Below are positions 1 to 64,000 of a DNA stretch of 64,000 bases, in pieces. The stretch is from Thiospirochaeta perfilievii (GTDB lineage Bacteria; Spirochaetota; Spirochaetia; DSM-2461). Each line of letters begins with the position of its first letter. Position 1 is the first letter of the stretch. The stretch spans positions 1,612,001-1,676,000 of the forward strand of contig NZ_CP035807.1 in assembly GCF_008329945.1 (NCBI RefSeq), in the 5' to 3' direction. Below the pieces are notes generated by a model that had not been told where the DNA came from, made no database searches, and saw only the letters and a program-made list of their open reading frames with translations. The position numbers and the translations under genes are program-made.

Positions 1-789
1 ATACAGAGGGGATAAGTGCATATTTTTATCAATTATCTTATGGGTTTTTTCATTAGTATATGTAATAAAGCATGGTGCATAGGGTCTATCTTTAATCTCA
101 TCATAATCAAATGAAAATGGGTACATTGTATTATCCCCACCCTGCTCTTCCATTTTACTAAAGTCGATTGTTGATCTTCTAATTCTAGCAGGGGTTCCAG
201 TCTTCATACGTCCCATTGCAAACCCGTGCTTTCTTAAGAAGTCCCCTAATCCTATTGCAGCTAACTCTCCTAAACGACCTTCCTGGGCTGTATATTTTCC
301 AATAAAAATCTTTCCATCCATAAATGTCCCAGCTGATATAATTACAGTTCTAGCTGTAATTATATTCCCCCTCTCTGTTTTTACACCTTGGCAGCTTTTT
401 TTATCTTCAGAGAGTATTAATTCTGTAACAGTATCCTGGAAAATGGCTAACCCTTTTTGGCTCTCTAAACTCTTTTTTGCCAGGGTTTGATATAAAAATC
501 TATCAGCTTGAGCCCTAGGAGCTTGAACTGCTGGGCCTCTACTCTGATTTAGGATTCTAAATTGGATCATAGATGCATCTATAAGTTTAGCCATCTGCCC
601 ACCTAATGCATCAATTTCCCGAACCATATTTCCCTTGGCTAAACCACCAACAGCAGGATTACAGGATAATTTACCTATTTGATCCAAATTTTGGGTTATT
701 ACCATAGTTTTAAAACCCATTCTTGAAAGGGCTAAAGAAGCCTCAATCCCTGCGTGCCCTGCACCTATTACTATTGCATCATAATCCAT
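1..789 (-). CDS. mnmG: MnmG (GidA), tRNA uridine-34 carboxymethylaminomethyl modification protein, C-terminus outside window
   Basis: This is the N-terminal 263 codons of the FAD-dependent partner of MnmE, which installs the cmnm5 group on U34 of certain tRNAs. The translation opens MDYDAIVIGAGHAGIEA, the dinucleotide-binding GxGxxG signature, and continues with CNPAVGGLAKGN, a conserved MnmG block. The reading frame is open to the left window edge, so the gene is partial only because of the window. The ATG (787-789) lies 3 bases after the stop of mnmE, so the two partner genes are in one transcript and probably translationally coupled. The family assignment rests on strong, family-specific motifs. 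Confidence 0.95.
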   Translation of the reverse strand, partial: MDYDAIVIGAGHAGIEASLALSRMGFKTMVITQNLDQIGKLSCNPAVGGLAKGNMVREIDALGGQMAKLIDASMIQFRILNQSRGPAVQAPRAQADRFLYQTLAKKSLESQKGLAIFQDTVTELILSEDKKSCQGVKTERGNIITARTVIISAGTFMDGKIFIGKYTAQEGRLGELAAIGLGDFLRKHGFAMGRMKTGTPARIRRSTIDFSKMEEQGGDNTMYPFSFDYDEIKDRPYAPCFITYTNEKTHKIIDKNMHLSPLY

Positions 790-792
790 ATT

Positions 793-2157
793 TTACTTTC
801 CTACACAAAACTGGGAGAACATATTTTCCAGTATATCAGTTGTTGTAATTTCTCCGGTTATTTCACCAAGACAATCCAAAGCTTCCTTTATATCCTGGGC
901 AACCAGATCAAGGGCGATCCCAGACTCCATCCCATTTCGAAATAATTGAAGCTCTTCTAAACACTTTTCAAGTAGTATTTTTTGACGTTCTGAGTCTAAA
1001 ACAGCATCATTTCCCTGTATATAATTTCCCTTAAAAACCTTATCTTTTATTATATCCTCTAATTGGGAGAATCCTTCGTGGTTAACGGTGCTAATACCAA
1101 AAAAATCTTTTGGAGGAACAATCCCCTCCAGATCTATTTTACTCCATAGAGGTATAAAGTTACTTCTGCTTTTTAGCATATTAAAGCTTTCAACTTCATC
1201 TTCACTTAGTCCCTTTGAACCATCAACAAGATATATAATAATATCTGCATTTTCTATAATATTTTGAGTTCGTTTTATACCTTCAATTTCAACACTATCT
1301 ACAGCCTCTCTAATTCCGGCTGTATCAAATATCTTTATAGGGATCCCCCCTAAGGAGATCCATGACTCTAAATAGTCCCTAGTTGTTCCATGAACTTCTG
1401 AAACAATGGATCTGTCCTCCCTTAAAAAAAGGTTAAAAAGAGATGATTTTCCAGCATTGGTCTTACCTGCAAGTACAACTTTCACCCCCTCTTTATAGAC
1501 TCTACCAGCGCTATAGGTAGCTAATAATTTTTTTATCATATCTTCTGCTAACAAAACATCATTTATAGGGACATGGGCTAAACCACCCTCATCCTCTGGA
1601 TAATCAAGTTGTATCTCAATTGCAGAAACGGTTCTTAAAATCAAACCTTTAATTTCATTTATTTTAGTTTCTATCCCACCAGAAAGTCTATTAAGTGCCA
1701 TGGACTGAGCCTCTGTAGATTTTGCTGAAACAATGTCCTGAACAGCTTCGGCTCTTGTTAAATCCATTTTACCACTGGCAAAAGCTCTAAAAGTAAACTC
1801 CCCTGGGGAAGCATCTCTAAACCCAACCTGCTTAAAAGCATCTAAAATCTTTTTAATCCCAGGAAGACTTCCGTGGCAGTAAACCTCTGTACTGTCTTGA
1901 CCTGTAAAACCGTTGGGAGCTCTAAAAACAGCAACCATAACTTCATCAATTTTACTACTCGAAGTAGGGTCTATAATAAATCCATAGTTCATCTTATTGT
2001 GTTCTGATTTTACTAATATATCTCTATCTGAAAAGATTTTTGCTGTTGCCTCTATTGAGCCTGGGCCACTAGTCCTAATAATTGCTAGGGCACTCTCCGC
2101 CCAGGGTGTGGCTAACGCAACAACAAGATCCTCTGTATCATAATTAAAGTTCTTCAT
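793..2157 (-). CDS. mnmE: MnmE (TrmE), tRNA modification GTPase
   Basis: A 454-residue potassium-dependent GTPase that works with MnmG on tRNA wobble uridines. An N-terminal tetrahydrofolate-binding domain (about 1-120) and helical domain frame the G domain: Walker A GKTNAGKSS (231-239), DTAG (278-281), and a G4 motif that reads SKID (339-342) instead of the usual NKxD. The protein ends in CVGK, the conserved C-terminal cysteine motif of the family. Length is normal. It is the first gene of an mnmE-mnmG unit. The asparagine-to-serine change in G4 is the only unusual point and may be tolerated, because the rest of the G domain is intact. Confidence 0.96.
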   Translation of the reverse strand: MKNFNYDTEDLVVALATPWAESALAIIRTSGPGSIEATAKIFSDRDILVKSEHNKMNYGFIIDPTSSSKIDEVMVAVFRAPNGFTGQDSTEVYCHGSLPGIKKILDAFKQVGFRDASPGEFTFRAFASGKMDLTRAEAVQDIVSAKSTEAQSMALNRLSGGIETKINEIKGLILRTVSAIEIQLDYPEDEGGLAHVPINDVLLAEDMIKKLLATYSAGRVYKEGVKVVLAGKTNAGKSSLFNLFLREDRSIVSEVHGTTRDYLESWISLGGIPIKIFDTAGIREAVDSVEIEGIKRTQNIIENADIIIYLVDGSKGLSEDEVESFNMLKSRSNFIPLWSKIDLEGIVPPKDFFGISTVNHEGFSQLEDIIKDKVFKGNYIQGNDAVLDSERQKILLEKCLEELQLFRNGMESGIALDLVAQDIKEALDCLGEITGEITTTDILENMFSQFCVGK

Positions 2158-2213
2158 AACCGACAGAATATAACAAATATTTAACTGTTTAAAGATTCAA
2201 AGATAACAAGTTG

Positions 2214-3554
2214 TTAAAACTTTATTTTATTTATAACTTCCCCAATTTTAAGACCAAGGTCTAAATAGGCTAAATCCTCTTCTCCTATACGCCCTATAAA
2301 CTCGCTACTAACACTCTGGGTTTCAATTATAAAACTACTTTGCAAGTCAACTAAAGAGAAGGTTGTACTCATTTTAATAACTATACCATCATCATCAAAT
2401 GGTATAGTTTCTCTCATAAGATCCTCTGAGAAAATTAAATATTGATACTCATTGTTTGTAATTGAGTTAACATCTCTAACATAAGTTATAAATTCCATAT
2501 CTTTTTTTAGTAGAGGAGACTCTATAGGTTGATCTCCTACATTTAGTAAAAAACGCAAAACACCCTCTTGAACAAACTCATTTTCAAAGGCAATTAACTT
2601 AGGGAAAAAGTTTAAATCAGATCTAACTTGAAAATCAAAGGTTATAGTTGATGTCGATACGATACCATTAATATACTCTTTAAATTCTAAAAGAGAATTA
2701 ACTAAAGAGTTATTTGATGGGTTAATACTTAATATTTCTATAAGTTCATCTAAAAGGATTTTAGAAGTAAGTGTGGAAATACCACTTTTTTTAGGAATAG
2801 GAGGAATAAATAACAAGCTATTTCCCCTAATAGGTATTCGGGCTCTACTAACCCTATTATTCCACCCCTCCATAAACTCTACAGTATAGATAAACCCATC
2901 TAAATTTATTGATTCTTCACCCCCCACATCAAAGGAGAACTGCTGTGTATCTATGGGCTTATCTATAATTAGCTCTTTAAAGAGTTGGATATTGGAATAT
3001 GTTAGAACATTTAAAATATTTTTAATCTTATCAATATTTTTTAAGATTGACGGTGTAAAAAACTCATCATCTTCTAGAAGCATTTTTTCTAGAGACTTTT
3101 TATATAGATTAAATGCTGAAAAATAATCCCCAGCTTCAAAGTACTCATCAGCTAAAACTTCATACTCACTACGGTAATTAACCATTTCATCATATCGAAC
3201 CGTGTATAACTCTAAGATAGGTGAGAAAAAGCTCCTTTTAATCCTAACTAAAACATACTCCATAACATCACTTTTCCATCGATCTAGTATCGAGACATTA
3301 TCTTCATCTGGTTCATTTAAATATGATAAAAGTAGATTTGTAAAATATGGATTATCCTTAATCTCAAAACGCTCATATAGTTGGTTAATAACTGATAAAT
3401 TTATCTCTTCGTCATTACCAGAACCTACAATATATATATTTAGTTCATCATCTAAAGGAGGGTTCGTTACCCATAATGGCATCTTATTACTTTTACATGA
3501 GACAATGAATAACAGTGTTATAAACAGAACACTTAGTTTACACTTATTACTCAA
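2214..3554 (-). CDS. Putative lipoprotein of unknown function
   Basis: A 446-residue protein with a short lysine-containing N-terminus, a hydrophobic stretch and the lipobox-like FIVSC, so it is probably exported and lipidated at Cys20. Just after the cysteine comes LWVTNPP, resembling the start of LPP20-like lipoproteins. A helical segment around residues 130-155 (EYFEAGDYFSAFNLYKKSL) looks like a single TPR-type repeat. No catalytic motif is recognised. Its start overlaps the end of the upstream lipoprotein gene by 8 bases, so the two are probably co-transcribed. Function unknown. Confidence 0.75.
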   Translation of the reverse strand: MSNKCKLSVLFITLLFIVSCKSNKMPLWVTNPPLDDELNIYIVGSGNDEEINLSVINQLYERFEIKDNPYFTNLLLSYLNEPDEDNVSILDRWKSDVMEYVLVRIKRSFFSPILELYTVRYDEMVNYRSEYEVLADEYFEAGDYFSAFNLYKKSLEKMLLEDDEFFTPSILKNIDKIKNILNVLTYSNIQLFKELIIDKPIDTQQFSFDVGGEESINLDGFIYTVEFMEGWNNRVSRARIPIRGNSLLFIPPIPKKSGISTLTSKILLDELIEILSINPSNNSLVNSLLEFKEYINGIVSTSTITFDFQVRSDLNFFPKLIAFENEFVQEGVLRFLLNVGDQPIESPLLKKDMEFITYVRDVNSITNNEYQYLIFSEDLMRETIPFDDDGIVIKMSTTFSLVDLQSSFIIETQSVSSEFIGRIGEEDLAYLDLGLKIGEVINKIKF

Positions 3555-5316
3555 CTGTGTTACCTATGGACTCTAAAAAGAGAGAATCTATACTACAACT
3601 ATCTATAGCTTTAACATCAAAACGGTTGTAGTTACTAGTAACTTCAGTAACTAGAGTAGAGTCTATATACAAACTTCTTCCTATAAGAGAGAGTGTACTC
3701 TCTCCAACTAACTCACCTTCATAAACCACAACATCATCATTATAGAGTGCAAGAGTATACCTACTATCTCCTAATACTTTTATGTTTATTTTACTATCAA
3801 TATCATCAAATAGGATCTCCGAGAAACTAAGAATGGAGCCTGCAGCCATAGAAAGGATCTCCCCATCTATAGAACCATTTCCACTAAAGTTCTGCGGAAG
3901 AGTTACAGAGTTAAACCCTTCTAAAACTATATAGGACTCTTTTTCTGGAATTGAATCACTATAATTATCAGGATATATATTATTATTAGCCTGTTCATCT
4001 AAATAATAGACATTAAAAGTATCAACTAACGTGGATGCTCCAGAAAAATCCATATCCCCACCAAAAATAAAAGAGTCAAACACTCCATCATTAAGCTCAG
4101 TTAAAGAGAATTCCCAAAAACTCTCCCTAATTAACTCCCCATCTAAGTAGTAGAGAACCTTATATCCATTAGGACTCCTTATAAAGCTTATAACAAGGTG
4201 TTGAGGATCATTTATATCAACAATCCCAAGGATTTCACTACTAATATCATCTGTATAACCAAAGGAGTGTAAAATAGAACCATTCTCTATATATAATCTG
4301 TTAATTAAGTTTTTATATTGAGTTGTAAAAATGTTACCATCATCTGGTAAAAGAGGCATAAAATCTAAAATAACTGAGAAATTAAGAAGGTCCCCACTAA
4401 CTTTGTCTACTGGAAATATAGAATCATTACTCTTAAACCCCCTAGATGGTCCTGTTGTCATACCATAAAAACGATCAACATAGTTAGGAAGTTTTTCTCC
4501 ATAATTCTCGATATAAAGATCTTTATTAAGTTCATCATAATAATTTCCATTAAAGAATAGAGACTTATAATAGGGGCTTAAATCTGCTTCACTATAGAGG
4601 GATTTATATAGTGGATTAACAATAAAAGAAAAATTAACACTGTTTCTTGAGGGGTGAGTAACATCATCTAATTTATATGGTAATAGATCTAATGAGATAT
4701 CTATAAAACCATAAAGCTCCTCTGTATCCCATAAAAGTTTATTAACCCCTTGGGATAGGTACCCCTCTTTTATTATAGTTCCGTCTAATTTCCATACTAA
4801 ATATGGATCTATACTTATATCATGATGGATTTTACTTTCTAATATGGCAACTGATTTAGAGTAGAGATTTTTATTGGGGAATATACCAACAACATCCCCT
4901 CTTAACTCACCAGAATAGACTATAAATTGGGAGTTAAAACTACTTATAATTTCATCGTCTTCATAAATATTAACAAATAGAGAGTATAATCCATTTTTGA
5001 AGTCTGAAGAAATTTTAAATGTCGGAGAAACCTCTTCGTTTTGAATAAAATCTAGATCAAAATTTATTGGATCGACATCTTGAAACTCATTATCACCTAG
5101 GCTTCTTGAGTTATTGTATGAAATCTCTATTTTTGCAGATGTGGGATTAACCAGTACAGAGTCACTACTCTTTAAAAAGGTAATATCAAAAGTATCCCCT
5201 TCAGAAAGAACCTCTCCATTTCTAATTGTTTTTACAATAATTGGATCTGTCTCTAAGGATATATTACTACAAGAGGTAATTAAAACAGAGAATAAAACAA
5301 TTAGAAAAACTTTCAT
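3547..5316 (-). CDS. Putative lipoprotein with a LamG-like region
   Basis: A 589-residue protein with a typical lipoprotein signal (hydrophobic core then ITSC, Cys16). The middle part (roughly residues 300-430) has alternating beta-rich text with LVISFIRSPNGYKVLYYLDG followed by FIFGGDMDF, the pattern of concanavalin/LamG-type jelly-roll domains. It is likely a periplasmic or surface protein that binds glycans or protein, but no ligand can be named. It is first in a two-gene unit with the next lipoprotein (8-base overlap) and diverges from the pantothenate operon. Domain call is from pattern only. Confidence 0.7.
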   Translation of the reverse strand: MKVFLIVLFSVLITSCSNISLETDPIIVKTIRNGEVLSEGDTFDITFLKSSDSVLVNPTSAKIEISYNNSRSLGDNEFQDVDPINFDLDFIQNEEVSPTFKISSDFKNGLYSLFVNIYEDDEIISSFNSQFIVYSGELRGDVVGIFPNKNLYSKSVAILESKIHHDISIDPYLVWKLDGTIIKEGYLSQGVNKLLWDTEELYGFIDISLDLLPYKLDDVTHPSRNSVNFSFIVNPLYKSLYSEADLSPYYKSLFFNGNYYDELNKDLYIENYGEKLPNYVDRFYGMTTGPSRGFKSNDSIFPVDKVSGDLLNFSVILDFMPLLPDDGNIFTTQYKNLINRLYIENGSILHSFGYTDDISSEILGIVDINDPQHLVISFIRSPNGYKVLYYLDGELIRESFWEFSLTELNDGVFDSFIFGGDMDFSGASTLVDTFNVYYLDEQANNNIYPDNYSDSIPEKESYIVLEGFNSVTLPQNFSGNGSIDGEILSMAAGSILSFSEILFDDIDSKINIKVLGDSRYTLALYNDDVVVYEGELVGESTLSLIGRSLYIDSTLVTEVTSNYNRFDVKAIDSCSIDSLFLESIGNTVE

Positions 5317-5357
5317 ACTTATATTATATGGTCAACTAACCAATCATTCAATCTTGA

Positions 5358-5405
5358 TTGACATTTATTCTATCTATTAATAGAATAAAATTGCATCTAT
5401 TCTAT
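5358..5405 (+). promoter_or_regulatory. Promoter with operator-like palindrome for the pan/coa operon
   Basis: A near-consensus sigma-70 promoter: TTGACA at 5358-5363, a 17-base spacer, TAGAAT at 5381-5386, about 80 bases before the first ATG of the operon. The spacer and -10 are covered by the inverted repeat ATTCTAT-CTATTA-ATAGAAT (5367-5386), and a further half-site ATTCTATT lies at 5398-5405, near the expected start of transcription. The arrangement fits repression by a dimeric regulator. The regulator is not identifiable here. Confidence 0.65.
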
Positions 5406-5466
5406 TTGAAAGGTGACATAAGCTTTAATTTATAATAGAAGGACTTGATTCTAAAGGACAGGTACC

Positions 5467-6171
5467 ATGAAAACAACCCGCTATGGTTTAGTAGGAAACG
5501 GCCTACTTGCAAACCACTTAAAAAAATTTCTAGACCTTGAAGGCATAGAATATCTACACTGGAGCAGGAAGGAGAACCAAGAAAATCCTTGGGAGATTCT
5601 TAAAGAGTGTAGGATAGTTCTAATAGTTATTAAGGACTCTAATATTGAAAATTTCATCAGTCAAAACCCAAAATTAAAAGAGAAAACTCTAGTTCATTTT
5701 TCAGGATCTATAACTGTTGATGGAACCTATGGATTTCATCCACTAATGACCTTTGGGGAAGACTTATACTCCTTAGAGAGTTATAGAGAAATCCCATTTA
5801 TTGGTTGTGAAACTATTGAGAAATTTAGAGAGATTTTCCCAGAGTTAAAAAATTGTTATTACACAATAGATAAGTCACAAAAAGAGTTATACCACGCCCT
5901 GTGTGTTATAGGAGGTAATTTCACCACAATATTATGGCAAAAAGTAATAGATGGATTTACCGATGATTTAAAACTACCTAAAAAGGTGTTAAACCCCTAC
6001 CTAAACCAGGTTTGCACAAATATTATGACAGATCATGTTAACGCATTAACAGGCCCTATAAAAAGAGGGGATAAATTAACAATTAAAAAGAATATCTCCG
6101 CATTAAAAGATAGATCATGGAAGAGGGTATATAAGATGTTTAACTCTATATACAAAGGGAGAAAAAGATGA
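5467..6171 (+). CDS. Rossmann-fold DUF2520-type protein, probable PanG-like ketopantoate reductase
   Basis: A 234-residue protein opening with a nucleotide-binding turn GLVGNGLLANHL (residues 7-18), then a Rossmann half and a helical C-terminal half with NALTGPIKRGD, typical of the DUF2520 group of NADP-dependent dehydrogenases. It is first in an operon whose next genes are panB and panC (4-base ATGA overlap with panB). Pantothenate synthesis needs a ketopantoate reductase between those two steps and no classical panE lies here, so this gene most likely supplies it, as PanG does in Francisella. The enzymatic role is inferred from context and family. Confidence 0.7.
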   Translation: MKTTRYGLVGNGLLANHLKKFLDLEGIEYLHWSRKENQENPWEILKECRIVLIVIKDSNIENFISQNPKLKEKTLVHFSGSITVDGTYGFHPLMTFGEDLYSLESYREIPFIGCETIEKFREIFPELKNCYYTIDKSQKELYHALCVIGGNFTTILWQKVIDGFTDDLKLPKKVLNPYLNQVCTNIMTDHVNALTGPIKRGDKLTIKKNISALKDRSWKRVYKMFNSIYKGRKR

Positions 6172-6959
6172 ATATAAAAGATTTTGATAAATATAAAAAA
6201 GCAGAAAAGAGCATATCAGTAGTTACTTGTTATGACTATTGGACTGCAACTATAATTGAACAGTCAGATATTGACGCTATACTTGTTGGAGATAGCCTTG
6301 CTATGGTTGTACACGGTTTTAACTCTACACTACCAGCAGATATCGAATTAATGGCACTTCATACAGCTGCAGTAAGAAAGGGAGCTCCTACAAAATTCAT
6401 AATTGCAGATATGCCATTTTTATCCCACAGAAAAAGTATAAACTCTGTATTAGAATCAGCTGGTCGTTTAATGAAAGCTGGAGCTAATGCAATTAAAATT
6501 GAGGGTGTTACTGGACATGAGATGACTATAAAGTATCTTGTTGAGTCAGGGATTCCAGTTATGGGACACCTAGGTTTAACCCCCCAATCATTTAATAGTT
6601 TTGGAGGTTTTAAGCTGCAGAGCAAAACAGAAGAAGCTGTACTAAAGTTAATAGAAGATGGAAAGAAGCTAGAAGAGTTAGGTTGTTTCTCCATAGTGTT
6701 AGAGTGTATCCCTGACTCTGCAGGCAGGAGGGTTTCCCAGGCCTTAAACATTCCCACAATAGGAATTGGGGCTGGGGGGAATACTGATGGACAGGTTTTA
6801 GTACTCCAAGATATGCTTGGATTTAATACTGGTTATACTCCAAAGTTTGTTAGAAAATTTATTGATGGAGCTAATTTAGTAAAGTCTGCATTAAATGAGT
6901 ATGACTCATGTGTAAAGTCTGGGGAGTTCCCAGGAGAAGGAGAGAGTTACGGTGGCTAA
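6168..6959 (+). CDS. panB: Ketopantoate hydroxymethyltransferase
   Basis: A 263-residue enzyme of normal length that transfers a hydroxymethyl group from methylene-tetrahydrofolate to 2-oxoisovalerate to make ketopantoate. Conserved blocks are present: VVTCYDYWTA near the N-terminus, VGDSLAMVVHG (metal/substrate site), GGFKLQSKTEEA, LECIPD with the catalytic glutamate, and the glycine-rich TIGIGAGGNTDGQVLV. It overlaps the upstream reductase by 4 bases and panC by 8, giving tight coupling. Confidence 0.97.
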   Translation: MNIKDFDKYKKAEKSISVVTCYDYWTATIIEQSDIDAILVGDSLAMVVHGFNSTLPADIELMALHTAAVRKGAPTKFIIADMPFLSHRKSINSVLESAGRLMKAGANAIKIEGVTGHEMTIKYLVESGIPVMGHLGLTPQSFNSFGGFKLQSKTEEAVLKLIEDGKKLEELGCFSIVLECIPDSAGRRVSQALNIPTIGIGAGGNTDGQVLVLQDMLGFNTGYTPKFVRKFIDGANLVKSALNEYDSCVKSGEFPGEGESYGG

Positions 6960-7716
6960 AGTAGTTGAAAGTATAGAGGATTGGAATAATCTTTATAAGG
7001 AGAACTTAAAGGGTAAAAAAAGTATAGGATTTGTTCCAACTATGGGTGCCCTACATAAGGGTCATATAAGTTTAATTAAGAGGTCAGTATCTGAAAATGA
7101 TGTTACTGTATGCTCAATTTTTATAAATCATACCCAGTTTAATGACGCCAATGACCTTAAAAACTACCCAATTACCCTGGATTCAGATTTACAAATGTTA
7201 CAGAGTGCAGGTTGTGACTATGTTTTCCTTCCTTCTAGGGAGATGATATACCCAGACGACTACAAATATAAGCTAACAGAGAGCGAGTTAAGTAGAAAAT
7301 TTTGCGGAGCCCACAGAGAGGGACACTTTGATGGAGTATTAACTGTAGTATTAAAACTACTAAATATTATAAAGTGTGATAACGCCTATTTTGGGGAGAA
7401 GGATTGGCAACAGTACTATCTAATTAAAGGTATGGTGAGGGCTCTATTTTTAGATTGTAATATTGTTCCATGTACTTTAGTTAGGGAGTTAGATGGTCTT
7501 GCATTTTCAAGTAGAAATAAGCTATTGACTCCAGAAAATAGATTAAAAGCTCCTAATTTATATAGAATTATATCATCTAATAAAAGCCTAGAGAGTATGA
7601 AGAGAGAGTTGGAATCCCTTGGTTTTGTTGTAGACTATTTGGAAGAGATGGAAGGAAGACTCCTAGTTGCAGCCTCACTAGGAAATGTGAGGTTAATAGA
7701 CAATGTCAAAAGGTAA
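6952..7716 (+). CDS. panC: Pantothenate synthetase
   Basis: A 254-residue ATP-dependent ligase that joins pantoate and beta-alanine. The nucleotidyl-transferase signature PTMGALHKGHISLIKRS lies near residues 29-45, and FGEKDWQQ, RELDGLAFSSRN and LVAASLGNVRLIDN are recognisable PanC blocks. The start is GTG, inside the end of panB, with GGAGAAGGAGA upstream as the ribosome site. It is slightly shorter than the usual 280 residues in the C-terminal domain. The end overlaps coaC by 14 bases. Confidence 0.95.
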   Translation: MAKVVESIEDWNNLYKENLKGKKSIGFVPTMGALHKGHISLIKRSVSENDVTVCSIFINHTQFNDANDLKNYPITLDSDLQMLQSAGCDYVFLPSREMIYPDDYKYKLTESELSRKFCGAHREGHFDGVLTVVLKLLNIIKCDNAYFGEKDWQQYYLIKGMVRALFLDCNIVPCTLVRELDGLAFSSRNKLLTPENRLKAPNLYRIISSNKSLESMKRELESLGFVVDYLEEMEGRLLVAASLGNVRLIDNVKR

Positions 7717-8248
7717 TATAGTTTTACAAATAACAGGCTCAATCGCAGCATTTAAAGCTGGAACCCTACTCTCTACCCTGGTAAAAAGTGGATACAGTGT
7801 ACAGTGTGTTGCAAGTGAAGCAGGACTAAGATTTATAGGGGAGGCCACTTTAGAAGGAATATCAGGTAGACCTGTAAAAGTTTCAACCTTTACCAAAGGG
7901 GAGATGATGGACCATATAAATCTAGCAAAATGGGCAGACCTGTTTATAACTTACCCTGTAAGTGCAAATACCTTAAATAGGTTAAATTGTGGCCTATCTG
8001 ACGACCTAATAGGCGCAACATATCTAGCAAATAACTTTAAGAAACCCTACCTTTTGGCACCAGGAATGAATGTGGAAATGTTAAACCACCCTAGGGTACA
8101 AAAATCAATAAAAGAATTAGAAGAGTATGGCTGTTACATATTTGATACAGAAGAGGGCCTATTAGCCTGTGGTGATGTTGGGAAGGGAAGAGTTATTGAT
8201 CCTGGAACAGTATTTTTAAAGATTAAGGAGCTTGTTTGGAAATCCTAA
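7703..8248 (+). CDS. coaC: Phosphopantothenoylcysteine decarboxylase (free-standing CoaC)
   Basis: A 181-residue flavoprotein that decarboxylates phosphopantothenoylcysteine. It carries ITGSIAAFKA at the N-terminus (FMN binding), the active-site histidine in HINLAKWAD, PGMN in place of the usual PAMN, and ACGDVGKGR, the substrate clamp with its cysteine. In most bacteria this is the N-terminal half of a fused CoaBC protein; here it ends with its own stop and coaB follows in another frame with a 13-base overlap. Confidence 0.92.
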   Translation: MSKGNIVLQITGSIAAFKAGTLLSTLVKSGYSVQCVASEAGLRFIGEATLEGISGRPVKVSTFTKGEMMDHINLAKWADLFITYPVSANTLNRLNCGLSDDLIGATYLANNFKKPYLLAPGMNVEMLNHPRVQKSIKELEEYGCYIFDTEEGLLACGDVGKGRVIDPGTVFLKIKELVWKS

Positions 8249-8892
8249 TTACTGCAGGAGGGACTGAAGAGCCTATAGATGGAGTTAGAACAATAACTAA
8301 CTTTTCAACAGGAAGAACAGGGGCAACATTAGCTGATATATTTTATGAAAATGGTTTTAAAGTTACTCTATTAACATCTTATAGAGGGGTTAAACCTAAA
8401 AGTCCGGTAGAAATAGTAGAGTATAAAACATTTGAAGATTTAGATAGAAACTTAGAAAAAATCCTTGGTAAAGGTAACATTAATGGGGTAATTCACTTAG
8501 CAGCAGTAAGTGACTACAGTGTAGACTACCTATTAATTGATGGAGTAAAAATTCTCCCCCAGCCCAACCTTAAGTTAGACTCTAATAAAGGGTTAAGCAT
8601 AGTATTAAAACCTAACTATAAAATAATTGAGAGAGTGAAAAAGTACTCTACAAGACCAATAACTCTAGTTGGCTTCAAACTAACAAAAAATGCAACAGAT
8701 AAAGTTATAAAGAGTAAGGTTGAGTCACTATTCAAAAGTGGAGAGGTTGATTTTGTGGTACAAAATGACTTAACCTCTATAGATAAAAACAGTCACTACT
8801 CAGCAATTTATACTAGGGATGGAGTATATAAGAGTTGTACAAACAAACAAGAGCTTGCCATAAGCCTAGTTAATATTTTTAGGGAGATTTAA
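8236..8892 (+). CDS. coaB: Phosphopantothenate-cysteine ligase (free-standing CoaB)
   Basis: A 218-residue ligase joining cysteine to 4'-phosphopantothenate. Its N-terminus ILITAGGTEEPIDGVRTITN is the CoaB signature; HLAAVSDYSV, the PNLKLDSNKG region and VGFKLT are further conserved blocks. The start is TTG at 8236 with AAGGAG at 8225-8230 inside coaC; no ATG lies close enough upstream of the signature. Together with coaC it replaces the usual bifunctional CoaBC. The two may still form a complex, but that cannot be seen from sequence. Confidence 0.92.
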   Translation: MEILITAGGTEEPIDGVRTITNFSTGRTGATLADIFYENGFKVTLLTSYRGVKPKSPVEIVEYKTFEDLDRNLEKILGKGNINGVIHLAAVSDYSVDYLLIDGVKILPQPNLKLDSNKGLSIVLKPNYKIIERVKKYSTRPITLVGFKLTKNATDKVIKSKVESLFKSGEVDFVVQNDLTSIDKNSHYSAIYTRDGVYKSCTNKQELAISLVNIFREI

Positions 8893-9663
8893 ATGATACT
8901 TTGTATTGATGCAGGAAATACACAACTATTTGGAGGAATATACTCTGGAGAAAAGATAATATTAAGATTTAGGAAAAGAACAAGGGAGGGTTCATCTTCT
9001 GACGAGATAGGTATCTTTCTTAAAAATGTATTAATTGCAAATGAACTAGACCCAAAAGATGTAGAACAAATAGCAATATGTTCTGTCGTACCAGATGAAA
9101 ATCACTCATTAGCAAGTGCATGTGAAAAATATTTTAAGTTAAGGCCTTTTTTTCTTAGAGCTGGTATAAAGTCCGGGCTTAAAATTAAGTATAAAAACCC
9201 ATTAGAGCTAGGGGCAGACAGAATTGCAACTAGTATAGGTTCTATTAAAAGGCATCCAGGTAAGAATATCATTATAATTGATATGGGTACTGCAACCACA
9301 TTTGATATAATTAATAAAAACAGAGAACACCTAGGTGGCGCAATTTTCCCAGGACTTAGAATATCAATGGACTCCCTAGAACAAAGAACAGCAAAACTAC
9401 CTAAGGTTGAGATAATAAGACCATTAACAGTTTGTGGAAGATCAACTGTAGAAAACATACAGTCGGGTCTTTATTATGGAGCAATAGGCCAACTAAAAGA
9501 GCTTATTTCTAGGTTTACTACTGAGAGTTTTCAAGGGGAAAAACCGATAATTATTGGAACAGGTGGTTTTAGTAGTCTGTTTAAAGATGAAAAAATATTT
9601 GATTATGTTTATCCAGACCTTGTTTTAGAGGGAATCAATAAAGCTTTGGAACTAAATAGGTGA
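8893..9663 (+). CDS. coaX: Type III pantothenate kinase
   Basis: A 256-residue kinase that phosphorylates pantothenate, the first CoA-specific step. It shows the ASKHA-fold signatures DAGNT (residues 6-10) and IDMGTATTFDII (near 128-139), with GADRIA and GGAIFPGLRIS as further CoaX-specific blocks. Type III kinases are insensitive to CoA feedback. Its ATG follows the coaB stop directly, and its TGA overlaps the GTG start of rlmH. Confidence 0.96.
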   Translation: MILCIDAGNTQLFGGIYSGEKIILRFRKRTREGSSSDEIGIFLKNVLIANELDPKDVEQIAICSVVPDENHSLASACEKYFKLRPFFLRAGIKSGLKIKYKNPLELGADRIATSIGSIKRHPGKNIIIIDMGTATTFDIINKNREHLGGAIFPGLRISMDSLEQRTAKLPKVEIIRPLTVCGRSTVENIQSGLYYGAIGQLKELISRFTTESFQGEKPIIIGTGGFSSLFKDEKIFDYVYPDLVLEGINKALELNR

Positions 9664-10139
9664 AAATAACTATAATAGGTCCTGGAAAATTAAAAGAGAG
9701 ATACCTTAAAGATGGCATTGCAGAGTTTGTAAAACGGTTAACAACTTATACTAAACTTGAAATCATTGAAGTTAGTGATGAGAAGTGTCCTGAAAATTTA
9801 AGTCCAGCTGATATGGAAATTGTAAAAAAGAGAGAGGGTGCGAGGATTTTATCAAAGATACACCCCTCATCCTATATTATAACTCTAGAACTTGAAGGGA
9901 AACAGTTAACATCTGAGGGTTTAGCAAATAAGATAGAGGAGATCACTGTTGGTGGATATAGTCATATCACATTTATTATTGGTGGTTCTTTAGGGCTTCA
10001 TTCTGATGTAAGGAAGAGAAGTCACTTTAAATTATGTTTCTCTAAAATGACGTTCCCCCACCAAATGATGAAACTGATACTTATAGAACAGATATATCGA
10101 AGTTTTAGAATTTTAAAGAATGAGCCATATCATAAATAG
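9660..10139 (+). CDS. rlmH: 23S rRNA pseudouridine-1915 N3-methyltransferase
   Basis: A 159-residue SPOUT-class methyltransferase of normal size. TFIIGGSLGLHSDV (SAM-binding knot) and KMTFPHQMMKLILIEQIYRSFRIL with a C-terminal NEPYHK are diagnostic for RlmH. It begins at a GTG overlapping the coaX stop (GTGA), so it is the last gene of the pan/coa operon although it acts on the ribosome. Its stop is one base from the stop of the convergent U32 gene. Confidence 0.96.
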   Translation: MKITIIGPGKLKERYLKDGIAEFVKRLTTYTKLEIIEVSDEKCPENLSPADMEIVKKREGARILSKIHPSSYIITLELEGKQLTSEGLANKIEEITVGGYSHITFIIGGSLGLHSDVRKRSHFKLCFSKMTFPHQMMKLILIEQIYRSFRILKNEPYHK

Positions 10140-10140
10140 T

Positions 10141-12363
10141 TTAATATAGTCGTCTCTCTAAGTTAAATTTTCTTCTAACATTTTCAGGTTTATTTAAACA
10201 CTCCTGCTCACTAATAACCTGATTAAACTCGAGACCTTCTAAATCTCTACACCCCTCTGCTGAGTAAAAGTCCCTTGCCACAAAAATGTTTATATCCCTA
10301 TACTTATGAACATAAAACTCAGTCCCTATGTTATCAACAAAACTAGCTCCCTCGGAAAAGTTTTCTGATTGGACCCTAGAGTACATAACCGGTACAGTTG
10401 ATAAGGTTGTAAATCTTAAATTAACACTTCTATTATTATCTTCAACCAGCTGTGTAATTCCCCTAGAATCTAACTCCATAGGAATTGAGAGACTGTTTAT
10501 ACCAAACTCTTTAGATAGAAATTTTAAGGATAGATGATTATAACAAGCCAACCCTTGGCCTGCAACTAACCTGGAACTAGGAATACTTAGGTAGTTATGA
10601 AGTAAGTTATAATGCCCTATATCATTTATTTCATAATTAATATTAGGACTCCTCTCTAGGTAAGAGACAATATCTTTAAGCTCAACCATATCTTTTTCAA
10701 AGCTAATAGGGAATATGGATATAGTTATACTCTTTTTATTAGATAAATCAATAACCTTATCTAATAGTTTTTTATTATACACAACTTCATCGATTATGAT
10801 ATTTTTACTTTTACAACTGCTTAAGTTATTAAAATTAACCCTTACCTCTTCAATTTTATGGTTATCCGTTGAAGGTTCTAATGGTCTAATAAACTCCTTA
10901 ACATCTTCACTTAACTCAATTTTGTTTAATGGGTTACTCTCTTGAATTGTTACAGCTAAAATATAAGAGACAATTTTAACAATAGAGTTAACCTGGGTCT
11001 TAGATAAGAGTATATCTTCACAGTAGAGTTTGTTAAGACGCCAACCATTAACAACTTTTTTTTCTAACTTATCATATACTGAGTCGGGATAGACTCCCCT
11101 CTTCTCTTTTACCACTCTTTTGTATGGATCTAAATCCTTAAAAGTCCCAATATCTGTTACAACAGATACTTCAATATCACTATCTAAAACCTCTAACTCA
11201 AGATCATACCTCATATTCCCTATGCCAGAGAGGCTTTTTCTTGCAGGAATAACCTCATAAACAAGGGAGTCTTTAACTATTTTCCCATTGGACTTTATAA
11301 TATTTTTTCCTGAGTCATCAATATTTAATTCAAGATGATCAGGATGTATTATTGTTAAAAACTCATCTGATTCAGTTACAAACCTTAGGGATGTCTCATC
11401 ACTTTTTTTCTCTATATCTAGAACAGCATAGTGGTCGTCCCCATCTTCATAGACATCTAAAACCCGCCCTAAGTAACTACCAAATTTTGCTCTATGGATT
11501 GCTGTTAAATTATTAAGCCCTGTGGTAAACCCTTCACCCATCTCCCTTCCGGAGTACCTTAAAAGTGAATTTGTAGCTCCACTTTCATCTAACTCACCAT
11601 TTAGGGCGGAATTATATATTGATGTTATACTCCCTACCCAGCCAGGACTCTTTAAACGCCCTTCAATTTTTAGTGACGTAATATTTGCTTGTTTTAAATC
11701 ACCTAATTTTGATGCTAAATTTAAGTCCTTCATAGAGAAAAATGGGAACTCTGAACCACAACAATCATATTTTAGTCGACAGGGTGCTTGGCAGACCCCT
11801 CTATTAGCGGATTTTCCACCAACCCAACTTGATAATAGACACTTACCGGAAAAGGAGAAACACATAGAACCTTGAACAAAGGCCTCTATTTCAGGAATAT
11901 CCAATCCACTGGACTGTAGCCTATTAAGCTCATCAAAACTTAACTCCCTAGCGGGTATTACCCTAGAGGCCCCTATCTTCTTTGCTTGTTCTGCTGCATA
12001 TGAGTTTGAAATACCAAACTGAGTACTAAGGTGTAACTCAAGGGATGGATAACATGTTTTAGCTAAATAATAGAGTCCTAAATCCTTAATTATTACTGCA
12101 TCAACCTTTAAGGATTCTAATAGGGCTAAAACCTTTGCTGCATCCTCAATTTCCGAAGGTTTAATATCGGTATTTAGTGTTACATATACTTTAACACCCC
12201 TGTCATGAGCCTCTATTAGGCTATCTTTTAATGTTTCTGGTGTAAAATTCATTGCTGGTTTTCTCGCATTAAACCAAGGAAGTCCTAGATAAACTGCATT
12301 TGCTCCAGAATCCAAAGCTGCTTTAAAACTTTCAGGGTTACCTGCTGGTGATAATAATTCCAT
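10141..12363 (-). CDS. U32 peptidase-family protein, RlhA/YdcP-like
   Basis: A 740-residue protein beginning MELLSPAGNPESFKAALDSG, the signature of peptidase family U32. A cysteine cluster from about residue 165 (QGSMCFSFSGKC, then GVCQAPCR and YDC) fits the iron-sulfur site of the family. The long C-terminal extension fits the DUF3656 arrangement seen in RlhA, which hydroxylates a 23S rRNA cytidine; other U32 members act in prephenate-dependent tRNA or ubiquinone hydroxylation. The precise substrate is uncertain. It converges on rlmH with no room for a separate terminator. Confidence 0.85.
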   Translation of the reverse strand: MELLSPAGNPESFKAALDSGANAVYLGLPWFNARKPAMNFTPETLKDSLIEAHDRGVKVYVTLNTDIKPSEIEDAAKVLALLESLKVDAVIIKDLGLYYLAKTCYPSLELHLSTQFGISNSYAAEQAKKIGASRVIPARELSFDELNRLQSSGLDIPEIEAFVQGSMCFSFSGKCLLSSWVGGKSANRGVCQAPCRLKYDCCGSEFPFFSMKDLNLASKLGDLKQANITSLKIEGRLKSPGWVGSITSIYNSALNGELDESGATNSLLRYSGREMGEGFTTGLNNLTAIHRAKFGSYLGRVLDVYEDGDDHYAVLDIEKKSDETSLRFVTESDEFLTIIHPDHLELNIDDSGKNIIKSNGKIVKDSLVYEVIPARKSLSGIGNMRYDLELEVLDSDIEVSVVTDIGTFKDLDPYKRVVKEKRGVYPDSVYDKLEKKVVNGWRLNKLYCEDILLSKTQVNSIVKIVSYILAVTIQESNPLNKIELSEDVKEFIRPLEPSTDNHKIEEVRVNFNNLSSCKSKNIIIDEVVYNKKLLDKVIDLSNKKSITISIFPISFEKDMVELKDIVSYLERSPNINYEINDIGHYNLLHNYLSIPSSRLVAGQGLACYNHLSLKFLSKEFGINSLSIPMELDSRGITQLVEDNNRSVNLRFTTLSTVPVMYSRVQSENFSEGASFVDNIGTEFYVHKYRDINIFVARDFYSAEGCRDLEGLEFNQVISEQECLNKPENVRRKFNLERRLY

Positions 12364-12427
12364 ACATTCAAGATAATAGTTATAGGAATATTTCTCAACA
12401 TTAAATCAAGCTATATAAATTTATTTC

Positions 12428-12456
12428 TTGACATATCTAGGGGTCTAAAGGATACT
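12428..12456 (+). promoter_or_regulatory. Promoter of the GH9 cellulase gene
   Basis: TTGACA at 12428-12433, 17 bases, then GATACT at 12451-12456, about 44 bases before the ATG at 12500. The -35 is perfect and the -10 matches four of six. An AAAGGA ribosome site follows near 12488. Confidence 0.5.
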
Positions 12457-12499
12457 AATTCAAATAAGTTTCTATCAAAAACTATTAAAAGGACTATAT

Positions 12500-14620
12500 A
12501 TGAATAAAATTGGAATTCTTGTACTTATACTAATAAATCTTTTATTTAGTTGTACTACAAATAGAAAGAGTAATATCGATCCTAAATTTCAAGAGTTAAT
12601 TATAAATGGTCAGGTAGATAATGGTTTAGATAGATGGGGTTTATATGTTAACCCTCCAGGCAAGGGAGTTTTTAGCGAGAATAATAAACAGGTTGAGTAT
12701 AAAATTTATAAGGCTGGAAGTGATAAGTGGCATATTCAGGGGCACTATGCAGGTCTAACCTTTATTAAGGGTGGAAGATATAAATTAAGAGTTAATATGT
12801 ATTCTACAATTGATAGAAAGGCACAAATAAGAATACAGCTAGATAGCGATCCGTACACTGCATATTTAGAAGAAGATATACAATTAACTACAAAACCCCA
12901 GAATTTTGAGTATGAATTTACCATGGAAGAGGAGAGTGATGAGTTTGCAAAGTTATGTTTTAACATTGGATCTTTCCAAGAAAACCCAAAAGAACAACAC
13001 TCTGTATTTATAGATAATCTATCTATTTTAGTAGATAAAACAACACTTACAACAGATAAAAATGGAGAGGAAATGAGTATTATTGCATTAAATCAAGTTG
13101 GGTATGTCCCTAACGGAGTAAAAGAGGTAAGGGTTGTAAAAGAGGCATCAACCTTTAAGATTATGGATTCAAAGAAGAAAGAAACCCTATATAGAGGGAG
13201 TTTTAAAAAAACAATAGATGATAACGCATCTGGGGAAAAAGTATATATTGGAGACTTCTCGGATTTTATAATTACAGGAAAATATATTATAGAAGTTGAT
13301 GGTTTAGGGGATTCCTATCCATTTGAAATAAAACCTAATATATATTCGGAACTAAGCAACAGCCTATTAAAAATGTTTTATTACCAAAGGTGTGGAACAG
13401 ATTTAACTACAGAATTAGCTGGAGATTGGGCCCATGGTCCATGCCACACAGATCTAGCAACAATTTATGGTACGGATAAAAAGTTAGATATCTCTGGAGG
13501 CTGGCATGATGCAGGGGACTACGGTCGATATGTAGGTCCAGGGGCTAAAGCTATAGCAGACTTAATCCTCTCAGGGAATTTTACTCCTACCCTATTGGAA
13601 GAGATTAGATATGAACTTGACTGGATGCTTAAAATGCAGGATAAAGAGAGTGGTGGAGTATACCACAAGGTTACTACACCAGCATTTATTGGAAATGTTA
13701 TGCCGGATAAAAACACTACAGGATTAATAATCTCTCCTATTTCTTCAACAGCAACCGGGGACTTTATTGGAGTAATGGCTATGGCAAACAGGGTTTTTAA
13801 AGATATAGATCCTAATTATGCAAATAAACTACTCCTTGCTGCAGAGAAGTCCTGGTTATGGTTAGAAAAAAATCCAAAGGTTAAGGGGTTTACCAATCCT
13901 AAGGGGATTACAACAGGGGAGTATGGGGATGAACAGGATGGAGATGAGAGATATTGGGCGGCAATAGAGTTATTTCTATCAACATCTAACCAAGATTACC
14001 ATAAATATGCAATTGAAAGTTTTACAAAGAATAAGTGGGATGGTTTAGATTGGGCAAATATGGGAACCTACGGGACTCTCTCCTATATACTCTCTGATTC
14101 AATTGATAAAGATGAGAGTTTTAACAAACTTTTAAAAAGTGAGTTTTTACAAACAGTGGAAACTATTAGTGAAAACAGTAATAAAGATGGGTTTGGTATC
14201 TCCCTTGAGAATAACTACGTATGGGGGAGCAATGAGTTAGTAGCAGATAACGCATTAAGACTAGTTATTGCATCAAAACTAACAGGAAATAAAATGTACA
14301 TGGATCAGGCCCAAAGACATCTGCACTATCTTTTAGGTTCAAACTCACTAAGCCAGTGTTACGTTTCAGGTTTTGGAACAAAAACCATGGAGAACCCCCA
14401 CCATAGACCTTCTACTACTGTGGGTAAGGCTATACCAGGGATGTTATCAGGAGGTCCAAATAAAAATCTTCAAGATCCCCTTGCAAAAAGTAAACTTAGC
14501 GGAAGTGCTCCCCAAAAGTGTTATATAGATGCAGAACCAAGTTACTCTACAAATGAGATAACCATATACTGGAACTCTCCTCTATATACCCTAGTTAACT
14601 CTTTTGTTCTTCAAGAATAA
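12500..14620 (+). CDS. Lipoprotein glycoside hydrolase family 9 (endoglucanase-like)
   Basis: A 706-residue predicted surface cellulase. The signal peptide ends LLFSC, so Cys18 is the likely lipidation site. Next come a carbohydrate-binding-like beta domain (about 32-180), an Ig-like CelD_N domain starting IALNQVGYVP (about 193), and the GH9 catalytic domain from about 285. Active-site blocks are DISGGWHDAGDYGRY (about 330-344, with the paired aspartates), NPHHRPS and, near residue 685, STNEITIYWNSPL with the proton-donor glutamate. It implies beta-glucan or cellulose breakdown at the cell surface. It ends 26 bases inside the convergent kinase gene. Confidence 0.92.
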   Translation: MNKIGILVLILINLLFSCTTNRKSNIDPKFQELIINGQVDNGLDRWGLYVNPPGKGVFSENNKQVEYKIYKAGSDKWHIQGHYAGLTFIKGGRYKLRVNMYSTIDRKAQIRIQLDSDPYTAYLEEDIQLTTKPQNFEYEFTMEEESDEFAKLCFNIGSFQENPKEQHSVFIDNLSILVDKTTLTTDKNGEEMSIIALNQVGYVPNGVKEVRVVKEASTFKIMDSKKKETLYRGSFKKTIDDNASGEKVYIGDFSDFIITGKYIIEVDGLGDSYPFEIKPNIYSELSNSLLKMFYYQRCGTDLTTELAGDWAHGPCHTDLATIYGTDKKLDISGGWHDAGDYGRYVGPGAKAIADLILSGNFTPTLLEEIRYELDWMLKMQDKESGGVYHKVTTPAFIGNVMPDKNTTGLIISPISSTATGDFIGVMAMANRVFKDIDPNYANKLLLAAEKSWLWLEKNPKVKGFTNPKGITTGEYGDEQDGDERYWAAIELFLSTSNQDYHKYAIESFTKNKWDGLDWANMGTYGTLSYILSDSIDKDESFNKLLKSEFLQTVETISENSNKDGFGISLENNYVWGSNELVADNALRLVIASKLTGNKMYMDQAQRHLHYLLGSNSLSQCYVSGFGTKTMENPHHRPSTTVGKAIPGMLSGGPNKNLQDPLAKSKLSGSAPQKCYIDAEPSYSTNEITIYWNSPLYTLVNSFVLQE

Positions 14621-15563
14621 TTGATAGCTGAACCTCTAAATCGTTAATCTCTTTTTCCCAGAAACCGGGGTTTCCCCAATCTGGGAAATTGTGCCTGAAC
14701 TTATAATCATCTATTTGGGATGCACACCAGGATGTAAAATATATCATTCTCATAGCCCGTAATGGCTCAATTAATTTTAGAAATTTAGGATTAAAATGGG
14801 AAAATTGATTATACCCCTCAATCAATAATTCCATCTCCTTAGGACAGTCTAGATAGTATCCAGGGAGTAGTAACCACAAATCGTTAACAATAGGACCTGT
14901 AGCCATATCATCAAAATCTATTAACATTAATCCCTCTCCTGGTCTCTCTAAAATATTTCCAGCATGGCAATCTCCATGGATTCTTTGAAGAGGTACATTA
15001 TCAAAAAGAGGAGTAATTATATCTAATAAAACATCTGTTAAACGAATAAAATCTGTTTTATATGGGTCAGGTATAAAATCATTATCAATTAAAAAATCGA
15101 TATCATTCTTAGTAGTTTGACTAGGGTGAATAACAACTCTATTATCAGCATCATATAAAGCTCCGACCCTATGCATTCTGCCAACAATTGCCCCAAGCCT
15201 AACCCAATCATCATCACTATTTAACTCAATTAAACGCCCTGATTTTTTATTAAATATAGCATAATATATTTCTCCCTCTTTGCTTATGGTTCCTCCCCCA
15301 TTTAACTCTAAGGGGGGAACGACTGGGATTTCATCCTCTAAACAGTCTAAAATAAAGTCATGCTCATCTATTAGAGCATCTAAGCTCCATCGGCCAGGTC
15401 TATAAAATTTAATAATATATCTATCACCATCGGAGCTCTCTATCTCATACACCCTATTTATATAACTAGGTAGAGGGTGAAGATAGCCAGAGAAGTTCTT
15501 ATTTAAACTCTCTTCGGCGCATCGTAATATTTTATCTGGTGTTAGATCATCAAAATCGTTCAT
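14595..15563 (-). CDS. srkA: SrkA-type stress response Ser/Thr kinase
   Basis: A 322-residue protein of the YihE/SrkA branch of the aminoglycoside-phosphotransferase fold. LTPDKIL and NRVYEIESSDGDRYIIKFYRP form the N-lobe; RIHGDCHAGNIL is the catalytic loop and LMLIDFDDMATGP the metal-binding block, followed by the family's LLLPGY. SrkA acts in surviving oxidative or envelope stress in E. coli; the role here is by analogy. It overlaps the GH9 gene tail to tail by 26 bases. Confidence 0.88.
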   Translation of the reverse strand: MNDFDDLTPDKILRCAEESLNKNFSGYLHPLPSYINRVYEIESSDGDRYIIKFYRPGRWSLDALIDEHDFILDCLEDEIPVVPPLELNGGGTISKEGEIYYAIFNKKSGRLIELNSDDDWVRLGAIVGRMHRVGALYDADNRVVIHPSQTTKNDIDFLIDNDFIPDPYKTDFIRLTDVLLDIITPLFDNVPLQRIHGDCHAGNILERPGEGLMLIDFDDMATGPIVNDLWLLLPGYYLDCPKEMELLIEGYNQFSHFNPKFLKLIEPLRAMRMIYFTSWCASQIDDYKFRHNFPDWGNPGFWEKEINDLEVQLSIILEEQKS

Positions 15564-15612
15564 GATTGTAGTTTAATCTACAAAACTGATATACTAAACC
15601 CTTGGAGATTAT

Positions 15613-17190
15613 ATGAGCATAGAAAAAAAGGTGAAGAAGTCATCAATTTTCACACTAATGATTTTTACTCTTGGATCTAGGGTCCTAGGTTTAGTAAGAG
15701 AGATGGTAAAAGCAAAATACCTAGGTTCTGCAATATTAAATGATGCTTTTAACGCAGCTTTTACTATACCAAACCTACTGCGAAGACTCTTTGCTGAGTC
15801 ATCTATGACTGTTGCATTTATTCCTACATTTAAAGGTTATCTTAAAAATGATAATAAAAAAGAGACTAAAGACTTTATTAATGCCACATTTACAGCCCTG
15901 ACATTTATTGTCACAATTACAGTTGTATTAGGTATCATATTCACTCCAATAATTGTAAAGGTATTTAAGGCTCAAAACACAGATATACCAGAACTAATTC
16001 TATTAACAAGGGTTATGTTCCCATACTTAGCATTTATCTCTTTAGCGGCACTTTGCCAAGGTGTTCTAAACAGTCTAAATATTTTTGGACCAGGTGGTTT
16101 TGTCCCAATACTTTTTAATATAATAACCATAATTATTACTATATTATTTACAAAATTAAAGGTTACAGCAAACCCAGCTAGAGCTATGGCTATTGGAATT
16201 ACCCTTGGAGGTGTTTCACAGATGGCTTTTCAACTACCCTATATTTTAAAAAATGGTTTTGGCTTTAAACTAACGAGCTTAAAAAAAGCTTTTAATAATA
16301 AAGGGACAAAAAAAGTAGGTAGACTTATAACCCCTACCCTTGCAAGTATGGGAGCCTATCAGCTAAGTACAGCTGTAGCGCAGATGTTAGCACTAAATAC
16401 AGGAGTTGGAATTAGCTCAGCCCTAGGGTACTCTCTAAGATTACAAGAGTTAGTCCTAGGTATTTTTGCTGTCTCCATTGGAACTATACTTATATCAACT
16501 CTATCCAGGGATGCTAAAGATAAAAATTGGGGAAATTTTACTTCAAGTTTACAACTTAGTGTAAATGTTATAGCATTTTTAACTATCCCAATTACTGTAT
16601 TTGCATATATTCACTCAACAGAGATTGTAACCCTAGTATATAAAAGTGGAGCCTTTGGAGAAAAGGGAGTATTAATGACATCCCAAGTGTTTAGAATACA
16701 TATATCAGGATTGTATTTTATTGCACTATCTAGAGTTATAGCTCCAGCATTTTTCTCCCTTGAAGACTCTAAAACCCCGGCTATTTTAGGCGTGATATCT
16801 GTAGTGTTTGGAATAATACTCATGTTCACCCTTGCTCCAATATTTAAGGGACAGGGTATAGCTGTTGCAACAATTTTATCATCTACTCTATTAACTATAC
16901 TCTACTTTATATTTCTTGGGAAAAAAGAGGATATAAATTTTAAATCAATTATGAAGAGTTCAATTCCTGCATTTATCAGGATAACAATATTCTCCCTATT
17001 GGCGGCGATTCCACTTTTAAGATACAAAGATAGAATCTTTAATATATTAAATACTGGAAACAGAATTATTGATTTTGGTATACCGCTAATAATAACAACC
17101 CTACTTTATTTTAGTGTTTACGTAATAATACTAATAATAACTAAAGAAAACGTTTTAAAAGAGTTAAAAAGACTAGCTAGAAGACCCTAA
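15613..17190 (+). CDS. murJ: Lipid II flippase MurJ
   Basis: A 525-residue polytopic membrane protein with about 14 hydrophobic segments, in the MATE-like MurJ/MviN family that moves the peptidoglycan precursor across the inner membrane. LGSRVLGLVREMVKAKYLG and AFNAAFTIPNLLRRLFAE near the N-terminus are diagnostic, including the conserved arginines of the central cavity. It is followed 18 bases on by a MarC-family gene, possibly in the same transcript. Confidence 0.96.
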   Translation: MSIEKKVKKSSIFTLMIFTLGSRVLGLVREMVKAKYLGSAILNDAFNAAFTIPNLLRRLFAESSMTVAFIPTFKGYLKNDNKKETKDFINATFTALTFIVTITVVLGIIFTPIIVKVFKAQNTDIPELILLTRVMFPYLAFISLAALCQGVLNSLNIFGPGGFVPILFNIITIIITILFTKLKVTANPARAMAIGITLGGVSQMAFQLPYILKNGFGFKLTSLKKAFNNKGTKKVGRLITPTLASMGAYQLSTAVAQMLALNTGVGISSALGYSLRLQELVLGIFAVSIGTILISTLSRDAKDKNWGNFTSSLQLSVNVIAFLTIPITVFAYIHSTEIVTLVYKSGAFGEKGVLMTSQVFRIHISGLYFIALSRVIAPAFFSLEDSKTPAILGVISVVFGIILMFTLAPIFKGQGIAVATILSSTLLTILYFIFLGKKEDINFKSIMKSSIPAFIRITIFSLLAAIPLLRYKDRIFNILNTGNRIIDFGIPLIITTLLYFSVYVIILIITKENVLKELKRLARRP

Positions 17191-17208
17191 GAATGTTATA
17201 CATCTGTT

Positions 17209-17796
17209 ATGAATTTTATTACTATATTGATTAAGATGTTTTTTCTCTACACACCGTTTTTTGCTCTGTCTATGTTTTTAGCAATGACAGACCATGCGGA
17301 AGAGAAGGAGAGGATCGCCCTAGCAGCTAAGACGACTCTCTCTGTTTTATTAATAAGTTTGGTTTTACTATTTTTTGGGAACCAAATCTTTAGAGTTTTT
17401 GGTATTACTGTAGACGCATTTAGGATCGGAGCTGGTTCGTTACTATTTTTATCTGCAGTCTCCCTTATTCAGGGTAAAAAAACCAAGGATGTAAATCCTG
17501 ATGATGATTTTACTGTTGTACCCCTAGCAATACCAACTATAGTAGGGCCTGCAACAATAGGTGCAATTATGGTTATGGGTTCAGAGTTTACAACTTTTGA
17601 TGCAAAATTAATGGGTTCTCTAGCAGTAGGGGCTGCAACAATCTCTGTAGGTTTAATTCTAGTTGTTTCATCTTATATTGAGAGAGCTATTAAAAAGCGG
17701 GGAATTATTATTATTAGTAAGTTAACAGGACTAATTTTAGCAGCACTGGCAGCCCAAATGATATTTACAGGAATAAAAAGCTTCTTATTTAGTTAA
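17209..17796 (+). CDS. MarC-family integral membrane protein
   Basis: A 195-residue protein with about six membrane helices. FAVS-type N-terminus, DAFRIGAGSLLFLSAVSLI and VPLAIPTIVGPATIGAIMV are the typical MarC/YchE blocks (the family's P-L-AxPxxxGPxxI motif). The function of the family is not established; the old link to multiple antibiotic resistance has been withdrawn. It follows murJ closely. Confidence 0.9.
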   Translation: MNFITILIKMFFLYTPFFALSMFLAMTDHAEEKERIALAAKTTLSVLLISLVLLFFGNQIFRVFGITVDAFRIGAGSLLFLSAVSLIQGKKTKDVNPDDDFTVVPLAIPTIVGPATIGAIMVMGSEFTTFDAKLMGSLAVGAATISVGLILVVSSYIERAIKKRGIIIISKLTGLILAALAAQMIFTGIKSFLFS

Positions 17797-17870
17797 AAAA
17801 AATAAAAAAGTTGGTTTATAACTCTAATAAACACTATTATTTAATTAACTTTAAAACATAGATAAAAATT

Positions 17871-19670
17871 ATGAATAAAAAGATAGTTAAAATTGATAGT
17901 GAAAACGTTATAGACCAACTTCAAAAGTTATCCCAGAATATAATTGGGTATAAAACAAGTTATGAGTCTGTAAATTTACAAATTGCAGATAGACTGCCAA
18001 AGATTGAAGATAAAATTAATAAGAACATCAACTCTGTAACAAAGTTGCAAGAGATGATTAGTGACTCATGTACTATAGGTCATGAATCTGATGCTTTTCT
18101 ACACTTTAATCAAAACTTAAATAAGACAATAAAAACCTTAGATGACAATAAGAGTATAGAGCTTGAAGCTTTTAAAGAACTTAAAGAGACAATTGAACAA
18201 CTAAACACTACTATTAAGAGAATTATCAATGTTGATGAGATATCAGAAAAACTAAAAGTTTTTGCTATAAATTCAATTGTTTATGCCCAACAAAATGGAG
18301 AGAGAGGAAGAGGTTATCAATTTATCTCTGAAGAATTTGTTAAGTTATCTGAAGATCTAGCTAAAAGTACAAAAACAATTAAAGGTGTAGGAAAAGATCT
18401 AGAAGAACAATCATCATCATTATTAAAAATTTTAGAAGATTATAATCAACATAGCATAGAGAACAACAAGTATATAACTGATAAGTATAAAACTATTCAA
18501 AATAATCTAGAAAAAGATATCAAGGAACTTTACACATCATTAGATAGTTGTACCTCCCATCTAAATAATCTAAAAAAGCCTATTAATAATATTATGTCTA
18601 TGCTTCAAGGGCAGGATATAATACACCAACAAATTGATCACATTATTAAAAATATAGAAGAGTCTATAGAGGTTTTAACTCAAAACAGTTTATTACTAAA
18701 TTCGCCAGATAAAGATTCGAAAGAGTATGTAGACATAATCGCACTACTAAACTTTCTATTTATTACTATCGAGAAACAACTAAAACGTACAAAAACAGAC
18801 CTTCTAAAAATGATTGGTAGGTTAGAAGACCCTATAAAAAATATTGAAGAAACAGTAAATATTGTTATTAAGGATCGGGGTCTTTTAGATAAGAACTACA
18901 AATCTTTAGTTTCTAAGATCTTCTCTAAACCCTTGGATACTATTCAGAAAGTCTCTAAAAGAGTAGAAACAAACCAGATTAAACAAAATAATATTGTTTT
19001 TAAGCTTAAAGAGATTGAGGATCTGATGCTTAAACAGACCCAGCTTTCAAAGAAGTTTGCCCCTCAAATGGAGATGATTAAAAACCTACTCTTTTTAGCT
19101 AATGTAGAACAGAAACGAAACCAATTAAGGATAGACCTAGATAGTAGCAATAGTGTATTTAATGAGTCTACATTTACTGAGTTAGAGGAAGTTATAGAGA
19201 AAACTGGTAGTTCTCAACAAGATCTTACAAAAAAAATTGTTACAGTAGTCAATATTTTTAACTCCCAAGAGGTTAATATTCAAAAGAATAGAGTGGGTCT
19301 AAACTCCTCTGGAGACGATCTTAAAAAAACAGAAAAAGTATTTTATCAAGACTATGAAGAGTATCATAGGCTTACTAATGAGTTAAGCAGTGAAATTATA
19401 AATTATAGAGAACTTTTTGCAAAATTACGGGAATTAGATAATAATTTGTATGAAAAGATAAATATCTTCTCAAGCTTAAAAAACATAATTATTAATATTA
19501 CAGAGGATAAGGATATATTAGGAGATCTTAATAATAATGTATTTAGAGGTACAGTTATACAGAGGGTTTTAGATAGTTTAACAGTGGATGAAGAGAGAGT
19601 TACAATTTTGGAAGAATTTCCAGAATTGGACATAGAAGAGACAACAGGTTCTTCTATAACTCTTTTTTAA
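17871..19670 (+). CDS. Soluble coiled-coil protein with a degenerate chemoreceptor-like signalling segment
   Basis: A 599-residue almost entirely helical protein without membrane segments. Around residues 125-165, KVFAINSIVYAQQNGERGRGYQFISEEFVKLSEDL resembles in spacing the hairpin tip of methyl-accepting chemotaxis proteins (NAAIEAARAGE...GFAVVADEIRKL), but most key residues differ. A later LQGQDIIHQQIDHI resembles helix-bundle segments in chemotaxis phosphatases. A cheY-like gene follows 24 bases downstream, so a role in chemotaxis or motility signalling is likely. The exact function is not established. Confidence 0.65.
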   Translation: MNKKIVKIDSENVIDQLQKLSQNIIGYKTSYESVNLQIADRLPKIEDKINKNINSVTKLQEMISDSCTIGHESDAFLHFNQNLNKTIKTLDDNKSIELEAFKELKETIEQLNTTIKRIINVDEISEKLKVFAINSIVYAQQNGERGRGYQFISEEFVKLSEDLAKSTKTIKGVGKDLEEQSSSLLKILEDYNQHSIENNKYITDKYKTIQNNLEKDIKELYTSLDSCTSHLNNLKKPINNIMSMLQGQDIIHQQIDHIIKNIEESIEVLTQNSLLLNSPDKDSKEYVDIIALLNFLFITIEKQLKRTKTDLLKMIGRLEDPIKNIEETVNIVIKDRGLLDKNYKSLVSKIFSKPLDTIQKVSKRVETNQIKQNNIVFKLKEIEDLMLKQTQLSKKFAPQMEMIKNLLFLANVEQKRNQLRIDLDSSNSVFNESTFTELEEVIEKTGSSQQDLTKKIVTVVNIFNSQEVNIQKNRVGLNSSGDDLKKTEKVFYQDYEEYHRLTNELSSEIINYRELFAKLRELDNNLYEKINIFSSLKNIIINITEDKDILGDLNNNVFRGTVIQRVLDSLTVDEERVTILEEFPELDIEETTGSSITLF

Positions 19671-19694
19671 AGATATACAATAATAGGAGAGATT

Positions 19695-20063
19695 ATGAAA
19701 ACAATATTTGCAGTAGATGATTCGGCAACAGCAAGGGCTTCTATACAGTACACTCTAAAAAGAGAGGGGTTCAACGTAGAGTTAGCAGTAGATGGTGTTG
19801 ATGCATTAAATAAAATTAGTAAATATAGTGGCGATATAGATGTTTTTCTTTTTGATGTGAATATGCCTAACATGGATGGAATAACTCTTATAAAGGAAGT
19901 GAGAAAGCTTAACAATCATAAGTTTACCCCCATACTATTTTTAACAACTGAATCCCAGGAGTCAAAAAAGATGGAGGGGAAAGCAGCAGGTGCAAGTGGT
20001 TGGATTGTTAAACCCTTTGAACCTGATGTGTTTGTGAATATTATTAAGAGATTTACTACTTAG
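19695..20063 (+). CDS. CheY-like single-domain response regulator
   Basis: A 122-residue receiver domain alone. The acidic pair is in AVDDSATAR, the phospho-acceptor aspartate in FLFDVNMPNMDG (about residue 55), the threonine in LFLTTESQ and the lysine in IVKPFEPD. The RBS GGAGAG precedes the ATG. It follows the coiled-coil signalling gene and converges on pgsA with an 8-base overlap. It probably signals to the flagellar motor or to another chemotaxis output. Confidence 0.93.
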   Translation: MKTIFAVDDSATARASIQYTLKREGFNVELAVDGVDALNKISKYSGDIDVFLFDVNMPNMDGITLIKEVRKLNNHKFTPILFLTTESQESKKMEGKAAGASGWIVKPFEPDVFVNIIKRFTT

Positions 20064-20598
20064 GTTCGCTTAGAACTGCTCTATTTCTATAGATGTAATC
20101 AAATCCTGATAATAGAGTTAAAATAGTACATATATAAAATAAGATCATTGCTATAGGAAAGCTAGTTACCCTTGTTATTAGAGGGTTAAAACAAAAAATT
20201 ATGACAGCAACCATCTGAGTTGCTGTTTTATATTTCCCTAGAGATCCTGCTGCGATAACAATCCCATCGGAGGCTGCTATAGCTCTAAAGATACTAACAA
20301 TTAACTCTCTAGATATAATAATAATAACTGCCCATCCTGGAATGATTTGTAGCTCTACTAAACATATAAATGCAGATAGTACTAATAACTTATCAGCTAG
20401 AGGGTCCATGAATTTCCCAAACTTTGTAACTAAATTTCTTGATCTTGCGATATAACCATCAAAAAAGTCAGTTATAGACGCTAGGATAAATATTCCTCCA
20501 GCAATTAAAGTTGTAACATCAGAACCACTTAATAAAAAAAATACAAATAATGGAATCATAAATATCCGACTCAATGTCAGTTTGTTTGCTAAGTTCAT
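20056..20598 (-). CDS. pgsA: CDP-diacylglycerol-glycerol-3-phosphate 3-phosphatidyltransferase
   Basis: A 180-residue membrane enzyme making phosphatidylglycerol phosphate. It carries the complete CDP-alcohol phosphotransferase motif DG-x2-AR-x8-G-x3-D-x3-D, read as DGYIARSRNLVTKFGKFMDP followed by LADK. Several hydrophobic helices follow. The N-terminus MNLANKLTLSRIFMIPLFVF is standard for PgsA. An AGGAGG-type RBS region (ATGGAGGTTC on the minus strand) precedes the start. Confidence 0.95.
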   Translation of the reverse strand: MNLANKLTLSRIFMIPLFVFFLLSGSDVTTLIAGGIFILASITDFFDGYIARSRNLVTKFGKFMDPLADKLLVLSAFICLVELQIIPGWAVIIIISRELIVSIFRAIAASDGIVIAAGSLGKYKTATQMVAVIIFCFNPLITRVTSFPIAMILFYICTILTLLSGFDYIYRNRAVLSEPK

Positions 20599-20924
20599 AG
20601 AACCTCCATATATAATTTATAAACTTAAGAAATATAGCATAGTTTCATATAAATTGTAATAGCTCTATATTTTTAATTAATTATATCCCCTATCCAGGTT
20701 AGCACATCACGGTATATGAATTATCTAATACTCCTCATTTTATTAAAAACCTGGAGGGAGGAAACTCCAGGTAACTATATATATTTTTTAAATGCTCTTT
20801 AATACTATTATTCATATAAATAATTTTTGTTGGTTATCTCTTTGTAAAAGAATTGTAAACAGTGTAAAACAGATGTTTATATTTAGATTAAAGTAGGTAT
20901 ACTTTAATAAAACGAGGTAACAAA
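20599..20924. other. Intergenic region with a perfect 8-bp hairpin and a regulator palindrome
   Basis: No gene of useful length is seen. The hairpin ACCTGGAG-N8-CTCCAGGT lies at 20749-20772; on the minus strand it is followed by TTTTTAATAAA and on the plus strand by a T-rich run after about 11 bases, so it could terminate transcription either way although no gene reads into it. A palindrome AAAGTA-GGTA-TACTTT at 20890-20905 sits just before the response regulator and overlaps a possible -10 (TATACT), which would fit autoregulation. Confidence 0.45.
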
Positions 20925-21611
20925 ATGAAAAAAATACTTATTATTGAAGATGAAGTAGGTGTTCAAATAACCCTTGAAGATAGATTAGTTGCCGAAGGTT
21001 ACAATGTAACTATTAAAGGGGATGGAATAGAGGGAGAAAATGAAGCAAAAACTGGTAAGTACGATATTATTCTACTAGATATTATGCTCCCTAACCGAGA
21101 TGGATTTGCAATTTGTGAAAATATTAGAAAGGCAAAAATCCAGGTTCCAATTTTAATGCTTACAGCAAGAAATACAGACTTAGATACTGTACTAGGCCTA
21201 AGACAGGGGGCCGATGACTACTTAGCAAAACCCTTTGTTATGTCCATACTAATAGCCCGTATAGAAGCTCTACTTAGACGTTCTACAATAAATAAGGGGG
21301 CAAAGAATGTTGAATCAAAGATATTTTTTGGAGATTTTGTTCTAGACCAGGAGTTAGGGGAACTTTTTTGTTCCAATGAGTTAATACCATTAAATACATT
21401 GGAGTATAGGCTTCTTTTATACCTAACAAAAAATTGTAACGCTATTATTTCTAGGGATCAGTTATTAGATGATGTTTGGGGGTATGAGACTGAGACAAAC
21501 TCAAGAACTGTGGATGTACATATTGCAAAACTTAGAGCAAAATTAGGAGAGTCGGAACTACCTAAGCATATTCAAACTGTAAGGGGTAGAGGGTATAAAT
21601 TTAAAATTTAA
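20925..21611 (+). CDS. OmpR/PhoB-family response regulator
   Basis: A 228-residue two-domain regulator. The receiver has EDE at residues 8-10, the phospho-acceptor in ILLDIMLPNRDG (about residue 50), LMLTAR and AKPF. The winged-helix DNA-binding domain ends with TNSRTVDVHIAKLRAKLGE and TVRGRGYKF, the recognition helix and wing of the PhoB group. No sensor kinase is adjacent, so it is an orphan in this window. A bidirectional terminator follows directly. Confidence 0.94.
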   Translation: MKKILIIEDEVGVQITLEDRLVAEGYNVTIKGDGIEGENEAKTGKYDIILLDIMLPNRDGFAICENIRKAKIQVPILMLTARNTDLDTVLGLRQGADDYLAKPFVMSILIARIEALLRRSTINKGAKNVESKIFFGDFVLDQELGELFCSNELIPLNTLEYRLLLYLTKNCNAIISRDQLLDDVWGYETETNSRTVDVHIAKLRAKLGESELPKHIQTVRGRGYKFKI

Positions 21612-21637
21612 AAAGCCTCTGATTTTTCAGAGGCTTT
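21612..21637. terminator. Bidirectional intrinsic terminator between regulator and htpG
   Basis: AAAGCCTCTG (21612-21621), a 6-base loop, and CAGAGGCTTT (21628-21637) form a perfect 10-bp stem with A-rich and T-rich flanks on both strands. It can end both the regulator transcript and the converging htpG transcript. Confidence 0.85.
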
Positions 21638-21659
21638 ATTACTTACAAATGTTATAGAA

Positions 21660-23531
21660 TTATAGAGCTAGTTTTAGAACTCTATTTAACCTTTTACTAA
21701 ATGCAGAAGGATCTTTTAATGGAGTTCCTTCAACAAGTAATGCTTGCTCTAATAGCAGAAAACTAACATCAGTTAAAGTATCAATATTTGTATCAACTGT
21801 TAATTTAGAAACTATCTCATGTTTAGGGTTAATCTCTAGAACAGGAACTACATCCGGCACAGGTTGCCCCATAGCCTTCATCATCTGTGCCATTTGGGAA
21901 GTTGGGTCATTTTCATCTGCAACAACACAGGATGGAGAGTCTGTTAGTCTAGTTGACGCAACAACATCTTTAACACTTTCCCCTAAAATCTCTTTAATCT
22001 TCTCAATTAATGGTTTAATACTATCTTCAGATTTTTTATCATCATCAGATTTAATCTCGTCAGCAGATCCTGCCTTGTTTATAGCTTTAAGCTCAACATC
22101 ATCGTACTTTCCTAACATTGGAATAACAACTTCATCAATCTCATCTGCCATTATTAAAACTTCAATGTTTTTAGATTTGTAAACCTCTAATAGAGGAGAG
22201 TTTCTTAAAAATCCTTCGTTATCACCTGTGATAAAATAGATAGATTTTTGATCTTCACCCATTCTCTCTTTATACTCTTTAAAACTTGTCCAACCTTCAA
22301 CAGCTGTTGATTTAAACCGTACAAGCTCCATTAAAGACTCTTTATTTTCAAAATCTGAATATAAACCCTCTTTTAAAGGACGGTTATACTCTTCGATAAA
22401 CGATGTGTATTTTTCACTATTGTTTTGAAGTTTTTTAATCTCACTTAAGATTTTTTTTGTTGAAGCTTTTTTAATATTAGCTAAAACTTTGTTTTTTTGT
22501 AATAACTCACGGCTTACATTTAAAGGTAGATCCTCTGAATCAATAATACCCTTAACAAATCTTAAATATGTAGGTAGTAACTCTTTGTCATCATCTGTAA
22601 TAAAAACCCTTTTAACATATAGTTTAACACCTGGTTGGTAGTCAGCCTGGAACATATCCATTGGTGCCTTAGTTGGAAAATAGAAAAGAGTATTATACTC
22701 AAGTTGCCCCTCTGCCCTTGTATGAATATAGTGCATTGGTTCTTGGAAATCGTTACTTATTGTTTTGTAAAACTCATTGTAGTCCTCTGGTTTTAAATCG
22801 TTTTTAGATCTTCTCCAAAGGGCTGAAGCTGAGTTTATCTGCTCTACAGTTGGTGTTTTAGTAGGTTCTTCACCCTCTTTACCATACTCAGTTTTTTCAT
22901 AGTGTAGGTATATTGGGAAAGCTATATGGTTTGAATATTTTTTAGTAATTTGCTCAACCTGCCATCTATTATCATACTCTTTACCATTCTCATTTAAGTG
23001 TAAGATTATAGTTGTACCATGGGTATCTCTCTCTGCCTCTGTAATATCAAAACCTGTTTTACCATCACTAGTCCACTTCCAAGCCTTATCTTCTCCAGCT
23101 TTTTTAGAAATAACCTCAGCTTTATCAGCTATCATAAATACTGAATAGAAACCAACACCAAACTGACCAATTAGATTAGAATCTTTTTTAGCCTCTTCTG
23201 AAAGGTTTTTAATAAAGTTTTTAGTACCTGATCTGGCAATTGTACCTAAAGAGCTAACTAGATCCTCTTTATTCATACCAATACCGTTATCTCTAACTGT
23301 AAAGATTTTATGATTCTCTTCATCAAGTTCTATATCAATTTGTGGTGTAAATTCTAACTCTTTTAGTTTTTCATCGGTTAATGTAAGGTACTTAAGCTTA
23401 TCAAGAGCGTCAGAAGAGTTAGAAACCAACTCTCTTAAGAAAATTTCACTATGGGAATATAGTGAGTGAGTAATAAGTTGTAACAGATCATTTACTTCTG
23501 TTTTAAACTGCTGATGTGACATCCTTTGCAT
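21660..23531 (-). CDS. htpG: Hsp90-family chaperone HtpG
   Basis: A 623-residue ATP-dependent chaperone of normal length. The GHKL ATPase domain shows LRELVSNSSDALDKL, VRDNGIGM, LGTIARSGTKNF and GQFGVGFYS. Middle-domain blocks such as KLYVKRVFITDD, LRFVKGIIDSEDLPLNVSRE and the catalytic arginine region are present. No CIRCE element was found upstream. It converges on the response regulator across a shared terminator. Confidence 0.97.
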   Translation of the reverse strand: MQRMSHQQFKTEVNDLLQLITHSLYSHSEIFLRELVSNSSDALDKLKYLTLTDEKLKELEFTPQIDIELDEENHKIFTVRDNGIGMNKEDLVSSLGTIARSGTKNFIKNLSEEAKKDSNLIGQFGVGFYSVFMIADKAEVISKKAGEDKAWKWTSDGKTGFDITEAERDTHGTTIILHLNENGKEYDNRWQVEQITKKYSNHIAFPIYLHYEKTEYGKEGEEPTKTPTVEQINSASALWRRSKNDLKPEDYNEFYKTISNDFQEPMHYIHTRAEGQLEYNTLFYFPTKAPMDMFQADYQPGVKLYVKRVFITDDDKELLPTYLRFVKGIIDSEDLPLNVSRELLQKNKVLANIKKASTKKILSEIKKLQNNSEKYTSFIEEYNRPLKEGLYSDFENKESLMELVRFKSTAVEGWTSFKEYKERMGEDQKSIYFITGDNEGFLRNSPLLEVYKSKNIEVLIMADEIDEVVIPMLGKYDDVELKAINKAGSADEIKSDDDKKSEDSIKPLIEKIKEILGESVKDVVASTRLTDSPSCVVADENDPTSQMAQMMKAMGQPVPDVVPVLEINPKHEIVSKLTVDTNIDTLTDVSFLLLEQALLVEGTPLKDPSAFSKRLNRVLKLAL

Positions 23532-23679
23532 TCCTCTCTATTTTGATTTTTCTAAAAGATACTAATATTTCTTTCAATAGGCAAATATTGGATCAAAAAT
23601 AATTTTTTGTAGCCGATTCAATTTTTATAATATAACCTTATTCCATGTATTAGCATATTTAATGTAAAAGGAGAAAAAC

Positions 23680-25740
23680 ATGAATTGGGTTATTTACATT
23701 GCCCTTGCTACATCGATTATAACTTTAGGGTTTGCACTACTTAGAACAAAGTGGATTTACAAGCAACCTATAAAGGAAGGCAAATTAGTTGAAATTGCCG
23801 GACACATATCTGATGGAGCAATGGCATTCTTGAAAAGGGAGTACACTATATTAATTCCATTTATTATTATAGTTTCCCTCTTCCTGGGAATTGGAAACAA
23901 GGGGTACATAAAGCTTCAGTTTATTAGCTTTATTTTAGGAGCAATATGCTCTGCATTAGCAGGTTATATAGGGATGAAAGTTGCCACAGCAAGTAACTCG
24001 AGAACTACAACTGCAGCAGAGAATAGCTTAAACAGCGCTTTAAAGGTAGCATTTAGAGGTGGTTCTGTAATGGGGCTTACTGTTACAGGTTTAGCTCTAT
24101 TAGGTCTTTTTCTTGTACTGTTTATTGGGTCATTAATGTTTGGACTTGAGAATACAGCACTTAAAGAGGTTATTTTCCCAATCCTTACAGGGTACTCCCT
24201 AGGGGCTTCCTCTGTTGCACTTTTTGCCCGAGTTGGTGGTGGAATATATACAAAAGCTGCTGATGTTGGAGCTGATTTAGTAGGTAAGGTAGAAGCTGGA
24301 ATCCCAGAGGATGATCCTAGAAACCCTGCAACTATAGCTGATAATGTAGGGGATAATGTAGGGGACGTAGCCGGTATGGGAGCAGACCTTTTTGAATCAT
24401 TTGTTGGTTCTATTGTTGGTGCTATGATTCTAGGAATAAGTGCCATAGCTACAGATGAAATGCAGATAAAACTAGCCTTCTTCCCTATTATAATTGTTGG
24501 AGTAGGAGCTATATGCTCAATTATAGGGATGTATTTTGTTAGAATTAAAGATGGAATTTCCGCCCAGTTTGCACTAAATATGGGTACATTTGGCGCTTCA
24601 ATTTTAACAACAGCTCTTGTCCTTCCTGTATCATACTTTATGTTTAAGGGTGAGGTTTTTAATAATGGCTCAGACTATTTAGATATATTTATTGCTACTG
24701 TAGCAGGTTTAGCCGCTGGAGTTGGTATTGGAATTAGTACCCAGTTATATACTGGAACTGGCACAGGTCCTGTAAAAAAGATTGTTAAAGCTTGTAAAAC
24801 TGGTTCGGCTACAAATATTATAAGTGGTTTAGGGGTTGGAATGTTATCTACTGTGGCCCCAATTATAATTTTAGTAGCAGCAATTCTAATTGCAAATGAG
24901 TTAGCAGGTTTCTACGGTGTAGGTATTAGTGCACTAGGAATGTTATTAACGCTAAGTATTCAACTGGCTGTAGATGCCTATGGGCCAATTGCCGACAATG
25001 CGGGGGGACTAGCAGTAATGGCAGAGTTTCCTAAACAAGTTAGAGAGAGAACCGATGAGCTTGATGCTGTAGGTAATACTACAGCTGCTATAGGTAAGGG
25101 CTTTGCCATAGGTTCAGCAGCTTTAACCTCTATAATCCTTTTTGCTTCATTTCAAGAGGTTAGTGGTGTTGGTGTTATAAATCTTGTAGATACTAAGGTT
25201 TTATCCGGTGTATTCCTAGGAGCGATGATTCCATTCTTGTTCTCTGCCTTGGCAATTGATGCTGTTGGAAAAGCTGCATTTGACATGATTGAAGAGGTTA
25301 GACGACAATTTAAAGAGAAGAAGGGTATTATTGAGGGTACTGAGACTCCAGATTACAAAAGGTGTATAGATATAAGTACTAAATCTGCACTTAGTAAAAT
25401 GATGCCCCCAGGTATTATAGCAATTGTAACTCCAATAATTATTGGTTTTACAGGTGGTCCTGCAATGTTAGCTGGATTACTAGTGGGTGTTACATCATCT
25501 GGAGTGTTAATGGCAACTTTTATGTCCAACTCTGGTGGAGCATGGGACAATGCTAAAAAAATGATTGAGGCTGATGAGAAAATTAATAAGGGAGAGGAGA
25601 CTTATAAAGCATCGGTTGTAGGGGATACTGTAGGGGATCCATTTAAAGATACAGCGGGTCCATCGTTAAATATTTTAATAAAACTTATGGCTGTTATTTC
25701 ATTGGTAATAGCACCTATGTTAAATAACTTTTGGGGGTAA
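23680..25740 (+). CDS. hppA: Membrane-bound ion-pumping pyrophosphatase (K+-dependent type)
   Basis: A 686-residue polytopic protein of about 16 membrane helices that couples pyrophosphate hydrolysis to H+ or Na+ transport. The pyrophosphate site is in [20 protein letters not shown] and [20 protein letters not shown]. The motif [10 protein letters not shown] has alanine at the position where K+-independent enzymes have lysine, so K+ dependence is expected. The pumped ion cannot be settled by eye. The stop is followed 3 bases on by the next gene, suggesting co-transcription. Confidence 0.96.
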
Positions 25741-25743
25741 AAG

Positions 25744-26523
25744 ATGAGTGAAAAACACATATACATGATCCTGCATCCAAGTAACTTTTTAATAGCATCA
25801 AGCCTTACACCGGATGAATTAGGAAAGCACTACCTAACAGGAAGTAATCAATATTTTAATGGTAAATTAATATTTGCAGAGATAGACTTAGAGTACAGAA
25901 ATCCATACTTTGAAATTGAGTGGGCTTTAGGAGAGTTGGTTCCCCACCAAGATGGACGGCCTAAAGCGACAAAATTTATTTCCGCATATAGAGTATTAGA
26001 AAACATGGACTTTAAAGTTATAAAGAATCTATACCTGGCAAGCTCCACTGGAGCGGTAATGGAGTTAGAAGAGAGACCATTTGAATCATATAAAAATCCA
26101 TCTGCATTTAAAATTTTTGCAGGGATTACTCCCCTTAAGATTTTGGCAATGTCCACAGAGTCTTTTATCCAATATGGAAGTAATATAACCCAAAGTAAAA
26201 CAAAGGGTGCTCCAAAATGTTTTTATACTCAAATTGAGTTTGACGCAAATGAATTTCAAAAGGATTTTAAAGATCACCCATTAATGCCTTCTCCAATACC
26301 TGGAGTACACCCAGCTATTTTAGATAAGGCGATAGAGGAGATAAAAACAAACCCGGATAAAATATCTAAAGGCATCAAGTTATACTCATCCTTCCATGAG
26401 TTCCCATCTAGACTAATTAGACATGGTTTTCTATTTACTTCTAAGGATGAACATAAGTTCTATCCAATGCCTCCACTTTCTGAGATTGAGGATAAGTTCT
26501 ACAGTTATTTTAAGAGTATGTAG
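25744..26523 (+). CDS. Conserved-looking protein of unknown function
   Basis: A 259-residue soluble protein, no signal peptide or membrane helix, not recognised. It begins [19 protein letters not shown] and contains several HP, PMP and SPIPGVHP stretches. It starts 3 bases after the pyrophosphatase stop with an AAAAG-type RBS inside that stop region, so it is probably translated from the hppA transcript. Its codon use looks like that of its neighbours, so it is likely a real resident gene. Confidence 0.6.
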
Positions 26524-26530
26524 TAATTTT

Positions 26531-26560
26531 TACCCTATAAAGAGTTATCTTTATAGGGTA
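26531..26560. terminator. Perfect 12-bp hairpin between convergent genes
   Basis: TACCCTATAAAG, a 6-base loop and CTTTATAGGGTA form a perfect 12-bp stem. It lies after the 259-residue gene and overlaps the last codons of the convergent histidine kinase. The T-run precedes rather than follows the stem on the plus strand, so it is not a textbook terminator, but its place between convergent genes suggests transcript-end formation. Confidence 0.5.
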
Positions 26561-28340
26561 TCTCTATTCTAAATGTTTTAATTTTAGACTCTTTTACAAA
26601 GAGTTTACCTCCAAACTCCTTTTCTATAATACCCCTAGATATACTTAAACCAATTCCCGTACCAACATCCTTATCCTTTGTTGTATAAAAAGGACTAAAA
26701 ATATCCTCAATATCATCAGCAGAAATAGGTTCACCATTATCGCTAATTTCGCATACAACATTACCAGCTTCATTAAAAGTTTTTATAGTAATTAGGCCAT
26801 TGTTAACTCCATCAGGAATTGCCTGGGCTGCATTTGTTAATAAATTTAGTAATACCTGGTTAATCTCGTTTCCCGAGGTCATAAAAGTTTTAATATCCCC
26901 AAGCTCTAATTTTATTATCGCCTTATATTTGTATTGATTTCTAGCAAGAACTAATGTGCTCTCTATTCCATTATTAATGTTATATTGAAAAGTTTTCTCA
27001 TACTGATTATCCCTTGAAAAATTCAGTAGATTATAGACAACCTCACCTATCCGAAGTACTCCCTCGTTAGACTCATCTACTAATTCTAGAACCTCTTTAA
27101 AATTGTATTTTCTAGAGTCAATATCTGCTATGCCATCTTGTATATTATTAAGATATTTATTAAGTAGTTTTAGGTTACTTTTTATAAAGCTTAAGGGATT
27201 ATTTATCTCATGGGCTATTCCAGCAGAAATCTCACCAAGGGCAGCCATCTTCTCTTTATGAACAAGCTGCTCCTGCATCTCTTTTAACCTAGCGTTACTA
27301 TCCCCCAACCTCTCAATAAGTTCAATCTTATCAGTTACATCAAAGATATTAATAATGATCGCTTTACAGGTTTTATCATCTTTAGAAAGTAGTTTAACAC
27401 TTATTTCATATTTTAGACCTTCTAACTCTTTAATAATTTTAGACCCATTATTATCGTTAACATAGTTTTTAATATTCCCGATAAACATTCCAACCTCTGT
27501 TTTACCTATATTATCCCCTAGGTTTTTGTCTGAAAGATGAAATAGACTAGAAGCCCTCTCGTTAAAATCAATTATCTTAAAATTTGGGCTTAGGGTTATT
27601 ATAGAATTTTGTAGATCATGTAACACTATATTTCTTGCTAGTGGTGTAAAATGCAACAACCTAAACCTGTAAATACTAATAAATATGAATAACCCTGTAA
27701 TACCAAAAGCAACAGGAGATAGGTCCTTATTAAAAGTTGGAATCAATCTAAATACATATATGATATTAGTTACTAATGGTAGAAGAAAACCTATTAAGAT
27801 AAGTAGGGCTTGCACTTGTAGAAAGGACCTACCTCTAATGTAGGAAGTTACTATAAAAACTACACCAGCTATAAGTAAAACATAACTATAGGAGACAACT
27901 ACCCAAAAAAGAGGACCGTAATCCGCATTTAGAACCGTATATCCACTTTTGGAACTAAAGTTATATTCAAGGTAAAATAGATGATGAATATCCGTAGTCT
28001 GTATAATTATCATATTTAGAGCTATTAGGAGAAAAAGAGTCACCCTTATTTTAATTTTAATTAAGTGGTCATAACCTGTATAATTTAAAGCAAAAACAAA
28101 CCAGAAATAGGCTAATAACTCCAAAAAAAGATGACCTAATTTTGCAAAGAAAATTATATATAAAACATCGTTTGAAATAAATTCTAAATAGTTAATGATA
28201 AGGTAAAATAAAACAGATAGTTGATATAAAAATATAAGTTTAGAAATTTTTTCATTTAAATATTGGATTGAAATTGAGAGTGATAAAAATAAAAACCCGA
28301 CAGTTATAGGTGTTAACAGTTTATAAATATTGTAATCCAT
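26535..28340 (-). CDS. Membrane histidine kinase with 7TM sensor and PAS domain
   Basis: A 601-residue kinase. About seven membrane helices fill residues 1-225, in the pattern of the 7TM histidine-kinase N-terminal domain. A PAS-like segment (about 235-335), a short coiled coil, then HisKA with the phospho-acceptor His377 in GIAHEINNPLSF follow. The ATP-binding domain has LLNLLTNAAQAI (N box), EISDNGEPI and GTGIGLSISRGI. It is divergent from a receiver-PP2C gene whose start is 80 bases away; the two probably form one signalling pair. Confidence 0.92.
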   Translation of the reverse strand: MDYNIYKLLTPITVGFLFLSLSISIQYLNEKISKLIFLYQLSVLFYLIINYLEFISNDVLYIIFFAKLGHLFLELLAYFWFVFALNYTGYDHLIKIKIRVTLFLLIALNMIIIQTTDIHHLFYLEYNFSSKSGYTVLNADYGPLFWVVVSYSYVLLIAGVVFIVTSYIRGRSFLQVQALLILIGFLLPLVTNIIYVFRLIPTFNKDLSPVAFGITGLFIFISIYRFRLLHFTPLARNIVLHDLQNSIITLSPNFKIIDFNERASSLFHLSDKNLGDNIGKTEVGMFIGNIKNYVNDNNGSKIIKELEGLKYEISVKLLSKDDKTCKAIIINIFDVTDKIELIERLGDSNARLKEMQEQLVHKEKMAALGEISAGIAHEINNPLSFIKSNLKLLNKYLNNIQDGIADIDSRKYNFKEVLELVDESNEGVLRIGEVVYNLLNFSRDNQYEKTFQYNINNGIESTLVLARNQYKYKAIIKLELGDIKTFMTSGNEINQVLLNLLTNAAQAIPDGVNNGLITIKTFNEAGNVVCEISDNGEPISADDIEDIFSPFYTTKDKDVGTGIGLSISRGIIEKEFGGKLFVKESKIKTFRIEIPYKDNSL

Positions 28341-28420
28341 GATATAATTTATACTATATTTTTTTAGTGTTTGAAATAAAATAGTTTCTATATTAAACTT
28401 TTAAGGTTAATGGAGGATTT

Positions 28421-29581
28421 ATGCCGAACTACCTTTATAAGTTAATTTTAGTTGATGATGAAGAGTTATTATTAAAATCGCTAGTTAGGGAGCTTACTCC
28501 TTGGTCTAAAGAGAACAGAGTAGAAATTATAACCTTTAATTCAGGTTATGACGCTTTAAAATATTTAAAAGAAAATAGTAAAACTGTTTTTTTGGTTATT
28601 TCAGACCTAAGAATGCCAACCCTAAGTGGGACAGACTTCCTTCAAAACATAAATAGTCTATATCCTGAAATAAAACTTTTTTTATTAACAGCATACTCTG
28701 AAATACCTGCAATACAGTCAGCAATAAAATCCTCTATAAATAGATTATTATTAAAACCTTGGGATTCTGTCTCCCTTGAAAATGATGTAGATGAGGCTTT
28801 TAAATCTTACAAAACAGAGGAACAAAACAGAAAACTAAGGGAAGAATTAGCCCTAAATATAAAACTTGCTGGCGAGTTCCAAAGAAAATTATTACCAAAA
28901 ATTGAGTCTATAAAAGGAATCATGGACTTAGATATGGTCTACGAACCTGTAAACAAACTTCAGTGTGGTGGGGATTATTACGACTTCTGTAATGTGGAAG
29001 ATAATAGACAATTAATACTAATGGGTGATGTTACAGGACATGGGGTAAGACCTGCTTTTGTAACGGCAATGCTAAAAGTTCTTTGCTCAATGTATAGACC
29101 AAAACTAAATAGTAAAGATATCAGTCCAGGGGAGATTGTTTCATATTTTAACCAAGGATTATATAAATCACTAGGAGATATAAATGATATTCTTGCAACA
29201 CTAACAATTATTTTAATTGATCATAAAAATAAAAAATTAACCTTTTCAGGGGCAGGTCAGCTACCAATCTATATTTTAAGAAGTGACAAGTTAATTTTAT
29301 TAGATAGTGATGAAGTTGCTATGGGTTTTGTTCATGATATTGAGTATAAGGATACAACTGTTGATTTAGAAACGGGAGATTTAATTATAATGTTTACTGA
29401 TGGTTTAATTGAATCAGAATCTACTAAAACTGTAATAGATAAGGATCGAATTAGAAGTATGCTTCTGACCCTAGACCTAACCTCTTCTCCTGCACTAAAA
29501 ATAAAAGAGGCATTTAAAACCCTTCTTGGGGATAAAGAGTTCGCAGATGACGTAACTTTAATAACTTCTAGGATATTATAG
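28421..29581 (+). CDS. Response regulator with PP2C/SpoIIE-type phosphatase output
   Basis: A 386-residue protein. The receiver (1-125) has VDDEE, the acceptor Asp62 in SDLRMPTLSG, LTAYS and LLKPW. A helical linker leads to an RsbU-like PPM phosphatase domain (about 150-386) with GGDYYD, LMGDVTGHGVRPA and IMFTDGLIES, the metal-binding aspartate motifs. Such proteins dephosphorylate anti-sigma-factor antagonists or second-messenger partners. It is divergent from the 7TM histidine kinase, its likely partner. No anti-sigma antagonist gene is nearby. Confidence 0.93.
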   Translation: MPNYLYKLILVDDEELLLKSLVRELTPWSKENRVEIITFNSGYDALKYLKENSKTVFLVISDLRMPTLSGTDFLQNINSLYPEIKLFLLTAYSEIPAIQSAIKSSINRLLLKPWDSVSLENDVDEAFKSYKTEEQNRKLREELALNIKLAGEFQRKLLPKIESIKGIMDLDMVYEPVNKLQCGGDYYDFCNVEDNRQLILMGDVTGHGVRPAFVTAMLKVLCSMYRPKLNSKDISPGEIVSYFNQGLYKSLGDINDILATLTIILIDHKNKKLTFSGAGQLPIYILRSDKLILLDSDEVAMGFVHDIEYKDTTVDLETGDLIIMFTDGLIESESTKTVIDKDRIRSMLLTLDLTSSPALKIKEAFKTLLGDKEFADDVTLITSRIL

Positions 29582-29699
29582 TTTTATTCTAATTGAACCT
29601 AGTTAAAAGATAATCTATAATTCCTGTTATGAATAAAATTAAAATAAATGATGACCCTGACCCCTTATCGAGTACCCTACATAAAATAGGAGAGCTACA

Positions 29700-30929
29700 A
29701 TGGACATAATAGCCCTAGTTGTTCTACTAATTCTATCCGGATTTTTTTCAGGAACAGAGACAGCTTTTACGTCCCTATCCCTATCATCAATACATAGCAT
29801 AATTAAAAGAAATAAAAAACGTGGACATAAAATAGAGAGGCTAGTTAACCATCCACAAATTTTATTAACTACTATCCTAATTGGAAACAACATTGTAAAC
29901 ATTGGTGCTACAACACTAACAACAACAATAGTTATAAATAGATTTGGAAATTTCTATATTGGATTCGCCAGTGGAATATTAGTCCTATTTATTCTGATTT
30001 TTGGAGAAGTAACTCCTAAACAGATAGCAATGGGTAAAAATGAGTTTATCTGCTACCACACTGTTAACTATATATTAGTCATATCAATAATATTTAGACC
30101 TCTAATATTTTTTATTACAATTATAAGTAACTTTATATCTGGTTTTTTTGTTAAATCCTCCCATAAAGAGATTACAGAAGAGGGATTATTAAACCTAGTC
30201 GAAGCAGGAAGTAAAATGGGAGTTGTGGAAGACTACGAGTCCCAAATGGTTAAAGATGTTTTTAGAATTAATGATACTCCCATTCATGGAATAATGACCC
30301 ATCGAAAGGATGTTGTTAGATTTGATGGAAACTTAACAACAGATGAGATCTTCCCTGTTTTATTAGAAGAAGGTCTCTCTAGAATCCCAGTCTACGAAGA
30401 TAGTGATGAAAACATAATTGGAATAATTCTATTTAAAGATATTGTAAAACTAACTGGAGAGGAGAGATGTAGACCTATTAAGGATTTCTCTCACAAGCCT
30501 ATATTTGTTCCTGGAAGCAATAAAGTTAATGAGCTTTTTATTAAATTTAAGATAGAGAAACTAAATATTGCAATTGTTCTAGATGAGTATGGAGGTCTAG
30601 ACGGAATTGTTACAAGGGAAGACATTTTAGAAGAGATCTTTGGGGAGATGTATGATGAAAATGAAACATTTGAAGAGGCTCCAATTATAAAACTAAACAA
30701 TAAGACATGGAAGGTTGCTGGTGACTCATCATTTTATGACATTGAAGACATTATTGGTTTATCAATACCCCATGATCTTGGAACACAGACCATAAATGGA
30801 TATTTAACAGAACTTTTAGGCAACTTTCCTAGCCCAGGCACCTCTATTGAGACAGAGGAGGGGCATTGGTCTATAGAAAAAGTAGAAAGTAACTGTATTT
30901 CATCCCTTATTTTTGTGAAAAAGGATTAA
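29700..30929 (+). CDS. CNNM/HlyC-CorC family membrane protein (DUF21, two CBS, CorC_HlyC domains)
   Basis: A 409-residue protein. The N-terminal DUF21 membrane domain starts LVVLLILSGFFSGTETAFTS with LIGNNIVNIGATTL and FGEVTPKQIAMG. A CBS pair (about 190-310) includes GIMTHRKDVV, SRIPVYEDSDENIIGIILF and DEYGGLDGIVTREDILEEI. The C-terminal CorC_HlyC domain follows. Family members are linked to magnesium or cobalt export; old names call them hemolysins. The specific ion is not visible from sequence. Confidence 0.92.
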   Translation: MDIIALVVLLILSGFFSGTETAFTSLSLSSIHSIIKRNKKRGHKIERLVNHPQILLTTILIGNNIVNIGATTLTTTIVINRFGNFYIGFASGILVLFILIFGEVTPKQIAMGKNEFICYHTVNYILVISIIFRPLIFFITIISNFISGFFVKSSHKEITEEGLLNLVEAGSKMGVVEDYESQMVKDVFRINDTPIHGIMTHRKDVVRFDGNLTTDEIFPVLLEEGLSRIPVYEDSDENIIGIILFKDIVKLTGEERCRPIKDFSHKPIFVPGSNKVNELFIKFKIEKLNIAIVLDEYGGLDGIVTREDILEEIFGEMYDENETFEEAPIIKLNNKTWKVAGDSSFYDIEDIIGLSIPHDLGTQTINGYLTELLGNFPSPGTSIETEEGHWSIEKVESNCISSLIFVKKD

Positions 30930-31052
30930 TAAAAAGAGATAAATAAAGTAATAAAAATTGACGAAAGCCTCTCTATAATGGTACTTTAATGAAGTATGTC
31001 ACTATAAACTTACGGAAGTATTGTGGCACAAAAGAAGAGAGGTAATTATATA

Positions 31053-32798
31053 ATGAGAATGAGTCAGCTATTTTCTAGGACTTTAAGACCTACAGGAAAA
31101 GATGAGACAGCAAGTGCCGAATATTTAATTCGAGCAGGTTTTATACGACAACTTGCAGCGGGGATTTATAGTTATCTACCTATTGCTCAACGAACAATTA
31201 ATAAGATTGAGAATATTATACGGGAAGAGATGGATAGAATTGGTGGTCAAGAGATTACGATGCCTGTTGTACATCCTGCAGACCACTGGAAAGAGACAAA
31301 CAGATTCTATGAAATAGATAAAGAGTTAACTAAATTCAGCGATCGATGGGGTAGAGATATGGTATTAGCCATGACCCATGAAGAGATTGCAACATCATTA
31401 ATTAAAAGTGAAATTATATCATATAAACAACTCCCACAAACCATTTATCAGATCCAGACAAAGTGGAGGGATGACGCTAGACCAAGGGCTGGACTTATTA
31501 GAGTAAGAGAGTTCACCATGAAGGATAGTTATAGTGCTGCTGCTAACTGGGAGCAACTAGATGACCAGTACCAAGAACACTTTCATGCTTATTTTAAAAT
31601 GTTTAATAGATGTGGACTTCCTGTAATTACGGTTCAATCAGATATGGGAATGATGGGTGGTAAAATGGCCCATGAGTATATGTACCTAACTCCTATGGGA
31701 GAGGATAGTTTAGTAACCTGTGATTGTGGATATACAGCAAATAGAGAGGTTGCAATTTTTAAGAAGGAGTTCTTCCCTAAACAGGAAGAGGTTGAACTAA
31801 AAGAGATTGAAACCCCAGGAACTAAAAGTATTGAGGATTTGTGTTCATTCTTAAGTGTTGAGACAAAGGATACAGCAAAGGCTGTATTTTATGTTGGAAC
31901 ATTCCAAGACGGAGAGTCTGAAGTTGACAAATTTGTAATAGCCCTAATTAGGGGGGACCTACTAGTTAATGAGACAAAAATACAAAACACAATAAAAGCT
32001 AAGGCATTAAGACCAGCAGCTGATGATGAAATATTAGAGGCTGGATCAGTTCCTGGTTATGGATCATCTATTGGAATTAAAAATGCGGTTGTTGTAGTTG
32101 ATGAAACAATTCAAAAAAATAGAAACTATATTGCTGGGGCAAATAGAGAGAATTTCCATGTAAGTGGTGTTAGACTAGGTAGAGATTTTACACCTAATTT
32201 TATTGGGGATATATCTAATGCAGAAGAGGGTGTTTTATGTTCATCATGTGGAAAACAGCTAAACTTCTCTAGAGGTGTAGAGGTTGGTAATATATTTAAG
32301 TTAGGAACTAAATACTCTGAGTCAATTGGTGCAACATTTAACGATATTGATGGAAAAGAAAAACCAGTAATTATGGGTTCCTACGGGATTGGAGTTGGTA
32401 GACTTTTAGCAAGTATAGTAGAAGAGCACCACGATGATGATGGAATAATTTGGCCAATGGCTGTTGCGCCTTACCATATACACCTGATCAACTTAAGTAA
32501 AAGTTCTCCAAAAGCCGAGGAGCTTTATAAAGAGTTTATGGATAACGGTTTTGAAGTTCTATTTGATGACAGGAAAAAAGAGAGAGCTGGTGTTAAATTT
32601 AAAGATGCAGACCTTATTGGGATCCCTTTACGAGTAATTGTAGGGGATAAAACACTGGAAAACAGTGAGGTAGAGTTTAAAACTAGGTGTGGTAATGAAA
32701 ATAGAAATATTAAATTAGATGACCTTTTAGATACTCTTAAAAATAAGAGATCTGAACTTCTTAAAAAAGAAACCCTTGATACAAAGGGAACATTATAA
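31053..32798 (+). CDS. proS: Prolyl-tRNA synthetase (bacterial type)
   Basis: A class II synthetase of about 581 residues from the ATG at 31053 (MRMSQLFSRTLRPTGKD). An in-frame GTG at 31023 would add ten residues, but AGAGAGGT lies about 8 bases before the ATG, so the ATG is preferred. Motif 2 reads KWRDDARPRAGLIRVREFTMKD and motif 3 GSYGIGVGRLLA. The central insertion between motifs 2 and 3 is the YbaK-like editing domain of bacterial-type ProRS. The gene ends in a strong intrinsic terminator. Confidence 0.97.
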   Translation: MRMSQLFSRTLRPTGKDETASAEYLIRAGFIRQLAAGIYSYLPIAQRTINKIENIIREEMDRIGGQEITMPVVHPADHWKETNRFYEIDKELTKFSDRWGRDMVLAMTHEEIATSLIKSEIISYKQLPQTIYQIQTKWRDDARPRAGLIRVREFTMKDSYSAAANWEQLDDQYQEHFHAYFKMFNRCGLPVITVQSDMGMMGGKMAHEYMYLTPMGEDSLVTCDCGYTANREVAIFKKEFFPKQEEVELKEIETPGTKSIEDLCSFLSVETKDTAKAVFYVGTFQDGESEVDKFVIALIRGDLLVNETKIQNTIKAKALRPAADDEILEAGSVPGYGSSIGIKNAVVVVDETIQKNRNYIAGANRENFHVSGVRLGRDFTPNFIGDISNAEEGVLCSSCGKQLNFSRGVEVGNIFKLGTKYSESIGATFNDIDGKEKPVIMGSYGIGVGRLLASIVEEHHDDDGIIWPMAVAPYHIHLINLSKSSPKAEELYKEFMDNGFEVLFDDRKKERAGVKFKDADLIGIPLRVIVGDKTLENSEVEFKTRCGNENRNIKLDDLLDTLKNKRSELLKKETLDTKGTL

Positions 32799-32803
32799 AA
32801 TAG

Positions 32804-32832
32804 AAAGCACCCTTAATTGGGTGCTTTTTTTT
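32804..32832. terminator. Intrinsic terminator after proS, shared with nifU
   Basis: AAAGCACCC (32804-32812), a 6-base loop, GGGTGCTTT (32819-32827) and a run of T. The A-run before the stem allows it to act for the converging nifU transcript as well. Confidence 0.9.
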
Positions 32833-33781
32833 AAACCATTCTTACTGTTATGTCTTCATCTAACTCTCTTAAAGCTGACTGAATAAACTGGAGGGTTCCA
32901 GTACCTGAAGATGCACATCCGGCACATGCTCCCTGATATTTTATAGAAACCAATGTATAATCAGGATCAAAATAGATATCATCAATCTCTACATTTCCAC
33001 CATCTCTAACTAAAAGAGGTCTAATTTCACCATCAAAAACCTTCTCTAAGGCTAGTGTTTTTTTATAATTACTCATAGAAGCGTAGCTCTCTTCTCCACC
33101 CTTCTCCTTAGCCATCTCTGCTAAAGTATCCCTTAAAATATCAACAAGATAGTGTTCTTTTTTCTCATGTCCACCAGGTTTGATACAAGATTTACAAAAT
33201 GCTCCTGCCTTTGTATATTGGGTAATCTCCTCTACTGTAGTTAAATTATTAATTCTAATTGCATCTTTTATTGTACTCATACTTACCCTAGCACACTCAC
33301 ATACAATCTCTTGGTCTTCAAGAGTAGCAAACTCCACACCCTTATAGTTAGCAGCAGCCTGTTTAATTACATCGTATGCCATAACACTACAGTGCATTTT
33401 TTGTGGAGGAACTGCAGGAATATCAGGGTTATCCCTCATGGCAAACTCAACATCTATATTAGTTATTTTTAGAGCCTCATCAACGGTTTTTCCTAGGCAT
33501 AATTCCGCCATTGTATCGCTGGAAGCTATTGCAGTTCCGCAACCAAAACTCTTAAATTTAGACGAGATAATAACATCTGTATCTTCATTTACAATCCAAA
33601 ACAACCTAACAGCATCACCACAAGACTCTGCACCAAAATCCGCAACAATAAGTTTTCCACCCATCTGCTTAGCATCTTCTTCTGTTAACGATCCCATATG
33701 CTTTGGATTATTCATCCTATCAGAAACAATATCTGAGTAGTTGTCCCAAAGTGAACCACCTACTAAACTATTTTTTGCCAT
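32831..33781 (-). CDS. nifU: NifU-type iron-sulfur cluster scaffold (three domains)
   Basis: A 316-residue full-length NifU. The IscU-like domain has the three scaffold cysteines (C54 in AESCGD, C81 in FGCGTA, C131 in MHCSV). A central BFD-like [2Fe-2S] domain has CECARVS and FCKSCIKPGG. The C-terminal Nfu domain has GACAGCASS, the CxxC that carries a cluster. It lies one base after nifS in one operon, so this pair is probably the organism's general FeS assembly system; no nitrogenase genes are near. Confidence 0.95.
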   Translation of the reverse strand: MAKNSLVGGSLWDNYSDIVSDRMNNPKHMGSLTEEDAKQMGGKLIVADFGAESCGDAVRLFWIVNEDTDVIISSKFKSFGCGTAIASSDTMAELCLGKTVDEALKITNIDVEFAMRDNPDIPAVPPQKMHCSVMAYDVIKQAAANYKGVEFATLEDQEIVCECARVSMSTIKDAIRINNLTTVEEITQYTKAGAFCKSCIKPGGHEKKEHYLVDILRDTLAEMAKEKGGEESYASMSNYKKTLALEKVFDGEIRPLLVRDGGNVEIDDIYFDPDYTLVSIKYQGACAGCASSGTGTLQFIQSALRELDEDITVRMV

Positions 33782-33782
33782 A

Positions 33783-34973
<1,191 letters not shown>

Positions 34974-35108
34974 TTACATATCTAATTCGGACTAATTTAG
35001 TCCTATTTAATTTTCTATATTTTAATAATAATAATAAAAAGAGCATTGGGCAACTACCTTATATTTTAAATAGTTAACAAAGTGAAATAAAAATGATATT
35101 CTCTACTT

Positions 35109-36884
35109 ATGAAAGATATGCAGAGAACCGTAACATGCGGTGAACTTAGAAAAGAGTATGATGGAAAAGAGATTATATTAAACGGATGGGTTCATAAAAA
35201 TAGAAACCATGGTGGAGTACACTTTATAAATCTTAGGGATAAATATGGTATTACTCAGGTTGTTATTGATGAGGATGCAACTCAAGACCTTATAGATATT
35301 GCGTCGGATCTTAAGTTTGAATACTGTGTTGCCATAAGAGGAACTGTTAGAAAAAGACCAGAATCTATGGTTAATCCAGATATGAAAACTGGAGAAATTG
35401 AAGTTTCTGCAAAAGAGATTAGCATTTTAAACAAGTGTGAAACCCTACCTTTTATGATAGAAGATGAATCTAAAGCAAATGAAACACTACGTTTAAAATA
35501 TAGATACCTGGATTTAAGATCTACAGGAATGCAAAACAGAATAAAATTAAGAAGTGATGTAGCCTATGCAACTAGAGAGTTTTTAAATGGCCAAGGGTTT
35601 ATGGAAATTGAGACCCCAACACTTATTAAAGCAACTCCCGAGGGAGCTAGAGACTTTTTAGTACCTTCCAGGGTTCACCCAGGAAAGTTTTTTGCCCTAC
35701 CACAATCACCACAACTATATAAGCAGATATTAATGGTATCGAACTTTGATAAATACTTCCAAGTAGCAAGATGTTATAGGGATGAGGATGCAAGGGGGGA
35801 TAGACAACTTGAATTTACTCAGATTGATATTGAGCAAAGTTTTGTATCTGCTGATGATATATTTAAGATGACTGAGGGATTAATGTCCCATATATTCAAA
35901 AAAACTATGGATATTACACTCCCTGAAACATTCCAAAGATTAAGTTATATGGATGCAATGAATACCTACGGTAGTGATAAACCTGAACTACGTTTTGATA
36001 TGAAGCTCCAAGACTTCTCACAATTTGTTCCTGGATCTGATTTTGGAGTATTTAAATCTGTATTAGAGAGTGACGGAGCAGTAAGAGCTATTGTTGTTGA
36101 GGGTGTTGCACCTGATTATTCTAGAAAAAAAATTACAGAGTTAGAAGAGATTGCAAAGCAGTACGGAGCTAAAGGTCTTGCCTGGATGAAGGTTAAGACA
36201 GACTCTTTTGATGGAGGTGTTTCTAAATTTTACAACAATCAATATAAGGAGATCACTGAAGGTTTAGGAGCCAAGGAAAATGACCTTATCCTGCTTATGG
36301 GAGCTGACTGGAAAACTTCAGTAACTTCATTAGGTGCGGTTAGAAAGAAGTTAGGAGATGACTTAAACCTTTTTGATCCTAAATCATTCCACTTCTGTTG
36401 GATTGTAGACTTTCCACTTTTTGAAAAGAATGAGGCTGGGGAATGGGAAGCTTGTCACCACCTATTTAGTATGCCTCAGGACCAATATTTAGATTCAATG
36501 GAAGAGAATCCAGGGGAAGTAAAAGGAGACCTTTACGACCTTGTATTAAATGGTTACGAGTTAGCTTCGGGTTCTATTAGGGTTCATGATCCTGAAATAC
36601 AAAAGAGAATTTTCTCTATTGTTGGTATAAAAGAGGAAGAGGCTATGGAAAAATTTGGCTTCCTATTAGAGTCATTTAAATTTGGTGCTCCTCCCCATGG
36701 TGGTATTGCCCCTGGTTTAGACCGTCTAGTAATGATTATGGCTGGAGAGGACTCTATTAGAGAGGTGATTCCATTTCCTAAAAATGCCATGGCAATGTCT
36801 CCTATGGACAACTCCCCTGCGGAAGTTGAACCAGAACAGATAGAAGAGTTATCACTTAAAATAATTCTTCCAAAGGAAGATTAA
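35109..36884 (+). CDS. aspS: Aspartyl-tRNA synthetase (bacterial type)
   Basis: A 591-residue class II synthetase. An OB-fold anticodon domain (GWVHKNRNHGGVHFINLRD) comes first, then motif 1, motif 2 FQVARCYRDEDARGDRQLEF, the bacterial GAD insertion, and motif 3 GGIAPGLDRLVMIMAG. An ATG at 35109 is used; a second ATG three codons on is possible. An IS1182-like element begins 9 bases after the stop, and its left end provides a hairpin and T-run that can terminate aspS. Confidence 0.97.
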   Translation: MKDMQRTVTCGELRKEYDGKEIILNGWVHKNRNHGGVHFINLRDKYGITQVVIDEDATQDLIDIASDLKFEYCVAIRGTVRKRPESMVNPDMKTGEIEVSAKEISILNKCETLPFMIEDESKANETLRLKYRYLDLRSTGMQNRIKLRSDVAYATREFLNGQGFMEIETPTLIKATPEGARDFLVPSRVHPGKFFALPQSPQLYKQILMVSNFDKYFQVARCYRDEDARGDRQLEFTQIDIEQSFVSADDIFKMTEGLMSHIFKKTMDITLPETFQRLSYMDAMNTYGSDKPELRFDMKLQDFSQFVPGSDFGVFKSVLESDGAVRAIVVEGVAPDYSRKKITELEEIAKQYGAKGLAWMKVKTDSFDGGVSKFYNNQYKEITEGLGAKENDLILLMGADWKTSVTSLGAVRKKLGDDLNLFDPKSFHFCWIVDFPLFEKNEAGEWEACHHLFSMPQDQYLDSMEENPGEVKGDLYDLVLNGYELASGSIRVHDPEIQKRIFSIVGIKEEEAMEKFGFLLESFKFGAPPHGGIAPGLDRLVMIMAGEDSIREVIPFPKNAMAMSPMDNSPAEVEPEQIEELSLKIILPKED

Positions 36885-36894
36885 ATAAAAAAGG

Positions 36895-36937
36895 GGCTGT
36901 TGCAAAAGTCATTATGACTTTCAACAGCCTTTTTTTA
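36895..36937 (+). terminator. Terminator hairpin formed by the left end of the IS1182-like element
   Basis: GGCTGTTG (36895-36902) pairs with CAACAGCC (36922-36929), with an inner stem AAAGTCAT/ATGACTTT, then seven T. It would stop aspS transcripts from entering the transposase gene. The left inverted repeat of the element is half of this stem. Confidence 0.75.
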
Positions 36938-37037
36938 TTTATAAACGTGATTTTCAGTAGTTTTCAAAATAAAAGGGACCACAAAGTAGTCCCAACGTGC
37001 TAAAATTTGGTTGTTGACATCAAAAAGGAGCACGTAA

Positions 37038-38621
37038 ATGTATATTACAGACTTTTCCAATCATAAACAATCATATTTAGACTTAAATATTTCTATTCCA
37101 TTAAAAGTAACAGATCATGAAGCGGCACTAATGCTTATGTTACAGGGTCTAGATTATAGTAAATTTGAAAAACCTAAGAAAAAGTCTGGACGACCTCCTG
37201 CTGTGGATAGTTATACAATGATGCTGATACTTCTATATGCTCGAACACAGGGAAAGTATAGCTCTCGTGATACCGAGAAGTTATGCAAGAGAGATCTCTT
37301 TCTATTAAAAGTTCTTGATGGTAAAAAAGCTCCTGACCATTCAACCATAGATAGATTCATACAACAGCACTCAGATGCAATAGACAACCTTTTTTATCAG
37401 CAAATTAATCGTCTCGGATCTTTGGGAGAATTAACAAAAAATATAGTTTTCCAAGATGGAACCAAAATTGAGTCCAAAGCTAACAGATATACATTTATTT
37501 GGAAAAAATCTATTAAAAAGAACCTTCCTAAACTAATAAATCATATAGAAGAAATAATACATGAATCTGTAAACTTATATCCAATAGAATTAGAGAATAG
37601 TTCTCCCGAAGATGCTCTAAAAAGTATAATAGAGTATTTAATGGGAACTACTGATAACCTGAAGCCAAATAAAACAGGACGTGGTCATCGGATTACAGCG
37701 GAACAGAGAATATTTAGAGATACTAACATATATTTAAAGAAATTAGAGGATTATAAGAGTCAACTAGATGCTATGCCCGAGCGAAATAGTATGAGTAAAA
37801 CTGATCCCGATGCTACTTTTATGAGGATGAAAGAGGACCATATGCGGAATGGACAATTGAAACCTGCATATAATCTTCAGGTTCTAGTTGATGGAGGTTA
37901 TATTGTTGGAAACTACGCTAGTTCAGACAGAACTGATTATGCAACAATGATTCCAGCTATCGACCACATGCATGAAAGAATAGATTGGAAGTATAAAAAA
38001 TATTGTGCTGATAGTGGGTATGATTGTCAGCACAACCATGAGGCATTGGAAAAAAGGGACATTGAGTCATATATAAAGCCAATGAAATATGAACACTCAA
38101 AAAAGAGGAAAGTAAAATCAGACATTGGGCTAAAGGATAATATGACCTATGATAAGGACAATGATTGTTTCATCTGTTCTAGAGGTAAAAAGTTAGTTCT
38201 AAAACATCTGAAAGTTAAGAAGGATAAGTATGGTAATGAGCAAGTTACGCATGTATACAGATGTAAACGAGGGTGTAAAAGTTGCCTTGTAAAATCTGCC
38301 TGTATGAAAAAAAGTAAAGCAAAATATAAACAGGTACAGATAAATCATACTCTTGCAGAGTTTCAGAGAAAATCTACTGAAAGGATTTCTAGTCCCTTAG
38401 GTAAAGAGATAAGGGTTAACAGAAGTATTCAAGCTGAAGGAGCTTTTGCACAGATAAAAAATAACTGGTCATTTAAAAGGTTCTTAAGAAAAGGGATTAA
38501 AGGTATACATACAGATTGGAATCTGATGTGTATGTCTATGAATATTATTCACTTGGGTTATAGACTAGCAAGAAATGAACTTGGTATCCCATTTTACCAT
38601 ACCCTTGAAAATTCCGCTTAG
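37038..38621 (+). CDS. IS1182-family-like transposase
   Basis: A 527-residue DDE-type transposase, full length and uninterrupted. It has the N-terminal DUF772-like region (KKKSGRPPAVDSYTMMLILLYARTQ, then LDGKKAPDHSTIDRF), a DDE catalytic core with VFQDGTKIESKANRY and YCADSGYDCQHNHEA, and a cysteine-rich DUF1751-like region (FICSRGKK, CKRGCKSCLVKSAC). The last part reads INRSIQAEGAFAQIKNN-like, the conserved E region. GGAG precedes the ATG. Confidence 0.88.
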   Translation: MYITDFSNHKQSYLDLNISIPLKVTDHEAALMLMLQGLDYSKFEKPKKKSGRPPAVDSYTMMLILLYARTQGKYSSRDTEKLCKRDLFLLKVLDGKKAPDHSTIDRFIQQHSDAIDNLFYQQINRLGSLGELTKNIVFQDGTKIESKANRYTFIWKKSIKKNLPKLINHIEEIIHESVNLYPIELENSSPEDALKSIIEYLMGTTDNLKPNKTGRGHRITAEQRIFRDTNIYLKKLEDYKSQLDAMPERNSMSKTDPDATFMRMKEDHMRNGQLKPAYNLQVLVDGGYIVGNYASSDRTDYATMIPAIDHMHERIDWKYKKYCADSGYDCQHNHEALEKRDIESYIKPMKYEHSKKRKVKSDIGLKDNMTYDKDNDCFICSRGKKLVLKHLKVKKDKYGNEQVTHVYRCKRGCKSCLVKSACMKKSKAKYKQVQINHTLAEFQRKSTERISSPLGKEIRVNRSIQAEGAFAQIKNNWSFKRFLRKGIKGIHTDWNLMCMSMNIIHLGYRLARNELGIPFYHTLENSA

Positions 38622-38818
38622 ACTTTAGAGTTGATAACTATTATAAGTCGTCTCATTTTATTTGGTATTACAATCTAACTTTAAATTAAAAAGCTGTTAG
38701 AAGAGGATTTTCTTCCGTTTTTATACAATTTTTATCATAATTTATATTCTTTATGTTTATAAACAAAAAAGACTGTTACAAAATATTACTTTTGCAACAG
38801 CCCCTTTTTTTATTTAGT

Positions 38819-39280
38819 TTAAAGATTTTTTATTAAGTTTATCATCTCAATAACACCTAGGGCAGAATCAAATCCCTTATTCCCACCCTTTGTCCCTGCC
38901 CTCTCTATAGCTTGTTCAATACTATCTGTAGTTAATATTCCAAACATAACAGGGATATCACTATTTAGGCTAACATGGGATATCCCTTTTACAGCCTCAT
39001 TACAAACATAGTCATAATGGGAGGTATCCCCTCTAATAACCGCTCCTAAACATATAATCCCATCATACTTTTTAGTTTTGGCCATTTTTTGTGTAATTAA
39101 TGGAATTTCAAAGGCTCCGGGGACTCTAACAACATCAATATTATCTTTACTTCCTCCATGGCGAGTAATACAGTCTACTGCCCCCTCTAATAACCTCTCG
39201 GTAATAAAACTGTTAAACCTTGCTACAACAACTCCTATTTTTAACTCTTTTGCACTTAAATCGCCTCTTATCTCTCTCAC
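38819..39280 (-). CDS. ribH: 6,7-dimethyl-8-ribityllumazine synthase
   Basis: A 153-residue enzyme of the riboflavin pathway that condenses the pyrimidine intermediate with dihydroxybutanone phosphate. [44 protein letters not shown] and [19 protein letters not shown] are all characteristic. It is the last gene of the riboswitch-controlled rib operon, 2 bases after ribBA. The IS1182-like element lies just beyond its stop. Confidence 0.97.
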
Positions 39281-39282
39281 TG

Positions 39283-40470
39283 TTATCCCCTATTTGATAG
39301 AAGGTGTCCCATTCTATCTTTTTTTGTTTCTAAATATCTTTTATTACTAATACAGGTCTCTCCCTCTATAGGGATTCTACTAACAACATTGATTCCTGTA
39401 TCTTCTAAACCTGTTACCTTTAGAGGGTTATTTGTCAGTAGATTAACCTCTAAAATACCTCTCTCTTTTAAAAGTGATGAGACCATAGAGTACTCCCTCT
39501 CATCCTCCTTAAAACCAAGTACTAAGTTGGCATCTAAGGTATCTAACCCTTTATCCTGTAGGTTATAGGCCCTTAATTTATTTATAAGACCAATCCCTCG
39601 CCCCTCTTGTCGTAGGTAAATAATAGCTCCCCCTCTCTCTCCAATATACTTTAAAGAGAGATCTAACTGATCTCCACAATCACACCTTTTAGAACCTAAA
39701 AGATCCCCTGTTAAACACTCGGAGTGGATTCTAAGGTTTAGTGGGTTTTCCATCTTATCTTGATAGATTAATAGGTGGGGCATAGATTCATTTTTTTTAT
39801 TATCTAAACTCTCTAAATAGAAGGAGCCATACTTAGTAGGGATAAGAATAGGCTTTTTTTCATAGAGAAACCTCTTATACTCTTTTAATTCTTTAATTGT
39901 TAATCTCTTTAAATTATATTTTAGCTCAAACTCATCAAGATCATTTCCCCTTGCCATAGTTCCGTCATCATTTATAATTTCACATATTACGCCACAGGGT
40001 TTTAATCCAGAGAGAAGACAAAGATCAATTGCTGCCTCTGTATGCCCTTCCCGCTCTAAAACTCCCTGCTTTTTGGCTATTAATGGGAATATATGCCCAG
40101 GATGATGAAAATCTTCTTTTTTTGATTCAGGGTTACTTAAAGCTTTAATGGTTTTTGCCCTATCACTTGAGGAGATTCCAGTTGTTGTTCCCTCTTTAAC
40201 ATCGCAAGAGACAGTAAATGCAGTACCCTGTTTATCCTCTTGATTACTCATTCTTTTAAGACCAAGGCGTTTAGAGTATTCCAAACTTATAGGAGCACAT
40301 ATTAACCCTCTAGCCTTAGTAGCCATAAAGGTTATATCATCCGGAGTGATTAACTCCCCAGCCATAACCAGGTCACCCTCATTCTCCCTGTCTTCGTTGT
40401 CTGTAACAATAATCATATTACCTTTTTTAAAATCTTCTAAGATTTCTATAACTTCTTTAAACCTATCCAC
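39283..40470 (-). CDS. ribBA: Bifunctional DHBP synthase / GTP cyclohydrolase II
   Basis: A 395-residue fusion making both precursors of riboflavin. The RibB half has [16 protein letters not shown] and HPGHIFPL with a typical acidic site. The RibA half has the zinc motif [18 protein letters not shown] and [10 protein letters not shown], then NPLKVTGL. Both active sites are complete. It sits one base after ribE and two before ribH. Confidence 0.97.
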
Positions 40471-40471
40471 T

Positions 40472-41095
40472 TTAAAACCCCCAACTTATTAACTTCTCTT
40501 TTGTTAAACCTTGAACCTCATTTTTAATTACAGACTTAACAAGCATATCCGGCTCAATATTAACAACTCGTCCAACCCTAAAACTTCCCACAGTAGACTC
40601 TGTTTTTGTGTGGGGTATAATATTAATTACTATCTCATCTTTAATAATATCTGCCACAGTAAGGCTTAACCCATCGACAGTTATAGAACCCTCTTTTATT
40701 ATGTTATCTCTAATATCTTTAGGGAGTTTTATCCTTAAGTACATATTATCTTTTTGTTTTTTTATTGATGAAATAGTACCGACTCCCTGAATATGTCCTT
40801 GAACAAAATGACCACCAAATGGCCTATTAAGGGTTATAGCCCTCTCTAGGTTAACACTATCCCCTTTTTTTAATAGATTAAGATTTGTTTTAAGAAGAGT
40901 TTGCTCAAGAACATCAACTATAAAACTAGATTTATTTAATGATGTTACTGTTTGGCAAACACCATTTATTGCAATTGAATCACCTAAAACAGTGTTCTCT
41001 AATACTGTTTGACACTCAATAACAACTACCCTACTTCTATAACCATGTTTAATACTTTTAACTAAACCAATCTCCTCAATTATTCCGGTAAACAT
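40472..41095 (-). CDS. ribE: Riboflavin synthase alpha chain
   Basis: A 207-residue enzyme built from two similar beta-barrel halves. MFTGIIEEIG at the start, SIAINGVCQTV in the first half and GSITVDGLSLTV in the second are the diagnostic repeats; FGGHFVQGHIQGVG marks the junction. It overlaps the end of ribD by 16 bases, so translation is coupled. Confidence 0.96.
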   Translation of the reverse strand: MFTGIIEEIGLVKSIKHGYRSRVVVIECQTVLENTVLGDSIAINGVCQTVTSLNKSSFIVDVLEQTLLKTNLNLLKKGDSVNLERAITLNRPFGGHFVQGHIQGVGTISSIKKQKDNMYLRIKLPKDIRDNIIKEGSITVDGLSLTVADIIKDEIVINIIPHTKTESTVGSFRVGRVVNIEPDMLVKSVIKNEVQGLTKEKLISWGF

Positions 41096-42165
41096 AGGAC
41101 TAACTCCTCCCTATACCCATTAAAAACAGTGTGATTCTCAATAATATCCATATCTATATGTTTAAAATTAATAGCCTTTGAAGGGGTTTCAATATTTAGA
41201 TCACCAATAGGTGACATCCCATCCCCTAATATTTTAGGAGCAATATAAATAGTAATCCTGTCCCAGATCTCATCTCTAATAAATTGGGTTAAAAGCTCCC
41301 TCCCTCCCTCAACAAAAAGAGAGTTTATACCTAACTCTTTTAAAGAAGTAAGAATCTGATTTAGTTGGAACTTCCTTCCAGGAAGAAGAATATACTCTCC
41401 TTTTCTATCTTTCCTATCCACTTCTAAAGTATCCTGGGAACAAAATATTACTGGATTCCTTTTAAATACATTTAACTTAGGAGATAATTTAAGAAGAGGG
41501 TCTATAACTATAGGCCTAGGAGATGGAGTATAACCATACCGGGTATTTAAAACTGGATTATCCAACTCGTATGTAGTTCTTCCAACCAGGATTCCATCGT
41601 ATTTAGATCTTAGATAATGGGTATTAGCCCTACAAGTCTGGCTACTTATCCACTTAGACTTACCACTATTTGCTGCAATTTTCCCATCTAATGTTTGGGC
41701 CCATTTAAGGTGGACATAGGGCCTTCCCTTCTCCATTAAAGAGTTATACCCCATATTAATCTCTAAGGCCTCTTTTTCCAGAACTCCAACAATAACATCT
41801 ATCCCTGCTTCTTTAAGCCGAGCTACCCCCTTTCCTGAAACCATGGGGTTTGGATCGATCTGACCTATAACAACCCTAGATATCCCACTGGAAATTATTC
41901 TGTCGCAACATGGGGGATTTTTTTTTCCTAAATAAAGAGAAGAGCATGGTTCTAGATTACAATAAAGAGTTGCACCATTAAGGGGTACAGAACAGGAGTC
42001 AATTGCATTAATCTCGGCGTGTTTTCCACCATGTTTTTCATGGTACCCCTGACTAATAATTTTTTTATTTTTTACAATAAGTGCACCAACAAGAGGGTTT
42101 GGCGCTACCCTACCTTTTCCACCTAGGGCGATATCTAACGCCCTTTTCATAAAATATTTATCCAA
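41080..42165 (-). CDS. ribD: Bifunctional pyrimidine deaminase / reductase
   Basis: A 361-residue two-domain enzyme for the second and third steps from GTP. The deaminase domain (1-145) has the zinc site HAEINAID and LEPCSSLYLGKKNPPCC. The reductase domain (about 146-361) has WAQTLDGKIA, GRTTYELDNP and SLFVEGGRELLTQF. First gene of the rib operon, preceded by the FMN riboswitch. An AGGAG RBS lies just before the start. Confidence 0.95.
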   Translation of the reverse strand: MDKYFMKRALDIALGGKGRVAPNPLVGALIVKNKKIISQGYHEKHGGKHAEINAIDSCSVPLNGATLYCNLEPCSSLYLGKKNPPCCDRIISSGISRVVIGQIDPNPMVSGKGVARLKEAGIDVIVGVLEKEALEINMGYNSLMEKGRPYVHLKWAQTLDGKIAANSGKSKWISSQTCRANTHYLRSKYDGILVGRTTYELDNPVLNTRYGYTPSPRPIVIDPLLKLSPKLNVFKRNPVIFCSQDTLEVDRKDRKGEYILLPGRKFQLNQILTSLKELGINSLFVEGGRELLTQFIRDEIWDRITIYIAPKILGDGMSPIGDLNIETPSKAINFKHIDMDIIENHTVFNGYREELVLCLPE

Positions 42166-42220
42166 ATAGGATCTCCTAAATTATAAGGGCGTGACAAAAA
42201 AAAGATAAATTTAGTTTTTA

Positions 42221-42350
42221 GCTATTTTCTTCCATCCGGACTATACCGTTGGTCTTGGAATTTCACCAAGTCAGTCCGAATGTAAACAAACGGAGTCGTG
42301 GACTATAACCACCAGTTGGGAATTGCTTTCGCTCACCCTACCCTGAAAAT
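42221..42350 (-). promoter_or_regulatory. FMN riboswitch (RFN element)
   Basis: On the minus strand this leader shows the conserved FMN aptamer pieces in order: AGGGTAGGGTGA, AATTCCCAACTGGTGGT, AGTCCACGA, GGTGAAATTCC and ACGGTATAGTCCGGATGGAAG. It ends about 55 bases before the ribD start, where a ribosome-site or terminator switch could act. It should repress ribD-ribE-ribBA-ribH when FMN is plentiful. The remaining 266 bases to 42616 hold no gene; AT-rich sequence there probably contains the promoters of the divergent operons. Confidence 0.96.
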
Positions 42351-42616
42351 TAAGCTCATATTATCTAAAAAACTATTTAATTGTCAAGAAAAATATTTTT
42401 ACAAGTTAATACTTATCCAAACAGGAAGGAGAATATGTTTAAATTTAATATCCTCATAATTCCAGTTATTTGAGTTATCGAATTAATTTCTTTAGAGTGG
42501 GTATAGGATTCAATAAGTGAACAGGTTCTAATATATTCTATAAAGATAGAGCATTCTACGCTTCCCGCCATAATTAAAATAGTGGTAAAATATATTATAA
42601 AATATTATAAAGAGAT

Positions 42617-43618
42617 GTGATCCCAGACTTAATGCCTCATCTTACGTTTTATCAGTATTTCTCCGTAATGTTTTTAACAACACTACTAGTTTTATTAAGT
42701 TTTTTTTGTAGTTTTAACTTTTACTTTTCAGATAATAAAAGAGATTTTTTATTAATATGTGTTCCTTCTGTTATGCAACTTTTTACCCTTGTTATTATTG
42801 AAGTATCCAACTCGAACATTATTAATAGCTATACTATTATAATTTTTAAGTTATTATTAATAATATCCTTACTGTTAAATATATGGAAAAAAAAGAGATT
42901 GATTTTTATCTCATATATACTACCTTTTTCCCTCTCGTTTTTTCATCATTATGGAACAATATACTCTTTAATATTGCCATTAGTTTTGATCTACCTGAAT
43001 CTAAAAAGTGATAGAGCTGTTATTGTATCAGAGTTAGGTGCACAGAGAATTTTAAATAGTTTAGATGAGGGAGTCCTTATATCTACTAAAGATAGTGTTA
43101 TTCTAATAAACAACAAAATGAAGGATATATTTGGTCTGAAAACTCTAAATCTTTCAGATATTAGTGAGAAAATATTTAATAATTCCAAAGAAATTTTGGA
43201 CCTATTAAAATATAAAAAAACTATTGATCTTGTAATCTTTAATGGTCGTGATCACTATCAGATAAACAGTAGTTTTAATAAAAACTCTATTATACTAACT
43301 GGGATTAATGTATCTAAGGAAATTAAACTAAGGGATGAGTTAAATAATAATATTAAAGAGCTTGAAGATTTGAGTATAAGGTTGGAGGAGTTATCAAAAG
43401 AGAGGGAAAGATCGGGACTTACTAAAGAGAAAGAGCAAGTATATGGATATATTGAAGATCTTATTAATAGAGGTCTTAACAATCTACACTCTGATCTATT
43501 ACAAATATCAAATGTACCACCAGTTAGTTATGAAGGGATTTTAAGAAGTAGTAGATCTCTTTTATCAGAAATACGTGAAATTGTTAAAAATTGGAGATTA
43601 TTTAGGGGAGAGGAATAA
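42617..43618 (+). CDS. Membrane sensor protein without a kinase ATPase domain
   Basis: A 333-residue protein. Four to five hydrophobic helices lie in residues 10-130, then a PAS-like segment (about 140-235, ILNSLDEGVLISTKDSVILINNKMKDIFGL), then a coiled coil and a short helical tail. No histidine box or HATPase motif is seen. GTG at 42617 is the chosen start; ATG at 42632 is an alternative. Its stop overlaps the start of a NarL-type regulator (TAATG), and a complete kinase follows, so it probably modulates that two-component pair. Confidence 0.6.
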   Translation: MIPDLMPHLTFYQYFSVMFLTTLLVLLSFFCSFNFYFSDNKRDFLLICVPSVMQLFTLVIIEVSNSNIINSYTIIIFKLLLIISLLLNIWKKKRLIFISYILPFSLSFFHHYGTIYSLILPLVLIYLNLKSDRAVIVSELGAQRILNSLDEGVLISTKDSVILINNKMKDIFGLKTLNLSDISEKIFNNSKEILDLLKYKKTIDLVIFNGRDHYQINSSFNKNSIILTGINVSKEIKLRDELNNNIKELEDLSIRLEELSKERERSGLTKEKEQVYGYIEDLINRGLNNLHSDLLQISNVPPVSYEGILRSSRSLLSEIREIVKNWRLFRGEE

Positions 43619-44256
43619 TGAATATTGTTATAGCAGAAGACCAAACACTATTGAGGGATAGTTTAAAAGTATATCTAGAGGGAAATAAAGATTTTAGTGT
43701 TATTGGGACAGTTTCAAATGGTGAGCAAGCAATTGAAATATGCGATAGATTAGATATCGATATAATAATTATGGATGTTAAAATGCCAAAACTAAATGGA
43801 ATCGAGGCTACTAAACAGATAAAAAAACTCTATCCACATATTAAAATTCTAATATTAACACTGTATGAATCTGAAACTGATATTTTAGAGGCTATTGAGG
43901 TTGGTGCTAACGGATACCTACTAAAGGATATAGAACCAGAAGCTCTGATCTCTGCTCTAAAAACGATTAGTTTTGGTATAACTATATTTAAATATGGAGC
44001 ATTAACCCCACTATTAAACCTAGTTTCTCCTTTAAAAGGTGATAATGATATTGTTGTAGAAGATTTTTCTAATAGCGAAATAGAAGTTATTAAACTAATA
44101 TGTCAAGGTCTAAAAAACTTAGAGATAGCAGATGAATTAGGTCTTTCATTAGCTACAATTAAAAATAGGGTGGGATCAATTTTATCCAAGACAAACCTAA
44201 ACGATAGGACACAGATTGTTATTTATGCTGTTAAAAATGGTCTTTTAAATTGTTAG
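43618..44256 (+). CDS. NarL/LuxR-family response regulator
   Basis: A 212-residue regulator. Receiver: AEDQTLLRD at the start, acceptor aspartate near residue 54 in IIMDVKMPKLNG, LTLYES and LLKDIEPE. The LuxR-type helix-turn-helix near the C-terminus contains SNSEIEVIKLICQGLKNLEI and LATIKNRVGSIL. It overlaps the sensor before it by one base and the kinase after it by 7, a compact three-gene unit. Confidence 0.95.
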   Translation: MNIVIAEDQTLLRDSLKVYLEGNKDFSVIGTVSNGEQAIEICDRLDIDIIIMDVKMPKLNGIEATKQIKKLYPHIKILILTLYESETDILEAIEVGANGYLLKDIEPEALISALKTISFGITIFKYGALTPLLNLVSPLKGDNDIVVEDFSNSEIEVIKLICQGLKNLEIADELGLSLATIKNRVGSILSKTNLNDRTQIVIYAVKNGLLNC

Positions 44257-45788
44257 ATCTACCTCCCTATGAACGTCTATTTATATTTGCATTAATTCCT
44301 GTACATCTACTCTCTCTACTATTAGCTATAGCTTTTTTAGTTTTAGTTCTTATTAGAGCTAAAGATGGGGATATTAAGAGGAGTTTTATACTCTTTCATT
44401 CTTTAATTATTATCTGGTTAATTGGTAAAATATCTAAAACAGTGGCCCCCACACTACCTTTGAGATGGTGGAGTAATGTATTTTACTATATTGGAATATT
44501 ACCTTTAGGAGCATCTCTTTTTATTTTTTCCCGATCAATATTAGGTCGTGGAATAAAAAAATGGTATCTGTTTTATATCCCTGCAATCTTATTTTTTATA
44601 GTATTAGTTACAAACCCTATACACTATCAATTCTATAAAAAATATACATTTGCAACAGATAGGTTTGGTTCGTTGTTTTATATTCATTTTATCATCACCT
44701 ATATATTTTCATTAATTGGAATTATTAACTTATTTGTAGTTGGAATAAGGGAAAGAAAAGAGTTTAAGAAGTCTATTTCGTTAATTATTGGAGCATCTAT
44801 ACCTCTTATAGTTAATATGAATTATATATTAGACGTGTATAATCCCATGTATGATATAACCCCTATAGCATATAATATATCACTAATTATTCTGGGATTT
44901 GCTGCCTTCAAACATGATTTTTTTGATTTTATACCCCAAGCTTTAGCAAAGTCATTAAACTCTCTACCAGGAAGTATCGAGTTAAATAATTGTAAGTATG
45001 GTCGGGATGATATTGCCGAAAACAAATTGTCCATTGTAAAAAAATATAGATTAGAAAAAGAAGATATCATTATAAAAAGAGTTGTCTCAATTGAGGACAT
45101 TATTAACAAACAGAATGAGTTACACTCTATTATTTCTAAAAAAAAGTTAGCCTTAGAAGTGATAGAGAAAGAGAGAGAAGAGAAACTAAAGGGATTAATT
45201 TTTAAAGAACGATTAAGGCTCTCTGGAGAAATACATGATATTTTAGGATACTCTGTTAGTTCTATTATTTCACTTTTAGAGATTGCTCGTATTAAGAATC
45301 TAAGTGGTGAAAAATATAAAAAACATATGCAACAGATATTATCTCTATCAGATGAGGGAGTTCGAAAACTAAAAAAATCTTTAATTGTAAATATCAAAAA
45401 TAGCTGGAAAAAAGAGTTTCAGAAATTACTTTGGGAGATTGAAGATCACGGTTTAAAGGTTACTAAACATATGGAACAATATAATAGTAACCAATTATAT
45501 CAACTTTTATATAAAATATTGAGGGAGGCTTTTACCAATATTTTAAAGTATTCAAAAGCTGATGAAATAACTATTATATTAACAAAGTTGGATGATTTTT
45601 ATCTTTTCAACATAATTGATAATGGTATCGGTTGTAAATCTATAACTCCTGGAACCGGAATGAATAATATGAAGCAGAGAGCAAAAAACAGTAACAGTAC
45701 TATTGTATTTAATAGTACTGTTGATGCTGGTTTTTTTATATCCCTGAAGATACCGATAAAAAACTATATAGATGAGTTTTCTGAGTAG
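44250..45788 (+). CDS. Membrane histidine kinase of the HisKA_3 (NarX-like) group
   Basis: A 512-residue kinase. About seven membrane helices in residues 10-230 resemble the 7TM sensor module. A coiled coil leads to the dimerisation helix with the acceptor histidine near residue 328 in SGEIHDILGYSV, and the ATPase domain has LREAFTNILKYSKA, IDNGIGC and GTGMNNMKQRA. TTG at 44250, overlapping the regulator, is the start that keeps the N-terminal helix. It is the natural partner of the NarL-type regulator. Its end overlaps a convergent lipoprotein gene by 25 bases. Confidence 0.92.
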   Translation: MLDLPPYERLFIFALIPVHLLSLLLAIAFLVLVLIRAKDGDIKRSFILFHSLIIIWLIGKISKTVAPTLPLRWWSNVFYYIGILPLGASLFIFSRSILGRGIKKWYLFYIPAILFFIVLVTNPIHYQFYKKYTFATDRFGSLFYIHFIITYIFSLIGIINLFVVGIRERKEFKKSISLIIGASIPLIVNMNYILDVYNPMYDITPIAYNISLIILGFAAFKHDFFDFIPQALAKSLNSLPGSIELNNCKYGRDDIAENKLSIVKKYRLEKEDIIIKRVVSIEDIINKQNELHSIISKKKLALEVIEKEREEKLKGLIFKERLRLSGEIHDILGYSVSSIISLLEIARIKNLSGEKYKKHMQQILSLSDEGVRKLKKSLIVNIKNSWKKEFQKLLWEIEDHGLKVTKHMEQYNSNQLYQLLYKILREAFTNILKYSKADEITIILTKLDDFYLFNIIDNGIGCKSITPGTGMNNMKQRAKNSNSTIVFNSTVDAGFFISLKIPIKNYIDEFSE

Positions 45789-46864
45789 TATGCACCCGTT
45801 ACATTTTCTCGGTAAGGAGATGATGAGCTTGTACCATTTTTAATCCCTTTCCAATAGTAAGAAGAGTCTATTACAGAGGTCCCATCATAATTTGTATCCA
45901 TACTTATCGTAATAGCTCCACCATCTGTTATTATTAGATCAGATCCCGTCTCTATATATATAGTAGTGCCTGACCCAACAACAAATTTAGCTCCATTAGC
46001 TATTGTTAATATTGCATTATTGTTAATTTCTGTAGGAGCTATTGTGTAATATGGCACTTCGGTTTCGGAGAAGCTTACACTTCTGTCTATTGTAATAGTA
46101 CCAAATGAGTAGAGTGATATTCGCTGGTATTGATTTGTGGTAATACCATCTTCTTTTGTAAATGTATTTGTATTCCCTATATCAAATGTTCCATCTAACA
46201 TCATAGGGTATGTATTACTATATAGCCTATTATTGTCTACTACTGATTCCGTTGAAGTATTATATTTTATCGAGATCCCTGTGTTATTTTCTCTAAAAAT
46301 AGAGTTAGTAATTGTTATCTTATAAGGATCACTATTGGATGATTGCTTTATAGCTTCATCTGCATATTCAAATGTACAGTAATTAAATAGGTTATCCGTT
46401 GTATCGATACTTATGTCTTCCCAAACTCCCTTGTATTGATCATATGAGTGACCATCTGTATCCCCACCTAAATCACTATATGTAGAAGTAAATGTTATCC
46501 GTTTATCTGAAGTTCCATCTGCTATAATTTTACCCGTTTCTGAAGTTCTAAATGTAACATCCCTACCAATTTTAATGATTACACCTGGTTCGATGGTTAG
46601 AATTGCTTCTACATCTAGGTCACGTGAAATAATATAGATATTACCTTCTTCCCATGTTTCATCTGAGGTTATAGTTCCTACTTTTGTTATTGTAGGCAAT
46701 GTTGTTGTACTCTCTTGGTTCTCTTCATCTGATTCCCCGTTTTCAGTTTGGGTATCGTTTTCAGTGGTTGTGGATAAACTATTATCCTCCACAGGATTAT
46801 CACCTATTTCGCACGAAAAAATAAAAATAAAACTTACAAATAATAATAATACATTTTTTAACAT
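45764..46864 (-). CDS. Lipoprotein with right-handed beta-helix repeats
   Basis: A 366-residue protein. Signal peptide ends FIFSC (Cys18), followed by a 40-residue acidic, Ser/Thr-rich linker. From about residue 60 the text has beta-helix turns of the kind ILTIEPGVIIKIGRDVTFRTSETGK-, then SIDTTDNLFNYCTFEYAD and ITNSIFRENNTGISIKYNTS, typical of pectate-lyase-like or polymorphic outer-membrane proteins. No lyase active site is recognised. It is likely a surface or periplasmic binding protein. It ends the backbone before the mobile region. Confidence 0.75.
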   Translation of the reverse strand: MLKNVLLLFVSFIFIFSCEIGDNPVEDNSLSTTTENDTQTENGESDEENQESTTTLPTITKVGTITSDETWEEGNIYIISRDLDVEAILTIEPGVIIKIGRDVTFRTSETGKIIADGTSDKRITFTSTYSDLGGDTDGHSYDQYKGVWEDISIDTTDNLFNYCTFEYADEAIKQSSNSDPYKITITNSIFRENNTGISIKYNTSTESVVDNNRLYSNTYPMMLDGTFDIGNTNTFTKEDGITTNQYQRISLYSFGTITIDRSVSFSETEVPYYTIAPTEINNNAILTIANGAKFVVGSGTTIYIETGSDLIITDGGAITISMDTNYDGTSVIDSSYYWKGIKNGTSSSSPYRENVTGAYYSENSSI

Positions 46865-46974
46865 AACTTTCTCCTATTTATTTTTTTATATTAAATCATC
46901 CTATTTTTTTCTAGATTCTTTTGGTTACTCTATTCTAGCCAAAAGATTAATTTACTTTAGGTAGATGGGTTTAT

Positions 46975-47256
46975 TTGAAAGTTTTCTCTTATAAAGGAAG
47001 GGTAAATTTTGTAGATGGCTACAATACGTCTCATAGACATTCAGGAATAAATTTTATAACACCACATGAAATGAGAAGTGGAAAATATATAAGCATAGCA
47101 AAAAATAGAAACAACGTAATGTTACAAGCCAAGGATAAAAACCCAAGCAGATGGAGTAATAATGTAAAGCAATTACCAATTAGACATGTGGTATATTTAA
47201 ATCCTACAGCTGATACTAGGATTACTATGAATAAAAAAATTAAGGTTGCAGTTTAA
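46975..47256 (+). pseudogene. Remnant of an IS3-family transposase (OrfB C-terminus)
   Basis: About 93 codons matching the C-terminal end of IS3-type integrase domains: a YNTSHRHSGINFITP-like stretch, then NPSRWSNNVKQLPI and VYLNPTAD. The catalytic part and the frameshift partner are absent and no inverted repeats were found, so it is a dead fragment. It marks the transition from backbone to accessory DNA. Confidence 0.8.
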
Positions 47257-47402
47257 GAAAATTAAAGATAACCCTTCAACTATGTTGACATATACCGATA
47301 CGTATTTGTTCTAGACTGATATTCCCTTTATTAATTTTCCTTTGTTTATATTATTACAGTAGCAGACAATAGTCTTATCATTTTTTATTTCCAAGTTCTT
47401 CA

Positions 47403-47681
47403 TTATTTACCATATACCTCGTTATGTGTTCCTACGTTGACTAGCGTTATTGCATCATCTGTTATTAACAGTTCAAGAGTAATTCTATAACTTATATTTA
47501 TTGAAACACTATGTAAATCAGATAGATTCCCTTGTAGCTGATGAAGTTTTAGAGATGGATGACTAGGATTTATTTCTAATATCTGTAAAGTTTTCTTATA
47601 TTGAGATTTCATTTCTGGATGTTTTTTTAAGAATTTCTTTGCCCTCTTTTCGTAACTATTGGTAAATATTAGTTTAGGCAT
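47403..47681 (-). CDS. RelE/ParE-superfamily toxin
   Basis: A 92-residue protein starting at ATG 47681 (MPKLIFTNSYEKRAKKFLKKHP). The pattern of N-terminal strand, two basic helices, LHQLQGNLSDLHSVSINISYRI and a C-terminal strand ending NVGTHNEVYGK is that of the YafQ/RelE/YoeB toxins, which cleave mRNA at the ribosome or poison gyrase. The start overlaps the end of the antitoxin gene by 8 bases. It is second in its operon. Confidence 0.88.
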   Translation of the reverse strand: MPKLIFTNSYEKRAKKFLKKHPEMKSQYKKTLQILEINPSHPSLKLHQLQGNLSDLHSVSINISYRITLELLITDDAITLVNVGTHNEVYGK

Positions 47682-47931
47682 TTTCAATTCTTCTTAAATG
47701 TTCATCTATTGTACCAGTTTTAAAATTATTATTTTTGATATCATTCTGTGATTCAATTAATGCTGCTTCCAATTCACATTCTCTTAAATGATTATATTCA
47801 TCCATGGGTAAAACAACATATTTACTTTTACCTCTAACGGTTATAACTGCTTCATTTTGTTCTGAAGTTATTTGATCTAAGATAGATACACCTTTAACCT
47901 TAAGATCATTAGCTGTGATACTATTCAACAT
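47674..47931 (-). CDS. Phd/YefM-family antitoxin
   Basis: An 85-residue protein with the Phd/YefM N-terminal DNA-binding fold: ITANDLKVKGVSILDQI, AVITVRGKSKYVVLPMDEYNHL. The C-terminal helix binds the toxin. It comes first in the operon, overlaps the toxin start, and has a palindromic operator upstream. Confidence 0.9.
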   Translation of the reverse strand: MLNSITANDLKVKGVSILDQITSEQNEAVITVRGKSKYVVLPMDEYNHLRECELEAALIESQNDIKNNNFKTGTIDEHLRRIENA

Positions 47932-47944
47932 TTTTACACCTCTA

Positions 47945-47977
47945 CTTAATAGTACTATTAAGAATACTATTTATCAA
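47945..47977 (-). promoter_or_regulatory. Toxin-antitoxin promoter with perfect 18-bp operator palindrome
   Basis: On the minus strand TTGATA (47977-47972), 17 bases, TACTAT (47954-47949). CTTAATAGTACTATTAAG at 47945-47962 is a perfect palindrome that covers the -10, the normal site for repression by the antitoxin or its complex. A related half AATAGTATTCTT lies just upstream. Confidence 0.8.
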
Positions 47978-48076
47978 TTAGAATTACCTTCATAAATTGA
48001 ATAATATAAAATTTATTATCCGAACCTGAGATTAAATCCTGAATTGAGATAATTAATAACCTTTAGCACCATTTCT

Positions 48077-49044
48077 TTGTCCCAGGTGGTGCTTTGAATA
48101 TAAAAAAACAGAGTTGGATAAGTTCATCAAAGGACTTTTTTCTACCTATATTTCAGTTATCAAAGTTATGTAAGGATAGATTTAAAACTCTTATGAAGAA
48201 TAAAGGATTACTTCATCAAATACCTCATGTAGTGTGGGAACGTGGTTGGAATGTTAATATCCAATCTGTTGGATCTGGAAGGAACACCATAAAATACCTA
48301 TCAAGATATGTTTTTAAAGTAGCTATTTCTGATTACAGGATTCTTAAAGTCCAAAATAGAAGAGTCTATTTTAAGTTTAGAAGTAAAAAAACTGGGCAAG
48401 TTGTTACTACTTCTTTGGAAGTCTTAGATTTTATTAAAAGGTATCTACTTCATGTATTACCTTCAGGTTTCATGAAAATTCGATATTTTGGTTTTATGCA
48501 TACATCATTTAATATGGAGTATAAGGACATTAGATTAATTATCGATGGCTTAGTTGCAGTACTTAATAAACCCGTAAAACCCATTATTCAGAAGGTTTTT
48601 ATATCCTGTTCAGCATGTGGTAAAGAGATGAAATTTATGTTTTCTATACTTCCAAATAATATAAGAATTAGGGGGTCATCTGGATGAAAATATATAAAAA
48701 TTACATCTCCAAAAATAGGAACTATCCATGTTTCACAAGTGAGGTATATTTTAATGTTTTTACGGAGTTAAATAATTGGGGAAATAACAAAAAAGATGGA
48801 TTTTCTGATGTGAAATCGTTCTCTCTTGGGTTCTTAAAGTTGAGTATAAAAATAATCTCGAGTATTTTATGTTATAAAATCCTCTTTAGAATGTAGCGAT
48901 TATTTATCAATACCCTATATGGAATACTCTTTCGTTGGCTTACAGGAACATTGGATTGAAATCGACGATAAAGACCATAGAAGAGTCTCTTTTAACTGAA
49001 GATCACCTGATGTTTGGCCTTTATAGTCGAATCAATCCTTAGGG
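48077..49044 (+). mobile_element. 5'-truncated copy of the IS91-like element
   Basis: About 968 bp that read identically to 54052-55019 (constant offset 5,975). The copy lacks the tyrosine recombinase, the zinc-binding region and the HUH motif of the transposase; it starts just after the HUH motif and keeps the complete right end. The left junction near 48077 falls in unrelated sequence. After the right end comes TTAAAT, the start of the first visible cassette, so the copy was inserted at an attC junction. Perfect identity suggests recent spread or gene conversion. Confidence 0.85.
48079..48687 (+). pseudogene. Truncated IS91-type transposase
   Basis: The frame matches the C-terminal 200 residues of the full transposase (53565-54662), from PGGALNIKKQSW onward, including the tyrosine pair in NTIKYLSRYVFK. 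Without the zinc domain and HUH histidines it cannot be active. A 70-codon ORF overlaps its end (48684-48896) as in the complete copy. Confidence 0.85.
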
Positions 49045-49050
49045 TTAAAT
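48943..49050 (+). other. attC-like imperfect hairpin at the right end of the truncated IS91-like copy
   Basis: Same structure as at 54918-55025: a 23-24-base imperfect inverted repeat (arms 48953-48976 and 49016-49038), AAC before the left arm and GTT after the right arm. Here the closing box is GTTAAAT (49044-49050), of which TTAAAT belongs to cassette 1. The rest of the original array attC at this point is gone, so cassette 1 has lost its own attC. Confidence 0.55.
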
Positions 49051-49077
49051 ATCGTTCTTAATGAAATTAGTTAAGAT

Positions 49078-49683
49078 TTATGAGGTTGGGAATTCAACTT
49101 TATCTCGTGGTAAAAATATTCCTTTTATACAGTTTGGGTTTAGAACCGCGATCTGAATATGATTTTGACTTTTAAAACCAGCATTTGGGTAAAGTTCTTC
49201 TCCCTCCCAAAATGCAGCTCTAACAGTATCAAAAAATACGCCTTCATTTTTTGCAAGTTCATGAGCCCATCTTATAACAGCACAGTCTAACTCTCTTTTC
49301 TTAAAATCGAAGTCATTTTTACCGAAACCAGAATTTTTAGGTAACTCTTTACCTTCTATAACAAGTGTATCCTTCAAATCATTGAAAGCCATCTTTATAA
49401 AATCTAGGTACTGCTGATCTAATAAATCTAAACAGTTTCCTAAATCAATAAGAGCACCTAATACAAATGGTTCTTTTATTTTAGAATCTTTTCTTTTACT
49501 ATCTTCAATGGCATACTGTTTAGCTCTAGGATAATTATTTTCCCAAAAGTATGTACCATTACCTAACCAATCATATTTATTTGAGCTCAGTTTAAATTCT
49601 GTTTTTTGATTAAGTATTTCAAAAGCGACATCTTTATCTATACCATGAAATCCATATATAAAAGATGGTTTAGTATTATACAT
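49078..49683 (-). CDS. Toxin-like protein, possible ADP-ribosyltransferase fold
   Basis: A 201-residue soluble protein. It begins with IYGFHGIDKDVAFEIL and continues with SSNKYDWLGNGTYFWENNYPRAKQYA, a pattern (HG, then YFWE about 35 residues later) like the H-Y part of small ADP-ribosyltransferase-type proteins; the final catalytic glutamate cannot be placed with certainty. It overlaps a 60-residue gene by 8 bases, the layout of a two-gene toxin-antitoxin unit. Biochemical activity is not established. Confidence 0.55.
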   Translation of the reverse strand: MYNTKPSFIYGFHGIDKDVAFEILNQKTEFKLSSNKYDWLGNGTYFWENNYPRAKQYAIEDSKRKDSKIKEPFVLGALIDLGNCLDLLDQQYLDFIKMAFNDLKDTLVIEGKELPKNSGFGKNDFDFKKRELDCAVIRWAHELAKNEGVFFDTVRAAFWEGEELYPNAGFKSQNHIQIAVLNPNCIKGIFLPRDKVEFPTS

Positions 49684-49858
49684 TAATTGAATGCTTTAAT
49701 TTTCTATCTTTCTCAACAGTTTCTGAAGAAAAAAAGCTTGAGGAGTAATAGCCTTCAGAATCAATTATATGAGCATTTTTTAAAAGTGTAACACACTCTG
49801 TATGAGTTCTTTTTTTAGAAGATTCTTTAATTTTTTCTGTAAGTTCTTGAATACCCAT
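49676..49858 (-). CDS. Small protein, possible antitoxin or partner
   Basis: A 60-residue protein (MGIQELTEKIKESSKKRTH; then HIIDSEGYYSSSFFSSET) with a good AGAGG ribosome site before its ATG. It precedes the 201-residue toxin-like gene with an 8-base overlap, and has its own promoter although it lies in the same direction as the helicase gene 63 bases upstream. No family is recognised with certainty; the role of antitoxin is inferred from size, order and overlap. Confidence 0.6.
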   Translation of the reverse strand: MGIQELTEKIKESSKKRTHTECVTLLKNAHIIDSEGYYSSSFFSSETVEKDRKLKHSINV

Positions 49859-49875
49859 AGTTAACCTCTAATACA

Positions 49876-49904
49876 AATATACCCATATATGAATAATAAC
49901 GCAA
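49876..49904 (-). promoter_or_regulatory. Promoter of the two-gene toxin-like module
   Basis: On the minus strand TTGCGT (49904-49899), 17 bases, TATATT (49881-49876), 18 bases before the ATG of the small gene. It would allow the pair to be expressed without the helicase. Confidence 0.5.
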
Positions 49905-49921
49905 CAATCTATAATATAAAT

Positions 49922-52333
49922 TTACTTCAATAAATCATTTTCATAATTAACATCTTTAAAATTATATCCAATCAGCTTATATCCAGCTTTTCTTTTATTG
50001 TACATTCTATTCAGCATTGGTATATTTTGATCAACATAGTCATAAATTTGAACTTCTTTCTTATTGTGATGAGACCTATGAAGTCTCCCCGCATACTGCG
50101 TTAGAGTTCCTTTCCAGGAGATTGGCATTGCTAATAATAATGTATCTAATTTAGGATCATCAAAACCTTCTCCAATATATTTACCTGTAGCAATTATCAA
50201 TCGTGAATTATTGTCCTCACTATTTATTTGATCTAAAGCCTTTTTTTGCTTCTTTTTACCCATTCCTCCAAAGAGTGTTATAACATTACCGATATTTTTT
50301 ATTGCCAAATCATGTAAAATTAGTACATGTTCTCTTCTTTCTGTTAAAATTATGGGTGTAGCTCCATTTTTAATTAAATGTACGGCATCATTTATTATAA
50401 TTTCATTTCTTTTGTTATTTGAAACTAACTCTTTACATATTTGGTTAAATTTAAGCATTTCATTATTTTCAATAGAATCAGGAAGATTAAAATTAGTATA
50501 TCTAGTAATAACATTATGAATGTAAGAACTTTTTGATATTTCAGACTTAGAATCTACCTTGAAGCGAACAGGTCCTAAATTCATCGTAATTATAGGTTGT
50601 TGCCCATCTTTTCTATTAAGAGTTGCTGTTAACCCTAAAGTATATTTTCCTGTAAAGCTTTTTGCAATCCTTTCAAAACTTGGGGCTGATATATGATGAC
50701 ACTCATCAACAATTAATTGTCCATAATTTTTGATTAATGGATCGACTTTCCCTTTTTTATTTAGGCTTTGTAGTAATGCAATATCTATAATACCAGTAGG
50801 TTTGTTATTTCCACCTCCTATTGTACCTACATTAACATCTGTCCCTAGGAAATCATGAATTCTTTGTTTCCATTGATCTTGTAACTGCTTTCTATGTACA
50901 AGTATCAAAGTCTTTTGTTTTCTTGAAGCTAAAATATAAAGGGCTACTATTGTTTTTCCAAATGCAGTAGTGGCGGATAGTATGCCTGAATCATATTTTA
51001 AGATTTCTTTTACTGCTTTTTTCTGTTTTGGGTATAATTTTCCTAAAAAAATTATATCAATAGGTTTATATGAAAGAAGTTTATCTTCTAAATCATAATT
51101 AATATTATTATCATTAAGTAGTTTTAGTAAATCTTCACTACAACCTCTTGGTATACTTATGAAATCTTTATGATTTTCTGCACATGTTATTATTCTCGGA
51201 ATATTCCATGTAGATAGTCTCATAGCTTGTTTCTTGTAAAATTCTGGATTTTGAAAAGATGCAAGTCTAATAATTTGATTTTGCAATTGAGGTATTAACT
51301 CTTTTTTAGATATGAACAACTGATTTCTTAATGTAATCTTAACTATTATACCTGGTGTTTTTATATTAATTTTAGGCTGTTTAAGATCGAAATTCTTTTC
51401 CCAAGGAGAGTCATCTAATTCACCTAATATGGGCAATGGGAGACTTATAACATTATTAGGATAGTTTGAAAGTACATTCTCAATATATGTTTTTGTATAT
51501 TTTTTACATGCTAGAAGAAAATCCCAAGGATCGTTATATGGATTGAGATCGTCATCAATAAATAAAGAATTATTTTGATTTCTTGCTTTCTTTTGTAAAG
51601 GTAATGCTATTAAATTCCCAAAACCTCCCTTTGGAAGTTTATCTTGATTGGGAAACATCCTATCATATGAATTAAAACCTAATTCTGGATATTTCTCCAT
51701 TGTTTTAGTTAAAATTAGTGTTCCCAGTTTTCTACTTACATCGCAAGGAATTGGCTCATCAAAAAAAATCCATAGGTGTGCACCGTTTCCTGATCTTGAC
51801 CTCTCAAGTGCATAATCTATTCCAATTTCTCTACATGTTTGGACTGTTGCTTTTATATCATTTTCCCATTCTTTTTTATCAAAATCTATTGCTAGGAAAT
51901 AGCATGTATCATCTTGTAATATGGGATAGATACCAGCTACAAATTCCTTATCCTGGGATTCTCCTGCCTTATGGCCTTTTAAATGATAGTATATTGTTTC
52001 TTCACTGAAAATTTCAAAATTTCTATTATTACACTCGGTACACTTTATTTTAGGTTTATTGCATAACCCACTTTTCCATTGATTCGTACATACGGGAGAA
52101 TAACCAGATTTACCATGCTGGGTTTCAAATCTTCTAGGGTAAACATCTGTTCTTCCTCTGAATAGTGATTGAAAAAGCTTTACTTTTTCCATTGTAGATA
52201 AAGATGTTCTAGTTATATTTAATTGCTTTTGAATATTTTTTATTTCTTGTAGTAATATATCTCTTTTTATATTTATTTTATCTAATTCTGCCTGTAATTT
52301 ATTAAGTTTATTCTGTAAATCAGGTCTTTCCAA
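49922..52333 (-). CDS. Archaeo-eukaryotic primase domain fused to superfamily II helicase (TOTE-type)
   Basis: An 803-residue protein. Coiled coil at 1-50; zinc-type cysteines C82, C91, C98, C101; then a primase-like domain with IDFD (D150, D152) and SGNGAHLW (181-188), the DxD and sxH metal motifs of archaeo-eukaryotic primases. The C-terminal helicase has Walker A TTAFGKT (about 455-461), DECHH (543-547), LTATL (568-572) and QYAGRLHR (746-753). This pairing is known from the TOTE conflict-system family. The start is TTG with AGGAAAA upstream. A weak promoter (ATGATA-N17-TATAAT) lies between it and attC1. It fills most of cassette 1, an unusually large cassette. Confidence 0.85.
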   Translation of the reverse strand: MERPDLQNKLNKLQAELDKINIKRDILLQEIKNIQKQLNITRTSLSTMEKVKLFQSLFRGRTDVYPRRFETQHGKSGYSPVCTNQWKSGLCNKPKIKCTECNNRNFEIFSEETIYYHLKGHKAGESQDKEFVAGIYPILQDDTCYFLAIDFDKKEWENDIKATVQTCREIGIDYALERSRSGNGAHLWIFFDEPIPCDVSRKLGTLILTKTMEKYPELGFNSYDRMFPNQDKLPKGGFGNLIALPLQKKARNQNNSLFIDDDLNPYNDPWDFLLACKKYTKTYIENVLSNYPNNVISLPLPILGELDDSPWEKNFDLKQPKINIKTPGIIVKITLRNQLFISKKELIPQLQNQIIRLASFQNPEFYKKQAMRLSTWNIPRIITCAENHKDFISIPRGCSEDLLKLLNDNNINYDLEDKLLSYKPIDIIFLGKLYPKQKKAVKEILKYDSGILSATTAFGKTIVALYILASRKQKTLILVHRKQLQDQWKQRIHDFLGTDVNVGTIGGGNNKPTGIIDIALLQSLNKKGKVDPLIKNYGQLIVDECHHISAPSFERIAKSFTGKYTLGLTATLNRKDGQQPIITMNLGPVRFKVDSKSEISKSSYIHNVITRYTNFNLPDSIENNEMLKFNQICKELVSNNKRNEIIINDAVHLIKNGATPIILTERREHVLILHDLAIKNIGNVITLFGGMGKKKQKKALDQINSEDNNSRLIIATGKYIGEGFDDPKLDTLLLAMPISWKGTLTQYAGRLHRSHHNKKEVQIYDYVDQNIPMLNRMYNKRKAGYKLIGYNFKDVNYENDLLK

Positions 52334-52409
52334 AAGTTTTCCTATAAAATGAGTTTATTTTAATTATATCATAAGGTATTAATTTTATCATAGCCAACTT
52401 TTAACGTAT

Positions 52410-52523
52410 ATTTAACGCCCATTTAACCTGTTTTACGGCCGGAACGAAGTGCAGGTGTTGGCGCATTATTTGCTTTTACTGCAAATAGTGTGAAAACAGT
52501 AAAATCTGTTCCAATAGTTTGTT
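52410..52523 (-). other. attC1, split by the IS91-like element
   Basis: Left box ATTTAAC (52410-52416), GTGTTGGCG in the left arm, and right arm ending AGTTTGTT at 52523, where the IS91-like element starts. The missing end of the right box (ATAT) reappears after the element at 55022-55025. ATTTAAC is the exact complement of GTTAAAT at 49044-49050, the start of cassette 1. The right arm has the extra base, so this attC is read on the minus strand. It belongs to the cassette on its right and is now probably inactive. Confidence 0.85.
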
Positions 52524-52675
52524 CAAGTAAGCCTTGCAGGCAGCTCTCAACATAAAACTACATATGTATAAAATAAATTAACTCCATTCAAATCTCCAAG
52601 TATTAAAATTTCCTTATCACAAAAAAAAGGTTAGTTGGTATATCAACCTTCTTACCTAAATCCAAGAAGATAAGA

Positions 52676-53563
52676 ATGGAAAAAAATAACAAATGGTATA
52701 AGCAGTTTACTGACAAACTAGAGTTAACAGGTTTACGTCCAAGAACGGTAGATGTCTACTCTAGAGCTGTGAAACAGCTTCAGGATCATTATGATAGAAA
52801 CCCTAAAAAAATAACAGAACTTGAAGTTCAAGAATACCTATTATACAGAAAAAACACTTCAAAATGGGCTCCTGCAACTCTAAATACAGCTCTTTGTGGT
52901 ATTAGGTATTACTATCAAATGATGTTAAATGTTAATTGGGAGCTATTTAGGATTGCGAAGTTTGCTGCTGAAAATAAGCTACCCACAGTTCTAACAAAAG
53001 AAGAAGTTGACAGGATTCTAAGGTGTGCTAGACCCTTTAATAATTATGTCTACTTAGTTTTAGTTTATAGTTGCGGTCTTCGTTTGAGTGAAGCTCTAAA
53101 TCTTGAAGTTTCCGATATTGATCGTGGAAGAATGATAATTCATATCCATAGAGGAAAGGGTGCAAAAGATAGACTTGTTCCTCTTCCACATTCAACACTA
53201 AAACTTTTAGAAAGGTATTGGAAAACACATAGGCATCCTAGGTTTATATTTCCTAGAACCCAAACTAATAAAAGGGGTGCACCTGTAAATGATTTAGCTG
53301 ATGATACAGTTAATAAAGGATGTGCTCAAAATGCCATGAGAAATGCTGTTAAAAAAGCCAATATCAATAAAAAAGGAGTTTCAGTCCATACTCTGCGACA
53401 TTGTTACGCTACACACCTTTTAGATTCTGGAGTAAATCTAAGGTACATTCAAATTTATCTAGGTCACTCAACTATTCTTTCAACACTGGTGTATCTTCAT
53501 CTAACAGCTGCAGGAAACAGTGATGCCTATGGAATTATTGATAACTTAATGGATAGGTTCTGA
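52676..53563 (+). CDS. Tyrosine recombinase of the IS91-like element
   Basis: A 295-residue integrase with a SAM-like N-terminal domain (about 5-95) and a complete catalytic set: R136 (CGLRLSE), K164 (GKGAKDR), H238 and R241 (VHTLRH), H264 (LGHS) and Y273 (LVYLH). Genes like this often precede IS91-type transposases. I see no clear integron-integrase extra domain between the second and third patches, so it is not called IntI. Its stop lies one base before the transposase ATG. Confidence 0.9.
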   Translation: MEKNNKWYKQFTDKLELTGLRPRTVDVYSRAVKQLQDHYDRNPKKITELEVQEYLLYRKNTSKWAPATLNTALCGIRYYYQMMLNVNWELFRIAKFAAENKLPTVLTKEEVDRILRCARPFNNYVYLVLVYSCGLRLSEALNLEVSDIDRGRMIIHIHRGKGAKDRLVPLPHSTLKLLERYWKTHRHPRFIFPRTQTNKRGAPVNDLADDTVNKGCAQNAMRNAVKKANINKKGVSVHTLRHCYATHLLDSGVNLRYIQIYLGHSTILSTLVYLHLTAAGNSDAYGIIDNLMDRF

Positions 53564-53564
53564 T

Positions 53565-54662
53565 ATGGGAGCTACGATAAAAGAGATTTTTACACTTTAT
53601 GCTTGGGAATACCTTATGATAAATGAGGGTAAGGTTCCAACTAACCATAAGAAAGTTATAGATGCCATAATCAATTGTAGAACTGATGTTTATGGTATTA
53701 CTTTTTACAAATGTGAAGGCTGTGGAGAAATTCATACCAGTTTTAGATCCTGTGGAAATAGACACTGTCCTACCTGTCAGGATCATAAAACAAAACTATG
53801 GAATGCAAAACAACTTTCAAAAGAACTAGCTACGAACTATTTCATGATAACCTTCACTGTTCCTGAAGAAATAAGAGATTTTTTCCTTCAGAATCAGAAA
53901 GAGGCTTACTCTGCACTTTTTAAAGCATCATCTGATTCAATAAAGGAATCAACACAGAAAAGTAGAACAATGAGTGGAGCTACTACAGGATTTTTTGGTG
54001 TACTTCATACTTGGGGGAGACAGATCCAATATCACCCTCATATCCATTACGTTGTCCCAGGTGGTGCTTTGAATATAAAAAAACAGAGTTGGATAAGTTC
54101 ATCAAAGGACTTTTTTCTACCTATATTTCAGTTATCAAAGTTATGTAAGGATAGATTTAAAACTCTTATGAAGAATAAAGGATTACTTCATCAAATACCT
54201 CATGTAGTGTGGGAACGTGGTTGGAATGTTAATATCCAATCTGTTGGATCTGGAAGGAACACCATAAAATACCTATCAAGATATGTTTTTAAAGTAGCTA
54301 TTTCTGATTACAGGATTCTTAAAGTCCAAAATAGAAGAGTCTATTTTAAGTTTAGAAGTAAAAAAACTGGGCAAGTTGTTACTACTTCTTTGGAAGTCTT
54401 AGATTTTATTAAAAGGTATCTACTTCATGTATTACCTTCAGGTTTCATGAAAATTCGATATTTTGGTTTTATGCATACATCATTTAATATGGAGTATAAG
54501 GACATTAGATTAATTATCGATGGCTTAGTTGCAGTACTTAATAAACCCGTAAAACCCATTATTCAGAAGGTTTTTATATCCTGTTCAGCATGTGGTAAAG
54601 AGATGAAATTTATGTTTTCTATACTTCCAAATAATATAAGAATTAGGGGGTCATCTGGATGA
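53565..54662 (+). CDS. IS91-family HUH transposase
   Basis: A 365-residue rolling-circle-type transposase. A zinc-binding N-terminus has cysteines 50, 53, 63, 68 and 71 (CEGCGE, SCGNRHCPTC). The metal-binding HUH motif is HIH (159-161) in QYHPHIHYVVPGG, and the two catalytic tyrosines are Y237 and Y241 in IKYLSRYVFK. A cysteine pair (SCSACGKEM) follows near the C-terminus. It is complete, overlaps the next small ORF by 4 bases and is coupled to the recombinase before it. Confidence 0.93.
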   Translation: MGATIKEIFTLYAWEYLMINEGKVPTNHKKVIDAIINCRTDVYGITFYKCEGCGEIHTSFRSCGNRHCPTCQDHKTKLWNAKQLSKELATNYFMITFTVPEEIRDFFLQNQKEAYSALFKASSDSIKESTQKSRTMSGATTGFFGVLHTWGRQIQYHPHIHYVVPGGALNIKKQSWISSSKDFFLPIFQLSKLCKDRFKTLMKNKGLLHQIPHVVWERGWNVNIQSVGSGRNTIKYLSRYVFKVAISDYRILKVQNRRVYFKFRSKKTGQVVTTSLEVLDFIKRYLLHVLPSGFMKIRYFGFMHTSFNMEYKDIRLIIDGLVAVLNKPVKPIIQKVFISCSACGKEMKFMFSILPNNIRIRGSSG

Positions 54663-54871
54663 AAATATATAAAAATTACATCTCCAAAAATAGGAACTAT
54701 CCATGTTTCACAAGTGAGGTATATTTTAATGTTTTTACGGAGTTAAATAATTGGGGAAATAACAAAAAAGATGGATTTTCTGATGTGAAATCGTTCTCTC
54801 TTGGGTTCTTAAAGTTGAGTATAAAAATAATCTCGAGTATTTTATGTTATAAAATCCTCTTTAGAATGTAG
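54659..54871 (+). CDS. Small ORF of the IS91-like element, uncertain
   Basis: Seventy codons beginning MKIYKNYISKNRNYPCFTSE, overlapping the transposase stop as ATGA. The same ORF is in the truncated copy (48684-48896), but the DNA is identical there, so conservation proves nothing. It matches no family I know. The ATGA overlap is the only sign that it may be translated. Confidence 0.3.
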   Translation: MKIYKNYISKNRNYPCFTSEVYFNVFTELNNWGNNKKDGFSDVKSFSLGFLKLSIKIISSILCYKILFRM

Positions 54872-54917
54872 CGATTATTTATCAATACCCTATATGGAAT
54901 ACTCTTTCGTTGGCTTA

Positions 54918-55025
54918 CAGGAACATTGGATTGAAATCGACGATAAAGACCATAGAAGAGTCTCTTTTAACTGAAGATCACCTGATGTTTGGCCTTTATA
55001 GTCGAATCAATCCTTAGGGTTATAT
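54918..55025 (+). other. attC-like imperfect hairpin at the right end of the IS91-like element
   Basis: Arms 54928-54951 and 54991-55013 pair over 23 positions with one extra A in the left arm and a few mismatches (GGATTGA, TCGAC and ATAAAG blocks). CAGGAAC (54918-54924) stands before the left arm and GTTATAT (55019-55025) after the right arm, so AAC and GTT pair beyond a small unpaired spacer. Size (108 bp), box spacing and a single extra base in the left arm are as in an attC read on the plus strand, opposite to the array. It may be the element's origin or recombination site. Confidence 0.55.
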
Positions 55026-55026
55026 T

Positions 55027-55843
55027 TTAATCTGTAAAGTAGCTCAGCTTTCTATTTTCAATTTTAAATAATTTAGAATCTATATTTTTTTCTGATTTTA
55101 AAAGTTTTACCCTTAATTCATCAAATAAACTATATTCTAAGCAATCAGTTGGGTATTTATTTAAGTCATATAGATCACTCAAAATTTTATTCTTTTTTAT
55201 TTTTGAGAATGAGTTTAAATATGATTCGTTAATAAACCATGTATCAGATCCATAAATTAACCATGATTCTATAAATGATAAATATTTTAATGGATGATTA
55301 ACTGATAACATCAACTCGTCCATTTTATTTTTATATCTATTTTTTAGAGAGTAAATGAAAACTGTTTTATTTGAACTCGGAAATATTGAAAGATAAACTG
55401 GGAATGATGATTTCCTTCCTTTTTTATTCTTGTGTTGTAAATTACTTTGTCCAGCTAACGCAACAGGAATACTCTCATCGATTTCAATAATAAATGTATT
55501 AATCATATTTTTTTTATCATTTTGAATATGATAACCAGATAAAAAATCATTATCTAAAACAAGGATTTTAGCTTCTATATAATGTATTTTTTGTTTTATA
55601 TCATTCATGTTTGGGTCTTCTACTGAAGTTAATTTAATATCTTTTTTTATAGTAATTCCTGCATGTGTTTTAATTAATGATTCATGATAATTAAATAGTT
55701 CTTTATGATATCTATCAAATTCTTTCTTTAATAATTTATGGCGGCTTTTCAAGTAAAATAGATCGCGTAAAATTGCTCTATAATTTTGGAGATGAATAGA
55801 TATATCGTAAAAGTTATTATTCTTCTCAAATGTAAAAATATTC
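55027..55843 (-). pseudogene. C-terminal part of a cassette gene broken by IS66
   Basis: About 271 codons of a protein I do not recognise: NIFTFEKNNNFYDISIHLQ, a charged helical middle, and IPVALAGQSNLQHKNKKGRK. An apparent start upstream (TTG inside the IS66 inverted repeat) is an artefact of the insertion. The N-terminal part, with AGGAG ribosome site and a hydrophobic start, lies on the other side of the element at 58247-58305 and joins in frame. Joined length would be about 291 residues. Probably membrane-anchored; function unknown. Confidence 0.65.
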
Positions 55844-55912
55844 GTAACCGTCAATTTAGTATGCCCTTAAAAAAATAAATAAAATATTACACCCTTAAGT
55901 CCGAGGGATAAT

Positions 55913-56218
55913 ATGAAAAGTCGAAAGAGCCACGAAGAGTGGAAATTATTAGTATCAGAGTTCAATAAATCAGGCCAGTCAGTTGCAGCTTTTAGTAGAG
56001 AAAATAACCTAAAAGCATCAACTTTTATTTATTGGGTTAAAATGTTCTCTATAAATACTGAAAAATCAAATTTGGTTAAGATAAAACCTAAAACGAGTAA
56101 TTCTAAGAAAACTCATGATATTAAAATTATTGTTAATGATACAAAGATTGAGATCTGTGGAGTTATAAATTCAGATAAAATTAGTAAAATAATCGCTGTA
56201 CTAATGGAAGTTAACTGA
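55913..56218 (+). CDS. tnpA: IS66 accessory protein TnpA
   Basis: A 101-residue helix-turn-helix protein; SHEEWKLLVSEFNKSGQSVA followed by FSRENNLKASTFIYW is the typical IS66 TnpA N-terminus. Its stop overlaps the tnpB start (TGATG), so the genes are coupled. A strong GAGGGATAAT ribosome region precedes it. Confidence 0.9.
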   Translation: MKSRKSHEEWKLLVSEFNKSGQSVAAFSRENNLKASTFIYWVKMFSINTEKSNLVKIKPKTSNSKKTHDIKIIVNDTKIEICGVINSDKISKIIAVLMEVN

Positions 56219-56565
56219 TGTTTTTAGACCTAACTAAAATATCAATCTTCGTTCGCCCTGGATCAACAGATATGAGATCTCAGATTAATGGGTTATCAGT
56301 TTTAGCTGAAAGTGAAATGAAATTAGATTCTGGTTCTGGAAGTTTATTTTTGTTTTGTAGCAAAAACAGAAAAAACTTGAAATGTATATACTGGGATAAA
56401 AATGGTTTTGCAATGTGGCAAAAGAAACTCGAGAAAGATAAGTTCCCATGGCCACAAACGGCAGATGATGCAGAAGAGATAACTTTAGAACAATTAAAAC
56501 TTCTATTGTCTGGTATAGATTTTTGGAAAGCCCATAAAGAAATATATTTTAAAGAGATGAATTAA
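56218..56565 (+). CDS. tnpB: IS66 accessory protein TnpB
   Basis: A 115-residue protein with the family signature: IFVRPGSTDMRSQINGLS near the start, FLFCSKNRKNLKCIYWDKNG in the middle and FPWPQTADDA later. Required with TnpA for IS66 transposition. Starts one base overlapping tnpA. Confidence 0.93.
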   Translation: MFLDLTKISIFVRPGSTDMRSQINGLSVLAESEMKLDSGSGSLFLFCSKNRKNLKCIYWDKNGFAMWQKKLEKDKFPWPQTADDAEEITLEQLKLLLSGIDFWKAHKEIYFKEMN

Positions 56566-56606
56566 AAGGGTTTTATAATCTTTTATAAAATTGTAGTATT
56601 TACTCG

Positions 56607-58175
56607 ATGGGCGGAATAAAAAAACAGGTAATCCCTGAAGAAATATCTACATATATTGAGTCTCTTGAAAACTCAAATAAATCTCTTGAAAATAGGGTTA
56701 AAATACTAGAAGAAGAGTTGCGTCTCGAAAGAGTAAAGAGATTTGGAAAATCTAGTGAAAAGGTTACACCTTTACAATCTGAATTATTTGATGAGTTTGA
56801 GCAAACCGCCTTGGATATAGAAGAAGAGGATGAACCTGAAGTTATATCTATTCCAGCATATAATAGAAAAAAGAAAGGTCGAAAACCTATAGATCCATCC
56901 CTACCTAGAAAACAAATCATTCACGATATATCAGAAGATGATAAACAGTGTGCTTGTGGATGTCAGATGGTTAAAATTGATGAAGTAGTAACAGAAAGGG
57001 TACAGATTATTCCTGAAAAGTCTTATGTAGAACAACATATAAGACCAAAATATGCCTGCAGGAATTGTGAAGGTTCAGGAGATGAAGATAAACCAACTTT
57101 TAGAGTTGCTCCTGCACCACCATCATTGATTTCAGGAAGTATAGTGACTGGTGGTCTTCTTGCTTACATCCATACAAATAAATTTTGTGATTACCTGCCA
57201 TTTTATCGGCAAGAGAAAAGATTTGAGAGGTATGGGATTCCGATAAGCAGACAGAATATGTCAAACTGGACTATAAAAGCTTATAGAAAATTAAAAGGTC
57301 TTAATGATATTATGAAAGATCACATAAAGACTGGTACATATCTTCAAATGGATGAAACAGTCCTCAAAGTTCATGGGGAAGTTGGTAAATTAGATTCTAG
57401 TAACTCTTACATATGGGTCACCTGTGGTGGGCCTAAAGACTCAAGTATAGCTCTCTATGAATATAATAGATCTCGAAGTTCAAAATATATTAAAGATTTT
57501 ACTGAAGGCTTTTCTGGGTTTTGTCAGTCAGATGGTTTCCCAGGTTACAATGCCGTTTTTAAAAATAGTGACAAAATAACACATGTAACATGTTTAGCAC
57601 ATTGTCGGAGAGAGCTTTACGATGCCTATAAAGCTTCTAAGCAACTAAATAAGTCTAATGTTGTAATTAATAAAATTCAAAAGATATATGTTGTAGAAAA
57701 ACAACTTAGAGATAAGAACCTCAAACCGGAAGAATTTGTAGCAGAAAGAAAGAAGTTAGCGACACCATTACTTGATAACCTAAAAGACTGGCTTGATAAA
57801 AAGGCTATAAATATTAGACCAGAAAGTAAATTGGGGAAAGCTGTAAAATATACATTAGGCCAATGGGATAAAATGATAAATTACCTTGATTGTGCAGAGC
57901 TTACTCCAGATAATAACGCTGCGGAGAGAGTGGTAAAACCACTTGTTATGGGTCGTAAAAATTTTTTATTTTCGGGTAGTCCTGAAGGTGCGGATGCATT
58001 ATGTTTTTTCTACTCTTTAATTGAAACGGCAAAATTAAATGATTTAAATCCATACGCATATTTAAAATGGTTATATGATAAGGCTCCATTATTACCAGAA
58101 GGCTCCTCATTAGAAGAATTAGCTCCATGGAAATGTGATCCAATAGAAGTTAATAAAATTATGTTACCTTCTTAG
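56607..58175 (+). CDS. tnpC: IS66 transposase TnpC
   Basis: A 522-residue DDE transposase of normal length. Leucine-zipper-like N-terminus (SLENSNKSLENRVKILEEEL), then RVKRFGKSSEKV, a zinc-finger region with CACGCQM and YACRNCEG, catalytic blocks LQMDETVLKVHGE and QSDGFPGYNA, and the C-terminal NNAAERVVKPLVMGRKNFLF with the final glutamate. Ends with the IS66 C-terminal LDKAPLLPE-like motif. Complete and probably functional. Confidence 0.95.
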   Translation: MGGIKKQVIPEEISTYIESLENSNKSLENRVKILEEELRLERVKRFGKSSEKVTPLQSELFDEFEQTALDIEEEDEPEVISIPAYNRKKKGRKPIDPSLPRKQIIHDISEDDKQCACGCQMVKIDEVVTERVQIIPEKSYVEQHIRPKYACRNCEGSGDEDKPTFRVAPAPPSLISGSIVTGGLLAYIHTNKFCDYLPFYRQEKRFERYGIPISRQNMSNWTIKAYRKLKGLNDIMKDHIKTGTYLQMDETVLKVHGEVGKLDSSNSYIWVTCGGPKDSSIALYEYNRSRSSKYIKDFTEGFSGFCQSDGFPGYNAVFKNSDKITHVTCLAHCRRELYDAYKASKQLNKSNVVINKIQKIYVVEKQLRDKNLKPEEFVAERKKLATPLLDNLKDWLDKKAINIRPESKLGKAVKYTLGQWDKMINYLDCAELTPDNNAAERVVKPLVMGRKNFLFSGSPEGADALCFFYSLIETAKLNDLNPYAYLKWLYDKAPLLPEGSSLEELAPWKCDPIEVNKIMLPS

Positions 58176-58246
58176 AGAGCTATTCCCTTTTTAAAATATT
58201 AAATATTTAAATATCAGTTGTTACTGCCTTTAGATTTGACGGTTAC

Positions 58247-58305
58247 AATATAAGTAATAAAATGGTTAATGTTATATATAAGTTTATGTTTTCCAAAATT
58301 GACAT
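58247..58305 (-). pseudogene. N-terminal part of the cassette gene broken by IS66
   Basis: ATG at 58303-58305 begins MSILENINLYITLTILLLI, a hydrophobic N-terminus that could be a membrane anchor, preceded by AGGAG at 58311-58315. The frame runs into the IS66 end and continues in the same frame at 55843. It starts 8 bases after the stop of the coiled-coil gene, so the two formed one operon. Confidence 0.6.
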
Positions 58306-58313
58306 TGTATCTC

Positions 58314-58616
58314 CTAATGTTTCTTGTTTAAATACTTAAGTCTAAGATCTCTCCGTTCATTGATACGATCCTCAAATACCTTTTTTTCATTTTCTATAGC
58401 CTGTTTAATTCTTTCCTTTTCTGCTTTTATTTCTTCTCTATTTAATTGTTTTTGTAATCTTATATTATCTTTTTCTGCTTTAATTCTTTCTCTTTCTAGT
58501 TCATTTGCTCTACGAATACGTTCTTTTTCTCTTCTGATTCGATCTCTTTCAGCAGCTTTATTAGCTCTATCTACTTCTTTGATTACAGTAGTTAATATCT
58601 TCATTCCTGTACCCAT
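58314..58616 (-). CDS. Small highly charged coiled-coil protein
   Basis: From the ATG at 58616, 100 residues, nearly all in one long charged helix: heptad-like runs such as RDRIRREKERIRRANELERE and IKAEKERIKQAIENEKK. The AGGAG site lies about 7 bases before this ATG; the upstream GTG falls within that site and is not used. It is the first gene of cassette 2, followed by the broken gene. A TATAAT at the right distance is present upstream but its -35 is weak. Function unknown; a scaffold or partner role for the second gene is possible. Confidence 0.65.
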   Translation of the reverse strand: MGTGMKILTTVIKEVDRANKAAERDRIRREKERIRRANELERERIKAEKDNIRLQKQLNREEIKAEKERIKQAIENEKKVFEDRINERRDLRLKYLNKKH

Positions 58617-58709
58617 AAGCACTCCTAGTTTAGTTAAATATATTAATTCTTAAATATTATAATTTAAATATATCACAATTTGTAATCTAATTGTATAAAT
58701 TTTTATTCT

Positions 58710-58844
58710 ATATAACGTCCATTTAACCTGCCGATTCGTCACGGAGTGTTGGCGTGATTTTTGAATGGAGGGACGATTAGTCCTGGAATGGCTGAAAGCA
58801 AAAATCATGACAAAGAATCGGACTGGTTCAAATGTTTGTTATGT
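58710..58844 (-). other. attC2 (135-bp type)
   Basis: Boxes ATATAAC (58710-58716) and GTTATGT (58838-58844). Arms CATTTAACC...GATTC and GAATC...GGTTCAAATG pair with one extra G in the right arm; GTGTTGGCG lies in the left arm. ATATAAC is the exact complement of GTTATAT at 55019-55025 across cassette 2. Read on the minus strand; belongs to cassette 3. Confidence 0.93.
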
Positions 58845-59113
58845 AGCGCCCCCAGTTTTGAAATAAGGGGTCTATAGACCCTATTTCAGAAGATTTCTGA
58901 CGGAGTAAAACTTTGTTGAAGCCTTTAGGCTGAACCCTGGCTGACCGGATCATATCATGTAATTATAAAAATAACCAAAGGTAAAAGTTTAGACTTACAG
59001 TCCCCTATTTTTCCTTTTTTTATTTTTTAATATGTTTTAAAATCTCAATTTTTTACTAGTTAGAATCTGATTATACCCCAACTTAACATTGAGTCGCAAA
59101 AGTGCCTACATAA
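58716..59113 (-). mobile_element. Geneless cassette 3, copy 1 of the 398-bp promoter cassette
   Basis: A 398-bp cassette without an ORF over 41 codons. On the minus strand a promoter TTGCGA (59099-59094), 18-base spacer, TATAAT (59075-59070) reads toward attC2. The expected transcript of about 200 bases contains AGCC-TAA-AGGCT and a long stem TGAAATA...TATTTCA (58859-58888). It reads identical to cassette 9. It may encode a small RNA or supply a promoter to the cassettes further left. Confidence 0.75.
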
Positions 59114-59242
59114 CGTCCATTTAACCTGCAGATTCGTCACGGAGTGTTGGCGTGATTTTTGAATGGAGGGACGATTAGTCCTGGAATGGCTGAAAGCAAA
59201 AATCATGACAAAGAATCGGACTGGTTCAAATGTTTGTTATGT
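59108..59242 (-). other. attC3 (135-bp type)
   Basis: Boxes ACATAAC (59108-59114) and GTTATGT (59236-59242). Almost identical to attC2; one base differs in the left arm (CTGCAGATTC instead of CTGCCGATTC). Extra G in the right arm, minus orientation. Confidence 0.93.
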
Positions 59243-59505
59243 AGCGCCCCCAGTTTTGAAATAAGGGGTCTATAAACCCTATTTCAGAAGATTTCTGACG
59301 AAGTAAAACTTTGTTGAAGCCGTTAGGCTGAACCCTGCCTGACCGGATCATATCATGTAATTATTAAAATAACCAAAGGTAAAAGTTTTGACTTACAGTC
59401 CCCTATTTTTCCTTTTTTTTAATATGTTTTAAAATCTCAATTTTTTACCAGTTAGAATCTGATTATAGCCCAATTTAACATTGAGTCGCAAAAGTGCCTA
59501 CATAA
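59114..59505 (-). mobile_element. Geneless cassette 4, copy 2 of the promoter cassette
   Basis: A 392-bp variant. The promoter is kept: TTGCGA (59491-59486), 18 bases, TATAAT (59467-59462). It differs from copy 1 by scattered substitutions and a shorter T/A tract. The hairpin loop AGCC-TAA-CGGCT differs from copy 1, while the stem is kept. Confidence 0.72.
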
Positions 59506-59634
59506 CGTCCATTTAACCTGCCGATTCGTCACGGAGTGTTGGCGTGATTTTTGAATGGAGGGACGATTAGTCCTGGAATGGCTGAAAGCAAAAATCATGA
59601 CAAAGAATCGGACTGGTTCAAATGTTTGTTATGT
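59500..59634 (-). other. attC4 (135-bp type)
   Basis: Boxes ACATAAC (59500-59506) and GTTATGT (59628-59634), same arms as attC2, minus orientation. Belongs to cassette 5. Confidence 0.93.
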
Positions 59635-59903
59635 AGCGCCCCCAGTTCTGAAATAAGGGGTCTATAAACCCTATTTCAGAAGAATTCTGACGAAGTAAAA
59701 CTTTGTTGAAGCCGTTAGGCTGAACCCTGGCTGACCGGATCATATCATGTAATTATTAAAATAACCAAAGGTAAAAGTTTTGACTTACAGTCCCCTATTT
59801 TTCCTTTTTTTATTTTTTTAATATGTTTTAAAATCTCAATTTTTTACCAGTTAGAATCTGATTATACCCAATTTAACATCGAGTCGCAAAAGTGCCTACA
59901 TAA
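59506..59903 (-). mobile_element. Geneless cassette 5, copy 3 of the promoter cassette
   Basis: A 398-bp variant closest to copy 2. Promoter TTGCGA (59889-59884), 17 bases, TATAAT (59866-59861). The one-base deletion in the spacer still leaves an optimal distance. It is the first of three tandem copies in reading direction. Confidence 0.72.
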
Positions 59904-60008
59904 CGTCGACTTGAGATGAAAGTTTGTCCCGCAGGGTTGGCGCTGTTCTTGCATTTTATTTGCGAGAACAGTGACAAAAAACTTTTCTTCTCCTAGTCTT
60001 TGTTAAAT
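59898..60008 (-). other. attC5 (111-bp type)
   Basis: Boxes ACATAAC (59898-59904) and GTTAAAT (60002-60008). Arms GACTTGAG... and ...CTCCTAGTC pair, with extra bases in the right arm; GGTTGGCGC in the left arm and a central AGAACAG-type stem. Belongs to the lipoprotein cassette. Confidence 0.92.
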
Positions 60009-60078
60009 GCCCAATATTGAATTTATTATTATTTTTGGATATCTAAATAAATTATAAATCTCATAATCAGATAAATAT

Positions 60079-60372
60079 TTAATTCTTTATCTTCAATTCT
60101 GTTTGACACTATTAATAACTGATAAAAATTATTGGTTCCATAACCGTAGGTTAATTATTTATCTTTTAATCTTGTTGCCACTATTAATAACGGATAAAAA
60201 TTATAAGTTCCGCAACCGTAGGTTAATTCTTTATCTTCAATTCTGTTTGACACTATTAATAACTGATAAAAATTATTAGTTCTGTAACCGTAGGTTAATT
60301 CATTATCTTCAATTCTGTTTGCCACTTTTGATAACTTATAAAAATTATTAGTTTCGTAACCGTAGGTTAATT
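60079..60372. repeat. Four tandem 72-bp repeats in cassette 6
   Basis: The string CCGTAGGTTAA recurs at a spacing of exactly 72 bases (G at 60146, 60218, 60290 and 60362). Each unit also holds TTATCTT, CTGTTTGACAC and AACTGATAA-AAA-TTATTAGTT, a 9-bp stem with one mismatch. Degenerate parts of the unit (ATACAATTTCTAATAA, CGAAGGTTA) recur at about 60390-60510 and again on the other side of the lipoprotein gene (61160-61255). They lie downstream of the gene in its reading direction. No ORF uses them. Confidence 0.85.
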
Positions 60373-60550
60373 TAATAATTCTATTGGTTAATACAATTTC
60401 TAATAAACATAGTAACTTTATGTATTTATACCGTAAGTTACTTTGTCAATTATCCTGTTTGAAACAATTTCTGATTAACATAAAAACTCCTTGGTTTGTC
60501 GAAGGTTAGTATATCTTATAAATCTGGAGTCATTCTCTTTAGTAATTCTT

Positions 60551-61075
60551 TTATGGATTGTAATATGTTATTGAAGCTTTCCCTTCAAAAGCTACTGAAT
60601 AATTCTTTATCTGAACAAAAACATTATTTTCATTTTGTTCTAATTTGTATCCAGTTGCATTTATTTCAATATCATATGAATTTGTTGTTGTATTCGCATT
60701 GCTTATAGTTAAGGTTCCGGTACTAGCACTATAGCTATTATCGCCTACATTCCATCCACTAAAAGAAGCTTCAGATTCTGTAGACATACTATAGGAAGAA
60801 ACAATATTATATGTTCCATTCTTTGGAATCATATCCGATGATGAATAATAGAATCCAATATTTGTGTAATTCGTAACTTGATCTATTTTTTGACAATCAA
60901 TTACAAATGTCGATTGGGTATTCCCATTATTATACGAGACTTCATGTCCCTTAGTGCTTGTAGATATATTTACAGTTTCATCAACAGTAAGGGAAGTCGG
61001 ATTTGTAGAATTGTCACAACCAAAAAATAGTAAGGGAAATAAGATAAATAGAATTTTTTTCAAAATATACTCCAT
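60551..61075 (-). CDS. Cassette-borne small lipoprotein
   Basis: A 174-residue protein. Signal peptide with KK and a hydrophobic core ends LLFFGC, so Cys20 is probably lipidated. The mature part is rich in Ser, Thr, Asn and Tyr with beta-strand alternation, ending NYSVAFEGKASITYY, like an Ig- or lipocalin-like surface domain; no family is recognised. It is the only gene of cassette 6 and reads in cassette orientation. Confidence 0.7.
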   Translation of the reverse strand: MEYILKKILFILFPLLFFGCDNSTNPTSLTVDETVNISTSTKGHEVSYNNGNTQSTFVIDCQKIDQVTNYTNIGFYYSSSDMIPKNGTYNIVSSYSMSTESEASFSGWNVGDNSYSASTGTLTISNANTTTNSYDIEINATGYKLEQNENNVFVQIKNYSVAFEGKASITYYNP

Positions 61076-61315
61076 AAATAAATTTTTTTAATAAGTTAAT
61101 ATATTCTTAAAAAATATAAATGTAAATTAAAATAATATTATAATTCAATTGTTATAGTTGATACAATTTCTAATAACAATCAAAGTCTTACCCTAAAACT
61201 ATCGTTCAATTCTCCTGATTTTCACTATTTTGTTTGTTTTCCGAAGGTTAATATGTTATTTATTTCGTTTAACACAAACTCATAATCATTAAAATTAATA
61301 CTCACCTAAAAGTGC
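61076..61315. other. Upstream part of cassette 6 without a gene
   Basis: AT-rich sequence between the lipoprotein start and attC6. It contains degenerate pieces of the repeats that also lie downstream of the gene (ATACAATTTCTAATAA near 61158, CGAAGGTTAATAT near 61243). No convincing promoter was found. Confidence 0.5.
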
Positions 61316-61426
61316 ATTTAACGTCCGATTGAGTGGAAAGTTTGTTCCGTAGGATTGGCGTGAAATCTGCATTTTTCTTGCAGATTTCATGACAAAAAGC
61401 TTTTCCATTCCAATCGTTTGTTATAC
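61316..61426 (-). other. attC6 (111-bp type)
   Basis: Boxes ATTTAAC (61316-61322), exact complement of the GTTAAAT that ends attC5, and GTTATAC (61420-61426). Arms CGATTGAGTGGAAAG and CTTTTCCATTCCAATCG pair with an extra base on the right. Minus orientation; belongs to the membrane-protein cassette. Confidence 0.94.
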
Positions 61427-61448
61427 ATTTCCTTAATATATCAATTCT

Positions 61449-62693
61449 CTAAATATTTAAATAATATTCATTAAATAAAGATTCACCAGTAATTTCACTA
61501 GTAGGAATGTTTGTTTCAATATAAATAGTCTCATCAGATTTTAATCTGAATTTATTTTTTTCACTGATTGTAATACTCTTAATAATACAGTTTTTATTAT
61601 CTGATATTTCGAATTCAATATCAATGTATGCCTCTGATGTTTTATAATCTGGAATATAAAATGAGTCGTATAACAATTCAGTAAATTGATCCATAAAGTC
61701 CGGTACATTTTTTTCATGAAGCAACTCAAATAAATACAATAAATCCGAATTAGATTTCTTTACTTTTTCATAAACAGAATCAAGTATTAAATACTCGCTA
61801 TTAGTCATAACATAATCAGGATTTGTATAATATTTTGTGTAATAATCATTAATTAGCGTTAAAAAATTGTCCATATCATATTCTAAGCCATTTCTATTAA
61901 AATTTTGAATATATTCAGGATTTTCAATTCTATTAAATAACCATTTAAGTGAGTTAGTATTACCATTAATAATTCTAGATTCATTTTCTGAAAAGATTCT
62001 TTTTAGTGATTGATATTCAATATATGCAATATTATTTTTAAGAATTTTAGATTTATCAAAATATTTATTATTGTTATATTTTCCTGAAAATCTAACAATA
62101 TTATTAGACCAATCATTTTCAACAATATTCCATTCAAAATATTCAAATATGTCTGTATTTTCTAATAATTCTGAAAAGTTCTTCTTAAATGAATAAGACA
62201 CACCTATACCAAAACTACTATAAGTATAATCTGGATAATAATCTATTGAATTTTCAGGATAAGAACCTCTAACATTATTTATATTTTTATCATATTTACT
62301 ATCTCTATTAATTATATATTGTTTTATCTTTATTTTACCTACATTTGCTGTAAAACTATAAATAGGATGTGATAGTACTGCGAAAATACTTAGTGAGATT
62401 ATAACTACAATAGAAAAAATTAACCATTTGAAAACTGTGACAATATAATTATTTTTAGTATTTAATTTAACTTTGAATAATAATTTTTTAATCTTTACTA
62501 ATAAAAGAAATAGTACATAACAAAAAATAAAAATAATAATTATATATAATATTTCTCTCCATACTGTTTTTATAATATTTCCTTGCATTTTATTAGAGAA
62601 AAAATTTAGAATCGTTACTATTATTGAAAAAGCTATTAACTTAGCATCAATTTTAAAAAAATCTATTATTTTTTTTTCACTTTGTTCGTTCAA
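61449..62693 (-). CDS. Cassette-borne membrane protein of unknown function
   Basis: A 414-residue protein. Three or four hydrophobic helices occupy residues 15-110 (including ILYIIIIFIFCYVLFLLLV and WLIFSIVVIISLSIFAVL), followed by a large, very Asn/Lys/Tyr-rich extracytoplasmic region. TTG at 62693 is the start, with GGAAGG about 6 bases before it. Not recognised. Its extreme AT content resembles other integron cassettes. The only gene of cassette 7. Confidence 0.7.
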   Translation of the reverse strand: MNEQSEKKIIDFFKIDAKLIAFSIIVTILNFFSNKMQGNIIKTVWREILYIIIIFIFCYVLFLLLVKIKKLLFKVKLNTKNNYIVTVFKWLIFSIVVIISLSIFAVLSHPIYSFTANVGKIKIKQYIINRDSKYDKNINNVRGSYPENSIDYYPDYTYSSFGIGVSYSFKKNFSELLENTDIFEYFEWNIVENDWSNNIVRFSGKYNNNKYFDKSKILKNNIAYIEYQSLKRIFSENESRIINGNTNSLKWLFNRIENPEYIQNFNRNGLEYDMDNFLTLINDYYTKYYTNPDYVMTNSEYLILDSVYEKVKKSNSDLLYLFELLHEKNVPDFMDQFTELLYDSFYIPDYKTSEAYIDIEFEISDNKNCIIKSITISEKNKFRLKSDETIYIETNIPTSEITGESLFNEYYLNI

Positions 62694-62723
62694 TTTTTAC
62701 CTTCCACACTATTAATATTATTT

Positions 62724-62752
62724 AAAATATCTTATCTAATGTAAAATATCAA
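62724..62752 (-). promoter_or_regulatory. Promoter of the cassette 7 membrane-protein gene
   Basis: On the minus strand TTGATA (62752-62747), 17 bases, TATTTT (62729-62724), about 30 bases before the TTG start and GGAAGG site. Confidence 0.45.
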
Positions 62753-62831
62753 CATTTTTTATTCAAACCTCATAAATATTTTATTACGATATTCCCTGTA
62801 AATAACCTAATTAAACTTTCACCTGAAATAT

Positions 62832-62942
62832 GTATAACGTCCTGTTGAGTAGAAAGTTTGTTCCGCAGGATTGGCGCAGTCTTTGCATTTTTCTTGCACA
62901 GACTGTGACAAAAAACTTTTCTACTCCTACAGTTTGTTATCT
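62832..62942 (-). other. attC7 (111-bp type)
   Basis: Boxes GTATAAC (62832-62838), exact complement of GTTATAC in attC6, and GTTATCT (62936-62942). Arms CTGTTGAGTAGAAAG and CTTTTCTACTCCTACAG pair with an extra base on the right. Belongs to geneless cassette 8. Confidence 0.94.
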
Positions 62943-63534
62943 GAAAAATGCAGTGATTTAAGAAAAAAGAGTCTATATATTATCATTTTTCATTTTAGTT
63001 CATATTTACTGAGCAATCATCCCGATTCACCCATAATATAATTAGGCAGTTTCTCAGTCATTTTAGTTTTTGTACTAACAATGATAAAGGATATAAAAGT
63101 ATTTATCCTCCCGCATTAAATAAATTAAGTGATCCATCGTTTTAATCCAGAAAAAGTGTGTTCAGTAATTAAGAATTAAATTCATTTAGATAAACTTTGC
63201 TTTAATTAATAGTAATCTTATTAAGAGTAAAATTATATTACTAAGCCCATTTAGTGAAACTTAGTTCTTAATAAATAGTGATCTTGTTAAGAATAAAATT
63301 ATAATACTAAACCCATTACGAAAGAAATTTATTTTCATCTATAATTGTACTATTAGAAATTAATTAAAAAGATATTTGATAAAAGTAGGGGGCTTATTTT
63401 GATAATTATCGTATAAAATAAATTATCTATATCGGCATTATTTGTAAATATTATTTAACTAATTTGAGTATTTTATATCATTATTTTATATTTTAAGATT
63501 AATATCAATATTTTATTAACCGCCTTTTGGCGGC
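62943..63534. other. Geneless cassette 8 with a 66-bp duplicated segment
   Basis: Nearly 600 bases without an ORF of 60 codons, framed by attC7 and attC8. A segment of about 66 bases occurs twice in tandem around 63190-63320 (AGTAATCTT...CTAAGCCCAT and AGTGATCTT...CTAAACCCAT). Just before attC8 lies ACCGCC-TTTT-GGCGG, a small GC hairpin at about 63520-63534. I see no function. Confidence 0.5.
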
Positions 63535-63669
63535 AGATAACGTCCATTTAACCTGCCGATTCGTCACGGAGTGTTGGCGTGATTTTTGAATGGAGGGACG
63601 ATTAGTCCTGGAATGGCTGAAAGCAAAAATCATGACAAAGAATCGGACTGGTTCAAATGTTTGTTATGT
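63535..63669 (-). other. attC8 (135-bp type)
   Basis: Boxes AGATAAC (63535-63541), exact complement of GTTATCT in attC7, and GTTATGT (63663-63669). Arms identical to attC2. Belongs to geneless cassette 9. Confidence 0.94.
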
Positions 63670-63938
63670 AGCGCCCCCAGTTTTGAAATAAGGGGTCTAT
63701 AGACCCTATTTCAGAAGATTTCTGACGGAGTAAAACTTTGTTGAAGCCTTTAGGCTGAACCCTGGCTGACCGGATCATATCATGTAATTATAAAAATAAC
63801 CAAAGGTAAAAGTTTAGACTTACAGTCCCCTATTTTTCCTTTTTTTATTTTTTAATATGTTTTAAAATCTCAATTTTTTACTAGTTAGAATCTGATTATA
63901 CCCCAACTTAACATTGAGTCGCAAAAGTGCCTACATAA
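63541..63938 (-). mobile_element. Geneless cassette 9, copy 4 of the promoter cassette
   Basis: A 398-bp cassette that reads identical to cassette 3 although 4.8 kb away, with promoter TTGCGA (63924-63919), 18 bases, TATAAT (63900-63895). Identity with cassette 3 and not with the tandem neighbours 4 and 5 points to recent separate insertion or to cassette exchange. Confidence 0.75.
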
Positions 63939-64000
63939 CGTCGTTTTAACCTGCCGGATTGTGCCCGAAGGGATTGGCGCTTATTTTGCATTAGAGCGAA
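63933..64000 (-). other. attC9, left half (window ends inside)
   Basis: ACATAAC (63933-63939), complement of GTTATGT in attC8, then CGTTTTAACCTGCCGGATTG and GGATTGGCGC. Its arm differs from both other attC classes, so the next cassette to the right is of another type. The array continues beyond the window. Confidence 0.85.

Follow-up and report, generated by a model that had tools for sequence, protein, structure and literature searches.

A 72-bp tandem repeat in a lipoprotein cassette

What is a block of tandem repeats doing inside an integron cassette? The question is raised by Thiospirochaeta perfilievii, in which four copies of a 72-bp unit lie between a gene for a lipoprotein-like protein and its attC site. 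We analysed them in a stretch of 64,000 nucleotides (the window) and in the genome to which it belongs (G000; 3.7 Mb, two contigs). An earlier note on this DNA had described four copies at a constant 72-base period, and this description was borne out by TRF, which called a period of 72 with 4.1 copies, 86% matches, no indels and a score of 455 at positions 60079-60372. The units are identical with one another at 58-69 of their 72 positions. The range given for the repeats, 60079-60520, holds four good copies as far as 60372, and the rest consists of two degenerate ones. The cassette holding the array is 1313 bp long and is bounded by two attC sites (59901-60005 and 61319-61423). As in integron cassettes, the attC-like sites of the window's array share one orientation, and the site at 61319-61423 folds far below its shuffles (z −5.3). 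The integron integrase of this genome is located at C1:3612702-3613646 (382 bits against a cut-off of 265), and no integrase over the cut-off lies beside the window's array, which is therefore CALIN-like. The features of the cassette are listed below.

59901..60005 (C1:1671901-1672005), minus strand: attC closing the lipoprotein cassette on its 3' side, 105 nt, with consensus attC ends
60079..60372, minus strand: four 72-bp units (4.1 copies), by TRF and pairwise identity
60143..60152 (C1:1672143-1672152), plus strand: core ACCGTAGGTT, copy 1, by exact pattern search
60215..60224, plus strand: core ACCGTAGGTT, copy 2, by exact pattern search
60287..60296, plus strand: core ACCGTAGGTT, copy 3, by exact pattern search
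60359..60368, plus strand: core ACCGTAGGTT, copy 4, by exact pattern search
60373..60512, minus strand: two degenerate units in the gap between array and gene, of the subtype with ACAATTTCTRATWAACAT (repeat families D2, D7 and D15)
60551..61075, minus strand: cassette gene for a 174-aa lipoprotein-like protein, with a hydrophobic start ending in LLFFGC
about 61133..61279, minus strand: degenerate units 5' of the lipoprotein-like gene (DNA search, sequence model, families D15-D16)
61319..61423, minus strand: attC bordering the lipoprotein cassette on its 5' side, with a mini-hairpin TCC-GTA-GGA on the plus strand

On the plus strand, the attC at 59901..60005 has the ends TAACGTCGAC...CTTTGTTA, and this (bottom) strand carries a mini-hairpin CCC-GCA-GGG. 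An extra mini-hairpin just before TTGG was observed on the attC bottom strand in G000 and in a second genome, G001, with stems varying among CCC/GGG, TCC/GGA and CAC/GTG.

The interval 60079..60372 was also matched by a sequence model, itself built partly from these units. Degenerate relatives of the repeat, which had been claimed for either side of the gene, were indeed found to about 60512 on one side and at about 61133-61279 on the other. Used as a query in a DNA search, the stretch 60373..60512 matched C1:1082403-1082475 over query positions 2-72 (77% identity, E 1.8e-8). The units 5' of the gene were recovered at C1:1673133-1673176 by DNA search (80%, E 0.0014) and at C1:1673210-1673279 by the model (E 1e-5), the latter being one of the model's own 19 units, and they include a core variant TCCGAAGGTT at 61240-61249. 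A 20-base stretch (family D16) is 95% identical between the 5' and the 3' side of the gene. Since degenerate units lie on both flanks, the gene sits within the repeat and not next to it. For the 174-aa protein itself, a family search gave no match over the cut-off, and a search of 60 relatives gave a single weak match (E 0.002).

Each copy had also been credited with a 9-bp near-perfect stem. In every copy, 7-8 of the nine pairs of this stem (AACTGATAA/TTATTAGTT) are Watson-Crick pairs, but when the plus strand is read, only two of the four copies pair throughout, G-U included, the other two having one or two mismatches. No compensatory changes were found among the four copies, and the same alignment stretch is missing or replaced in the 56-, 60- and 62-bp units of the sister arrays described below. 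On these grounds the 9-bp stem was rejected as the kept feature. The earlier note had proposed to set its reading against random slippage with no conservation of the stem; by that test the stem falls, but the repeat, taken whole, survives.

We also considered whether the array is the remnant of a repeat protein, as 72 bp corresponds to 24 codons and one minus-strand frame reads as repeats of ELTYGYxTNNFYQLLIVSNRIEDK with a single stop across the four units. Such an origin is hardly credible: the variable columns are spread evenly over the three phases (7, 5 and 6), the differences are mostly non-synonymous in whichever frame, the sister periods of 56 and 62 bp are no multiples of three, and a Pfam search gave no match over the cut-off. 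A coding repeat was thus rejected on phase, on synonymous and non-synonymous counts, on stops and on the periods of the sister arrays. Elsewhere in the window, at 63183-63317, a separate ORF-less cassette contains another tandem repeat (66 bp × 2.1), which lacks the CCGTAGG core and holds the palindrome CTAAACCCATTTAG or near variants of it.

Related arrays in the same genome share a 10-nt core

A search for the repeat unit elsewhere had been suggested as a check. TRF of cassette regions revealed three further arrays in the same genome, with other unit lengths and a shared core. All four arrays are called by TRF independently of the core. The related loci are as follows.

C1:1676694-1677025: array of 56 bp × 5.9, by TRF, 5' of a BrnT/BrnA pair
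C1:3595188-3595443: array of 62 bp × 4.2, by TRF, 5' of a YoeB/Phd pair
C1:3605760-3606054: array of 60 bp × 4.9, by TRF, inside a cassette of 848 bp that has no plausible ORF
C1:1082403-1082475: single degenerate unit, by DNA search, 5' of a toxin-antitoxin pair (Gp49-like toxin, HTH antitoxin)

The units, 56-72 bp long and rich in A and T, are alike within an array, diverged between arrays save for the core, and fixed in orientation relative to the cassette. The full units of the 56-, 60- and 62-bp arrays all contain ACCGTAGGTT. Across the genome, exact ACCGTAGGTT occurs 19 times on the forward strand and never on the reverse (0+2 for the reversed-pattern control), and 18 of the 19 lie within the four cassette arrays. 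The 19th is solitary, in apparently coding DNA, with no second core or attC-like motif near it. Strand-locking of this kind proves nothing alone, as it follows from the orientation of the cassettes. When a sequence model built from 18 array units and one degenerate unit was run against the window's genome, it matched 21 places, every one on the forward strand and in a cassette; the search scored 150 of 5768 first-look candidates, so that weak copies may escape, as did that at C1:1082403, which went unreported. In the main array of this genome, the palindrome GACTTACAGTC, within repeated 399-bp cassettes, is commoner than ACCGTAGGTT.

The constraint on the core was assessed by aligning the consensus units of five arrays from two species, four from the window's genome and one from G001. 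The ACCGTAGGTT run is invariant, against one of 41 other full columns, and an invariant run of this kind was reached by none of 100,000 column shuffles; the flanks of the core have a mean identity of 42%, in units that were gathered by the core and an alignment that was anchored on it.

The tie between the repeats and the lipoprotein is incidental, because the cassettes that hold related arrays encode YoeB/Phd, BrnT/BrnA or RelE/Phd pairs, or lack a plausible gene altogether. Among the cassettes of G000 and G001 with these repeats, the window's is the only one whose good array follows the gene on its 3' side. In most of the array-bearing cassettes seen in the window's genome, the repeats fill ORF-less cassettes or leaders.

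Search beyond the genome

In G001, which belongs to the same genus as G000, two cores at a spacing of 66 bp have an attC on one side and a Phd/RelE pair on the other. These two copies were seen by pattern search and missed by the sequence model. A stretch equal to that in G001 is present in a Spirochaetales contig, JAFGYD010000267.1. The model search of 25 other genomes gave one match, at a single place in G012 (E 4e-4), which was taken as chance. The 442-bp stretch of the window was compared with 61 genomes and matched eight of them at E <= 0.01, the best match outside the window's genome (E 0.002) likewise being taken as chance. A scan for two cores 40-68 bases apart returned 63 stretches from genome contigs and eight from viral contigs; the matched parts of these 71, judged by eye, were REP-like, coding repeats or tRNA-like, and the sole AT-rich likeness was the Spirochaetales contig. 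A 17-base pattern with one mismatch matched nine genomes among 98 relatives. Nine loci outside the window's genome were screened for cores, TTGGCG and tandem repeats, and parts of four of them were also read; cassette repeats were present only at G001:C110. The exact 10-mer ACCGTAGGTT stands at chance level in G002 (3, control 2) and G026 (5, control 4), and the one of the three G002 copies that was examined has no second core nearby.

Among 20 stretches from 13 other genomes, 19 of them next to integrases, tandem repeats with a period of at least 30 were found only in G069 and G022, and the absence of repeats from the others is weak evidence, since the attC finder recovered few attC there. 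Those of G069 lie in cassettes, and G022 has one 33-bp repeat. Further stretches from G049 did contain such tandem repeats. We found no account of such repeats in open-licence papers on integrons, cassettes and attC sites.

A sister family in Treponema-like integrons

The cassettes of G069 contain tandem repeats of 99-102 bp with the core GTCCTTCGGAC on the sense strand, which is GTCCGAAGGAC on the bottom strand. We take the genus of G069 and G049 to be Treponema-like, partly from its attC. The unit lengths of the repeats in Treponema-like cassettes are 84-102 bp. In G069, a 16-base pattern around GTCCTTCGGAC occurs 22 times forward and never in reverse; 20 of these sites are at 1458-1480 kb beside the integrase (within 60 kb), and two are at 328 kb, where attC-like motifs also occur. 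G049 has eight forward sites and none in reverse, all eight within 60 kb of the integrase. The pattern is present in five of the eight genomes of that genus, each time on one strand only, the distance to the integrase having been determined for G069 and G049 among the five. Cassettes with the core number 9 of 18 in G069 and 4 of 14 in G049, as cut by the attC finder, with two gaps of >6 kb in G049 omitted and some long 'cassettes' perhaps concealing attC. The first core lies 158-200 nt past the attC in 8 of these 13 cassettes.

In 32 distinct units of the Treponema type, TATAAT is found 12 nt after the core with a mean identity of 0.98, against 0.85 over all columns, and several other stretches match TATAAT in conservation. 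The corresponding value of 0.99 for the core is uninformative, because the units were picked with both core arms fixed. One unit lies immediately 5' of a 216-aa ORF. When all 4-3-4 palindromes containing four or more G or C were scanned, ACCGTAGGTT and GTCCTTCGGAC came out at the top, or nearly so, in their own regions. Other palindromes repeated at least four times in relatives were observed in G071, G030 and G069.

What the repeats may do

The explanation that we favour, tentatively and with the function inferred, is a non-coding cis-element carried by the cassettes, which slippage would have amplified and whose core is under constraint; it would most likely act in cassette transcription. 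Copy number would rise and fall through slippage or unequal recombination, and selection would preserve the core since it would act in cis. The element could serve as an operator or a promoter element in the sense direction, through which its own cassette, or the next one, would gain expression independent of the integron promoter. In Treponema-like units the palindrome stands 12 nt upstream of TATAAT, where a −35 element would be expected. It is this placement, together with sense promoters measured in published cassettes from Vibrio and probably from Treponema, that suggests a regulatory role. Reporter activity in E. coli is described for some cassettes of probable Treponema origin, ORF-less ones and ones with toxin-antitoxin genes, two of the five cassettes first tested being inactive (PMC6557892). 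Most of 29 gene-less Vibrio cassettes are reported to act as sense promoters, and a section heading of that paper states that the promoters of gene-less cassettes are not identifiable in silico (PMC11014356).

For the window's own units the regulatory reading is weak, because promoter scans stayed at shuffle level and, by eye, no −10 is conserved at that spacing. Sigma-70-like sites in the four array regions showed no excess over shuffles (8 v 6.1, 6 v 7.4, 5 v 7.9 and 12 v 10.7), and inspection of the units of the window's genome by eye revealed no conserved −10 at the spacing of the Treponema units. The window's good array, lying 3' of its gene and not 5', also counts against this reading. 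The core of a host regulator would be expected at other genes too, and the finding of one in 19 elsewhere counts against that use.

Several other explanations have to be weighed against a cis-element in transcription. It is possible, though we doubt it, that the repeats are functionless minisatellites, cassette leader DNA that changes length by replication slippage, with the small hairpin at most aiding slippage. By definition they are minisatellites, that is, tandem units of variable copy number, the variation being one to four units among Treponema-like cassettes. Homogeneous units within an array and different units among arrays, degenerate units at array edges, and the filling of ORF-less cassettes or leaders all agree with an absence of function. 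Slippage, which the earlier note had offered along with an RNA element and a protein-binding site, is supported as the amplifying process: every array repeats a homogeneous unit of its own, and the sister repeat varies from one to four copies. It is insufficient alone, because the 10-nt core is identical in five arrays of two species whose remaining sequence is about 42% identical, albeit in units gathered by the core. In the second genus, too, 42 of the 47 one-mismatch matches to the 16-base pattern are exact.

A structural role in DNA or RNA would account for the palindrome in other ways. The core may be an element of integron single-stranded DNA: the bottom strand, which folds and recombines at attC, would form a CC-GNA-GG mini-hairpin there that helps to expose or mark it; this seems quite unlikely to us. 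The bottom strand reads CC-GTA-GG, with GTA in 20, GAA in 2 and ATA in 1 of the G000 and G001 cassette loops when the loop is left free, and the distinct units of the Treponema family read CC-GAA-GG in 30 of 32 and CC-GCA-GG in 2 of 32. Of the 14 distinct attC segment types of G000 and G001, 12 carry a GNA-triloop mini-hairpin on the bottom strand, compared with 0.85 of 14 on average and a maximum of 5 in 2000 sets of mononucleotide shuffles, in which shared descent is uncontrolled; one of the two non-GNA segments has GAC, and the other was scored GAG, though an equal-length GC-GAA-GC is present by eye. In the one attC that was folded, the hairpin appears in the bottom-strand prediction and is absent from the top-strand fold, and the cores are nearly restricted to integron regions in G000, G069 and G049. 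Against this, a GNA on one strand reads as UNC on its complement, which leaves strand and nucleic acid ambiguous. The stem has 3-4 pairs, of which the outermost is lost in the 60-bp array, and the inner pairs are invariant and thus show no covariation. Short core stretches fold weakly as DNA (z about −1; 31-36 of 200 shuffles equal), and copy 1 of the window folds into a different small stem. The link with attC was noticed post hoc, and the Treponema-like attC of L246, by eye, is without such a hairpin. In a broader form of this idea, which we consider unlikely, spirochaete integron cassettes would carry a class of tandem mini-palindromes locked to one strand, reading CC-GNA-GG on the bottom strand of attC; the sequences differ between the two genera, and those of one genus match the GNA hairpin in its attC. 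The class might then be a DNA-structure element in recombination or expression and not filler. Decidedly doubtful as well is an RNA element, in which the sense strand would form small hairpins within cassette transcripts, in their 5' leader or 3' region, or a repetitive small RNA. Its orientation would be constant relative to the cassette genes, as observed, and the sites are found 5' or 3' of genes and also in ORF-less cassettes. The region of the ORF-less 60-bp cassette contains four terminator-like sites against 0.5 in shuffles, one of which is an 11-bp hairpin adjoining the 60-bp array, the other three being, by position, in or at attC or in the neighbouring 399-bp cassette. In the remaining three regions, however, such sites are about as frequent as in shuffles (1 v 0.6, 0 v 0.6 and 0 v 0.2), no match in the 40 kb of L021 and L057 reached an Rfam gathering score, and the consensus structure comprises the 3-bp core only (−0.16 kcal/mol), with no pairs changed on both sides.

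The 11-bp hairpin adjoining the 60-bp array, at L057:16080-16105, was scored by the terminator scan on the minus strand.

Comparison with known systems

REP/RAYT-type repeats consist of a GTAG foot and a hairpin, and the present repeats resemble them as a short palindrome with GTAG in many copies in one genome; many of the 71 two-core stretches in other organisms also resemble GTAG plus a hairpin by eye. In contrast to REP sequences, the repeats are confined to cassettes, and in the aligned units no conserved stem follows the GTAG. The window's genome gave no match to a RAYT (Y1_Tnp) transposase at E <= 0.001 (control matches in 5 of 14). REP/RAYT was ruled out on the lack of a Y1 transposase and of a stem beyond GTAG. 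CRISPR arrays are similar in having direct repeats of similar period (56-72 bp); here the whole unit repeats, spacers included, none of which is unique, and only about 10 nt are kept between arrays, so this candidate was rejected.

The RNA of type III toxin-antitoxin systems is ToxI-like, and a likeness lies in three cassettes, two of G000 and one of G001, where a repeat stretch adjoins toxin-antitoxin genes. The units here are longer, however, and what adjoins them is a type II pair (with a protein antitoxin), a lipoprotein or no gene. Scans of two regions scored no terminator in the space separating the repeats from the genes. A type III antitoxin was rejected, as no ToxN/CptN/TenpN-like toxin follows the repeats, the neighbours being YoeB/Phd, BrnT/BrnA, Gp49 with HTH, RelE/Phd, the lipoprotein-like protein or no plausible ORF.

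Further parallels are non-coding cassettes. The promoter-active ORF-less or gene-less cassettes of PMC6557892 and PMC11014356 are, like these repeats, non-coding integron cassette DNA, and those of PMC6557892 share with them a suggested spirochaete origin and carriers that include toxin-antitoxin as well as ORF-less cassettes; unlike here, the available text of the two papers describes no tandem array or palindromic core. Vibrio non-coding cassettes, proposed to be regulatory or selfish, are likewise paralogous ORF-less cassettes kept in a lineage, but a tandem structure is not described in the available text (PMC1382264). That source gives ORF-less cassettes as 6% to 49% of Vibrio arrays (PMC1382264). 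The repeats touch on two open questions, the role of ORF-less cassettes and the expression of cassettes distant from the integron promoter, and an invariant core in a cassette-specific repeat offers a small, mutable target for both. If the core acts in cis, cassettes would bring their own regulatory module, evolving through copy number.

Integrons in the class and other features of the arrays

An integron integrase over the curated cut-off is present in 33 of 98 genomes of the class, G000 included. Treponema has been stated to be the sole spirochaete clade with integrons (PMC3607928), and integrons in the class are wider than that statement.

Both arrays of the window's genome contain, many times over and almost unchanged, an ORF-less cassette of about 392-399 bp, at the following places.

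Window 58708-59907 and 63538-63935: copies of the 392-399-bp ORF-less cassette
L057:12961-15368, 16313-17519 and 19041-19847: copies of the same cassette

Transposase genes were also observed. That at 56607-58175 of the window, beside the array, is presumably IS66-like, and a gene whose translation is identical by eye lies at L057:6907-8475 in the main integron array. At L033:1631-3000, a 368-aa transposase-like ORF, which we take to be IS110-like, apparently lies within an attC beside a toxin-antitoxin cassette. An ATPase cassette gene with the same 124-nt attC is found in both arrays (L021:9440-10747 and L057:17645-18964; 439 aa in L057, the L021 version having been read from the DNA by eye), which suggests that cassettes have been exchanged between the two arrays.
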